IMG/VR virus record: IMGVR_UViG_3300022562_001298
Location: 1 to 35,794 of that record
Source: a virus
DNA: 35,794 bases
Reading direction: 5' to 3' (one strand)
A model generated the notes under the pieces. That model made no database searches. It saw only the letters and a program-made list of their open reading frames with translations, and was not told the origin of the DNA. Of the stretch, positions 1 to 35,794 are shown piece by piece. How positions within the stretch are numbered: the first letter of the stretch is position 1; each line of letters opens with the position of its first letter. Both the position numbers and the translations under genes were made by a program.

Positions 1-320
1 ATCACCATCGAAACCTTCAAGAAGTCCCCTACCTTCTCAACCGTGTCCCGCGTGAAGCCGACGGCATACTGTTTCGTATTGGAAGCGTTCAGAGGGACGG
101 GCGGGTGCTCTTTGGTTACTGGTATTCCCTTCAAGCTGTCCAAAGAATCGGCGTTGAAAACTTCTTCGGGTAGGCGAAGCTCACGTCGGATTGATCCGTC
201 CGCGCGGCGATATTTGAAAACGCCGACGCGGGTAGCGAAACCATCAACTTTCAGATATCCTTGCGGGGTCATTTTTGGGCGTTCAATACGCCCAATGTCG
301 ACGCGAAAACTTTTCGTCAT
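1..320 (-). CDS. DUF2213-like prohead protease, N-terminal part (runs off the left edge)
   Basis: ATG at 318-320 opens a frame that stays open to the window edge (about 106 codons seen). The N-terminus has the DUF2213 pattern: a G-Y-L-x-V-x-G-x-A-T-R-x-G-V-F-x-Y stretch near residues 20-37, an R-L-P-E-E-V-F motif, then P-V-T-K-E-H-P near residue 70 and a V-G-F-T-R stretch near 87-93. In this family the domain is a capsid maturation protease with a conserved histidine, here the H of K-E-H-P. It lies directly downstream of the head morphogenesis gene, with 45 bases between them, which is the usual place before scaffold and capsid genes. The C-terminal part is outside the window. Family assignment is by recognition of the pattern. 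Confidence 0.75.
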   Translation of the reverse strand, partial: MTKSFRVDIGRIERPKMTPQGYLKVDGFATRVGVFKYRRADGSIRRELRLPEEVFNADSLDSLKGIPVTKEHPPVPLNASNTKQYAVGFTRDTVEKVGDFLKVSMV

Positions 321-365
321 TCCTTAAAAATGACAGAAACTTTAAAAACTCACAAGATTTTTGTC

Positions 366-1250
366 TTAAGCAGATTCCTTTGCGTTTGTTATGATTTCTT
401 CGAAGTAGGGGATTGCGACGCACCTACAATTGAAATCTTGACCGGGATTCCCGGTAGCTGGCGGATTATTCCATTCAAAGATTTTCCCATCGTTCGCCGC
501 ATGTGTGTCGCGGACTCTCTCGTCGTGGGAAGTGCTCCACTGATATTTTCGGATTCCTATGCTTGTTTGCCGCAACTGCATCATGTCGCCATTGAATTTC
601 GCCACTTGGTCGCGGGCGATAAAATCGGCGCGGCTCTCACTGACATCAAGCCGCTCTTGAAGTCGCTCTGAAATGCTCTTTGTGCTCTCGCCCGCACGTG
701 CACCCCTTTTAATTATCATCTCGGTTTCGTCATAGAGCGTATTCGTGAGTTTCTTGATCAGGAGAACGTTATCCCGCGTGAACGAATTCAATTCCTGTTG
801 TAACCATGGCTCCCCTGCGAAGACTTCAACGCCAAGGACTTTCCCATAAGATCGTCTCAATTCATCCGCATTGAAAGCGCTCGTTTTAGCGGCGATTTTT
901 TGGGTAATCGCTAGGATCTCCGCATCAGAATACTTTTCTTGGAAAAGTAACTTTAGATTATCGATCGCTCTTCTTGCCTCCGTGGAATAATCGTCAACTG
1001 TCATAGCATCGGGTCGTGTGCTTTTCGCTGTCGCTAAAATCCTATCAAGTTCGGGGAAAAGATATCCCTTATAAAGATCCCGAAGCGTCTTCGTCATCCC
1101 GTTAAGGAGTCGCATGTATTCCATTTGAACGGCTTTCGGTGATCGTGGTTTTGTTGGCTTCGCGAAACGGACAGGGCGGCGACGACTTTTTGCTTCGAGC
1201 GCTTTTCTCCTCAATACAATTAAAATTGTTGGATGAGGAAAGATCGCCAT
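366..1250 (-). CDS. Head morphogenesis protein, SPP1 gp7 / Mu gpF-like
   Basis: 294 aa. The C-terminal third holds the hallmark of this minor head protein family: an R-A-D-F-I-A-R-D-Q stretch around residue 210, then Y-x-W-S-T-S-x-D-E-R-V-R-x-x-H and a closing P-G-x-D-F-N-C-R-C motif near the end. Members act in capsid assembly or DNA injection and are nearly always encoded beside the portal, as here. The ATG overlaps the stop of the portal gene by one base (TAATG) and has a GGAGAAGA Shine-Dalgarno in the end of the portal gene, so translation is probably coupled. The N-terminal 60 residues are basic. Confidence 0.85.
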   Translation of the reverse strand: MAIFPHPTILIVLRRKALEAKSRRRPVRFAKPTKPRSPKAVQMEYMRLLNGMTKTLRDLYKGYLFPELDRILATAKSTRPDAMTVDDYSTEARRAIDNLKLLFQEKYSDAEILAITQKIAAKTSAFNADELRRSYGKVLGVEVFAGEPWLQQELNSFTRDNVLLIKKLTNTLYDETEMIIKRGARAGESTKSISERLQERLDVSESRADFIARDQVAKFNGDMMQLRQTSIGIRKYQWSTSHDERVRDTHAANDGKIFEWNNPPATGNPGQDFNCRCVAIPYFEEIITNAKESA

Positions 1251-2806
1251 TATTCTTCTCCGTTTGCACCCACAGCGCCAGCCATCATCTCGGGAGACTC
1301 TTCCTGTTTTGGCTCTGTGCCCATCATGGCGGGGGCAGGCGGAACCGATTCTTGCCCTTGCGCTTGATTGCCATAGGCGGTTGGCAACGACGTATCTGGG
1401 GCCTCTTTATCAAGCCGTTCTCGCATTGGAAAATCGAGCTGTGTATCCGTCGAATATTTCCCGGATCCAAAGCGGCTCATTGCGATTTCATCCGGATAAA
1501 GGGCCCCTATGTCGTAATAATTTTTATCCGTGTTTGATTGGATCTGTCGCACCTCCGCTTGCTCCTTCTCGGAAAGCTGCCAAAGCGGGTTGAAATGAAC
1601 GGTAAATTCTCGCATCTCTCCGCCAAACGGTCCGTTCTTGGCCGCTTGGAATACGTCAATAAGTCGTCTTATGATCGGCTCTGCACGGCTTTTTTGAAGG
1701 CTTTTGATATGATCATAAAAATGGGTAATTTCGCTGTCTCCTGTTGCTCCTAAACCGGACGGCGATTCACCCAATAGAATTGTGTGCGGCAGGTCTGTCG
1801 CTGCCACAAGTCGCGCACTGATTAAACGCATAAGGTCCGCAAGCCCCGTTACCTGTCGCCCCTTTTCTTCAATCTCTTCGTCGGGACGGATGATCAGGGC
1901 GTTTATGGTTGATCGCGCCATCGCAGCAAGATCGAGGCGTTTTTGTAAAATCTCGTCTCCCTTATTCCCCATCGCGATGATGTTTGAGAGCTCTTGCATC
2001 TTCATCACCAACGTTGAAAAATCCTGAACGATCGAGGCTATGGCATCGTTCGAAGTGTTAAAATTCATGATAACGAGATAAATTCTGTTCAGAATCGATT
2101 GTCCCCAATAATCAAAAAAGGACGCTAGCCGCCGTGGAAGGGGTGATCCTTCAAATCGGATTATTCGACTGTTGTGTATTCGCACTGTCTCGGTCGTTGT
2201 CGGCGTGTTTGTCGAAATTCGGTAATATTCTGGCTTCGCAAAATTCTGGCTTCTTACGTCCTTATCCAATCCACCGGCAGACACCAGTTCATACCGATCT
2301 AAAAGAACCAGGTGCGTAACTGCATTTATCCGATTCAGATCAAGGGGTTCTTCAGGCGAAAGTCCATCATCGACACCGATATAAATACCCGCGCCGCCGT
2401 AAAGCCGCGCCCACTTTTCGCCGAATTCCATTTTTTGAGAAACCCCGTGCCGATCGAATTCCGCTTGAATAGCCTCCGTCTCCTTGTCGCTATTATCGCC
2501 ATCCTCCAAGCAGATCTTGAAACCTTCCCGAAACATCTCTTCCGGTATTCTGTCGATAATCCTCCCCACAATATCGTCTGATTGATAGGAAATATCGAGA
2601 TCTCCAACGGTCAGAGCAAACGGCGTTGAAACGGCGCTCATTCTCTTATCTTTCCCCTTAACGCCTAAATTCGTGAGTGCATTTTCCCAGCTCGCATCTG
2701 AATGAAACGGCGACGGGACATTTCTACGAGGCGGCATCCTTGGAACCGTAACAAGCGGCTCCGAATCCTTTTTAAACCATGAAGAAATTTTCTCTAAAAT
2801 CGGCAT
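1250..2806 (-). CDS. Portal protein, DUF1073 / HI1409 type
   Basis: 518 aa. After a proline-rich N-terminus there is the conserved start of the portal core (S-Y-Q-S-D-D-I-V-G-R-I-I-D-R-I-P near residue 75), an E-K-W-A-R-L-Y-G-G-A region, an R-F-E-G motif near 220, and the D-L-P-H-T-I-L-L-G-E-S-P-S-G-L-G-A-T-G-D loop near 345-365 typical of DUF1073 portals. It would form the dodecameric ring through which DNA enters and leaves the head. It sits nine bases after the terminase stop and is followed directly by the gp7-like gene. Shine-Dalgarno AGGGGAAAA precedes the ATG. The C-terminal 40 residues are rich in P, E, Q and M and probably disordered. Confidence 0.88.
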   Translation of the reverse strand: MPILEKISSWFKKDSEPLVTVPRMPPRRNVPSPFHSDASWENALTNLGVKGKDKRMSAVSTPFALTVGDLDISYQSDDIVGRIIDRIPEEMFREGFKICLEDGDNSDKETEAIQAEFDRHGVSQKMEFGEKWARLYGGAGIYIGVDDGLSPEEPLDLNRINAVTHLVLLDRYELVSAGGLDKDVRSQNFAKPEYYRISTNTPTTTETVRIHNSRIIRFEGSPLPRRLASFFDYWGQSILNRIYLVIMNFNTSNDAIASIVQDFSTLVMKMQELSNIIAMGNKGDEILQKRLDLAAMARSTINALIIRPDEEIEEKGRQVTGLADLMRLISARLVAATDLPHTILLGESPSGLGATGDSEITHFYDHIKSLQKSRAEPIIRRLIDVFQAAKNGPFGGEMREFTVHFNPLWQLSEKEQAEVRQIQSNTDKNYYDIGALYPDEIAMSRFGSGKYSTDTQLDFPMRERLDKEAPDTSLPTAYGNQAQGQESVPPAPAMMGTEPKQEESPEMMAGAVGANGEE

Positions 2807-2815
2807 AGTTTTCCC

Positions 2816-5311
2816 CTATTTGATCCCCAAATATCGCTTGAGGTCGTCGATCGAGTTTTTGTCCATTTCCAAAATCGCTTGCGTCATGGCGTCCGCTTGG
2901 TCGTTAAATTTGGTATTTGGCACGCCACAAACTTCATCAAGAAAATCGGCCACCCATGGATTTTGTACCGGATCGGGAATATAAACACAACCGCCGTCAA
3001 CGATCCCGCTCGCGGCAACCCATCGCGTCTCTTTCGAATCTCTTCCAGGATTGACCGCTTGCATCCCGGAAATCGTCTTTCCCATCGATTCCATAACGGC
3101 AGTGCCATTGGCCTTGTCTTCGATCAATTTCTTCGTGGCATTCGGGTAAAGGGTCGTTACCAGCGCGAGCGCCTTTTGTGTCTCGCTGAAACGCAGCTGT
3201 TTTCGGTATTGATAGACGAGATAATTTTTCCCATCGAGGCGTCCCCAGACTTGGCCCACGACAAAGGAATTATCGGGACCGTTCTTGAACGCCATATCCC
3301 ACGACTGCAGCATGTACTCGAAACGCTCGGGCAACTTGGAATAATAACGGAAGCTCTTTCGGAGAAAAATATTCCCTTCTTTCGCGCTTGGCCGTTGCTG
3401 ATAAAGGGCGTCCCAAACGCGCCGGTTGAGAGCCTTTATGTTATTGAGTTTTTGAAGATTCGCCTTTGCCGACCAGAGAACGTCTCCGGGTTTTCGGGGG
3501 TCGTATTCTGCCAACTCTTCCAAAATGGCGGGAAGGTTAAGAACCACCCATTGATCGGCGTCGGGGTTCCCCTTGGCAACTTCGAGAAGCCTCCCCGCAA
3601 GATCATCTTCGTGCCAGCGCGTCATTGTGAGAAGAATCCGGCTATCATTTTCGTCAAGGCGGGTCAGAAAAGTAGAAGTGTACCATTCCCATTGCGCCTC
3701 TCGGATAACCTCGGAAAGGGCTTGCTCCATATTCTTCAAAGGGTCGTCTATAATTCCAATGCTCGCGCCCATGCCGGTAATACCGCCGCCAACTCCGGCC
3801 GCCCGATAAACGCCTTCCTTCCCTACAATCTCGAAAATGTCCGCTCTGCGAAGCCATGAGCCCTTGGCCGTCATGCGAACGTTTGAGGCCGATAATCGTG
3901 TCTCTGGAAAAATCCGTCTGTATTCCTCGGTGTCGATAATTCTCTGGACGTCGCGGCTCATCCGCTTTGCCAAGTCGGAAGCGTAGGAAGCGGAGATAAT
4001 TTGAAGATCGGGATTATTCCCCAATGCGAACGCAGGAAATCTTCGAGAAACAAGCTCGCTGTTATGAGTTGGAAGTAAGGTTTTCCCGACAAGATAAAGC
4101 CCATCATCTGAATCAACTTGAATGCATCGCCCTTGCACTTTTTTATTTAATCGCTCGACCTTTATAAGGCCGATACGGCGGCGCTTCGCAAACCTCCTTA
4201 TTTTTTTTCTTTCCAGGCAGACTGGCAGTTCGCAATCAGGCTGAAAAGCTATGGTGAAAATAACTTTTCTGCCTTGGATTCCGGAGGTTGACAATGAAGG
4301 CTCTTGTCGCCCTAAATATGGACGAAACCCCAAAGAACTCGCTATTTCATGAATATCTTTTGCAAGATTTTTCGATCCAGTTACAATTCGAACTCGTCCC
4401 GTCTTCTTTTCAACATGTCCGTCGGTATCTATCAGTCCCGCAAGCAGTTCTAACCTCTGCTCAATACTCGCTCTTTTATAAATTTCCGGGATTCTTTTTT
4501 CAGAGAATATGCCAAGCTTCTGCAACTCAATAGTCATCCGTCCGGCATGGCCCCTGAATCCACCAAAATTACTTGTCAAAACTCCTGTTTTTTTATGGGT
4601 ATATTCCGAACTTATCCTATATCCTAAAGCGATAATTTTTTGGATATAGAGACGATCATCTTTTGAATAAGTAATCCTTGCCGCCCCCGTAGTTCCATCC
4701 CCAAGCCAAGCCCCTAAGACATATGGGTGCAGAGATAAACGACGCTCTTCTTGCCTGATTGCAGAAATGTTTCTGAGTTGATATTTAACGCGGCCATTTT
4801 TGCTCAGAATGTTAATCGGTCTTTTGAACTTCGTTACTTTTAAAAACGTTTTGGCCTCTCGAATGAAAAATTTTCCATAACTTCGATCAAATATCTCCCA
4901 TTCATGGTTCTCATGGCAATCTATAAAATCGCCATTCGAAAAATGAATCCGGATATCTGCAAAAGAAGGCTCTCCGACCGACAAAACTTTCACCGCTTTT
5001 CCGCTAGGATGAAAAACAAAATCCCCCGGCTTCAAATCGCCATGAGCTTTCCATCCGTCAACGGTAAGCACTGGCGTTGCGTCGGCGCATAGCTTGCCGT
5101 GGCGTGGCGGCATGAAAACCATAAGCCTCCGAATGTCGCCCCGAAAAAACTTCTCAAGCGTTTTTGCGATTAAAAGATGGTGCCAATTTACCCGATAATT
5201 CGGCTTCGTGTAGAGAATGAATTCGAGGAACCCGTTACGCGCCCGCTCCGCCGCTTCTATTTCAAGAAGAAGTAGCCTTTCAAATTCAGGGCTTGTCCTT
5301 TGGGTTATCAT
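2816..5311 (-). CDS. terL: Terminase large subunit interrupted by an intein
   Basis: 831 aa precursor; removal of residues 74-417 leaves a 487-aa terminase, a normal length. The ATPase P-loop P-P-R-H-G-K (68-73) is cut by the intein exactly before the conserved S-E. A G-I-I-D-D-P Walker B motif follows. The nuclease domain has S-W-D-M-A-F, I-E-D-K-A-N-G and N-D-Q-A-D-A-M-T, giving the three acidic residues expected for metal binding. The enzyme packages DNA into the prohead through the portal, encoded just downstream. Its ATG lies 26 bases inside the terminase small-subunit gene. Because the P-loop is split, the precursor cannot hydrolyse ATP until splicing happens, so packaging depends on splicing (inference). 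Confidence 0.93.
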   Translation of the reverse strand: MITQRTSPEFERLLLLEIEAAERARNGFLEFILYTKPNYRVNWHHLLIAKTLEKFFRGDIRRLMVFMPPRHGKLCADATPVLTVDGWKAHGDLKPGDFVFHPSGKAVKVLSVGEPSFADIRIHFSNGDFIDCHENHEWEIFDRSYGKFFIREAKTFLKVTKFKRPINILSKNGRVKYQLRNISAIRQEERRLSLHPYVLGAWLGDGTTGAARITYSKDDRLYIQKIIALGYRISSEYTHKKTGVLTSNFGGFRGHAGRMTIELQKLGIFSEKRIPEIYKRASIEQRLELLAGLIDTDGHVEKKTGRVRIVTGSKNLAKDIHEIASSLGFRPYLGRQEPSLSTSGIQGRKVIFTIAFQPDCELPVCLERKKIRRFAKRRRIGLIKVERLNKKVQGRCIQVDSDDGLYLVGKTLLPTHNSELVSRRFPAFALGNNPDLQIISASYASDLAKRMSRDVQRIIDTEEYRRIFPETRLSASNVRMTAKGSWLRRADIFEIVGKEGVYRAAGVGGGITGMGASIGIIDDPLKNMEQALSEVIREAQWEWYTSTFLTRLDENDSRILLTMTRWHEDDLAGRLLEVAKGNPDADQWVVLNLPAILEELAEYDPRKPGDVLWSAKANLQKLNNIKALNRRVWDALYQQRPSAKEGNIFLRKSFRYYSKLPERFEYMLQSWDMAFKNGPDNSFVVGQVWGRLDGKNYLVYQYRKQLRFSETQKALALVTTLYPNATKKLIEDKANGTAVMESMGKTISGMQAVNPGRDSKETRWVAASGIVDGGCVYIPDPVQNPWVADFLDEVCGVPNTKFNDQADAMTQAILEMDKNSIDDLKRYLGIK
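4061..5092 (-). mobile_element. Intein with LAGLIDADG homing endonuclease in the terminase P-loop
   Basis: 344 aa, from a leucine (CTA at 5090-5092) to H-N at the end, followed by Ser of the C-extein. Block A is L-C-A-D-A-T-P-V-L-T. Block B is C-H-E-N-H-E-W, with His and a Trp two residues later. The two dodecapeptides L-G-A-W-L-G-D-G (about intein residues 126-133) and L-A-G-L-I-D-T-D-G (218-226) keep their acidic residues, so the endonuclease may be active. Block F is G-R-C-I-Q-V-D. The Trp at B:12, Cys at F:4 and a non-nucleophile first residue are hallmarks of class 3 inteins; the usual Thr at F:5 is Ile here. Two 60-base lines inside it hand-count to 32% and 37% G+C, against 50% and 58% in two extein lines, consistent with horizontal arrival. 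Confidence 0.88.
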
Positions 5312-5831
5312 TTTTTGCCGTCAATTGTTCGAGCCGCGCCTTCCGCTGTTCGGGCGTCATGCGGAGAAGGGTATCGGCAATTTTGTTTTCATCAACGCCC
5401 GCCTGGCCTTGAGGAACCAATGGGGAATTGTTAGGCCCCGTGAATACATGCGTTTGAACGTATCCCCTCTTTTTCCCCTTCGTTTTCAGATAAAAAGTAA
5501 CCGCCGAAACCGCTGGCATTCCTGTCCCGCCCATCAATTTTTGAAGCCGCGACTCCACCCAATCAATCATTGACTCTTCAACTTCTTCAGCCTTTCCCAA
5601 AAAATCGGGATCTTCTTCAATCCATGAATAATAGGTTTTTCGGTCGATCCCTATTTGTCGGCACGTTTCCGAAACGTTGCATCTATTTTGATAATAAGCG
5701 TTCAAAAAATTCGCCTTTCGCTTGGCCCTGTTTTTTTCCATGACCGGCCTATTCGGGCGATCGTCGCCTTCACTTACGACTTTTTTTGTTGACTTTGGGA
5801 GGTTTGCTTGGGTCTCTTTTTTAGTCTTCAT
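5286..5831 (-). CDS. terS: Terminase small subunit-like DNA-binding protein (phBC6A51-type HTH)
   Basis: 181 aa from ATG 5831; an in-frame TTG at 5837 is also possible and no strong Shine-Dalgarno decides. A helix-turn-helix occupies about residues 45-75, with the pattern N-V-S-E-T-C-R-Q-I-G-I-D-R-K-T-Y-Y-S-W, followed by an acidic helix. This resembles the HTH proteins that precede terminase large subunits and recognise the packaging site. The N-terminus is very basic. The stop lies inside the start of the large subunit gene. Upstream, TTGTGA (5861-5866) and TACTTT (5838-5843) with a 17-base spacer form a weak candidate promoter. Confidence 0.75.
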   Translation of the reverse strand: MKTKKETQANLPKSTKKVVSEGDDRPNRPVMEKNRAKRKANFLNAYYQNRCNVSETCRQIGIDRKTYYSWIEEDPDFLGKAEEVEESMIDWVESRLQKLMGGTGMPAVSAVTFYLKTKGKKRGYVQTHVFTGPNNSPLVPQGQAGVDENKIADTLLRMTPEQRKARLEQLTAKNDNPKDKP

Positions 5832-5888
5832 GCCCAAAAAGTAGCATGCCTATTGTAAATTCACAACTCGCTTAGCTTTATCTCACCC

Positions 5889-6341
5889 TCATCGCTCGAA
5901 TTTTTCTCTTGGGCTATTCGGCAAAGGATCGATTTTTGCCGGTGCCGCGGGTAAATGATCATGGGTTGCCTCTCCTTCAACGGCGGCCCCGTCTATCAAC
6001 CGCAAGAATTCGTCAAAGGTCATTTCCCTCGACTTTTCGCCAACGTTTAAAACAACCTGGGCGCTATGCTTCGCCTTTAAAGTTTCTTGGTTTTTTTGAA
6101 ATCCTTCCCTAAGAAGGTCGAAGGTCTTTTGATCGATGACGATCTCAATGGCCGAATAATTGTCAACGGTAACGGCCCCCGTTCTTTCCCATTGGAAACT
6201 GAAAATCATATCCGTCACCCGATCAATATGTTTTTGCCATTGAATATCTCTTTTTGAAATATCCCGTTCTGCCCTATACGAGAAGAAAGCAACCGCACAA
6301 ACAATCGCCACCCCGCACGCTATTTTGATCTTTTCTTTCAT
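5889..6341 (-). CDS. Membrane-anchored protein of unknown function
   Basis: 150 aa. One N-terminal transmembrane segment (residues 6-22, I-A-C-G-V-A-I-V-C-A-V-A-F-F) is preceded by three lysines, which predicts N-in orientation with the rest in the periplasm or on the cytoplasmic face. The remainder is mixed and hydrophilic with no motif I recognise. The start is supported by a perfect AAGGAGG Shine-Dalgarno. It lies between the methyltransferase fusion and the terminase small subunit, so it may be the last gene of the accessory block. No function is proposed. Confidence 0.7.
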   Translation of the reverse strand: MKEKIKIACGVAIVCAVAFFSYRAERDISKRDIQWQKHIDRVTDMIFSFQWERTGAVTVDNYSAIEIVIDQKTFDLLREGFQKNQETLKAKHSAQVVLNVGEKSREMTFDEFLRLIDGAAVEGEATHDHLPAAPAKIDPLPNSPREKFER

Positions 6342-6360
6342 CGAACCTCCTTTTTGGTTT

Positions 6361-7818
6361 TTATGAAATCGCCTTGGTTTTAAAATTCCCGATCTTGGAT
6401 GCCTTTTTCTTCGTGAAGTCCTGCCATCGGCGAATGATCAAATCGCAATATTTCGGATCAATCTCAATCCCGAAACACCGCCGGCGGGCTACTTCCGCGC
6501 CGATCAAGGTGGATCCGGAACCGAGAAAGGGGTCTAAAACAATATCCCCTACTTGGCTTGAGTTTGAAATCGCCCGCCTTGAAAGCTCGACCGGCTTTTG
6601 CGTCGGGTGCTCTGTCCCCCGATCCCTCCCCACCGTCCAAACATCGGAATTCTCCGCCTCGACGGAAAGGGTTACGGCTTGGCCGTCCTGTATCCGAAGG
6701 CGGCGGCATTTTTTGGCCTTCGGCGCGCTTGGCGTCACAAAAATCTCGTTCTCTTTTCCATCGGAAACGACAACTCCTTTGGAAAGAGAATAGGCCATAT
6801 CTTTTGCGCGTTTAAGCCCAATCCTCCAAACTGAAAATTGAGAACGATCCCCGACGAAAAGCGGCTCCTGCCCGTCCTTTGCGGCATAAAAGCACGACTC
6901 ATGCTGCCAGTGGTAGTCGGCATGCCCGATAACGTGCAACGGCTTTATCCAGATCAAATATTGCCTTTCGACAAGTCCGGCGGCTTTCATCGCCGTAAAA
7001 AAGTCCTCCCGCGTCGCGGCAGGGTGCCAGATATAGAAAGCGGCCTCATTGCGCGTTTTCTGGACAAGGGCCTTGAAAGTCTTCCCCAAGAATCCGGCCA
7101 AGCGGTCGCCGGTCAATTCGTCATTCTTTATTCGGGAAAAATTCTTTCCCTTCCTCCAAGGCTCGTTTGCTTGGTAGGAAACTCCGTAGGGCGGATCCGT
7201 AAAAACCATTGCGGCGGGGGCGGCGTCACCCATGAGAACGTCAAACGCTTGCGCCAGCGTCGAATCCCCGCACAAAACTCGGTGATCTCCCAAGGCCCAT
7301 AAGTCGCCCGCCTTGGCTATCCCAGGCCCATCCCCCGCCTCCGGCACGTCGTCTTCGTCGCCCCCCTCTTCCTCTTCGACCGTCACCTTCTTTTGAAGGG
7401 CATCGAAGAATGTTGTTTTTTCAAGCCACGGGGCGTCCAAGTCCTTCGTGAAGGCGTCAAAGCCGGTCGCTGTGATCGTCTGGTATTGGGAAGAAATGAC
7501 GAGGATTTTCTCTTTCGCATCCTTCTCATCCTTGGCCTTTATCAAAAGGCATGGGATTTTATGGGTCTTTTTTCCGTTCTCATCTCGGAAAACGGCCCCC
7601 TCTTTCCGAAAAAACTTCTCGCGCCCGTGGCCGTCCAAAATGAAGAAGTCTTTGCCTTTCTTCCAGACGAATATCGGCAGGAAAAGTCCCTTCTCCGTGA
7701 TCGAATTTTTGAGGCGCTGATAATTCTCGTCCTCTAAAATTTTGAGATCGCCCTGTAGGGGCTTCAACTCCCGATAATCGATATCTTGGACGTCGAATCG
7801 ATGTAGCCTAATTTCCAT
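6361..7818 (-). CDS. ParB-like nuclease domain fused to a DNA adenine-type methyltransferase
   Basis: 485 aa. Residues 1-115 are a ParB/sulfiredoxin-like domain: L-K-x-S-I-x-E-K-G, then F-I-L-D-G-H-G-R-E near 59-67. A highly acidic linker (147-163) follows. From about 170 there is an AdoMet-dependent amino-methyltransferase with catalytic D-P-P-Y (208-211) before the AdoMet-binding D-P-F-L-G-S-G-S-T (429-437) and H-P-T-Q-K-P (404-409). That order is the beta class, which usually makes N6-methyladenine. Phage fusions of this kind are known and are thought to protect phage DNA from restriction. The start overlaps the end of the upstream small gene by 11 bases. Target sequence cannot be read. 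Confidence 0.9.
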   Translation of the reverse strand: MEIRLHRFDVQDIDYRELKPLQGDLKILEDENYQRLKNSITEKGLFLPIFVWKKGKDFFILDGHGREKFFRKEGAVFRDENGKKTHKIPCLLIKAKDEKDAKEKILVISSQYQTITATGFDAFTKDLDAPWLEKTTFFDALQKKVTVEEEEGGDEDDVPEAGDGPGIAKAGDLWALGDHRVLCGDSTLAQAFDVLMGDAAPAAMVFTDPPYGVSYQANEPWRKGKNFSRIKNDELTGDRLAGFLGKTFKALVQKTRNEAAFYIWHPAATREDFFTAMKAAGLVERQYLIWIKPLHVIGHADYHWQHESCFYAAKDGQEPLFVGDRSQFSVWRIGLKRAKDMAYSLSKGVVVSDGKENEIFVTPSAPKAKKCRRLRIQDGQAVTLSVEAENSDVWTVGRDRGTEHPTQKPVELSRRAISNSSQVGDIVLDPFLGSGSTLIGAEVARRRCFGIEIDPKYCDLIIRRWQDFTKKKASKIGNFKTKAIS

Positions 7819-7999
7819 TTAAGGCCTTTTTGAGCTTTTCAATATTGCCTTCCTTCTCAGCAAGAAGCATCAATTTCGCAATATTTTGCGCCGTGTCGAC
7901 GATCGTTATTATGTCCTCTCCGTTTATGTCCTTGATAGCAGTTGCGATCATGGCTTGCATGGCTAAGCCAGCGTAAAACTGTTGTGCCTTAATTTCCAT
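7808..7999 (-). CDS. Small protein of unknown function
   Basis: 63 aa, predicted mostly helical, with no motif I recognise. A strong GGAGGTGA Shine-Dalgarno precedes the ATG at 7997-7999. It overlaps both neighbours: its start lies inside the end of the heptapeptide-repeat gene and its stop lies past the methyltransferase start, so all three are likely translated from one message. Such small helical proteins beside methyltransferases have no agreed role. Confidence 0.65.
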   Translation of the reverse strand: MEIKAQQFYAGLAMQAMIATAIKDINGEDIITIVDTAQNIAKLMLLAEKEGNIEKLKKALNGN

Positions 8000-8378
8000 C
8001 TTTCACCTCCATCACAAGTTTCGTAACATCCACTCCCGCTGCGCGCTCCTCATCAGTTAGTTCGCAAGCGTCAATGTCGCCACTCAACCCGCTCACGTCG
8101 CCTCGAAGCCCGGTAACGTTGCCCCGAATCCCGCTCACGTTCCCATGAATCCCGCTCACGTCCCCATGAATCCCGCTCACGTTCCCACGAATCCCGCTCA
8201 CGTCGCCACTCAACCCGCTCACGTTCCCACGAATCCCGCTCACGTTCCCACGAAGCCCGGTAACGTTGCCCCGAATCCCGCTCACGTCGCCACTTATGAG
8301 ATCATGAGGGCCATCGATTCGCCGCCCTTCCGAGAAATAGTAAATTTGTGATTCTGTCTTTTTAAGCGCTGGTTTCAT
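7989..8378 (-). CDS. Heptapeptide-repeat protein (G-D/N-V-S/T-G-I/L-x)
   Basis: 129 aa. Residues 30-99 are ten consecutive seven-residue repeats with consensus G-[DN]-V-[ST]-G-[IL]-[RHS]. The N-terminal 29 residues are basic and the C-terminal 30 residues are acidic, with E-L-T-D-E-E-R-A-A-G-V-D-V. Regular Gly, Val and Ile/Leu positions suggest a beta-solenoid, but this is inference. I recognise such repeats from unannotated small phage proteins, without known function. A perfect GGAGGTGAAG Shine-Dalgarno supports the ATG at 8376-8378. The 21-base repeats make the locus prone to copy-number change. Confidence 0.8.
   Translation of the reverse strand: MKPALKKTESQIYYFSEGRRIDGPHDLISGDVSGIRGNVTGLRGNVSGIRGNVSGLSGDVSGIRGNVSGIHGDVSGIHGNVSGIRGNVTGLRGDVSGLSGDIDACELTDEERAAGVDVTKLVMEVKDGN
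8082..8291 (-). repeat. 21-bp tandem repeats, ten copies, coding the heptapeptides
   Basis: Ten in-frame 21-bp units. The plus strand shows alternating CCGCTCACG and CCGGTAACG blocks separated by TTCCCACGAAT, TCGCCACTCAA, TCCCCATGAAT and similar. Units vary by one to four bases, mainly at the third, fourth and seventh amino-acid positions. Confidence 0.85.
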
Positions 8379-8405
8379 TCTTCACCTCCGAATCTTTTAT
8401 TGCGT

Positions 8406-8696
8406 TCAGCGATCATGGCGTGTGATGTCATTCATGATATCTTCCTTTGTCCGTGTCCGGTCTTGGGTAATGATTTCGATTCCATCTGCAGTCTCCACGA
8501 AAAGTGGCCCCTTAAACAGGCCATAGGCGGCCCAATCGCACGGCTTTGGCTTCCTCTTTGTCATGTCGCATCCGGCATAACGGCCAATACATTCTTGATA
8601 CGCCGATTCAGGAGTTTCCCCCTTGTCCGTGAAGGGTTTGAAATCTTGTGCTTTTTTAATCGTTCCGCACCTAGGGGATATAAACTTCCACCCAAT
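8406..8696 (-). CDS. Probable small gene with no standard start codon, directly after the DUF1064 gene
   Basis: The frame begins immediately after the TGA of the DUF1064 gene, in the same reading frame, and stays open for 96 codons to TGA at 8406-8408. The translation looks like a real protein: W-K-F-I-S-P-R-C-G-T-I near the start, an E-S-A-Y-Q-E-C-I-G-R-Y segment, C-D-M-T-K-R-K, then W-A-A-Y-G-L-F-K-G-P-L-F-V. There is no ATG, GTG or TTG before the internal ATG at 8562-8564, which would leave 52 aa with a poor Shine-Dalgarno. GAGGAA lies eight bases upstream of an ATT codon (8694-8696), a rare start. Readthrough of the TGA is another option. Without it the 300-base gap would hold no gene. 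Confidence 0.5.
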   Translation of the reverse strand: MGWKFISPRCGTIKKAQDFKPFTDKGETPESAYQECIGRYAGCDMTKRKPKPCDWAAYGLFKGPLFVETADGIEIITQDRTRTKEDIMNDITRHDR

Positions 8697-9119
8697 TCAG
8701 AATTCCTCGTATTTCCAAACTCCTTTTTCCAATCGAACGGCCAGCCATTTGAATTGCCAGAAAAGCCCCGCTGCTACCTTGATTTTCACGCGGGCGTCGT
8801 CCTCCCAGAATCCCTTTACCTCGTGCAATTGGATCTCATCCCGTGTCACAACGTCGAAATCCGGCGTGTAAAATGTGTTGTCGGCCAAGCGTAACTTTAT
8901 CCTCTGAAATCCAAAATCAACGATCTCTCCCGCTGCTTTTTGCAAGGCGAGAGTTCCCGCATATTTTTGCTCTGTCTTATTCATCTGTCCCCGGACCGGT
9001 TGCGACCGGGATCGTGGCCGCGATTGTTGGCGCAAACCTACGTTCTTGTTATCACCCAATATGTCCTTAATTTTGGCCTTCAATTCCGGGCTCAACCTGT
9101 CAAAGTGGATTCCCATCAA
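8697..9119 (-). CDS. DUF1064 protein, PD-(D/E)XK nuclease-like
   Basis: 140 aa. From about residue 45 it follows the DUF1064 pattern: K-T-E-Q-K-Y-A, then G-E-I-V-D-F-G-F-Q, T-P-D-F-D-V-V and the E-V-K-G-F-W core. The P-D-F-(x)n-E-V-K arrangement is the metal-binding signature of PD-(D/E)XK nucleases, and phage members are thought to process recombination or replication intermediates. The basic N-terminus (R-P-R-S-R-S) could bind DNA. It overlaps the upstream gene by four bases (ATGA). The stop is followed in frame by another open stretch at 8406-8696. Confidence 0.8.
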   Translation of the reverse strand: MMGIHFDRLSPELKAKIKDILGDNKNVGLRQQSRPRSRSQPVRGQMNKTEQKYAGTLALQKAAGEIVDFGFQRIKLRLADNTFYTPDFDVVTRDEIQLHEVKGFWEDDARVKIKVAAGLFWQFKWLAVRLEKGVWKYEEF

Positions 9120-9517
9120 TTCATTTCCTTCTTTTCGAGAGATGAAGACTTGATTCCTTCTCTGACAAAAAGGACCGCTTTGTCGTTTGGCGCGAATAAT
9201 TCACGTGCGTTCATCAACAATTTATCAATCATCTGCATGCTACTTTCTCCCGTCTTAATTTCTCCGCCTACTCCGAACATCAAGCGCCCGTCCGAAGTAA
9301 TTTCCATTTCCCCTTTATCCCCAAAAATAACGACGACCGTGCAAAATGAGAATTCTTTCCAAGTTCTTTTTTCTCGTTCCGGAGGCGGTGTAATCTGAGG
9401 GCCATTTTTAAATTTTCGCTTCTTCCAGAATCGCTTGACGATCCCTGGAAATTCCAGCATCCCAATGGTCGCAAAAAAAGACGAAATCCCGAGAAGAAAA
9501 ATCCCAACGTATTTCAT
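9116..9517 (-). CDS. Membrane-anchored protein of unknown function
   Basis: 133 aa. An N-terminal hydrophobic segment (residues 4-21) is followed by a basic patch (K-R-F-W-K-K-R-K-F-K), which suggests one membrane anchor. The remaining part has several predicted beta strands around F-C-T-V-V-V-I-F-G. No motif is recognised. It overlaps both neighbours by four bases, so it belongs to the same translation-coupled run of accessory genes as the KTSC and DUF1064 proteins. Confidence 0.65.
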   Translation of the reverse strand: MKYVGIFLLGISSFFATIGMLEFPGIVKRFWKKRKFKNGPQITPPPEREKRTWKEFSFCTVVVIFGDKGEMEITSDGRLMFGVGGEIKTGESSMQMIDKLLMNARELFAPNDKAVLFVREGIKSSSLEKKEMN

Positions 9518-9852
9518 TGGTCTACTCTTTCTTTTCGTTCTTCTCCATCTGGCATCTCGTCTAATCTTTTTTTGGCTTCTTCCTTGTCGGTGCCTCTTGT
9601 CCTCTTGAATGGATATCTGTCAGGGAAAGGCTTGATGAATTCGCCGAAAAATTTTCCCTTCGACTCCGCCGCCATCCATTGAGCAAAAAGATCCTTCGGG
9701 AAATTGCCGTATTCGTAAACCGAACCTCCCTTAAATTCGACCTCCGCAATCCCGAACTCCTTCTTTTCCCCATCAAGAAAATCCTCCTCGTAATAAGTTA
9801 CCTCATGGCCGATGCTCTTTATCTGCGAACTTTCAACGGGTGTGCGCTCCAT
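9514..9852 (-). CDS. KTSC-domain protein
   Basis: 112 aa. Residues 6-80 match the KTSC fold: E-S-S-Q-I-K-S-I-G, a beta strand A-E-V-E-F-K-G-G-S-V-Y-E-Y, a P-K-D-L-F-A-Q-W-M helix, then A-E-S-K-G-K-F-F. KTSC domains are small and frequent in phages and bacteria, sometimes fused to lysyl-tRNA synthetase, with no settled function. The C-terminal 30 residues are charged. The ATG at 9850-9852 has a GGGGA Shine-Dalgarno and lies 20 bases inside the upstream gene. Confidence 0.8.
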   Translation of the reverse strand: MERTPVESSQIKSIGHEVTYYEEDFLDGEKKEFGIAEVEFKGGSVYEYGNFPKDLFAQWMAAESKGKFFGEFIKPFPDRYPFKRTRGTDKEEAKKRLDEMPDGEERKERVDQ

Positions 9853-10117
9853 GGATTCCCCTTTCTTTTATGGTTTTGATTGCGTGAATGAAAATTGGTC
9901 CGAAAATCAAAAGAAAACTTTTTGTTCTTACTGGTCTTGGGTTTGCGTGCCTCACTCTCAAATCGAAATGCCGCTGCCATAAATATCGCGATCTATCTTC
10001 CCAAAACTTCACCGGAACGCCAAGCGCGTTGGGGTCCTTCGTTGAAGGCGCGATTATTTTCATAAACTGAATACGTTTGACGAACCGCGGCCAGCACCAA
10101 TGGATAAAGATTTTCAT
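9833..10117 (-). CDS. Small basic protein of unknown function
   Basis: 94 aa, rich in Arg, Lys, His and Trp. A hydrophobic stretch S-F-L-L-I-F-G-P-I-F-I-H-A-I near residues 67-80 could be a membrane segment. The start overlaps the stop of the upstream 64-aa gene by ATGA and the end overlaps the KTSC gene by 20 bases, which is the main support for it being a gene. The protein resembles nothing I recognise. Confidence 0.5.
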   Translation of the reverse strand: MKIFIHWCWPRFVKRIQFMKIIAPSTKDPNALGVPVKFWEDRSRYLWQRHFDLRVRHANPRPVRTKSFLLIFGPIFIHAIKTIKERGIHGAHTR

Positions 10118-10308
10118 TTTTCTGTCTCTTCCTCAATTTTGAAATTATTGATTTCGATCCCGTTCAAAATCTTTCTTCCCGTGAAGGTGATTTTGATGGA
10201 GTGATTTTTCCATCCATAGGTTAAAATTTTTCTCGTTATCTCGTCGAAAAGAAAATCACTTAAAACTCGCGGGGCCTCATCGTTAAGAGATTTTTTCCTC
10301 ATGTGCAT
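10114..10308 (-). CDS. Small protein of unknown function, first gene of a leftward block
   Basis: 64 aa. It is the first gene after a 104-base gap containing a palindromic site (10328-10346), so it may open an operon that runs to the terminase genes. The sequence M-H-M-R-K-K-S then L-F-D-E-I-T-R-K-I-L-T-Y-G-W is mixed helix and strand without known motif. A second in-frame ATG two codons in is an equally good start. Confidence 0.6.
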   Translation of the reverse strand: MHMRKKSLNDEAPRVLSDFLFDEITRKILTYGWKNHSIKITFTGRKILNGIEINNFKIEEETEK

Positions 10309-10327
10309 TGCCTACAGTAAATAAATA

Positions 10328-10346
10328 TTGACTGTCAACAATTATT
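10328..10346. promoter_or_regulatory. Palindromic operator with TTGACA box (site A)
   Basis: The plus strand has TTGAC-T-GTCAA (10328-10338), a perfect 11-bp palindrome, overlapping AACAATTATT (10337-10346), one base off the AACAATTGTT element found at three other sites. On the minus strand it gives TTGACA (10333-10338) as a good -35 box facing the gene that starts at 10308, although a clear -10 is missing. The gap from 10309 to 10412 holds no other gene. Confidence 0.5.
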
Positions 10347-10412
10347 ATTATTTGCCGCTTCTTTTTCTTCAAAATTTGTTATGGATATATTTTTGAACAA
10401 TCGGAAAATATT

Positions 10413-11621
10413 TTATTCGCTTCCAACCAATAGGAGAAAAGCTCTTGCGGCACATGCGGGAACTTGCGCGTTGCCAAGGCCTGTAAGGCGGTCCACGCGA
10501 GAGGGGATATCTACGGCAAGGCGATCCATTCCATTCTCCCATCTACCGTCTTTCCAAGCCGCTTCGCCGTAGAATGGTGAAAGTCGTGACGCCACTTGCA
10601 AAGGGTCTGGATATTCTCCGGGTTGTTTTGGGTTATGTCTTGGTTGATATGGTGGGCGTTCAATATTTTCTGGCAAGTTTTGCATTTCTTTGAATGCTCC
10701 CTTATTCTCTTCATTGGTAAACCCCTTTATCCAATCACTTACATCTAAGTGATTAATGGGGTAAAGCCTTGTCCAATTTTGCGGAAACCCCATAAGAAGC
10801 TCCACCCACGTCGGGTTCACGGCTCCACCAATTTCCGTTTGAAGATTCTTCCCGCCCTGCGAAGCGTGGCCAGGCCCCGTGTGGCAATTCGCATGCGGCG
10901 TTGGAAATTTCTTTGCTAGTCCCGTCAATGTCAGGCGTTCCGCGCCCTTCTTTCCCCGATCCCTCTGATAATTTCCCCTCTCACTCGCGCGCGGGTTCGG
11001 CCAAAGATCCCGCTTCGCCCTCCGCTGGCGATGAGGGCGAAGCTTCCCGGCCATCCCCATTCCCCCGCCTTGGTTCGCTCCGTAGTCGTTCACGGTCGGG
11101 ATGGGTAGCAACGATCCATAATCGGTCTCGGCGGTGAGGGGCACCGACGGCCGCCGCCGGTATGCAATCCCATCGGACACGAAACCCGCTCGCGGCCAAC
11201 TCTCCGAGTATTCGTCCGAAATATCGGGTAGCAAGGAGGCCTGGGACGTTTTCCAAGAAAGCGTAAGCGGGTCTAACTTCGCGTATGACCCGAATGGTAT
11301 CCGGCCAAAGGTTTCTTTCGTCGTCTTCTCCTTTTCGTTTTCCGGCAACCGAGAAGGGTTGGCAAGGGAATCCAGCAGAGACGATATCCACAAGGCCGTC
11401 CCAGGGACGCCCGTCGAATGTGCGGACGTCGTCCCATATCGGGAACATGGGAAGCACACCGTCTCGTTGGCGTCGGAGGAGCACTTCCCGGCAATACGGC
11501 TCTTTTTCCACGGCGCAGACGGTCCGCCATCCGAGAAGCTTCCCGGCGAGGAGCCCCCCGCCAACTCCTGAGAATAAGGCAAGCTCCCGCACATTAACTC
11601 CTTAAGATAATGCCATCCCAT
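10413..11621 (-). CDS. Second-frame methyltransferase-associated protein carrying the C-terminal MTase part
   Basis: 402 aa in the +1 frame relative to the MTase N-terminal gene, which it overlaps along all 612 bases of that gene. Recognisable segments are S-Y-A-K-L-D-P-L-T-L-S-W-K-T-S-Q (112-127), S-E-S-W-P-R-A-G-F (139-147), L-P-I-P-T-V-N-D (172-179), N-P-T-W-V-E-L-L-M-G-F-P (269-280) and, near the end, R-V-D-R-L-T-G-L-G-N-A-Q-V-P (375-388). The last matches motif X of cytosine-C5 methyltransferases, and the others recur together in phage proteins linked to such enzymes (from memory). ATG 11619-11621 has a weak site; ATG 11592-11594 with AAGGAG is an alternative start. It may act as the target-recognition half of a split enzyme (inference). 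Confidence 0.75.
   Translation of the reverse strand: MGWHYLKELMCGSLPYSQELAGGSSPGSFSDGGPSAPWKKSRIAGKCSSDANETVCFPCSRYGTTSAHSTGVPGTALWISSLLDSLANPSRLPENEKEKTTKETFGRIPFGSYAKLDPLTLSWKTSQASLLPDISDEYSESWPRAGFVSDGIAYRRRPSVPLTAETDYGSLLPIPTVNDYGANQGGGMGMAGKLRPHRQRRAKRDLWPNPRASERGNYQRDRGKKGAERLTLTGLAKKFPTPHANCHTGPGHASQGGKNLQTEIGGAVNPTWVELLMGFPQNWTRLYPINHLDVSDWIKGFTNEENKGAFKEMQNLPENIERPPYQPRHNPKQPGEYPDPLQVASRLSPFYGEAAWKDGRWENGMDRLAVDIPSRVDRLTGLGNAQVPACAARAFLLLVGSE
10511..10714 (-). CDS. HNH endonuclease nested inside the methyltransferase gene
   Basis: 67 aa in the third frame, wholly inside the C-terminal part of the 402-aa gene. It has the small HNH pattern: C-K-T-C (residues 11-14), then H-H-I (21-23), N-N-P-E-N-I-Q-T-L-C and R-H-D-F-H-H. 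Cys pairs plus the His-His and Asn-His positions fit a zinc-bound beta-beta-alpha-metal nuclease. The ATG at 10712-10714 has a GGGG Shine-Dalgarno seven bases upstream. It may be a phage packaging or restriction HNH, or a homing-type invader of the MTase gene. The overlap in three frames over the locus is unusual. It is shorter than most HNH proteins but complete across the motif. Confidence 0.7.
   Translation of the reverse strand: MKRIREHSKKCKTCQKILNAHHINQDITQNNPENIQTLCKWRHDFHHSTAKRLGKTVDGRMEWIALP
10981..11592 (-). CDS. DNA cytosine-C5 methyltransferase, motifs I-VIII
   Basis: 203 aa from GTG 11590-11592, with AAGGAG five bases upstream. AdoMet-binding motif I is L-F-S-G-V-G-G-G (6-13). 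The catalytic G-F-P-C-Q-P-F-S is at 74-81 with Cys77. E-N-V is at 114-116 and R-R-D-R-L-W-I-V-A, motif VIII, at 154-162. The frame stops soon after motif VIII, so the target-recognition region and motifs IX-X are missing; motif X is found in the overlapping second frame. The enzyme would methylate C5 of cytosine to protect phage DNA. It may be half of a split enzyme, as in AquI, whose two overlapping genes encode both subunits, or a product of a frameshifted ancestor. Confidence 0.85.
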   Translation of the reverse strand: MRELALFSGVGGGLLAGKLLGWRTVCAVEKEPYCREVLLRRQRDGVLPMFPIWDDVRTFDGRPWDGLVDIVSAGFPCQPFSVAGKRKGEDDERNLWPDTIRVIREVRPAYAFLENVPGLLATRYFGRILGELAASGFRVRWDCIPAAAVGAPHRRDRLWIVATHPDRERLRSEPRRGNGDGREASPSSPAEGEAGSLAEPARE

Positions 11622-11707
11622 CTTTGGTCTCTTCTAATTTCTAAAAACGTTCCCATATTTTTTGTTTCTTCTCGGCAATCCCTTTGCCTGGAACAATGAT
11701 AACTCAT
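11594..11707 (-). CDS. Small ORF before the methyltransferase
   Basis: 37 aa, basic and Arg-rich, with no known motif. The ATG at 11705-11707 follows AGGGGAAAG by six bases, directly after the replication gene stop, and its TAA overlaps the ATGTG where the methyltransferase frames begin. Stop-start overlap suggests translational coupling. The evidence is only position and ribosome-binding site; it overlaps the first 28 bases of the 402-aa frame. Confidence 0.35.
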   Translation of the reverse strand: MSYHCSRQRDCREETKNMGTFLEIRRDQRWDGIILRS

Positions 11708-11719
11708 TCAGGCTTTCCC

Positions 11720-13057
11720 CTAAACTGCTTGAATCTGTTGAATCCCAAGTTTCTTATTCAGCTTTTCACGCTCTTCCTTGATATAATCGTCGAAGGTTTT
11801 CCCTTCGGAAGCCAACTTTTCCACAAAGGCTTTATGTTTTGCCTCTTCCTCTTGGCGGTGCCTTCTTTCCGCTTCTTCCCGCATGGCTTTCATTTTTTGC
11901 CTCAAGGCTTCTTCGTCTCGCATGGCTTTTTCTTTTCCGAAGTCCCCCTTCCAACTTTTCGCCTTTAACCAATTATGCGCGTCGGGGATGAACTTCCCCC
12001 TTTCCTCCCGCCAACCGTCGGAAAGCCGTGAGAGCTCGATAGCTTCCAAAATCATCGCCTCGGTCGCGGCGTCCGGGCTTATCTTTTCCCACTCGTTTTG
12101 CGCGAATCCCGGCTTGTCTTTCTTGGGGTAGGTCGCCCAAAATTTCAGGAATCCGTCACTCGGCTTTTTGTGGGACCCCCGCTTTTCCAGTTCCTTGGCA
12201 AAATAACCTAGTATCCAATTGCGCCACGCTTGCCCCCAGGCCGTAATTTTCGACTTGGGGCGGGCTAGGTGGTAGGTTTTGAATCTTTCAAGCTCTAATG
12301 CCCGTTTCCGTTCGTCTAATGCGATTTCGTGCTTCTTTTCTTGTTCGGCGAGCCACGCCAATTCATTTTCGCCCGGCTGGAACGTCTCTAAATCGGGCCT
12401 TTCCCTTTTATTTTTGGGCCTTTGTCCCGTGTCAGGCTGTTTTGTGTGTTTTTTTTCGTCTTCCGGGCCGCCTGCTGTGGGGGTTTGGGGGGCATCGCCC
12501 CCCTGCACCCCCCTACTAACCAAGTTCTCTCTTATTATTTCTTCTTCTTCTTCTTCTTCTGCATGTGCGACATTCGCGACTCTCGCGACATCTGTCGACT
12601 GATTGCGACATTTTGCGACATCTTGCGACATCTTGCGACAATCTGCGACATCTTGATAACTATCTGATTTTAAAGGATTTTTATTCTTTTCGGCGGCGCG
12701 CTTTTCGGCAAGTCGTACTCGGTCGGCTTCGCGCTTTTCGGCTTTGCTAGAAAGATTTCGGTAATATTGATAATTGACGATTTTCCAACCCCATGGACGC
12801 TGTGCGTCCAATCGGACTATTTGGCGCCCACCTTCAAGTTGGGATCGCGATAAAGGATCGGGTAGTTGTAATTTATCAAGTCCTTTTTGAATGATTTCGA
12901 GCGGTATTGTCGTCCTTCTAGAAAGGGCGGAAGGGGTCATATCAACAACTCCGTCGGCATCGGCTAGGATAATAAATTGCTCAAATGTAACCAATGCCTC
13001 CCATCCATGCTCAACAAGGGTCGACTCATAAATTTGTTTGAAAATTTTTCCGTACAT
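11720..13057 (-). CDS. Replication initiator-like protein with winged-helix N-terminus
   Basis: 445 aa. Residues 1-110 look like the winged-helix N-terminus of phage replisome organisers: F-E-Q-F-I-I-L-A-D-A-D-G-V-V-D-M-T at 25-41 followed by helices with a P-L-E-I-I-Q recognition-type segment. A long charged linker (about 110-240) carries E-E-E-E-E-E-E and the iteron-coded region. A second region around 305-345 has F-W-A-T-Y-P-K-K, W-x-K-I-S-P-D and F-I-P-D-A-H-N-W-L, a C-terminal motif I know from phage replication proteins that recruit helicase or loader. A strong AAGGAGG precedes the ATG. It follows the recombination genes. Role as initiator is inferred from domain order plus the iterons. 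Confidence 0.75.
   Translation of the reverse strand: MYGKIFKQIYESTLVEHGWEALVTFEQFIILADADGVVDMTPSALSRRTTIPLEIIQKGLDKLQLPDPLSRSQLEGGRQIVRLDAQRPWGWKIVNYQYYRNLSSKAEKREADRVRLAEKRAAEKNKNPLKSDSYQDVADCRKMSQDVAKCRNQSTDVARVANVAHAEEEEEEEIIRENLVSRGVQGGDAPQTPTAGGPEDEKKHTKQPDTGQRPKNKRERPDLETFQPGENELAWLAEQEKKHEIALDERKRALELERFKTYHLARPKSKITAWGQAWRNWILGYFAKELEKRGSHKKPSDGFLKFWATYPKKDKPGFAQNEWEKISPDAATEAMILEAIELSRLSDGWREERGKFIPDAHNWLKAKSWKGDFGKEKAMRDEEALRQKMKAMREEAERRHRQEEEAKHKAFVEKLASEGKTFDDYIKEEREKLNKKLGIQQIQAV
12566..12651. repeat. Iteron array, candidate replication origin inside the initiator gene
   Basis: TGCGACAT or TGCGACAA occurs at 12604, 12614, 12624, 12634 and 12644, exactly every 10 bp. More divergent copies lie to the left: TGCGACAT at 12566, TCGCGACT at 12574 and CGCGACAT at 12584. 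The 10-bp period is not a multiple of three, so the encoded peptide does not repeat, and selection must act on DNA. It is flanked by a purine-rich GAA tract (12538-12560, minus strand) and by AT-rich sequence (12652-12691). Lambda has its origin iterons in the middle of gene O in the same way. Confidence 0.7.
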
Positions 13058-13105
13058 TCGCCCTCCTTCCCTAAAAATTTTCTACTCATCAGGGGACGAC
13101 CGGCA

Positions 13106-13876
13106 TTAAAGATCGGCTTGCTCTGCTCCTATTTTTCGGACCGAAACTTTCATATCTTCAAGAATTTCGATTCCTGGTATCTTAGCTTCCGGACCCAAAG
13201 CAGCGACGACCTTTGCAATCTTTCGGTCATCGGCCATTTTATATTCTTCAGGAAGCAGGGTTTTATCGGTCACTCGATGAATCCATTTTTGACGAACTGT
13301 CGCCCCTTTCACTTTTTTAGGGGCCAATTCTATCGGGAGAACATCGGCGATCACTGATGCCGCCGGCGGAACATAAACGGGGGCCTCTAAAATTTTGTCC
13401 GCCTCCGCGTGATGCCCGGCATCGATAAAATCTTGTGCTGTCTGCAATCTCTCTTCTTCGAGCTTTCTTTCTCGTTCCCTTCGCTCCGCCTCCGCTTTCT
13501 CCTTCGCCTCTCTTCGCGCCGCCTCTTCCGCCGCTGCCGCTATACGCCTCTGTTCCTGAAACCATCGGGACGCTTCCCTTTCGACGATCGAATAGGCATT
13601 GTTATAAGGCATGGACAGATCGCCTCTCAATTTCGTCATACTGCGATGCAGGTCGAAAGCCGTCTTGATTGCCTTCTCAAATTTCGTCTCGAAATATTTG
13701 ATTTTTTCTTTACACCGCCGCATGAACGAAAGCGCGGCTTCATATTCATCTTGATTCGTCACGCGAAAACCTTGCGCCTCGGGAACGATCAATTTACCTT
13801 CCGCTTCGTCCGTTGATGTTTCTGGCTTAGTCACCGTGAATTGATGGACATCTTGAAAGTGATCTTGCTGAATCAT
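13106..13876 (-). CDS. Coiled-coil protein of the recombination module
   Basis: 256 aa. The middle (about 105-155) is a long charged helix rich in A, E, R and K, almost certainly a coiled coil. The C-terminal domain has W-I-H-R-V-T-D-K-T-L-L-P-E-E-Y and later I-P-G-I-E-I, a pattern I have seen in phage proteins encoded beside exonuclease and RecT genes. Its exact role is not known; a partner in strand annealing or nuclease control is possible. It starts at 13876 with GGGAGGCAACCC upstream and overlaps the nuclease gene stop by four bases. Confidence 0.7.
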   Translation of the reverse strand: MIQQDHFQDVHQFTVTKPETSTDEAEGKLIVPEAQGFRVTNQDEYEAALSFMRRCKEKIKYFETKFEKAIKTAFDLHRSMTKLRGDLSMPYNNAYSIVEREASRWFQEQRRIAAAAEEAARREAKEKAEAERRERERKLEEERLQTAQDFIDAGHHAEADKILEAPVYVPPAASVIADVLPIELAPKKVKGATVRQKWIHRVTDKTLLPEEYKMADDRKIAKVVAALGPEAKIPGIEILEDMKVSVRKIGAEQADL

Positions 13877-14478
13877 GGGTTGCCTCCCTTTATTTTGAAT
13901 AAATTAAGTGCCGATAAAAAGACCGTTAAATCAGTTTTGTCTGAATAATTTTTTAGTTTTGGCAAACCTCCTTCCTCGGAGAGCCGGAGCGTGAAACGAT
14001 TTTCATAGGGGACTAAATTTCTAATCGAGGGCATTTCCCAATATGCCGCCGTCTGAAAATGTGCCCCCTCTATAGTCCCGCTTTTAATATCGATCAAAAC
14101 GTGCCTTCCGTTGAGAATCGCTATGATGTCCGGCGTCCCGCCATAATGATAAACCGGATGGAATTGCGGTCTTTCGCAAAGTTCCATGATCGGTTCAATT
14201 TTCGTTGATTCCCTGAATCTATACCATGATTGCACGTAAGGCTCTATCGCGGGATGAACCTCACCAAGATCGTTTTGGATATCATACCAAATCGCCTTAT
14301 GGACGGCGGTCCCGCGCGCGCGCGCTTCCTCCGTAAAAAAGCGATCATCGACGAGATTGGCGAATTTTAAAATTTGCGTGACTGACGGAAGGCGCTTTCC
14401 GTTTAAAAAATATGCGTGCTCCATCTCATCGAATTTAAATTCTGCATCTATTTTTTCTTTATCTGTGACCGTATCCAT
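13873..14478 (-). CDS. PD-(D/E)XK nuclease, phage recombination exonuclease type
   Basis: 201 aa. The N-terminus has Y-F-L-N-G-K-R-L-P-S-V-T-Q-I-L and R-G-T-A-V-H, the classic first helix of Cas4/RecB-like nucleases. The metal site is G-G-T-P-D-I-I, then L-I-D-I-K-S-G, with Q-T-A-A-Y-W following, so all core residues are in place. It would degrade one strand at a double-strand break and supply single strands to the RecT-like protein encoded just upstream, whose end it overlaps by 31 bases. This exonuclease-annealase pair is the standard phage recombination set. Confidence 0.85.
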   Translation of the reverse strand: MDTVTDKEKIDAEFKFDEMEHAYFLNGKRLPSVTQILKFANLVDDRFFTEEARARGTAVHKAIWYDIQNDLGEVHPAIEPYVQSWYRFRESTKIEPIMELCERPQFHPVYHYGGTPDIIAILNGRHVLIDIKSGTIEGAHFQTAAYWEMPSIRNLVPYENRFTLRLSEEGGLPKLKNYSDKTDLTVFLSALNLFKIKGGNP

Positions 14479-15428
14479 TGACGAATCCTTTCCAGGTCCT
14501 TGATCGCTATATCGTGAAGAGTGCGGGCACCAAGCAGCGAACTTGCATGCCGAGAAATGTCCGATATTGAAACGCCCATCTCCGCCGCCAAAATTTCCAA
14601 TTGCTCAATCTGTTTCGGGGTGACAGTCGGATCATTCGTTTTCTTTTCTTCCGCCTTAGTCTCGGTGATGGGATTGTTTTCTGAAATCGTCTCTTCCTGC
14701 TGGATCGGCTTCGTCTCTGTTCTTTCAGGTTTCGCCTCGGTCGCCGGAATTGCGGAGGCGGTCACTGGAATCATTTCCGATTTTCTTTTTGGCGAATAAT
14801 CGGGGATTTCTTTTTTCTCAGTCTCTTGCGCTGGCGCTGGATCATAATCCTCTATCTCTTCGCGTCCGGCGATCCCCTTCAAAATGTCTGGGGCGGCGTC
14901 CCTTGCCGCGAACCAAAAAGCCCGCCACGCCATTTGTCGAAGTGGATAGGTCTTCCAAGCGCCATCTTTTCCCGTAAGTTGTGCCGTCTTCGCATCTTCC
15001 AGCGAAAATGTCCGTTTTACCGGCTTTTGCCCCGGTCGAGTAATAACGCACCAGGCCACTCCGGTTTTTCGTATTTCTTCGACATCGGCCTCTTCAATGT
15101 CGCAACCCTTTGAGCGAAGCAGAGCTTTTCCGAGATCTCCATAGATGGACGGCTTGCCATTTATTACAGCTATGTTCTGGATCGCTTGCATGGGCTGGAT
15201 CCCTATTTCGTGGCCCATCTGCATTGCCACCATAACATTGGATGGCTTTCCTCTATAATCTTTCGGGACTAAATCGGAACTCGCAAGCATGTTTGCGAAA
15301 GTTAACAGTTCTCCTAGATTTTGAGGCATGACCGCGAATCCGTGAGATGCGATCATTTTTTTTTCGCTTATCGCCAATGCTTGTACCGGTTCTTGCATCT
15401 CCGCAGAACTGCTTGTTTTGTCGTTCAT
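14448..15428 (-). CDS. RecT-like single-strand annealing recombinase
   Basis: 326 aa. Residues 35-95 contain L-A-S-S-D-L-V-P-K-D-Y-R-G-K-P, V-M-V-A-M-Q-M-G-H-E-I-G and N-I-A-V-I-N-G-K-P-S-I-Y-G-D, the conserved core of the RecT/Redbeta group. L-R-Q-M-A-W-R-A-F-W follows near residue 160. The middle (190-270) is a long E/K/P/T-rich linker, and the C-terminal 60 residues look like a small helical domain. The product anneals single strands during phage recombination. GGAGGAAA supports the ATG, which overlaps the TGA of a small upstream frame (ATGA). Confidence 0.85.
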   Translation of the reverse strand: MNDKTSSSAEMQEPVQALAISEKKMIASHGFAVMPQNLGELLTFANMLASSDLVPKDYRGKPSNVMVAMQMGHEIGIQPMQAIQNIAVINGKPSIYGDLGKALLRSKGCDIEEADVEEIRKTGVAWCVITRPGQKPVKRTFSLEDAKTAQLTGKDGAWKTYPLRQMAWRAFWFAARDAAPDILKGIAGREEIEDYDPAPAQETEKKEIPDYSPKRKSEMIPVTASAIPATEAKPERTETKPIQQEETISENNPITETKAEEKKTNDPTVTPKQIEQLEILAAEMGVSISDISRHASSLLGARTLHDIAIKDLERIRQWIRSQIKKK

Positions 15429-15534
15429 TGACTTTCCTCCAATCGGGAATTAGTGTTAATGAGTTCTTCAATGGTTGCCTCCAATGAAGACGGACGGCTC
15501 CTAGTCGGCTTAGGAGCCGTTTTTCTTTCATCAT
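15425..15534 (-). CDS. Small gene needing a -1 frameshift (or carrying a one-base indel)
   Basis: From ATG 15532-15534 the first five codons read M-M-K-E-K. In the -1 frame after the AAA codon the text continues T-A-P-K-P-T-R-S-R-P-S-S, then L-E-A-T-I-E-E-L-I-N-T-N, and stops at TGA 15425-15427, which overlaps the ATG of the RecT-like gene. The total is 36 aa. The frame change falls in a run of five A on the minus strand (15520-15524), directly followed by a 9-bp hairpin. Either a -1 slip or a missing A in the assembly explains it. An ATT or TTG start further down would give a shorter peptide without frameshift. Confidence 0.4.
15494..15524 (+). terminator. Rho-independent terminator reading on the plus strand
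   Basis: CGGCTCCTA (15495-15503) pairs perfectly with TAGGAGCCG (15511-15519) around a 7-base loop, with one more A-T pair outside, followed by TTTTT at 15520-15524. It is oriented for plus-strand transcripts although all recognised genes are on the minus strand. On the minus strand the same hairpin follows an A-run and could act on translation. Confidence 0.65.
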
Positions 15535-15548
15535 GTTTAACCTAAAAA

Positions 15549-15779
15549 TTAGCGCGACTTCTTGCCATCATCCTTAAAGAAAAATTCAGGGCGTCTCCCC
15601 AGAATCCTCGCCGCTATCATCAGATAGGTTCCTCCCGGAACGCTCCCAATCTCCCACCTGTGAACCAGCATTTTTGATGCCGTGGGTTCATAGCGTTGCA
15701 ACTCCTTCACGAATTGGCCAAGGGTAAACTTAGATTTCCGCTCTTTTTTAAAGAGCTTATAGTTAAAGCGCATAGCCAT
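15549..15779 (-). CDS. XRE-family (Cro/CI-like) transcriptional regulator
   Basis: 76 aa. The pattern F-T-L-G-Q-F-V-K-E-L-Q-R-Y near 18-30, S-K-M-L-V-H-R-W-E-I-G-S-V-P-G-G near 35-50, then L-M-I-A-A-R-I-L-G matches the helix-turn-helix of short Cro-like repressors, with the W-E-I-G motif of the XRE group. It stands alone between the membrane protein gene and the recombination module. Palindromic AACAATTSTT sites lie at its own start and at three other operon starts, which are its likely targets. It may be the Cro or early repressor of the phage; no larger CI-type repressor is in the window. Confidence 0.8.
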   Translation of the reverse strand: MAMRFNYKLFKKERKSKFTLGQFVKELQRYEPTASKMLVHRWEIGSVPGGTYLMIAARILGRRPEFFFKDDGKKSR

Positions 15780-15791
15780 GTACTAACCTGA

Positions 15792-15809
15792 AAGAATTGT
15801 TTCCGTCAA
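15792..15809 (-). promoter_or_regulatory. Promoter/operator of the XRE regulator (site D)
   Basis: Minus strand: TTGACG (15804-15809) just upstream of AACAATTCTT (15792-15801), a single mismatch from the AACAATTGTT palindrome of sites B and C. A 17-base spacer would put the -10 at TTAGTA, close to the ATG at 15779, giving a very short leader. Repressor binding here would block its own transcription. Confidence 0.45.
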
Positions 15810-15815
15810 CATTTT

Positions 15816-16073
15816 TTACCCCTCCGGGCGGATAAAAATTCGCCAAAGAACCGCGCTCAGAACGTGCCACATCAAATAGAAAAAACTTATCCGCATAAAA
15901 GAAAGAATCACCGCATCGACCTTGCTGCTTCGCGTTAATGTGTCTATCGCGTCAACCAACCTGTCCAGCATCGCTTCAAAGAACTCCTTAGTCCTTTCGA
16001 AAAACGTCTTATAGAAACAATTGTTGATAGTCAACAAAGATTGACTCTTTGGGCAAAAAAATTTTGACCTCAT
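15816..16073 (-). CDS. Small membrane protein
   Basis: 85 aa from ATG 16071-16073, which has AGGGG five bases upstream. The C-terminal half carries a strong hydrophobic helix (I-L-S-F-M-R-I-S-F-F-Y-L-M-W-H-V-L then A-V-L-W), preceded by V-D-A-I-D-T-L. No family is recognised. Site B, with a TATAAG -10-like box, lies inside the N-terminal codons, so a shorter product starting at ATG 15969-15971 (AAGGAG 12 bases upstream) is plausible and would be 51 aa with the whole membrane helix. Confidence 0.5.
   Translation of the reverse strand: MRSKFFCPKSQSLLTINNCFYKTFFERTKEFFEAMLDRLVDAIDTLTRSSKVDAVILSFMRISFFYLMWHVLSAVLWRIFIRPEG
16008..16037 (-). promoter_or_regulatory. Promoter with overlapping palindromic operators (site B)
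   Basis: The plus strand has AACAATTGTT (16016-16025), a perfect 10-bp palindrome, overlapping TTGTTGA-TAG-TCAACAA (16021-16037), perfect 7-bp arms. On the minus strand GTTGAC is followed after 16 bases by TATAAG (16008-16013), a good -10. Repressor bound here would cover both boxes. The site lies inside the reading frame of the small membrane protein. Confidence 0.55.
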
Positions 16074-16127
16074 GCCTTCCCCTTTCAAGCCGTTCTTACC
16101 TTTCCCCTTCTTCCCATTCTCACCCTT

Positions 16128-16226
16128 TCAGAAAAGACTCATCTGTTTTGCAGCCTGTATCGGCTCCGTCGCTGGCTTTTTTAGAATCTCTTCAATTGCC
16201 GGCAAAGGTTCCGTTTCTTCGGCCAT
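16128..16226 (-). CDS. Very small acidic/lysine-rich ORF
   Basis: 32 aa, M-A-E-E-T-E-P-L-P-A-I-E-E-I-L-K-K, ending S-L-F. It begins 11 bases after the upstream 78-aa gene stops and fits the close packing of the operon. No motif is known and the ribosome-binding site is weak. The amino-acid make-up looks coding. Confidence 0.4.
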   Translation of the reverse strand: MAEETEPLPAIEEILKKPATEPIQAAKQMSLF

Positions 16227-16237
16227 TCTATCGTCGA

Positions 16238-16474
16238 TCAAAGACGCTTCGTTTTAGGGTAATCGGCAAGGACGCGGCGCACGACATCTTCGGCGTCGTT
16301 CGTGACGGTCTTGTGCTTGTCCCACGGCCCAACATCCCGGATGACAACGCAATCGTCGATGAAATTATCGACGGCGACATAAGTGAATTGCGCTCGGGAG
16401 TCGCGGTCAAAGATCGGCCCAACGCAAACGCCCGCACCCTTCCCGTGATTTTCGCCGCTTGAACATTGATTCAT
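16238..16474 (-). CDS. Small early protein of unknown function
   Basis: 78 aa. The segment T-Y-V-A-V-D-N-F-I-D-D-C-V-V-I-R-D-V-G-P-W-D followed by T-V-T-N-D-A-E-D-V-V resembles short phage proteins I have seen in early regions, without function. The ATG overlaps the stop of the next gene upstream by four bases. A plus-strand ORF covers the same bases but lacks support. Confidence 0.65.
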   Translation of the reverse strand: MNQCSSGENHGKGAGVCVGPIFDRDSRAQFTYVAVDNFIDDCVVIRDVGPWDKHKTVTNDAEDVVRRVLADYPKTKRL

Positions 16475-16680
16475 AAGCGGTCTCCTTCCTCATCTTTTTT
16501 AATCCGTTCACAATCGAATCCTCCCGTTATTCCTTGAAGGCTCACTACCCACTGGCCATGTCCCAATTGCCAAGGCAGCGATCTTGTCGTCGTGATCAAC
16601 GTGTGCCCGCTATCCAAGCGGACGGCGACGCGGGTCCCGACCGGCCACATCTCAGGCTTCGGGAATTTTTTCTTTTTCAT
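16471..16680 (-). CDS. Small basic protein of unknown function
   Basis: 69 aa from the ATG at 16678-16680, chosen because GGAG lies seven bases upstream; a longer frame to 16752 would overlap the neighbour by 100 bases. K-K-K-K-F-P-K-P at the N-terminus is followed by a likely small beta-barrel segment: P-V-G-T-R-V-A-V-R-L-D-S-G-H-T-L. That pattern is typical of short SH3-like folds, but no family is claimed. Confidence 0.6.
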   Translation of the reverse strand: MKKKKFPKPEMWPVGTRVAVRLDSGHTLITTTRSLPWQLGHGQWVVSLQGITGGFDCERIKKDEEGDRL

Positions 16681-16924
16681 CGTCTTCTTCTCCTTCCTCG
16701 TCATGTCCGGGGCATCCCGTTTTATAGTCAAACCCTTCGCATGGGTCTCCAAGCGGAAGAACTTCGCGCCCTTTTGAAAGCTCTTCCATCATCACATTTA
16801 TTGCCTCATCGAAAGAAAGCTCTCTCCCGTTTTCTGTTAAGTACCCCCTCGGATAATCGCGGGGCGTCCTCCAATTTCGCAAAGCCCCCCGAACCGATTG
16901 CGCCATGTGAAAAATCCTTTTCAT
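16652..16924 (-). CDS. Small acidic-tailed protein of unknown function
   Basis: 90 aa. The first 50 residues are basic (W-R-T-P-R-D-Y-P-R-G-Y) and the last 20 are almost all Glu and Asp (E-E-G-E-E-D-D-E-K-E). A GGGGGG Shine-Dalgarno precedes the ATG, which overlaps the previous stop by ATGA. The acidic tail might mimic DNA, but nothing else supports this. No family is recognised. Confidence 0.6.
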   Translation of the reverse strand: MKRIFHMAQSVRGALRNWRTPRDYPRGYLTENGRELSFDEAINVMMEELSKGREVLPLGDPCEGFDYKTGCPGHDEEGEEDDEKEKIPEA

Positions 16925-17106
16925 GGATCCCCCCGAATAGTTTTTCCATTAACAAGCCCCTCGCACGCTTTCAAATCTTCTTGAAGAGCAGAAAAGGCCC
17001 TATTTATTTCTTCCGTTTTTTGGTAACGATAGGCAGTTCCGCAAAGGAACCCAATTTGAAAAATGGCGATTCCAAAACCAAAAATTGCAGCGTAAATCCC
17101 CTTCAT
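16921..17106 (-). CDS. Small membrane protein
   Basis: 61 aa, with an N-terminal hydrophobic helix at about residues 4-22 (I-Y-A-A-I-F-G-F-G-I-A-I-F-Q-I-G-F-L) and a charged helical tail with a single Cys. It overlaps both neighbours by four bases. The topology fits a one-pass inner-membrane peptide; its role in the early region is unknown. Confidence 0.6.
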   Translation of the reverse strand: MKGIYAAIFGFGIAIFQIGFLCGTAYRYQKTEEINRAFSALQEDLKACEGLVNGKTIRGDP

Positions 17107-17438
17107 GCGCTCACTCCCTGCTTTGTTTCGACTTCATTAATGAGGGCCTTCATGGTCCCTCGAATCCCTTCTTCGCTCATCCACCAAGGCTTCTCTTGCG
17201 GCATTGCGGCAACAATCCTCCATTTGAAATCCTGATAATAGCGCACTTCCGGCGCGTCTCGTCCGTAAATCTCAACGAGCAGCGCCAGGGCCAATTGCGC
17301 CGGGCCGGATCCTCCATATCCCCATGAAAAGCCCGATGGACTATGATTCTGAACGTCCAACGCTAGATCCAGCGGTGCCCCATTCACCATGACAACGGCA
17401 TCCGTCCCGCTTATTTTCCCCTCAAAAAATTTCGGCAT
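17103..17438 (-). CDS. DUF6166-like phage protein
   Basis: 111 aa. The centre holds the family signature F-S-W-G-Y-G-G-S-G-P-A-Q-L-A-L-A-L-L (about 38-55), preceded by a short strand region V-V-M-V-N-G-A-P-L and followed by Y-Y-Q-D-F-K. Proteins with this signature are widespread in phages and plasmids and have no settled function. The start is at ATG 17438 with AGGGGGA upstream. It belongs to the early operon that begins near 17930. Confidence 0.7.
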   Translation of the reverse strand: MPKFFEGKISGTDAVVMVNGAPLDLALDVQNHSPSGFSWGYGGSGPAQLALALLVEIYGRDAPEVRYYQDFKWRIVAAMPQEKPWWMSEEGIRGTMKALINEVETKQGVSA

Positions 17439-17450
17439 AACTATCCCCCT

Positions 17451-17879
17451 TTATTTTTGGATGCATGTTACTGGTTGTGGTTTGTTTATCTTGTCCCCTT
17501 TTTTGATGATCATCTTATCACCCCTTTCTTTTTGCGTTTCCCTCTTGAAAATCGTGAATACGGATTTGCCTCCCGTGAATGCGGCGGCATCATCTCCGGC
17601 TATCTCGCGATAAAGATTTTCGATCATTTCTTTTGCCCGCTTCGCAAACGTCTTCGCGTCTTCTTCCCTGCTAAATCCAAACCCTCTAATGTCGCCTTGG
17701 CGCACTTCATAGTGTGTCCACTTTCCGGAGCATTGCGCGCACGTTACACCGCCATCACTGCTTAATGATGGCGATCCCTTCAAATTACCGTCTTCGTCCC
17801 TGATGCGTTCACCGCATGAATCGCATCGCTCGTTAGGGTATTCATCGATTGAATCGTCGTCATATTCGTCTCTTTCCAT
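17451..17879 (-). CDS. Zinc-ribbon-like early protein
   Basis: 142 aa from ATG 17877-17879, chosen for the strong AAGGAGG Shine-Dalgarno; the frame extends 18 codons further but across the operator at 17906-17921. It has C-D-S-C near residue 19 and C-A-Q-C near 49, a possible zinc-binding pair of knuckles. After that come G-F-S-R-E-E-D-A-K-T-F-A and a basic C-terminal tail. It is the first gene downstream of the predicted early promoter, a place often used for phage regulators, but function is unknown. Confidence 0.65.
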   Translation of the reverse strand: MERDEYDDDSIDEYPNERCDSCGERIRDEDGNLKGSPSLSSDGGVTCAQCSGKWTHYEVRQGDIRGFGFSREEDAKTFAKRAKEMIENLYREIAGDDAAAFTGGKSVFTIFKRETQKERGDKMIIKKGDKINKPQPVTCIQK

Positions 17880-17905
17880 GGATTGCCTCCTTGTTATGTC
17901 GCGAA

Positions 17906-17933
17906 GGTAACAATTGTTACCCGATACTGTCAA
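17906..17933 (-). promoter_or_regulatory. Early promoter with 16-bp perfect palindrome (site C)
   Basis: GGTAACAATTGTTACC at 17906-17921 is a perfect palindrome with AACAATTGTT in its centre. On the minus strand TTGACA (17928-17933) lies just upstream, a perfect -35; a -10 at 17 bases (TTACCT) is poor. The pair heads the run of early genes to the left. A repressor on the palindrome would sit between the -35 and the start site. Confidence 0.6.
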
Positions 17934-18178
17934 TATCTTTTTTGAGACAACAATAATTATTTTTCATTGCTTTTGCCCTTTATTCATGCGTCATTTCGCG
18001 ATATTAAAAATTGGAAAAAACTCTATCCTCGATGGGCAATTTTGTTATCCGATGAGTGGCTTTTATGGTCTTGTCGGTCTAAAAATGGCGCAAAGCAATT
18101 TGTCTATGAGAATTGTGATGATGTTTCTGGTGCTTCTTATCGACTTTTTTTTGTGAGAGGCTGGCTTTGTCCGTCTCG
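17934..18178. other. AT-rich 245-base gap between lysis and early genes, with a plus-strand open frame
   Basis: Two lines hand-count to 33% and 35% G+C, clearly below the neighbours. No minus-strand frame is open here. One plus-strand frame from TTG 17967 runs into the end of the o-spanin gene (18224) and reads like protein: N-W-K-K-L-Y-P-R-W-A-I-L-L-S-D-E-W-L-L-W, then A-K-Q-F-V-Y-E-N-C-D-D-V. It lacks an ATG and a Shine-Dalgarno, so I do not call a gene. Confidence 0.35.
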
Positions 18179-18451
18179 TCAAGGAAGGTCTCCGCTAGCG
18201 GGGCATCCCGATTCAATCTCATAAGACTTGATCAGGTTCATCAATCGGCGGGTATTTCGCTGCAAAGGCGCGCGCTCAAACATGCAGAATTCGCGTCCAT
18301 CAATCATTTCACATGAGCGCGGGTAGATCTTTTCAAGGCTCGGTCTTTGGAGGCACGGTGGGCGCTTGGCTTGGGTCGAAATTCGATAACAACTCGTCAA
18401 CGCGATCAGGAGCCATCCGAGGAGAATTAATTTCGTCGAGGATCTTATCAC
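18179..18451 (-). CDS. o-spanin-like lipoprotein (Rz1 type), start nested in the upstream gene
   Basis: 90 aa from GTG 18449-18451, which has GGGAGG six bases upstream. The N-terminus is a lipoprotein signal: L-I-L-L-G-W-L-L-I-A-L-T-S-C, with the lipobox Cys at about residue 21. The mature part is short, with several Cys and Pro residues. Its first 119 bases overlap the upstream small membrane gene in another frame, the Rz/Rz1 nesting pattern. It would sit in the outer membrane and join with an i-spanin to fuse membranes in the last step of lysis. The mature part is longer than typical Rz1. Confidence 0.65.
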   Translation of the reverse strand: MIRSSTKLILLGWLLIALTSCYRISTQAKRPPCLQRPSLEKIYPRSCEMIDGREFCMFERAPLQRNTRRLMNLIKSYEIESGCPASGDLP

Positions 18452-18578
18452 TGGTTGCCTCCCTTTGCAGATGCTTTTCGGAACGGTCGGCATCGTCCGC
18501 AGCGCTCTTCCGTTGTAGATATGAAAACAACCATCCCAAGAAAGCTGTCAAAAGCGTTCCTGCTCGTTCCCAATTCAT
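18333..18578 (-). CDS. Small membrane protein, candidate i-spanin partner
   Basis: 81 aa. A single N-terminal membrane segment (residues 6-21, A-G-T-L-L-T-A-F-L-G-W-L-F) is followed by a charged, probably helical region and the segment P-R-M-A-P-D-R-V-D-E-L-L-S-N-F, then a proline-rich tail. It lies between the holin-like gene (four-base overlap) and the nested lipoprotein, where i-spanins are found. It is shorter than classic Rz. Confidence 0.6.
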   Translation of the reverse strand: MNWERAGTLLTAFLGWLFSYLQRKSAADDADRSEKHLQREATSDKILDEINSPRMAPDRVDELLSNFDPSQAPTVPPKTEP

Positions 18579-18814
18579 AGGCTTTTGATGGCTCGCTCAA
18601 CCTTCGAAATCGCATCCCTTGCGAACACGAGACCAGCGCCACCAAGCGCCACATATAGATCGCTGAGATGGGCTGCCGCGTTGAATCCTCCGCCGTTTAA
18701 CGCATCCACGGCGGTATTACAAACGGCAGCGATGACCATCAAATATCCCACAATTTTTGTCCTCGTAGTCCTCTTGGCGTCGATGGGCATTTGCGTGCTG
18801 GATTGTTCTGTCAT
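18575..18814 (-). CDS. Holin-like protein
   Basis: 79 aa with a basic N-terminal end and two hydrophobic segments: I-V-G-Y-L-M-V-I-A-A-V-C-N-T-A-V (about 21-36) and L-Y-V-A-L-G-G-A-G-L-V-F-A (about 53-65), with a G-G-G loop between. Size, two-helix layout and position between the endolysin and the spanin-like genes fit a class II-like holin. Family is not certain. It overlaps both neighbours by four bases. Confidence 0.65.
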   Translation of the reverse strand: MTEQSSTQMPIDAKRTTRTKIVGYLMVIAAVCNTAVDALNGGGFNAAAHLSDLYVALGGAGLVFARDAISKVERAIKSL

Positions 18815-19017
18815 GACGTGCCTCCTTGTTTTTGGTCTTCTCGATAAGTTTGTCCTTCAATTTCTTTATTTTTTTTAAAAAAGGCGAAAAGGTGATCCGC
18901 CTCTTCAAGCGCACCTCTTAATTTCTGCGTCTCCGCATCCGAGCCACGACCCGCTGCTTCCGCTTCTAGAATCTGCCGCGATAGATGCGCTATCCTCTTT
19001 TGAAATTCGAGAATCAT
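18811..19017 (-). CDS. Small coiled-coil protein in the lysis module
   Basis: 68 aa, highly charged and helical, with leucines spaced for a coiled coil (I-L-E-F-Q-K-R-I-A-H-L-S-R-Q-I-L). No membrane segment. It sits between endolysin and holin-like genes and overlaps the latter by four bases. No family is recognised. Confidence 0.6.
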   Translation of the reverse strand: MILEFQKRIAHLSRQILEAEAAGRGSDAETQKLRGALEEADHLFAFFKKNKEIEGQTYREDQKQGGTS

Positions 19018-19027
19018 TTTTTCTCCT

Positions 19028-19483
19028 TTACGAAATTATCTTGAAATCCCTCGGGGCGCGGTATGCAAGAACGCGACCCTTATGGAATTCAACGATTGAG
19101 ACGGCGTCTCCCTGATTTCCGCCAAGAATTTTTATGAACCCTGTTTCCAAACTTCGCCCGGCATAAAATCCGACGTGCCCTTGTGCTCTATTCGTCCCTC
19201 GCGCAAGGATAACAATACAACCAAGAACGGGGTCCTTCAATCCCTTACCCCAAGTCAAAAAAGATCGAGCACGTGCCGAGTGCGTCCCTTTATATCCGGC
19301 TTGTGTAAGACAAAAATTCACGAAGGCCGCGCACCATGGGATCTCGTCTGTTGTGGCCCTCAGTGACGTCGACTGGAAATATTCCAGAATCCTCGAATTA
19401 TTCTGCTCGGGGCCCTTAATCTCCCGCACGCCAATGTCACGAATGGCTATCGGATACCATGCAAATGGGCTCTTTTGGCTCAT
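19028..19483 (-). CDS. Endolysin, NlpC/P60-like (TIGR02594 type)
   Basis: 151 aa. The family pattern begins with G-V-R-E-I-K-G near 18-24. The catalytic W-C-A-A-F-V-N gives Cys51, G-H-V-G-F-Y gives His103, and G-G-N-Q gives Asn123, a complete Cys-His-Asn set. Such enzymes cut peptide bonds or amide links in peptidoglycan. There is no signal peptide, so export depends on the holin, encoded just downstream. The ribosome-binding site is weak. Confidence 0.88.
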   Translation of the reverse strand: MSQKSPFAWYPIAIRDIGVREIKGPEQNNSRILEYFQSTSLRATTDEIPWCAAFVNFCLTQAGYKGTHSARARSFLTWGKGLKDPVLGCIVILARGTNRAQGHVGFYAGRSLETGFIKILGGNQGDAVSIVEFHKGRVLAYRAPRDFKIIS

Positions 19484-19488
19484 AGCGA

Positions 19489-19821
19489 TTATGTTCTCGC
19501 TTGTCTCCTAACAAAGGTCAGAATTTCGGCATGTTCTTTCTCTCCCGCTTTTATCGCATCGGAAAGCCAAGTTTGAAATTTGTCGGCAGCGGCGGCCAAA
19601 CGGATTTCGGTTTCGTTCATTTTCATCAACGCATTCGTGTTTGCATCCAATGAAGACGCGAATTTATTTCCCATTTCCAAAATCTGCGCGTCCTTTTTGT
19701 CAGATTTTTTTAACAGGTCCTTCAAAACAAATACGAGCGATAACAGGCAGACAACCACCACGAATCCAGCCAGTCCGTATTGCGTCAGAGCCTCTTTCGT
19801 TATTGCGTCGGTCGGCATCAT
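19489..19821 (-). CDS. One-pass membrane protein with coiled-coil tail
   Basis: 110 aa. A hydrophobic helix (G-L-A-G-F-V-V-V-V-C-L-L-S-L-V-F-V) at about residues 16-33 is followed by basic residues (K-D-L-L-K-K-S-D-K-K) and a long helical, coiled-coil-like tail. The layout resembles i-spanins or phage haemolysin-XhlA-like proteins, so it is a second lysis candidate. It lies between the endolysin and another membrane protein, with a four-base overlap to the latter. Confidence 0.6.
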   Translation of the reverse strand: MMPTDAITKEALTQYGLAGFVVVVCLLSLVFVLKDLLKKSDKKDAQILEMGNKFASSLDANTNALMKMNETEIRLAAAADKFQTWLSDAIKAGEKEHAEILTFVRRQART

Positions 19822-20105
19822 TTTTTTGCCGCATTTTCTTCCTGCCGTATCGGTTCCTCCAGTGTTATTTCTACGAGTTTTTTATTTCCGCTTTTGTCAG
19901 AAACCGGAATCGACACTTTGCCCTTCTTCGAAATTTCATCGAGAATGTCCTGAATCGCCTTTTGGTAAGAAAGGGTAGCTGCTTGTTTTATTCTGGTATC
20001 TAGGTATGCCCTCGCGCAGAACACTCCCAGCGTCGCGGATACCCCTATTGCCAAACTGAGAAAAATGATGAGAATCATTTTTGCTTTAGCGAATCTTGAT
20101 TCCAT
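19818..20105 (-). CDS. One-pass membrane protein of the lysis region
   Basis: 95 aa. Residues 10-32 form a membrane helix (I-L-I-I-F-L-S-L-A-I-G-V-S-A-T-L-G-V-F), and the rest includes Y-Q-K-A-I-Q-D-I-L-D-E-I-S and a K-V-S-I-P-V-S-D-K-S-G-N-K-K strand region. It looks like a small i-spanin or accessory holin, but no family is certain. It stands directly after the secreted cassette. Confidence 0.55.
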   Translation of the reverse strand: MESRFAKAKMILIIFLSLAIGVSATLGVFCARAYLDTRIKQAATLSYQKAIQDILDEISKKGKVSIPVSDKSGNKKLVEITLEEPIRQEENAAKK

Positions 20106-20114
20106 GGCGTCTCA

Positions 20115-20624
20115 TTAATCGATCGGACCTTTCGTCATCGGAGTGCAATACCAAATCCCCGGAGAGAAAAGGCAATTGCACCTCTCAATTGTCGCGCCGC
20201 CGGTGTCTATTTTTTCTTCGCCCGTAGTGCATTGAACGGCGCCCGCGAGGTCCGCTTGCGGAATGTCTACAAGTACAAAATGAATTATCTTGGGTGAAAT
20301 CTCGGACGTTGTTAACGCGACAATTCCCGTCGCATCAGGAAACGTCCAGAAACGGTCTGCAGAAAGATCGCCTGATCGGAGCGCTCCATGAAACCACCCG
20401 TCTGCATCATTCAGTTTGAAACTGGCAAAAGGGCTCGACAGCGTAATCCCTCCGCCTCCTGTAATTTCCCAATCGCCCCCAACGAACAGATTGCCAAGGC
20501 TGATTTTTGCATCCGGTCCGAATGAATCCTTTACCTCAATTCCTTTTCCCTGCTCGACACTGTTTATCGCGGCGAATGTACTCGTCGAAAATAACATCGC
20601 CATTACTAATAAGATTTTTTTCAT
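20115..20624 (-). CDS. Fibre-like protein with Sec signal peptide (1)
   Basis: 169 aa from ATG 20622-20624, chosen for AAAGGAGAAGGC upstream. The first 18 residues are a textbook signal peptide: two Lys, a hydrophobic core L-L-V-M-A-M-L-F, then S-T-S-T-F-A before Ala. The mature part contains the tail-fibre segment F-W-T-F-P-D-A-T-G-I-V-A-L-T and ends with a Cys-rich region (C-T-T-G, C-N-C, Y-C-T). It should be exported if the signal works. It is the last of the fibre-like genes and comes before the lysis genes. Function unknown. Confidence 0.75.
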   Translation of the reverse strand: MKKILLVMAMLFSTSTFAAINSVEQGKGIEVKDSFGPDAKISLGNLFVGGDWEITGGGGITLSSPFASFKLNDADGWFHGALRSGDLSADRFWTFPDATGIVALTTSEISPKIIHFVLVDIPQADLAGAVQCTTGEEKIDTGGATIERCNCLFSPGIWYCTPMTKGPID

Positions 20625-20643
20625 GCCTTCTCCTTTTTGCGTT

Positions 20644-21099
20644 TTACGCTTTATAATATCCAATAAGTTCCGCCGTCAGCACAAGCGATGACGCCGTAAA
20701 TCCTATATCTATTCCGAGATTTATGGTTTCGTTGAAATCCGCAAGAACTCCGCCAGCAGACGCTGGCAAAAATAGCGCGCTGTTTGCACCTCCAAGGCCA
20801 GAAAGCAAAGTCGGTCCGATAATGTTATCCGCGGATCCGTTCGTCCCCACGCCCGCCGTCCCTGCGACTGCCACCAAGGAAGAACTTTCAACAATCAGAT
20901 TAACGCCATGCACGACGATTTTTCTATCCGATGGGGCCGTAATAAGTGCCGTGTCACCGGCAGCCTTTCCGTCGATTGCCGAAACGCTTGCCAGAACCCG
21001 AATAAACCCGCCCGGAATCGCAGGCACGTCATTGTTGGGATCGAAAATTTTTTGCTGTCCTGTATTCGTATCGATCCCCAAAAGATAAACAAGCGCCAT
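20644..21099 (-). CDS. Fibre-associated beta-sandwich protein
   Basis: 151 aa, no signal peptide. From residue 43 it has I-D-G-K-A-A-G-D-T-A-L-I-T-A-P-S and ends with L-V-L-T-A-E-L-I-G-Y-Y. The same layout (I-D-G-K-T-T-G-P-T-N-L-F-T-V-P-T ... L-A-C-D-L-I-G-Y-L) forms the C-terminal half of the next upstream protein, so the two share a domain of about 110 residues. A GAGGT Shine-Dalgarno supports the ATG at 21099. Probably a virion adhesin or its accessory (inference). Confidence 0.7.
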   Translation of the reverse strand: MALVYLLGIDTNTGQQKIFDPNNDVPAIPGGFIRVLASVSAIDGKAAGDTALITAPSDRKIVVHGVNLIVESSSLVAVAGTAGVGTNGSADNIIGPTLLSGLGGANSALFLPASAGGVLADFNETINLGIDIGFTASSLVLTAELIGYYKA

Positions 21100-21108
21100 G
21101 ATTTTACC

Positions 21109-21897
21109 TCAAACAAGGTACCCTATTAGGTCACACGCCAGCGTTGCCGTCGTTCCCCCAAAGGCAACCGCGATATTCATAACAATCGTTGCTCCGGCCT
21201 CTGCAACTGCCCTGTTTCCCTGCCCCTGGAAACTATAGGTTTCCCCCGATGTGTCGAATCCTAAAAGCGTTGCCTCCGAAAATATATCCGTTGGGCTGCC
21301 GGATCTCCCTATGCTAATTCTTCCAGGTGACGTCAGGGAAACAGCAGTGGTTAATCGCATAACAGCCGCCAAAATAATTGCCGTCTTGCCGGTTGGGACG
21401 GTGAATAGGTTCGTCGGGCCTGTTGTCTTTCCGTCAATTCCTGTAATCGTGGAAAGAATTCCGGGAGTCCCCAACGCGGTCCTCGCAGTCTGCGCCGTTA
21501 CTTGGCCCGTGCCTCCCTCCGTGATGGGGATAACCGGGCCGGGTGCGTTAATGTCATAGCCAAATCCGAATGCGTTTACCGTGAATGTCCCGTTGCAAGC
21601 CGAATGCACTTTCAAAAAAAGTTCATCGCTCGCATGAATTATATTGCTCGAGTTGAAAGGATCCTTGAAAAAATTAAAGCCATCCCCCTTTATTCCGCTG
21701 AGGTCGCGCAAGGTCATATGATTATCATAATTCGGGCCGTTCGTCCCTAATGTGACAACTGGAAATGTTGTCACCCCCGATTTCGATGAAGTCACGAAAA
21801 ACACCCATGGAAGAACGCATTCGATTGGAATAACTCCAAGAGAAACGTTTCCGATGCTCGTCAAATCGATAGAGTTTTTTTGAAAAATTAACTTCAC
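21109..21897 (-). CDS. Tail fibre-like protein
   Basis: 262 aa from GTG 21895-21897 with GAGG four bases upstream. The centre carries the fibre motif I-T-E-G-G-T-G-Q-V-T-A-Q-T-A-R-T-A-L-G, known from many tail fibres as the joint before a C-terminal domain. The C-terminal 110 residues are paralogous to the 151-aa protein encoded downstream. No signal peptide. The start overlaps the upstream stop by four bases (GTGA), so synthesis is coupled to the signal-bearing 534-aa protein. Confidence 0.75.
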   Translation of the reverse strand: MKLIFQKNSIDLTSIGNVSLGVIPIECVLPWVFFVTSSKSGVTTFPVVTLGTNGPNYDNHMTLRDLSGIKGDGFNFFKDPFNSSNIIHASDELFLKVHSACNGTFTVNAFGFGYDINAPGPVIPITEGGTGQVTAQTARTALGTPGILSTITGIDGKTTGPTNLFTVPTGKTAIILAAVMRLTTAVSLTSPGRISIGRSGSPTDIFSEATLLGFDTSGETYSFQGQGNRAVAEAGATIVMNIAVAFGGTTATLACDLIGYLV

Positions 21898-23498
21898 AAA
21901 ACCTCTTCAAGGATCAGCGTGCATCTCGCAGATCCCCCAAAAAATCTTCCTGATGAGGTCCCGTTCAAGTAAACATTGCCGGTGTTAGCGCCTACCCTCA
22001 CTTTATATGTGAACGTCCCCGCCGCACCAGGTGAATCCTCAAAAGAATATGATATGCTTTGCAATTCCATATTTCTGTTTCCGGTAAATGCGTTGATCGC
22101 GTTTGCTTCAGCATCTCTAAAAATACCAGTGCTCCACCAAGCGCCAGCGGTTCCAAGCGCTCCAAATAAGGATATATGAATTCGGACCTTGCTACTCGCT
22201 GAATGGGTCGTTATGGATGCCGAAAGAATTTCATCGCCCTCGGTATTTTGTGGGATAGTGTCATCGATTGGAATCGTCCCGGTGACGGTCGTATTTGTGA
22301 CGATTTCGTCATAGCCAAATCCAGCGCTTCCCTGTGTCCCGTTATCGAAGACCACAAGTCCATTTCCATTGACATGGAAGGCTTCTGTCGATCCGTTTGC
22401 GACCGACATTAGAATCTCTGAATCGCCAAGGGCTTGTCTTGTCGTCCCATTTTTTTTCCATCCCTGGAAAATGAACGGTTTCACTGTCCCGCTAGGGGTC
22501 GCCGTTCCGACAAATCCCTCAAAGAGCATCGCCGTCGCGTCTGTGTCGCTATATCCTTGAATTTTCAGGCCGCCCGTCGTCGGAGCAATCGGAAGGAAGG
22601 CGCCAAAAATATCGGTTGGGACGAGATTCGTCATGCCATGCGCGACGTCGCCATCCTCAAGATAGACCAGCGGATTTTTACCGACCGGGGAACCAAACTG
22701 AATTTTCCCGCCGGCGGTTTGAATCGCCCATGAATTTGTTCCAAATTCCTGATCCTCAAGATAAAGTCCCCAATGGCTCGTGATTGATCCTCCAAAAATA
22801 TAGGGTGATTCCCCATAGAAAATATAATCTTGAGCAATGTTCCCGGCCCCGAAATTCCCGGTGCCCGCCGCAATAGCGTAGTTCCCTTCTTTCGGATTGG
22901 TGCCGCTGATATTTCCACTCCCGACATTGTAGGAAATGAAATACCCTCCGACCTGCTCGGAAGTAATGTCCCCGGCGCCCGAATTGTACGCTTGCCCGAA
23001 TAAACCAAATGCTAAGCTCAAATCGCCATCGCCGCTGTGCAGCATTTGAAATTCGCCGGCGGAGAAATTGGAAAAGTTGTAATTATGGACGCTTTGGACA
23101 TCAACATAATATTCATGCGCGACAAACGATCCAAATCCGTCTCCTACGTCAGTCGTTGGGTTGAGAATGGTTCTGGCATAGTGATCATACGTGTTCGATG
23201 CTGAGAAATCGGTGATCGTGCTGCCCCAATCAAAATTGCGCGTGCCGGATCCAGCCCCACCGTTCGCACCGAATATGGTTTTCCCCGTCGTGGTAATATC
23301 GCCAAGATCGTTGATCGTGGGAATGCTGTTTTGAAGCAGTTTTCCCGTTGTGCCGTCAAATCGAACGATCGCATTGTCCGTCGCGGACACCGGCCCGTTA
23401 ACGTCGCCGCCCTGCGGTGGATAAAAATAAATGCCGGACCCTGCAAACGCTGCCGCCGGAACGAGAATATACAACAAAAAAAGTTTTAATATTTTCAT
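21894..23498 (-). CDS. Large fibre-like protein with Sec signal peptide (2)
   Basis: 534 aa. Residues 1-19 form a signal peptide (two Lys, L-F-L-L-Y-I-L-V-P core, A-A-A-F-A before Gly). Then comes the phage fibre motif A-T-D-N-A-I-V-R-F-D-G-T-T-G-K-L-L-Q-N (near 41-59) and long Gly/Asn-rich beta-structured repeats. The C-terminal 140 residues (from about T-V-T-G-T-I-P-I-D-D-T-I-P-Q) look like a jelly-roll receptor-binding head. It reads as a tail fibre in every part except the leader. The start codon has no clear Shine-Dalgarno and lies one base after the previous stop. Confidence 0.8.
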   Translation of the reverse strand: MKILKLFLLYILVPAAAFAGSGIYFYPPQGGDVNGPVSATDNAIVRFDGTTGKLLQNSIPTINDLGDITTTGKTIFGANGGAGSGTRNFDWGSTITDFSASNTYDHYARTILNPTTDVGDGFGSFVAHEYYVDVQSVHNYNFSNFSAGEFQMLHSGDGDLSLAFGLFGQAYNSGAGDITSEQVGGYFISYNVGSGNISGTNPKEGNYAIAAGTGNFGAGNIAQDYIFYGESPYIFGGSITSHWGLYLEDQEFGTNSWAIQTAGGKIQFGSPVGKNPLVYLEDGDVAHGMTNLVPTDIFGAFLPIAPTTGGLKIQGYSDTDATAMLFEGFVGTATPSGTVKPFIFQGWKKNGTTRQALGDSEILMSVANGSTEAFHVNGNGLVVFDNGTQGSAGFGYDEIVTNTTVTGTIPIDDTIPQNTEGDEILSASITTHSASSKVRIHISLFGALGTAGAWWSTGIFRDAEANAINAFTGNRNMELQSISYSFEDSPGAAGTFTYKVRVGANTGNVYLNGTSSGRFFGGSARCTLILEEVL

Positions 23499-23499
23499 A

Positions 23500-23988
23500 T
23501 TAATTGCAGAAAACGGCTATGTTATCGTTAGCCGTATCCGCTGAAAAATAAATCTGATTGAGATTCGACATCGATATGGGCCCTAGCGCTCCGCCGGGCT
23601 TGATCGGAAAGCCCGTATTGCTTCCGGCTGCGTTTGTCACGGTCGATCCGCCAGCATACACGATGCCCGTGTTGCCGGTTCCGTCCTTTTGGATTGCCTG
23701 AAATGTGCAGGAATGTATGGAGAGATTTGGGCCTTGGGTGCGGTCGGTTGCGCCGCTCGCTGCGATCACAATTTGTCCGGCTATGATCGTTCCGAATGCA
23801 TCTTGCGTGGTCGTCGACAGTGTGCCGTCGGCATTCAGGCGGAAAGGCACGATGTTATCGTTTGAATCGGCCCCTCCCATGACAGTTGGGCCTTGATTCG
23901 AAACGGCTGGAAGAACCTTCCCGGTCGCCCATGCGGGCGCCGTTAAAAGCAGGACTGCCAGAATGCCAAAAGAGAGATTGTATTTCAT
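23500..23988 (-). CDS. Secreted-type protein with Sec signal peptide (3)
   Basis: 162 aa. Signal peptide M-K-Y-N-L-S-F-G-I-L-A-V-L-L-L-T then A-P-A-W-A, cleavage expected before T-G-K-V-L-P. The mature N-terminus (G-K-V-L-P-A-V ... V-P-F-R-L-N-A-D-G-T-L) matches that of the 24165-24434 product (G-K-V-L-T-P-I ... I-P-L-S-V-D-A-D-G-L-L), so the two are paralogs. The rest is beta-rich, with F-S-A-D-T-A-N-D-N-I-A-V near the end, seen in virion structural proteins. AAGAGGTGA supports the start. The 176-base gap upstream of it is AT-rich and holds no gene. Confidence 0.75.
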   Translation of the reverse strand: MKYNLSFGILAVLLLTAPAWATGKVLPAVSNQGPTVMGGADSNDNIVPFRLNADGTLSTTTQDAFGTIIAGQIVIAASGATDRTQGPNLSIHSCTFQAIQKDGTGNTGIVYAGGSTVTNAAGSNTGFPIKPGGALGPISMSNLNQIYFSADTANDNIAVFCN

Positions 23989-24164
23989 CTGTCACCTCTT
24001 TGGCCTGAATAGCACGCCGTCAGCTAAATCACAATTTTTTATTCGGTATTAATTTTTGAGTTTATGGTTATTTCAATTCTCCGAGAAGAACCATTTTTAT
24101 AAATCTACCCGAAAAGATAAAGAGGATGCTATCGTTCGCAGTCCATTTGTGAATTCGCCGAGAG

Positions 24165-24434
24165 TCACTGATATTGTCTGGTCTTGAGAGCGGTCCCAGA
24201 AATGGTCGATCTTGTGAATCCTAGGAGAGAGCTGGTATCGACGGACGCGTTGATATTCAGGAGTCCGTCGGCATCAACGCTGAGGGGGATCGTGAGGCCC
24301 GTAGGCCCTTTCCCGGCCACCGGGAACGGAGCTTCGTCCGTGATGGGTGTCAGGACCTTTCCAGCGCCAAAAAGGTTCAGCGGAAGCAGAAGGAAGGCCG
24401 CAGCTATCAGTGATTTTTTAAAAATCGGGTGCAT
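24165..24434 (-). CDS. Short secreted-type protein with signal peptide (4), paralog of the 162-aa one
   Basis: 89 aa from ATG 24432-24434, which has GGAGG six bases upstream; an upstream in-frame ATG at 24464 is possible. The signal peptide is M-H-P-I-F-K-K-S-L-I-A-A-A-F-L-L-L-P with cleavage near L-F-G-A before G-K-V-L. The mature part matches only the first 50 residues of the paralog and then ends, so it may be a truncated duplicate. Its Shine-Dalgarno lies within a perfect hairpin (24435-24456), which should lower translation unless the hairpin is opened. Confidence 0.65.
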   Translation of the reverse strand: MHPIFKKSLIAAAFLLLPLNLFGAGKVLTPITDEAPFPVAGKGPTGLTIPLSVDADGLLNINASVDTSSLLGFTRSTISGTALKTRQYQ

Positions 24435-24456
24435 GGAATCCTCCAATGAGGATTCC
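24435..24456 (-). promoter_or_regulatory. RBS-sequestering hairpin
   Basis: GGAATCCTC and GAGGATTCC form a perfect 9-bp stem with a 4-base loop. On the minus-strand RNA the 3' arm contains most of the GGAGG Shine-Dalgarno and ends directly at the ATG. It is not followed by a T-run, so it is not a terminator. Confidence 0.65.
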
Positions 24457-24500
24457 ACTTTCAAGGCGATCCCGATCTATTCCAATCGGTTTTTTAGGAA

Positions 24501-25604
24501 TTATTCGATGAAGCTTGCGGATGGGCCGATCTCATATGAAAAAATAAATTCTGCGCTCTTACTTCCAGAGTTGGTCCATCCTCCCCCGCTTGGTGTATCT
24601 AATCTTAAAGAATTAGAACTACCAGCTAAAAGAACGACCCCTGTACCGTAACTGCTAACACCATTATCTGCATACCTTCCTAATGATCCTCGTGCCACAT
24701 TTGAAGAAGAACCTTGCGTAGGAGCTGTTAGCCAAAATAAAACCGAATTTGATACGCCAGTACTAGTATTACAAAGCAGAGTGACTTGTTTCCCAATCTG
24801 TGTCCATTTTATATATGGAGATGGAGGATTTGATGAAAAGCCAACGAATGTCGGATTCCACGGTTGCCATAAACCATCCGCGCTCTTCCCCGTCACTACG
24901 TCATTGACGCCTGACTGAACAATATTCAAATTTTCCGAGCTTCCACCCGTGTCATCAAAATCGGTCCTGAAATAACCGAATTCCAAGACCGTGTTCGTCG
25001 CAGATCCGACGGCCGTGTTACAAAGGATTTCCTCCGGTTGATCAACGTTACTTGCCGTGGCGTTCGTATCCGTCGTTAAAACCGTATCGCGTCCACCAAG
25101 GAGTGCAACGCATGTCCTCAAAGTTCCATTGTCGTTAATGAATAAAGCCCTCAGAATTCTTCCCGTGAGGTCGCCCGCCGTGTCCGCTCCCCAAGTCGCA
25201 CCCGTCAAATTAATCGTCACGTCGGAGGTGATCCGAAATACGGTGAGCGCGCCCGCCGTAGTTGATGGCATAACAACGAAACCCGGATTGGTCTGTGAGC
25301 AAGCAGATCCACCGCATTGAATCTTGATTGAGTCTCCCGTCGCCGACGTTGTCGCGCGGACGAGATTAATGTTGTAGGTTCCAATCTTGAGAGGAGCGCC
25401 TTTAAAAGATCCGACCGCCCCGTCAATTGAGGCCACTAAAGTCGATCCCGTATCCGTATAGACGTTCAGGTCAGATCCCGAATAAAGACTTTCATCCCCA
25501 CGAAGAACCGTAGTACCGGATACATCAAGATTCCCGTTGATTTTCGTTGCCCCTGCCATTGCGGGCAGGAGAAGAAACGCGAGTGTCGCTAGAATTTTTT
25601 TCAT
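24501..25604 (-). CDS. Fibre-like protein with Sec signal peptide (5)
   Basis: 367 aa. Signal peptide M-K-K-I-L-A-T-L-A-F-L-L-L-P-A then M-A-G-A before T-K-I-N-G. The mature protein starts with N-G-N-L-D-V-S-G-T-T-V-L-R-G, a motif of phage fibre shafts. The C-terminal 120 residues (G-L-W-Q-P-W-N-P-T-F-V-G-F then Y-I-K-W-T-Q-I-G-K-Q-V-T-L) are the type of receptor-binding end found on many tail fibres. GGGAGAAAA supports the ATG. It follows the true fibre gene, which has no signal. Confidence 0.8.
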   Translation of the reverse strand: MKKILATLAFLLLPAMAGATKINGNLDVSGTTVLRGDESLYSGSDLNVYTDTGSTLVASIDGAVGSFKGAPLKIGTYNINLVRATTSATGDSIKIQCGGSACSQTNPGFVVMPSTTAGALTVFRITSDVTINLTGATWGADTAGDLTGRILRALFINDNGTLRTCVALLGGRDTVLTTDTNATASNVDQPEEILCNTAVGSATNTVLEFGYFRTDFDDTGGSSENLNIVQSGVNDVVTGKSADGLWQPWNPTFVGFSSNPPSPYIKWTQIGKQVTLLCNTSTGVSNSVLFWLTAPTQGSSSNVARGSLGRYADNGVSSYGTGVVLLAGSSNSLRLDTPSGGGWTNSGSKSAEFIFSYEIGPSASFIE

Positions 25605-25624
25605 AATTTTTCTCCCTGTTGTTT

Positions 25625-26410
25625 TTATTGGGATGGCAATAACAAAACGGATCCCGCTTGCGCCACTGAAAACGTGATCGTGGTCGTGTTTAGCTGTACA
25701 TCGATATCATCCGGAATTATGACGCTCCCAAGGCCGTCGTTGTCATCCGTAACTTGTACAATGTGCGCGGACCCCAAGTTGTGATTTACAACCCATGTGG
25801 TCGAGGAAGCGAAATTTTCAATGTAACTACTCTTTAGTGAATTCCCGAAAGAAAACGAAGATCCAGCCAGATAAACCGCACTCATGCACGGAACTTCAAG
25901 GGTCGTTCCCCTGCGTCGGAATAGAACCATCTCATATTCCTGCAAGCTTGCGGAAAGTGTGCTCTCAGCAACGATATCATATTGCCCCTCGTTAAGCCCG
26001 CTCCCGTAGGTACCAGCCGCAAGATTAACGGGGGAAGAATTCGTCTTGTCCTTCCGCAAAACAACCACCTCGCCGTCTGCCAAAACAAGCGTCCCCGCGG
26101 GAAACTGGTTGATCTGTTCGCCGGTCTTTACCCGGAAAGAAATCTGAAGGGCGGAGCCGAAAGTTAACGTGGAACCGTCCCACGTGACGGCTTGGGGAAG
26201 GATAAACGTCCGGTCAATCGTTTCAGTTTTCGCCTCGACATAGGCTTGCCAAAGATATTCCGTGTACTGGATCCAGTTCATCCACTCGCACGGCGGCTGT
26301 TCGCCCGGCTGCCAGCCGATCTGTTTCTTGGCAAGATTCGGCTCGACAATTCCGCCCTGCTGCCCTTGCGGTGCCTGATAAGCCCATTGAGTAAATTGTG
26401 GTTGTGCCAT
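25625..26410 (-). CDS. Tail fibre protein
   Basis: 261 aa, no signal peptide. The N-terminus has the baseplate-attachment pattern K-K-Q-I-G-W-Q-P-G-E-Q-P-P-C-E-W-M-N-W near 29-46, common to tail fibre proteins just downstream of the baseplate genes. The middle is beta-rich (G-T-L-V-L-A-D-G-E-V-V-V) and the C-terminal 70 residues have W-V-V-N-H-N-L-G-S-A-H-I-V-Q-V-T-D, an adhesin-type ending. AAGGGGAAAA precedes the ATG. Confidence 0.8.
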   Translation of the reverse strand: MAQPQFTQWAYQAPQGQQGGIVEPNLAKKQIGWQPGEQPPCEWMNWIQYTEYLWQAYVEAKTETIDRTFILPQAVTWDGSTLTFGSALQISFRVKTGEQINQFPAGTLVLADGEVVVLRKDKTNSSPVNLAAGTYGSGLNEGQYDIVAESTLSASLQEYEMVLFRRRGTTLEVPCMSAVYLAGSSFSFGNSLKSSYIENFASSTTWVVNHNLGSAHIVQVTDDNDGLGSVIIPDDIDVQLNTTTITFSVAQAGSVLLLPSQ

Positions 26411-26429
26411 TTATTTTCCCCTTCGCGGT

Positions 26430-27143
26430 TTATGGTGGAACGACACTAGCAAACTTGCCGCCCACCGTCACGTCAAAAGCCGTCCCAAACCCCTTGTTTT
26501 GTGGAAGTCCACCCGAAAAGGCGAAAGGATCGTCGGGCAAAACTCCGAGATCGATCAATTTCACGCCCGCCGAAAGCACGCTGTCCATGATCAGATAAAG
26601 AGCCGAAACGTCGTTCAGAATAATGGAAGCCCAAGCCCCGGCGTCCGGATCGGGTTGCGGCGCGAAAACGGATGAAAACCCTTTCCCCTGAATCCCGCCA
26701 GCGAAAGAAAAGGCGTCCGGGCCGAGCCCTGTTATCGTGAAAACGAAATTAACGTTTGCGAAGATTCCAACTTTCCCCGGGAATAATTCATAAACTTTGA
26801 CATAGGTGGCCCCCGTCAGGAGCGAGAAAATCGTGTTGACTTCGTTCCCGGTCCCCTTCGCCGTATTAATCGCGATTTTCGCGCGAATGCCCAAGCGGTA
26901 GGCCTCATCCTCTCGACCGCCCCGCCTTTCGCCCACAATGACCCCTAAGAGGTCCAATTGCGCGCCGATGGCGGTATCAACCCAACGATAAATGAAAAGC
27001 GCCGAAAGGCTATCCTCATTCGCCTGAATGGGAGCCAAAATCGCCTTGACCGTCTCTTCAATGCGAACCTTTCCCCGGAACTGCGATGAAATCTTGCCAA
27101 CGCCGTCATCTTCGAAATCCGAAATATAAGTCGGGTCAATCAT
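26430..27143 (-). CDS. DUF2612-like baseplate/tail protein
   Basis: 237 aa. The N-terminal half has the family pattern W-V-D-T-A-I-G-A-Q-L-D-L-L-G-V-I-V-G-E-R-R (about 53-73), then R-L-G-I-R-A-K-I-A-I-N-T-A-K-G-T. It stands right after the baseplate J gene, with which it overlaps by four bases, as Mu gp48-like or DUF2612 proteins do. It likely closes the baseplate wedge and connects the fibre. Two G-G-[IL] ... G-K/N-K-G-F segments near 155 and 215 show an internal repeat. Confidence 0.75.
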   Translation of the reverse strand: MIDPTYISDFEDDGVGKISSQFRGKVRIEETVKAILAPIQANEDSLSALFIYRWVDTAIGAQLDLLGVIVGERRGGREDEAYRLGIRAKIAINTAKGTGNEVNTIFSLLTGATYVKVYELFPGKVGIFANVNFVFTITGLGPDAFSFAGGIQGKGFSSVFAPQPDPDAGAWASIILNDVSALYLIMDSVLSAGVKLIDLGVLPDDPFAFSGGLPQNKGFGTAFDVTVGGKFASVVPP

Positions 27144-28618
27144 ACGATTATGACGTCAATAAGGGTTGTGTCGAAGTGCGCCCTCTCATTATCTGCGATC
27201 GGGAGATTTGCTGTTCCAGTTGGGCTTGGGGTGAAGTCGATCCGAATGTCCGCAGTCAAGATGCCATTTATTTCGGTCAGGGGACAAAAAAGCTCGAACC
27301 AGAGAACGTCATCCCCTATGCTGTATCTTGATTGTCCATAGGCAGCGAGTGCTTCCTTGACGGCTTGATCGCCATTTATCGGGAAATTTCCGTCGGTCGT
27401 TAAAGTCACCTTGATATAAATATCGATCGGCGTAGGCCTTGAAAAATATATGGTGTGCGGGTTAAGCATCGAATCGATTGCAACTCCACTCGAGCTCCCA
27501 TAGGTTTGAATTCCCGCCGCCTTCGAGGCCCAAATAACATCAACGATTTCTTGATCATCCCCGCCCTCAACGACCGCCTCGAATGAATGAGGCGGTCTCC
27601 CTTGCAGATCCGTCACGTCATCATCGTTCTCGAAAACTCTTGCGGAAGTCACTTCGTCAATTTCCAGCAAGTGGGATCGGATCGCGTCAACGGTCGTATT
27701 ACCAGCCGTCGAGAGCGTGATATTTCTGCGCAGCCGAAACGCGGCGTCCGATTCAATGTCTCGCCCGATTGTGATGTCCGATGGATTGTTAAAAGCCGTC
27801 CATCCCGCCGTTGGGGTCTCAATCACGGTCAACGTGTTTGCATAAGCCGGGATTGCGCCCGCGGTCTCTGCGATGACGTCACAAAGCACATTCGGAAGGG
27901 CCCCTGGCGTGTCTTCCGTGATGTTGATCGCCAGAAGAATCGTCGCCGTCTTTAGGCTGTTCGATCCGACCGTTAAGAGCGGTTGATCTTTTTGGCCGTC
28001 CGCCCCGGTAAATGTGACGGCGAATGTCTGCGTTGCAAAGCTTCCTGAAACGCTGGCCCCTGACAGTGCCGATAGGTTATTGAGTGCAGATTCTACGGCG
28101 GCGGCGTTATCGTTCCAGTTAATCGCCGCGGTTTCTTCGCCATCGAAAACAAGCGTGAATGTCCCCTCGTCGGGGACATCGGAGAAGGTAATCGACTGAA
28201 CCTCGTCCGTTCCCGGCCCGATAGTTTGATCGGCCAAAATTTTGAATCGTGCCAGCGGATTGCCCGCGACGGAAATGACAAAATCCTTTTTAATAATGGT
28301 TCCGACATCCCCGTAAGCGATTCCCTGCCCTGTGGAAAACGTCGCCTCGAGGCGCTTGATCGCCGTCAATGAAGCGACATTATCTAAACTCACGCCGGTT
28401 GCGCCATTCGGGTTAAAGCTGTCGTAAACCTCTTTCGCTTTTTGATCTTGGCGGGCGAAGGCGTCGGCAAGAATGCCGATCATCTGTCCAGGCGGCTGCC
28501 TCGGATCAAGGTTGATCCCTTGGCCGTAAATTCCACGAAAGGCATTTTCCAATTGCTCCTTGAAAACTTGGAGCGGCGTTACAACATACCCTTGCGGGGT
28601 CAATCCGTATTGCGGCAT
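27140..28618 (-). CDS. Baseplate J family protein
   Basis: 492 aa. The N-terminus has Y-G-L-T-P-Q-G-Y then F-K-E-Q-L-E-N-A-F-R-G-I-Y-G, followed by P-R-Q-P-P-G-Q-M-I-G-I-L-A-D-A, the typical start of gpJ-like proteins. D-A-I-R-S-H-L-L-E-I-D-E-V-T-S-A-R-V near 325 and R-P-H-S-F-E-A-V-V-E-G-G near 355 match the conserved centre. A repeat-like beta insertion occupies about 115-240. The protein forms baseplate wedges that transmit the contraction signal. Confidence 0.9.
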   Translation of the reverse strand: MPQYGLTPQGYVVTPLQVFKEQLENAFRGIYGQGINLDPRQPPGQMIGILADAFARQDQKAKEVYDSFNPNGATGVSLDNVASLTAIKRLEATFSTGQGIAYGDVGTIIKKDFVISVAGNPLARFKILADQTIGPGTDEVQSITFSDVPDEGTFTLVFDGEETAAINWNDNAAAVESALNNLSALSGASVSGSFATQTFAVTFTGADGQKDQPLLTVGSNSLKTATILLAINITEDTPGALPNVLCDVIAETAGAIPAYANTLTVIETPTAGWTAFNNPSDITIGRDIESDAAFRLRRNITLSTAGNTTVDAIRSHLLEIDEVTSARVFENDDDVTDLQGRPPHSFEAVVEGGDDQEIVDVIWASKAAGIQTYGSSSGVAIDSMLNPHTIYFSRPTPIDIYIKVTLTTDGNFPINGDQAVKEALAAYGQSRYSIGDDVLWFELFCPLTEINGILTADIRIDFTPSPTGTANLPIADNERAHFDTTLIDVIIV

Positions 28619-28619
28619 T

Positions 28620-29027
28620 TCAGACCTCTATCTTTAACTCGTTTACTTTGAGAGGGGTCCCCGTTCCAGACCCATCATCCGCAAGAAATTCGGCATCCAG
28701 CCGGAACCTTCGGCTTGGGCTGTCGAAATCAAAGTCAAATTGCAAAATTCCTAGAACACCTTCCGTATCCAGCCCGACCGTTTTCAGAACGGATTGAATA
28801 ATGGGGAAATTCGCGTTTTTCTTCAAAATGTCTTGGAACCATGGGCACCCGATCGACGTATCCAAAAACCATTCCCCGCGAAAAGCCCGGTAATTGCATT
28901 GCAGCGCTTGACGTGTGTCGTCCGGGCCGGGCTCCGTGAACGTCCAATTATTGTTCTCAACCGCAATATCCCCATAAAACGGAGACAACGGGTCATCGTC
29001 CAATTTCAAGCTGTACTGTCCGGCCAT
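28620..29027 (-). CDS. Baseplate wedge protein, gp25 / Mu gp46-like (DUF2634 type)
   Basis: 135 aa. It has D-T-R-Q-A-L-Q-C-N-Y-R-A-F-R-G-E-W-F-L-D-T and P-W-F-Q-D-I-L-K-K-N, the pattern of the small wedge protein that sits before baseplate J. It would contact the sheath and start sheath assembly, as T4 gp25 does. Order spike, small protein, gp25-like, J is standard. It ends one base before the J gene starts. Confidence 0.8.
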   Translation of the reverse strand: MAGQYSLKLDDDPLSPFYGDIAVENNNWTFTEPGPDDTRQALQCNYRAFRGEWFLDTSIGCPWFQDILKKNANFPIIQSVLKTVGLDTEGVLGILQFDFDFDSPSRRFRLDAEFLADDGSGTGTPLKVNELKIEV

Positions 29028-29037
29028 GAATCATCCC

Positions 29038-29277
29038 TCACGTTATCGTCAAGTTGTGGCTGTCGCCGCTTGGAGTATCGGTCCCAACCGCGTTCGCGTT
29101 CGCCTGAATATACGGCACGATCCCATTCGCCAAGGCTCGCGCGAAACGTGTTTTGTAAGTGTCATAATCATAGCCGTTCAACTCGTGGTCATCCGGGATA
29201 TTGTCATAATCCGCGCCGAATTCCGCATCCAGCGCCGCCTTGATTGCTGCCTGCATTCCTGCCGTGGTCATGGCCAT
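29038..29277 (-). CDS. Small virion-associated protein of unknown function
   Basis: 79 aa with M-Q-A-A-I-K-A-A-L-D-A-E-F-G near the start and I-V-P-Y-I-Q-A-N-A-N-A-V near the end. Short proteins with the P-Y-I-Q-A-N-A ending occur between spike and wedge genes of many contractile phages. No role is established. GGGAGAAA supports the ATG. Confidence 0.65.
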   Translation of the reverse strand: MAMTTAGMQAAIKAALDAEFGADYDNIPDDHELNGYDYDTYKTRFARALANGIVPYIQANANAVGTDTPSGDSHNLTIT

Positions 29278-29278
29278 G

Positions 29279-29956
29279 TTATTTCTCCCTGAATGTTTTT
29301 AGGCGATCATGGACGTCTTGAAATTTTGAATGCCGTAGCGGCTGCTTCCCGGTCGACGTGTAAACCTTCGCCTCTCGAATTATTTTTAGCATATCATCCA
29401 GAACCTTCACCAGTTCTTCTTTTGCGTTCAAAATCTGAATATGTCCGTTCGGCTTAACTCGAATTTCCAAGCGATTTTTTTTGCCTGTATTCCCGATAAT
29501 AATATCGTCATCATTGTTGATTTTAACAGGCGTCGAGAACGGATAAAGTCCTGGATAGGCGATGGCGTCGGAAATATGGTGATTGCGCGTATCTTCAGGA
29601 TGGCCCTCTTCCCCAGAAGCGAGCCACTTTTCCATTGAACGATCCGCAAAAACAACCATGACAGAATGCCCCGTCTTGATCGGCATCGCGATAAAGGCAT
29701 TCCCCGCGCGGGGGAAGGCAACCGGAACATTGAAAATTATCGGGGCTTGCTCTGTGTTTCCCTCCCTATATTTTTTGTGAAAAAATGGGCGAACGTCGAC
29801 GGACTGCCTGTTTTTGTCATACTTCAAAACTTTCGCAGGGACGCAAACCTTCATATCAAGTCCCTTGGCTTCCATGGCCTTCCGAAAGACTTCCGCGAGC
29901 GTCGGCGTCGCCTCCGCTTGCGGATCTTCCTGTTCGTCTATGATATCTAGCGCCAT
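29279..29956 (-). CDS. Gp138-like membrane-puncturing spike
   Basis: 225 aa. The N-terminal domain (D-M-K-V-C-V-P-A-K-V-L-K-Y-D at 36-49, S-V-D-V-R-P-F-F) and A-F-I-A-M-P-I-K-T-G-H-S-V-M-V-V-F-A-D-R-S are the OB-fold features of Gp138-type spikes. The C-terminal part has a charged stalk. The protein would form the trimeric tip that pierces the outer membrane. It lies between hub and wedge genes. Confidence 0.85.
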   Translation of the reverse strand: MALDIIDEQEDPQAEATPTLAEVFRKAMEAKGLDMKVCVPAKVLKYDKNRQSVDVRPFFHKKYREGNTEQAPIIFNVPVAFPRAGNAFIAMPIKTGHSVMVVFADRSMEKWLASGEEGHPEDTRNHHISDAIAYPGLYPFSTPVKINNDDDIIIGNTGKKNRLEIRVKPNGHIQILNAKEELVKVLDDMLKIIREAKVYTSTGKQPLRHSKFQDVHDRLKTFREK

Positions 29957-29965
29957 GAGCGTTCC

Positions 29966-30763
29966 TTATTTTGTGGCTTCACATTTCGAAAGAAAGTCGC
30001 CGTCCTGTGAGTCTCCCTCTTGGCTTACTTTTCGAATTTTGAAAATTCCGTTTATCCGCCGACTCCGAATCTCGACTCGTTTTCCGGGGCGCAGTTGTGG
30101 GTTAAGCAGCGCGCTAAATTCGACTCCCTTATCCGTCTTCGTCGGCTGTCCAATCATTCCCGAATCAGAAGATATCACGATCACGGAATCCGCCGTGAAT
30201 CCTGCTTTCGGAATGATCTGCAACGTTTCGTCTTGAATAGACCATTCGAGTCCGTTTTTCGCCGTCAGGTCATCTAATTGCTTTCGAACGAGTCCCGAAA
30301 ATGTGGCGCCTTGGGAATATTCAAGGTCCGGAAGTCCCACCTGTGCCCCCAAAGGCAACCCCATCGCATCGGCGAGCTCCTGAAATATAAACTTTGTTTT
30401 CACACCCGGCGGATACCCTTTCTCAATACGAGCATTCCTGAATCGATTCCCGCCATCATGCAGCTGTACTTTCGTTATTATGTCCGCGTCTTCTTGCTTG
30501 TGTTCTGTTTTTAGGACGTTTCCAATAAAGACAGGCTCTACCGTCTCTTCATAGCCGACCTCCAATTGGCATTTTGTGTTCTTGGATTCCAGGAGCCCGC
30601 GGCTCGTATCGTTCAAATTATAAATTTCAATGTCCGCCTTATTCGGGTGTCCCTCATTGGTCTTTTCGCACTTGAACTTTATTCGCAAAAGTTCAATCAA
30701 ACGCGATTCCCCTGTTGGCGGGATAATTAGAACCCGTGCCTTTCTGAGATAAAGACGGGACAT
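29966..30763 (-). CDS. Baseplate hub protein
   Basis: 265 aa. R-I-K-F-K-C-E-K-T near 27-35, then A-D-I-E-I-Y-N-L-N near 43-51 and V-G-Y-E near 68-71 match the first tube-like domain of gpD/gp27-type hubs. F-S-G-L-V-R-K-Q-L-D-D-L and G-L-E-W-S-I-Q-D-E-T-L-Q-I-I-P-K-A-G belong to the second domain. The hub connects the tail tube to the spike, encoded next. Start ATG 30763 has AGGA upstream. Confidence 0.8.
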   Translation of the reverse strand: MSRLYLRKARVLIIPPTGESRLIELLRIKFKCEKTNEGHPNKADIEIYNLNDTSRGLLESKNTKCQLEVGYEETVEPVFIGNVLKTEHKQEDADIITKVQLHDGGNRFRNARIEKGYPPGVKTKFIFQELADAMGLPLGAQVGLPDLEYSQGATFSGLVRKQLDDLTAKNGLEWSIQDETLQIIPKAGFTADSVIVISSDSGMIGQPTKTDKGVEFSALLNPQLRPGKRVEIRSRRINGIFKIRKVSQEGDSQDGDFLSKCEATK

Positions 30764-30766
30764 GGA

Positions 30767-31096
30767 TCAATCCTCGATACTCTCATAAAGAAGAACGCAA
30801 CGGCTGCCTAAGTCGTTCCGCCCGCACTCAGCATCTTTTCGGCTTGTGTCATAAAGCATCATCTTTCCGAGTGGTAATTCCGCGATCGTGTATTGAGAAA
30901 GAAGATCTGAATTTATATTCAGCTTGATCCCCATCAAAATGGGCGTCTCGTCGGACTGCATTAAATGCAGATGCCAGCGCTCGGACCTTTCTAGCCACTC
31001 GAATTGCATCGCAAAAACTTTTCCATCTAACTCGATTCCGTGAATCTTGAAAAAAGGAACCGTCTCCGTCAGCGGGACTCGAATGATTTTTCCCAT
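30767..31096 (-). CDS. Baseplate plug protein (DUF6983, Pam3 gp18-like)
   Basis: 109 aa. The pattern P-L-T-E-T-V-P-F-F-K-I near the start, F-A-M-Q-F-E-W-L-E-R-S-E-R-W-H-L-H and P-I-L-M-G-I-K-L matches the small plug domain described in cyanophage Pam3 and common in contractile tails between Dit-like and hub genes. AGGAGAA supports the ATG. It ends three bases before the hub gene. Confidence 0.8.
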   Translation of the reverse strand: MGKIIRVPLTETVPFFKIHGIELDGKVFAMQFEWLERSERWHLHLMQSDETPILMGIKLNINSDLLSQYTIAELPLGKMMLYDTSRKDAECGRNDLGSRCVLLYESIED

Positions 31097-31104
31097 AAGT
31101 TCTC

Positions 31105-31755
31105 CTAGAAATCGACCTTACCGAAAACATCAAAAAGAATGCTCGGGTCTGAATTTTGAGAGGAAATATTCGGATTCTTATTCAAGGGATCATCCGCAGA
31201 AACTTCTTCCGCTTTTTTTTGTCCGGCATCCTTAATCTTTGCGGCACGGTCCTTTGCTTCATCGGAAGCGGGAGCCACGTCCGTCGTTTCCGATGCGACA
31301 ATCCGAATTTGTTTCAGCGTAGCGATGAAATAAATGGCGTTCGCTTTTTGTCGGTCGCGGTCAACTTGGAAATCTTCGAGAATCATATTTTCGTAGCGTT
31401 TTAGGCCAGTGATAACGTCGAATGGCTCTCTATCCTCCCGCAACTTTAAAAATCGCTCGTAGGCGTCGACGGATCGCGAGGCCTTCCCAAAGAAGCTTGC
31501 CGCGGTTGAAATGAAATTTTGAATATTCCCGATCACGGGTAGCCCAAGCGGGCTATCAGAAATCATGCCCTCAATCGTCAAAGTAATCGGGTCAATCTGG
31601 ACATGATCTGTAACCTTGGCGCCTTCCTCGACCGGATTTTCCGTTACTTTCGATGGTGCCTTATGGGTCTCGCGGATCGAGGCATCAAGAACAATGCCCC
31701 CGATTTCCGCCTGTCTTTTCCCGAATATAATTCCGAGGACGTCTTGGATCGCCAT
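31105..31755 (-). CDS. Dit-like tail protein
   Basis: 216 aa. I-G-G-I-V-L-D-A-S-I-R-E-T-H near 17-30, followed by V-T-D-H-V-Q-I-D-P-I-T-L-T-I-E-G, is the N-terminal domain of Dit-like proteins that join the tape measure end to the baseplate. Y-E-R-F-L-K-L-R-E-D-R-E-P-F-D-V-I-T-G-L and Y-E-N-M-I-L follow. The last 55 residues are charged and low in complexity. It starts one base after the tape measure stop. Confidence 0.8.
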   Translation of the reverse strand: MAIQDVLGIIFGKRQAEIGGIVLDASIRETHKAPSKVTENPVEEGAKVTDHVQIDPITLTIEGMISDSPLGLPVIGNIQNFISTAASFFGKASRSVDAYERFLKLREDREPFDVITGLKRYENMILEDFQVDRDRQKANAIYFIATLKQIRIVASETTDVAPASDEAKDRAAKIKDAGQKKAEEVSADDPLNKNPNISSQNSDPSILFDVFGKVDF

Positions 31756-31756
31756 G

Positions 31757-33508
31757 TTAATCGTGCCCCGCTTCCAATACCTTCGCCGTCGAAAAGAGAA
31801 GATCGCCCAAGTCGCCTTTGGTAACCTTTCTTACCGTCTCCGCAATCTTGTCCGGATCCGCCCCAGTTTCTACGTTGACTTCTATTTTTTGATCGACGGA
31901 AAGTTGATTGTTCTGCGTGCTCCCGCCTCCGCTTGTCGAAATGCCCGCCGGCGGCGCCGGATTTAAAAGATCATTGAATCCCGGAGGCCCAACAGTGCCT
32001 CCAAAAGGGTTTGTCTGCTCTTCCCAAACGCGATCAAGCTCCGCTTTATCGACTGGCTCGATTCCTCTTCCCCTGTTTTGGTCAGCTCGTATCTCATCGG
32101 CTCTCTTACGAACCGCCTGATTGCTCCAATCCAGGGTCTTGAAAAGGATTGCAAAAGGCGACGCTTTAAATAACTCGCCCATTATTTTGAGAAGCGGCGT
32201 TATCTCGTAGAGATAGGAAAGAAACGTTCTCAGGGGCTCGCTCATGCCCCAAAGCCGTGAAACAAAATCCTCGATGATCGGCAACATGTCCGTTTTAAAA
32301 ACGAGCCAATAATCTGAAAGGGTCGCTGTGAATGTACTCCAAAGCTGTTTTAATTTTTGAACGACTGGGAGCGCCTTTTCGTAAAATGCACCGAAAGCAG
32401 ATGGTCGCCCTTCCAAGAAGGCCTTGATGTCATCATAAATCAGATAGGCTGCCACGGCGATCGCTGCGATTAGAAGCGGAATCGCGGCAATGGCAATATC
32501 TGCAAGCGTCGCCGCTCCCGCGACGCCGAGAAGCGCGGTCGCTAGTTTCCCAGCCGCCGACGCGATACCGATAAACGTATTTGCAAGATTGTATGCCACG
32601 AAAAACCCGACTGCGATTTCCAGTAACCGGAACGCCTTTTCGATGCCTCCTAATCGCTCGATCAATCCGCCAAGAAACGTGTAAATGTCCTTCCCGACAA
32701 GCAAAAATTGCTTGAAAACTCTAACGAGGCTAATCACGAAGTCGTAAACCTTGACCTTGATAATTTCTCGATTCACTTTAAGCCAATCGATGAACGCACG
32801 TGTCGCTTGGAGAAAAAGAGGAAGAAGCCGCGCGCCGACGACGTTTTTGAAACCTTCCAAAATGAATTTTATCGTTGTGAGGCTATCATTGAATTTCTCG
32901 CTTGCCTCCGCCGCGTCAACGCCCATCACTATGCCGAATTCATCAAGTTCTTTTCCGGCTTCGATAATCGCCTGCGATCCGCTATTCAAAAGCGGAATCA
33001 TCTTGGCACCCGAGCGCCCGAAAAGATCCATCGCGGTCGCCGTTTTCAGGAGACCGGCAGGCATCGCCGCAATTTTATCGGAAATTTCGAGAAAAAGTTT
33101 GTCTGTTGTCTTGACGTTTCCTTGGGTATCTTTGAGGCTTATTCCAAGCCTTTTGAAAGATTCTTGCGACTCTTTAAGCCCTCTCCCCGCATCGAAAACT
33201 TTTCTTGCTAGAAGCGAAAGCGATTGCGAAAACTCTTCCGTCCCAACATCCGAAAGCGTTGCGGCATACTGGAAACGTTGAAGATCCTCAACGCCGACAC
33301 CGATTCTTTGGGATGTTTTGGCAAGATGATCGCCGAAATCAGCCGTTGTCTGAACCAGCTTATAAAGCCCGGCGCCTATTCCAACGAAAAGTCCGGTAAG
33401 TCTAAGCGTTGCTTTTTTAAGGTTTTCTATTCCTGATTCGGCTTTGCCTAAGCCATTCTCGTCGACTTCGAATCCTAGAAGGGTGACAAGTTCTCGAACG
33501 ACGCTCAC
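31757..33508 (-). CDS. Tail tape measure protein
   Basis: 583 aa from GTG 33506-33508 with AAGGAGAAAA upstream. The N-terminal third has L-A-K-T-S-Q-R-I-G-V-G-V-E-D-L-Q-R-F, then D-L-F-G-R-S-G-A-K-M-I-P-L-L, both widely conserved in tape measures. The middle holds hydrophobic helices (A-A-G-K-L-A-T-A-L-L-G-V-A-G-A-A-T-L and A-A-I-P-L-L-I-A-A-I-A-V). The last 70 residues are a G/S/P-rich link and a small domain. With the usual 0.15 nm per residue it predicts a tail near 90 nm, short for a myovirus (inference). Confidence 0.88.
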   Translation of the reverse strand: MSVVRELVTLLGFEVDENGLGKAESGIENLKKATLRLTGLFVGIGAGLYKLVQTTADFGDHLAKTSQRIGVGVEDLQRFQYAATLSDVGTEEFSQSLSLLARKVFDAGRGLKESQESFKRLGISLKDTQGNVKTTDKLFLEISDKIAAMPAGLLKTATAMDLFGRSGAKMIPLLNSGSQAIIEAGKELDEFGIVMGVDAAEASEKFNDSLTTIKFILEGFKNVVGARLLPLFLQATRAFIDWLKVNREIIKVKVYDFVISLVRVFKQFLLVGKDIYTFLGGLIERLGGIEKAFRLLEIAVGFFVAYNLANTFIGIASAAGKLATALLGVAGAATLADIAIAAIPLLIAAIAVAAYLIYDDIKAFLEGRPSAFGAFYEKALPVVQKLKQLWSTFTATLSDYWLVFKTDMLPIIEDFVSRLWGMSEPLRTFLSYLYEITPLLKIMGELFKASPFAILFKTLDWSNQAVRKRADEIRADQNRGRGIEPVDKAELDRVWEEQTNPFGGTVGPPGFNDLLNPAPPAGISTSGGGSTQNNQLSVDQKIEVNVETGADPDKIAETVRKVTKGDLGDLLFSTAKVLEAGHD

Positions 33509-33509
33509 G

Positions 33510-33749
33510 TTATTTTCTCCTTGTCGCCGCCTTTATTTTTTCGGCTTCGATCGCACGCAAGCGGTCTCTATAGTCAAGTCCCGCGTGACATTCCTGTGTG
33601 TCAAGGATAGTCCAGTGGGTTTCTATCTCCTTCAGCGTCGCCACCTTCTCAAAAATTGGGCGCCAGACAAACCAGTTGATTTCTGGGGCTATTGGGCCTT
33701 TATCGTCCCCGCCGCGTTGCGACTGGCCTTGTCGTCGGCGGGCCCGGAT
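33510..33749 (-). CDS. -1 frameshift extension of the tail assembly chaperone (gpGT-like)
   Basis: 79 residues in the -1 frame, starting at the slippery heptamer and stopping at TAA 33510-33512. It has no start codon of its own. The translation after an Arg/Gln-rich junction is protein-like: P-E-I-N-W-F-V-W-R-P-I-F-E-K-V-A, then C-H-A-G-L-D-Y-R-D-R-L and an E-A-E-K-I-K-A-A tail. This is the T part of a G/GT pair. The fusion product would have 241 aa and would bind the tape measure during tail assembly. Confidence 0.8.
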   Translation of the reverse strand: MRARRRQGQSQRGGDDKGPIAPEINWFVWRPIFEKVATLKEIETHWTILDTQECHAGLDYRDRLRAIEAEKIKAATRRK

Positions 33750-34234
33750 AAAAAAGTTAGAAACTGGAATTTTATGTTGTGTGCCAATAATTTGAAGAGA
33801 TGAAAAATTCTTCCCTGAAAATCCGTGTCGAACATAATCGCCCGCGCGCGCCCATCCTCGATAATCTCAATGCTGCCGTCCTTGATCATGTCTTTCAAGA
33901 ATTGCGAGAATTCTTCCGGCTTCATCGCCGTTGAAAATTTGTCTATGGAATCCGATAAAATCTCGATCACATTTTCGTTATTCTTTAAAAAAGAGACGAC
34001 GCGTTTCGCCATTTTCTCTTTTTGGGTTTCCTCTTTTCCTTCCCCAGCGCTGACATCCGTCGCAAGAAGCGTTTCGCCGTTTTTATCGGGTCCCATTAAA
34101 ACTAGAAGCGCTTGAAGCCCGGCCTTCCCGAGAAGGCGCACGCATCCTTGGAAAATCTGCGTCGCCCGTGTCGTGAAGTACATCGTAAGACGATACGTCC
34201 TATCATCAACCCTAACTTCTTGATCCGTAATCAT
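33689..34234 (-). CDS. Tail assembly chaperone (gpG-like)
   Basis: 181 aa, mostly helical and charged. It lies between tail tube and tape measure, where the two-part chaperone is always found. M-I-T-D-Q-E-V-R-V-D-D-R-T-Y at the N-terminus and A-R-A-I-M-F-D-T-D-F-Q-G-R-I-F-H near 142 resemble the DUF6848/gp14-like chaperones of contractile phages, though I hold family loosely. A slippery site at codons 161-162 lets a share of ribosomes move to the -1 frame. The start overlaps the tube stop by four bases. Confidence 0.78.
   Translation of the reverse strand: MITDQEVRVDDRTYRLTMYFTTRATQIFQGCVRLLGKAGLQALLVLMGPDKNGETLLATDVSAGEGKEETQKEKMAKRVVSFLKNNENVIEILSDSIDKFSTAMKPEEFSQFLKDMIKDGSIEIIEDGRARAIMFDTDFQGRIFHLFKLLAHNIKFQFLTFLSGPADDKASRNAAGTIKAQ
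33749..33755 (-). promoter_or_regulatory. Ribosomal frameshift site U UUU UUA
   Basis: The minus strand reads T-TTT-TTA with TTT and TTA as zero-frame codons 161 and 162 of the chaperone gene, the ideal X-XXY-YYZ arrangement. After the slip the frame runs without stop to 33510. A GC-rich stretch just downstream (GGGCCCGCC) could form structure. Confidence 0.85.
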
Positions 34235-34653
34235 GAATTGCCCCCGATGAATGTTTTAAGATTCGTGGTTTCGAAAACCCATTCCCTGCCGTTGATGTCT
34301 CTTCCGTAATCCGCGGCTGGAAGCTTTTTGATCCAGGCCCCCGTCGAATGATGAAGGCTCCGCCCGCGACCGTCCTTGATGAGTAATGGGAACTGGCCAG
34401 CATTCCCGAGCCGGTCAAGTTCGTAGAATTCCGTTAGGGCGTCGTTCGCGTCCGCCGTCTGCATAAGCACGATTGTAACCTTGGCCGACTCGTCATTTGT
34501 CTTGCTCCGAGCGCCCTCCCCCGCGGCGCCTATTTTCGTCATCCATGCGTCTTCGTTGTATTCAACCTTGATCATGCTCCCTTCATAAAATCCGGTGATC
34601 CGGAAGGTGCCAAAGATCAATTGAACTTCCGCGGGGTCATAAGTTTTTGCCAT
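34231..34653 (-). CDS. Tail tube protein, DUF3277-like
   Basis: 140 aa. The pattern Y-D-P-A-E-V-Q-L-I-F-G-T-F-R-I-T-G-F near 5-22, E-D-A-W-M-T-K-I-G-A-A-G-E and P-L-L-I-K-D-G-R-G-R-S near 89-99 matches the DUF3277 tube proteins found after the sheath in this type of phage. The protein forms stacked hexamers inside the sheath. AAGGAGAT supports the ATG at 34653. Confidence 0.85.
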   Translation of the reverse strand: MAKTYDPAEVQLIFGTFRITGFYEGSMIKVEYNEDAWMTKIGAAGEGARSKTNDESAKVTIVLMQTADANDALTEFYELDRLGNAGQFPLLIKDGRGRSLHHSTGAWIKKLPAADYGRDINGREWVFETTNLKTFIGGNS

Positions 34654-34682
34654 AAAATCTCCTTGTCCCTTTCGATTTTCGA

Positions 34683-35794
34683 TTACTGCGTTACGGTTCC
34701 GAAAATATCGCCGCCGTTGATCGCGCCCGCCGCACGTGCGGTAAACGTGATTCCGTTAAGAACTCGATCCTTCCGGTCTTGAGGATCGACATCAACGGCC
34801 TTTGGCGAGAACACTTGGAATTTTGGATCTTTCGCAAGAAAGCCGTCGTCCTCGGAGGCTTGAAGTGCCGCACGCACTTGATTTTCATCCATCGCAATGC
34901 CTTCGTCGGTATATGGGACCTTAAGAACGCTTACCAAAAGTCCGAAAAGTTTCTCTTCCATGTCCGCTTGCAGCGCATCAATTCCAGTGATGATGTCGAT
35001 CCATTCCCCGGACGCCATGGTTCCAAGCTCTGTCACATCCACTCCCCCGATCGTCACATAGATATTTGCCTTTTTCGCTTTGATGTTTATGGCCTGATTG
35101 TTTGTCAGATTATCCGCTGTGATTCCGGTCAAGGTCTTCCATGCGTAGTTTGCGGATCCTGCCGTATATGGGAAAAATTTCCCCATCCATGCCGCATCCG
35201 CGAAATCGTTCAATGTCGCGTTGTAAATGACCGCCGTCCGATTGTATTTTTTTCCGAAAAGAACGGCTGCAAGATCGGTTGTCGAATTGGGGTCGTAGGT
35301 CGCGACGTCGTTTGTTTGAGTGAAGAAAATTTTTCTTTGGGTCTCAATGAAGGCAGCCGCTTCTTGCACCTGCAATTGCGAGCGATCGCAAAGGATCAAG
35401 CCATACCACGTATTGTTCTCGTCGATAATTTCCGACAGATCTTCCGCAACGCCATGATTGTCGACCGTGTTTGCAATCGTCGCCGTCGGCTGCGTCGCCC
35501 CACCAGTGACCAAGAAATTGTTGATGATAGTTGGAACGCCCGCCGTCTGAGAAGTCACCGTGATGGTATCGGTTCCATTGGAAACTGCGGTAGCAACCCC
35601 GGCCTCCCCTTGAATCTGCGCGGCAAGGGCGGCCAACGTCGTCGCGTTGTCCGTGTCGAACGCCTGGGTGATGGTCACGCCATCAACATCCACGGTGATT
35701 GTATTCGGCAGGATGCCATGGTAATCGTCGCCTGGGAGGCGCCGCCGGTAACCCCTTCATTGTCAAGAACAACGTCAACTCCCTTCACCGCCGC
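34683..35794 (-). CDS. Tail sheath protein (DUF3383-like), 5' end outside the window, apparent frameshift near 35720
   Basis: The main frame covers 34683 to about 35720: W-Y-G-L-I-L-C-D-R-S-Q near 97-107 counted from GTG 35693, K-I-F-F-T-Q-T-N-D-V, K-Y-N-R-T-A-V-I-Y-N, and a C-terminal F-T-A-R-A-A-G-A-I-N-G-G-D. These are DUF3383 sheath features. Upstream of 35720 the coding text continues in another frame (V-K-G-V-D-V-V-L-D-N-E-G-V-T-G-G-A-S-Q to the edge), which itself stops at 35675. Adding one base near 35717-35726 would join them as one beta-structured domain (A-T-I-T-M then I-L-P-N-T-I-T-V-D-V-D-G). An assembly indel or real frameshift is likely. It would contract to drive the tube into the cell. 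Confidence 0.8.

Follow-up and report, generated by a model that had tools for sequence, protein, structure and literature searches.

A putative two-subunit C5-cytosine methyltransferase encoded in overlapping frames of a phage genome, with an HNH insert between motifs IX and X

Introduction

In phage Aeh1 the insertion of mobE splits nrdA. Among the C5-cytosine methyltransferases (MTases) that consist of two polypeptides, the beta gene of M.EcoHK31I also lies in another frame of alpha, and the AquI genes overlap only briefly. The large subunit of M.EcoHK31I (YGGCCR) carries motifs I-VIII and X and its small subunit motif IX; M.AquI (CYCGRG) has motifs I-VIII on the first subunit and motifs IX and X on the second (PMC3404938). 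The ShiLan domain of mycobacteriophages is an HNH hidden in another frame of a methylase gene (PMC11855218, PMC9957025). The 2025 paper on ShiLan mentions neither EcoHK31I nor AquI nor a heterodimer.

Here we describe a locus in a 35,794-nt stretch of viral DNA (IMG/VR record IMGVR_UViG_3300022562_001298; hereafter the window) from a contractile-tailed phage. Compared by described motifs, the window shares the motif distribution of M.AquI, with IX and X on the second polypeptide, but its genes overlap along all of alpha and its relatives suggest that X moved from alpha. The motif division of M.EcoHK31I, again compared by described motifs and not by sequence, is the common layout of the homologues, and most relatives have an alpha with I-VIII and X. 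The window shares with M.EcoHK31I a beta in another frame overlapping alpha, whereas it has X on beta, a shorter alpha and an inserted HNH, and belongs to a phage rather than to a restriction-modification locus. The likeness to ShiLan lies in an HNH ORF in a non-methylase frame, a methylase frame that is open through the insert and a patchy distribution. On the other hand, the window locus already consists of two overlapping MTase frames, so that the insert decides which subunit bears X, and the methylase is apparently a different one from ShiLan gp65, judged from the genes of phage Starcevich. This phage carries ShiLan and has an alpha/beta-type gene, gp69, with a second methylase nearby; gp69 holds no HNH, and we rejected the idea that the ShiLan domain sits in the same gene. 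As with mobE and nrdA, a homing-endonuclease gene would have rearranged a phage enzyme gene and left the enzyme functional; in Aeh1 the enzyme was cut in two, whereas in the window the nuclease gene is read through in the host frame.

Results

The features of the locus, with the evidence for each in brackets, are as follows.

10981-11592, minus strand: alpha, predicted catalytic half of a C5-cytosine MTase, 203 aa, GTG start (PF00145, PHROG 363, predicted fold); within it motifs I (FSGVGGG), IV (GFPCQ), VI (ENV) and VIII (APHRRDR)
10413-11594, minus strand: beta, +1 frame relative to alpha, 393 aa from the ATG at 11594, containing the variable/target-recognition region, motif IX and motif X (PHROG 1008, C-terminus of PHROG 363; openness, similarity and substitution tests)
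10413-11621, minus strand: upstream-start version of beta, 402 aa from the ATG at 11621
10770-10817, minus strand: motif IX, NPTWVELLMGFPQNWT, beta frame (+1 placement in most homologues)
10458-10481, minus strand: motif X, GLGNAQVP, in the beta frame in the window and in the alpha frame in most homologues
10511-10714, minus strand: HNH ORF, 67 aa, ATG start, +2 frame (HNH PHROGs, position in relatives, alignment)
11590-11603, minus strand: shared start region, with AAGGAG at 11603-11598, the beta ATG at 11594 and the alpha GTG at 11592
10741-10980 (approximate bounds), minus strand: alpha-frame tail past the alpha stop, with the remnant WWSREPDVGGASYGVSAKLDKALPH of the segment before motif X (three-frame translation)

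The initial annotation had placed motifs I-VIII in one frame, an open +1 frame of 402 codons with motif X over the same bases and an HNH motif in the third frame. Searches with each frame separately gave strong matches for alpha and beta and weak ones for the HNH ORF. Alpha matched the Pfam family DNA_methylase (PF00145; E 1.9e-35) and PHROG 363 (E 1.4e-59). The 402-aa beta matched PHROG 1008 'DNA methyltransferase' (8.8e-28) over residues 75-285, spanning the overlap, and also the C-terminal part of PHROG 363 at its motif X end, which bears out both frames as first read. Had the N-terminal half of the 402-aa frame lacked homologues, this would have spoken against it; it has many. The predicted fold of alpha (pLDDT 87.8) matched M.HhaI and M.HaeIII with an E of about 1e-13. 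Beta modelled alone gave a pLDDT of 51.6, too poor for a fold search, and the beta profile had no meaningful match among PDB sequences. Between them the two frames hold the complete C5-MTase motif set, with I, IV (PCQ), VI (ENV) and VIII on alpha and IX and X on beta. Judged from its sequence, the locus is a C5-cytosine MTase split over two proteins, with predicted catalysis. A second contig was identical across 6,206 bases including the locus, which makes a base-calling error unlikely; together with relatives of the same layout it rules out a sequencing or assembly error. Elsewhere in the window, positions 6361-7818 (minus strand) encode a second DNA MTase (ParB-like N-terminus and DNA MTase, PHROG 498), and self-comparison revealed short imperfect direct repeats of 84-94% identity at 8088-8287.

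In the common layout of the homologues, alpha carried motifs I-VIII and X, and beta carried the variable region and motif IX and stopped just before X. With a strict pattern for motif X, this layout was recognised in 63 of the 81 viral representatives. Bacterial and archaeal loci, which ranged over Proteobacteria, Bacillota, Planctomycetota, Chloroflexi and archaea, had motif X on alpha in 57 of 80 cases (by pattern) and motif IX in the +1 frame in 75 of 80, the latter as in most viral homologues. In intact alphas the segment of which WWSREPDVGGASYGVSAKLDKALPH is a remnant sits before motif X. Since X was on alpha in nearly all HNH-free relatives, we infer that it was originally located there. 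Three loci (L231, L238 and L239) had X on beta after a gap of 55-69 codons from IX and no HNH motif; the gap may be what is left of an HNH insert, or these loci may have an AquI-like layout that lacks one. Starcevich gp69 (L180) had both IX and X in the alpha frame with a truncated +1 beta-like ORF left, and is a possible re-fused or intermediate form. In locus L120 the MTase looked fused, which we put down to a GGG run differing by 1 nt.

The +1 ORF was present over the same bases in every viral homologue with an alpha match (~100 homologues, the first 21 from a beta query and the remainder from alpha alone, with the same behaviour). It was also present in nearly all of the 80 bacterial and archaeal loci, a set that came from a beta query and is thus no measure of the overlap frequency among all MTases. 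A plasmid search gave a single match, in Leptospira. When the alpha codons were shuffled synonymously, the +1 frame was longer than in the shuffles (p<0.05) in 72 of 81 representatives, as against 4 of 81 for the +2 frame, on which shuffling had no effect. The median +1 ORF of the 81 homologues had 234 codons where the shuffles predicted 109; in the window it was 202 codons against a shuffle mean of 93 (p=0.007). Beta similarity to the window also exceeded the synonymous-shuffle null, with a median z of 4.4 in +1 versus 2.4 in +2 (alpha-selected set). For most loci these shuffles rule out that conservation of alpha mimics similarity of beta; in L024, the nearest relative of the same layout by alpha identity, beta similarity in the alpha overlap was not above the null (z -0.1). 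Inside the overlap of related pairs, changes at alpha position 3 were suppressed and changes at position 1, the beta wobble, were raised. Position 3 accounted for 0.43 of the differences in the overlap versus 0.61 in the alpha stretch upstream of beta. As the loci are related, the pooled counts behind p-values overstate independence.

These results bear on the possibility that the locus is a broken MTase, i.e. a normal gene hit by an indel and an HNH insert, in which the overlap is a by-product of GC-rich codon use. The window alpha is indeed shorter than most, with a decayed tail, and the HNH ORF is degenerate. However, the overlap and its openness were kept over some 200 loci, including AT-rich homologues (GC 0.36-0.45) with 175-276 open +1 codons versus about 57-117 in shuffles, and all catalytic motifs are preserved. 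Compared with most relatives, the window insert lacks 174 nt between IX and X, and the HNH has lost its N-terminal zinc domain; since 174 is a multiple of three, the frame from beta into X is kept. An origin of the overlap by a simple indel, the other finding that would have spoken against the initial annotation, does not hold either, because alpha and beta also overlap in those related phages that keep X in the alpha frame. We consider a broken MTase highly improbable.

At the 5' end of the two MTase genes, AAGGAG precedes both starts, which overlap as ATGTG just as first described. The beta and alpha starts were at most 10 nt apart in 54 of 188 loci, with beta starting 4 nt after alpha in 45 loci, 5 nt before it in 6 and 2 nt before it in 3 (window included); beta started later in 121 of the 188. 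Residue 2 of the alphas that begin M-x-E-L is N, D, H, Y or R. Where codon 2 of these alphas was NAT or NAC, it was NAT in 39 and NAC in 2, against a background of 36% NAT (binomial p about 1e-15, relatedness ignored). A NAT at this codon keeps the beta ATG, and the conserved pattern is RTG-N-ATG, a double start that, judging from codon choice, shows selection on beta. On the combined evidence of openness, substitution pattern and double start, the overlap is not due to chance and beta is under selection, and the dual coding over more than 600 bases that had been suggested at the outset appears to be real. The 5' end of beta (11560-11621, minus strand) has the look of a tandem repeat whose copies have diverged, GGGATGGCATTATCTTAAGGAGTTAATGTGCGGG / GGGAGCTTGCCTTATTCTCAGGAGTTGGCGGG, and the upstream MGWHYLKEL there resembles MSWHYLPEL, the beta start of relatives.

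The same observations weigh on whether one MTase is made by programmed ribosomal frameshifting, with motifs I-VIII read in frame 0 and a shift to +1 for the TRD, IX and X. Such a shift would bring out the window motifs in canonical order (I-VIII, TRD, IX, X), and the 1-nt difference in L120 does fuse alpha with beta. In the common layout, however, X returns to frame 0 and two shifts would be required. Moreover, beta has its own conserved start at most 4 nt from that of alpha in many loci, and similarity is conserved through the overlapped part of beta, for which a frameshift would have no need. We regard frameshifting as highly improbable.

The HNH ORF matched HNH PHROGs weakly (1.6e-4) and has its own AAGGGG 7 nt upstream of the ATG. 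Its motif had been read as complete; H-N-H is kept in the 67-aa ORF, but one zinc-ligand Cys is replaced by Arg (LCKWRH for LCKWCH) and the alignment revealed no N-terminal zinc domain of the kind found in relatives. The window HNH is shortened and may be inactive. Its closest relatives (49-57% identity) were located between IX and X of alpha/beta MTases, and a profile search identified 66 HNH loci, about 40 of them MTase-associated. The window layout, with IX and X on beta and the HNH in +2, was seen in 20 entries (about 18 loci after dropping the window's own copy and near-copies), with alpha identities mostly of 42-87%. In 15 other entries X was on alpha and the HNH lay in +1 past the beta stop. 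Throughout the HNH-bearing loci, X was always in the frame before the HNH frame. Over 37 HNH genes this preceding frame had 1 stop versus 172.9 expected, while the other frame had 195 versus 176.7; the MTase therefore reads through the nuclease gene, and this reading is under selection. The window HNH alone had 0 shadow stops versus 1.9 expected (p=0.07). Alpha usually ends near motif IX in loci with the window layout; that of the window ends earlier, with the decayed tail still recognisable. An HNH was also located between IX and X in two MAGs (L229, Dehalococcoidales; L258, Spirochaetales), which shows that the insert also occurs outside virus records.

A single functional MTase frame with the HNH as a chance ORF is extremely improbable: the p-value and the missing Zn ligand of the window HNH would allow it, and annotated phages usually have one frame called, but both MTase frames carry selection signatures and the HNH relatives sit at the same position. 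The nuclease that the initial annotation had linked to the MTase is thus present as an ORF, with its shadow frame conserved across relatives, and the evidence supports a mobile-type insert rather than a restriction partner. Homing would be consistent with the patchy placement and, by analogy, with the published ShiLan case (PMC11855218).

Discussion

It is very probable that the locus encodes a two-subunit C5-cytosine MTase in overlapping frames, with a probable shared ribosome-binding site, one assembled enzyme and an HNH insert that joined X to beta. Alpha (frame 0) would provide AdoMet binding and the catalytic Cys with motifs I-VIII; beta (+1) would provide the target-recognition region, and with it specificity, together with IX and, in the window, X. 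Both are probably initiated from one ribosome-binding site at the overlapping ATGTG, and the HNH ORF is presumably translated as well. The two subunits would assemble into a single enzyme; it would modify the DNA of the phage, and its most likely role would be protection from host restriction. A split MTase in the manner of AquI had been proposed from the start; the placement of IX and X on beta agrees with this, reassembly is predicted, and the common layout is M.EcoHK31I-like instead. In the ancestor, alpha would have ended with X in the manner of M.EcoHK31I. A homing-type HNH insert would have landed between IX and X, with the MTase subunit reading through it in the frame before that of the HNH; in the window lineage the insertion would have joined X to beta, and the alpha tail would have decayed afterwards. 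More tentatively, an HNH element may spread among two-frame MTase genes and be read through in the preceding frame, so that landing in either phase moves X between the subunits without loss of function and three functional proteins come from one stretch; we put this forward as a possibility.

Two-polypeptide C5-MTases (M.EcoHK31I) and hidden HNH inserts in phage methylases (ShiLan) were already known, and both ways of dividing the motifs (M.AquI, M.EcoHK31I) have been established biochemically. In the open-licence papers that we searched, we came across no description of a beta gene overlapping alpha across phages, of the staggered start or of the transfer of motif X between subunits. The alpha/beta arrangement is widespread in viruses and prophages and mostly absent from genome annotation. 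In the records examined only one frame was annotated, namely alpha in Salmonella phage S9-5, Synechococcus phage S-H1 and E. coli PT62, whose prophage has its alpha/beta gene at NZ_CP090448, 1254489-1255226; in Mycobacterium phage XFactor (L263; NC_028910, 44212-44940) gp67, a 'hypothetical protein', is beta, and the intact alpha frame is unannotated.

In phages and prophages from many phyla, the beta gene covers alpha wholly or for the most part, and among same-strand overlaps in prokaryotic DNA this one is long and well supported. Expressed by itself, alpha would be without its target-recognition half and could seem inactive. The natural movement of motif X between the subunits amounts to an existing experiment on the ways in which a C5-MTase can be divided, which could be of use for split-enzyme epigenome tools.

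Follow-up and report, generated by a model that had tools for sequence, protein, structure and literature searches.

The receptor-binding proteins of phages are generally regarded as cytoplasmic and leaderless. Among the phage products that do carry signal peptides are the envelope morons Lom and Bor of lambda and Llp of T5, Lom being encoded just after J; these are outer-membrane barrels or small lipoproteins, whereas the products of the gene cassette described here are fibre-like. The chlamydial protein Pgp3 is a secreted trimer with a TNF-like head; it is plasmid-coded and belongs to an intracellular bacterium, and its likeness to the cassette is one of tip fold only. Phage DGR binding proteins have been reported to lack signal peptides (PMC6199706). 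The mosaic adhesive trimers (MATs) of the predatory bacterium Bdellovibrio bacteriovorus are surface fibres that join a signal peptide to a modular stalk with interchangeable tips, some of them TNF-like (PMC10769870). In a limited library of open-access literature, a word search turned up no account of tailed-phage fibre cassettes with leaders. We consider it probable that the cassette described here encodes fibre-like binding proteins that are made late, routed through Sec, and active either in the envelope or once lysis has released them; such a set would represent a new variation between envelope morons and secreted fibres.

The window, i.e., the whole stretch of DNA analysed, is a 35,794-base viral contig whose main genes all lie on the minus strand. 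It encodes head proteins (portal, MuF-type, terminase) as well as tail sheath, tape measure, baseplate hub, gp25, and J, and looks like a phage of the Mu/P2-like contractile-tailed type, the record of which may be incomplete. J is followed by a DUF2612 gene, the cassette, and then the lysis genes, including one for a CHAP-domain endolysin. Directly after the baseplate J and DUF2612 genes lies a leaderless fibre gene (gene 26410, 25625..26410, minus strand; genes are named here by their start), whose N-terminus weakly matches tail-fibre PHROGs 4465 and 2282 and whose C-terminus matches phrog_21918; its product is probably a virion-bound baseplate fibre or adaptor. At the other end, a minus-strand gene at 19818..20105, outside the fibre set, encodes a small protein with an N-terminal membrane segment and probably marks the start of the lysis region, being followed by genes for a one-TM protein (19489-19821) and the endolysin (19028-19483). 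We found no sign that the cassette proteins are themselves spanins or other lysis proteins: none of the five leaders described below received a lipobox call, no lysis family was matched, and the lysis genes lie after position 20105.

The run itself comprises seven consecutive minus-strand open reading frames, the starts of which we confirmed. Sec-type leaders are present in five of the seven (starts 25604, 24434, 23988, 23498, and 20624), the predicted leaders being MKKILATLAFLLLPAMAGA, MHPIFKKSLIAAAFLLLPLNLFGA, MKYNLSFGILAVLLLTAPAWA, MKILKLFLLYILVPAAAFA, and MKKILLVMAMLFSTSTFA. They are 18-24 residues long and contain one or two Lys/Arg residues, no Asp or Glu, and a hydrophobic core; the h-regions span 9-14 residues and lead into sites made up of small residues (AGA, FGA, AWA, AFA, and TFA). 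The weakest site is the FGA of gene 24434, whose leader passes only the lenient form of our predictor, a rule set of our own rather than SignalP that was applied in a strict and a lenient form. Genes 21897 and 21099 have no leader according to this predictor, and the run is therefore not uniform. Under the strict rule, four of the seven cassette genes were positive, compared with only nine in a background set of 1,335 distinct genes taken from related phage loci and two in the same number of shuffled N-termini; the binomial chance of obtaining 4/7 at the background rate is approximately 7e-8. The leaders, which the original prediction had pointed out on inspection, thus exceed chance expectation, with the features of Sec type I signal peptides (positive n-region, hydrophobic core, small residues at -3 and -1) found together in more genes than chance would provide. 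A recognisable ribosome-binding site precedes four of the five leadered genes; the exception, gene 23498, starts at TAATATG two bases past the stop of gene 23988, with no obvious ribosome-binding site.

The original prediction had further described the mature parts as fibre-like and quoted tail-fibre motifs, all of which we found in the sequences. This description is solid for gene 23498, moderately supported for genes 20624 and 25604 by the short motifs that they carry, and weaker for genes 24434 and 23988, where it rests on a small shared domain. None of the seven proteins has a significant match in Pfam, PHROG, or NCBIfam. Protein 1 (367 residues; 24501..25604, minus strand; leader 25548-25604) contains LDVSGTTVL and five cysteine residues in its mature part. 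Protein 2 (89 residues; 24165..24434, minus; leader 24363-24434) has a mature part of only 65 residues with an IPLSVDADG domain, which corresponds to the IVPFRLNADG domain of protein 3 (162 residues; 23500..23988, minus; leader 23926-23988), a protein with a tip-like C-terminus and two cysteine residues. The leaderless proteins 5 (262 residues; 21109..21897, minus; GTG start) and 6 (151 residues; 20644..21099, minus) share a paralogous C-terminal tip-like domain of about 114 residues (24% identity, E 3e-10), and protein 5 weakly matches tail-fibre PHROG 2097 (E 0.023). Protein 7 (169 residues; 20115..20624, minus; leader 20571-20624) contains FPDATGIVAL and, toward its C-terminus, four cysteine residues. 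Searches of INPHARED with tblastn returned nothing for genes 25604, 23988, and 20624, and pattern scans for gene 25604 (whole and C-terminus), gene 23988, and the small DADG domain found no relatives. The single-sequence structure model of 25604 was unusable (pLDDT 31), and its resemblance to antibody light chains (E 0.005) was taken as chance.

Protein 4 (534 residues; 21894..23498, minus; leader 23442-23498) is the only cassette product in which fibre modules and a trimeric tip occur together. It carries the ATDNAIVRFDGTTGK tail-fibre module at residues 39-53 (23340..23384, minus) and a C-terminal TNF/C1q-like trimeric tip of the receptor-binding type at residues 399-533 (21900..22304, minus). 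At least 547 relatives of its DNAIVRFDGTTGK module occur in viral contigs, and the module is present in cellular fibre proteins as well; sequences related to the last 135 residues come from 19 viral contigs and align with many invariant positions. The structure model is confident at the tip only, where most ten-residue blocks score 66-92. Foldseek matched this tip to Pgp3, its best match among solved structures (E 4e-7), the lambda central tail fibre, C1q, a cyanophage short tail fibre, and the tip of Bdellovibrio Bd2734 (8okw, E 1.7e-3), and its fold also matches many phage proteins. Structure prediction of the mature parts, as had been suggested, matched the tip of 23498 to known fibres and was uninformative for 25604. 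That the tip shares its fold with Pgp3 and Bd2734, trimers that are secreted or lie at the surface, supports the export reading.

Relatives of these proteins in other phages are, for the most part, leaderless. Among 78 module-containing open reading frames of viral contigs, we recognised real leaders only in L047, L063, and L097, the L063 leader being called by inspection as it falls below the script threshold, and none of the proteins with a 23498-type tip in the 19 viral contigs has one; leadered versions are thus the exception. The cultured relatives of some modules likewise lack leaders, and the only match to gene 23498 in INPHARED (tblastn) was a short N-terminal one, in a leaderless protein of Mycobacterium phage Boilgate. 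These homologues are mosaic modules within other proteins rather than whole-gene orthologues and hence do not speak against the leaders of the cassette. We found no close relative that spans the cassette; contig L101 is 100% identical but stops before it. The J and portal proteins of the window are about 30% identical to those of prophages from the phylum of a bacterial genome discussed below (G001); the tail regions of these related prophages lack the cassette, and a genome scan with the J of the window found nothing.

We determined, however, that leadered versions recur, often as several genes, in unrelated phages (L063, L097/L195, L188, L197, L047, and L117), where the leadered genes sit within or next to tail-gene operons or other virion genes. 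In L097 and L195, leadered genes of 58 and 520/948 residues are adjacent and followed by another leadered gene, the pair being flanked by tail proteins of phrog_394 and phrog_376. Four leadered genes lie amid head and tail genes in L063, and at least two are present in each of L188 and L197. L117 has a single one directly following a J homologue, and L047 has one near a collar fibre. The near-identical L195 and L196 were counted once. Leadered calls in L037, L042, and L082 were discarded as chance upstream or internal starts, L148, an open-ended fragment, was not counted, and the leadered fibre of L159, a MAG contig that may not belong to a phage, was given little weight.

The pair L097/L195 allowed leader and mature part to be compared. 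The mature parts of both the small and the large leadered proteins share an N-terminal domain whose opening residues, K[T/D]E, fall precisely at the predicted cleavage position. Between orthologues, 30/36 and 29/34 residues are identical at the mature start, compared with 8/22 and 6/20 in the leader; between the paralogues of one genome, the corresponding counts are 22/33 and 21/33, and 1/22 and 3/20. From the predicted cleavage site onward, the orthologues are 83-85% identical, and the flanking genes 72-96%. A leader whose sequence changes freely while its design stays constant, with conservation setting in at the predicted cut, is a typical feature of signal peptides that are cleaved off. 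Since the leaders diverge and the mature starts are conserved, a cleavable signal peptide is favoured over an anchor helix, the alternative that the original prediction had offered; for the window this holds by analogy, as the comparison covers only L097/L195, which have just the small domain in common with genes 24434 and 23988. The leader design is kept between L097 and L195, and module homologues elsewhere mostly lack a leader. Furthermore, leadered proteins contain 0.93 cysteine residues per 100 amino acids compared with 0.18 in leaderless motif fibres (p = 4e-5), a difference to which their differing hosts may contribute. Such an excess would be expected of proteins that reach an oxidising compartment. 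Ordinary tailed-phage fibres share the DNAIVRFDGTTGK module or the TNF-like tip with the cassette but start without a leader and are poorer in cysteine.

Fibres of this kind also have cellular counterparts. The MAG LJ_bin-0460 (G001, 5.5 Mb; L115-L155) contains 39 matches to gene 23498, mostly to the DNAIVRFDGTTGK module, which suggests that this bacterium has a large repertoire of MAT-like surface fibres. One of its proteins combines a leader with an S74 domain and matches the MAT N-terminal domain of Bdellovibrio below threshold, and another fragment carries the 23498 module and tip together among cellular genes. Gene 23498 resembles the MATs in joining a predicted signal peptide to a modular fibre and a tip of the exchangeable type. 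In contrast, the window proteins are phage-coded and short and have no detected S74 domain. As the MAT N-terminal domain (NF053851) has no match in them at E 0.1, nor in records G000 and G004-G006, they are not MATs, which are nevertheless their closest working analogue.

Export of the cassette proteins appears to us likely. Under the reading that we prefer, the cassette would be expressed along with the late genes, and its position in the late operon suggests synthesis shortly before lysis. Sec would then take the five proteins out of the cytoplasm, their signal peptides presumably being cleaved, and they would fold in the periplasm, probably as trimers and partly disulphide-bonded, instead of being built into the virion in the cytoplasm; from there they could act in the periplasm, at the surface, or in the lysate. 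Two observations count against this reading, namely that genes 21897 and 21099 of the run have no leader and that the related prophages do not carry the cassette. Given export, there is about an even chance that they serve as receptor binders, at the surface or released, by which the adhesion of the infected cell is altered or masked; receptor blocking, exclusion of other phages, and capture of virions, which the original prediction had suggested along with altered adhesion, might also be among their roles. The original prediction of Sec export to the envelope has gained independent support from the divergent leaders and conserved mature starts, the recurrent cassettes, and the cysteine content, although not every mature part is proven to be a fibre, and judged by sequence comparison the secretion idea is strengthened beyond this contig.

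Exported fibres need not remain apart from the virion. They might be genuine parts of the virion that acquire their fold in the periplasm and join the tails only at lysis, an explanation that we regard as unlikely, although it would account for the leadered genes within or next to tail operons of unrelated phages and for the N-terminal domain common to leadered proteins of either size, which would suit a role in docking. PHROG scans of selected proteins of L097, which is possibly incomplete, also revealed no leaderless tail fibre. In the window, however, the leaderless fibre genes 26410, 21897, and 21099 could serve the virion, and we know of no tailed-phage precedent for such docking. That there is a widespread, unnamed class of phage genes for exported, periplasm-folded, disulphide-bonded fibres joining finished virions at lysis seems to us rather doubtful.

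The cassette might instead consist of morons for lysogenic conversion that alter the surface of a living lysogen, affecting adhesion or superinfection exclusion from a slot like that of lambda Lom; L097 does have an integrase, and the L117 gene directly follows a J homologue, but we saw no integrase among the examined genes of the window, in a record that may be incomplete, and the cassette is tightly continuous with the late operon, so that we hold this to be quite unlikely. The position among tail genes would also suit leaders that remain uncut and fix a fibre to virion or membrane. The h-regions followed by small-residue sites, and divergence rates that switch exactly at the predicted site in L097/L195, render this improbable. 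It is more improbable still that the genes are host-type surface adhesins captured by chance, with no function in the phage cycle: G001 does encode dozens of module proteins, one of which also has the tip of 23498 and sits among cellular genes, but leadered genes recur at tail-gene positions of several unrelated phages and the window proteins lack the MAT N-terminal domain.

If fibre-like binding proteins are indeed exported, many uncultured phages would position such proteins within the host envelope or on its surface. Superinfection, the behaviour of lysates, and adhesion would all be affected, and phage fibres would be linked to the secreted fibres of predatory bacteria.

Some further features were observed in the window and in related loci. 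The gene for the terminase large subunit (2816-5311, minus strand) contains an apparent intein with a LAGLIDADG endonuclease, which interrupts the Walker A motif (PPRHGK / C...HN / SELVSRR). Two prophages with a related J encode a small leadered protein (133 and 136 residues) after their lysis genes (L209 5444-5845 and L210 6535-6945). Finally, the phage represented by L097 carries, at L208 9468-16969, genes that on reading of their sequences resemble those for glycosyltransferases, an epimerase, and an aminotransferase and that may perhaps act on surface polysaccharide.
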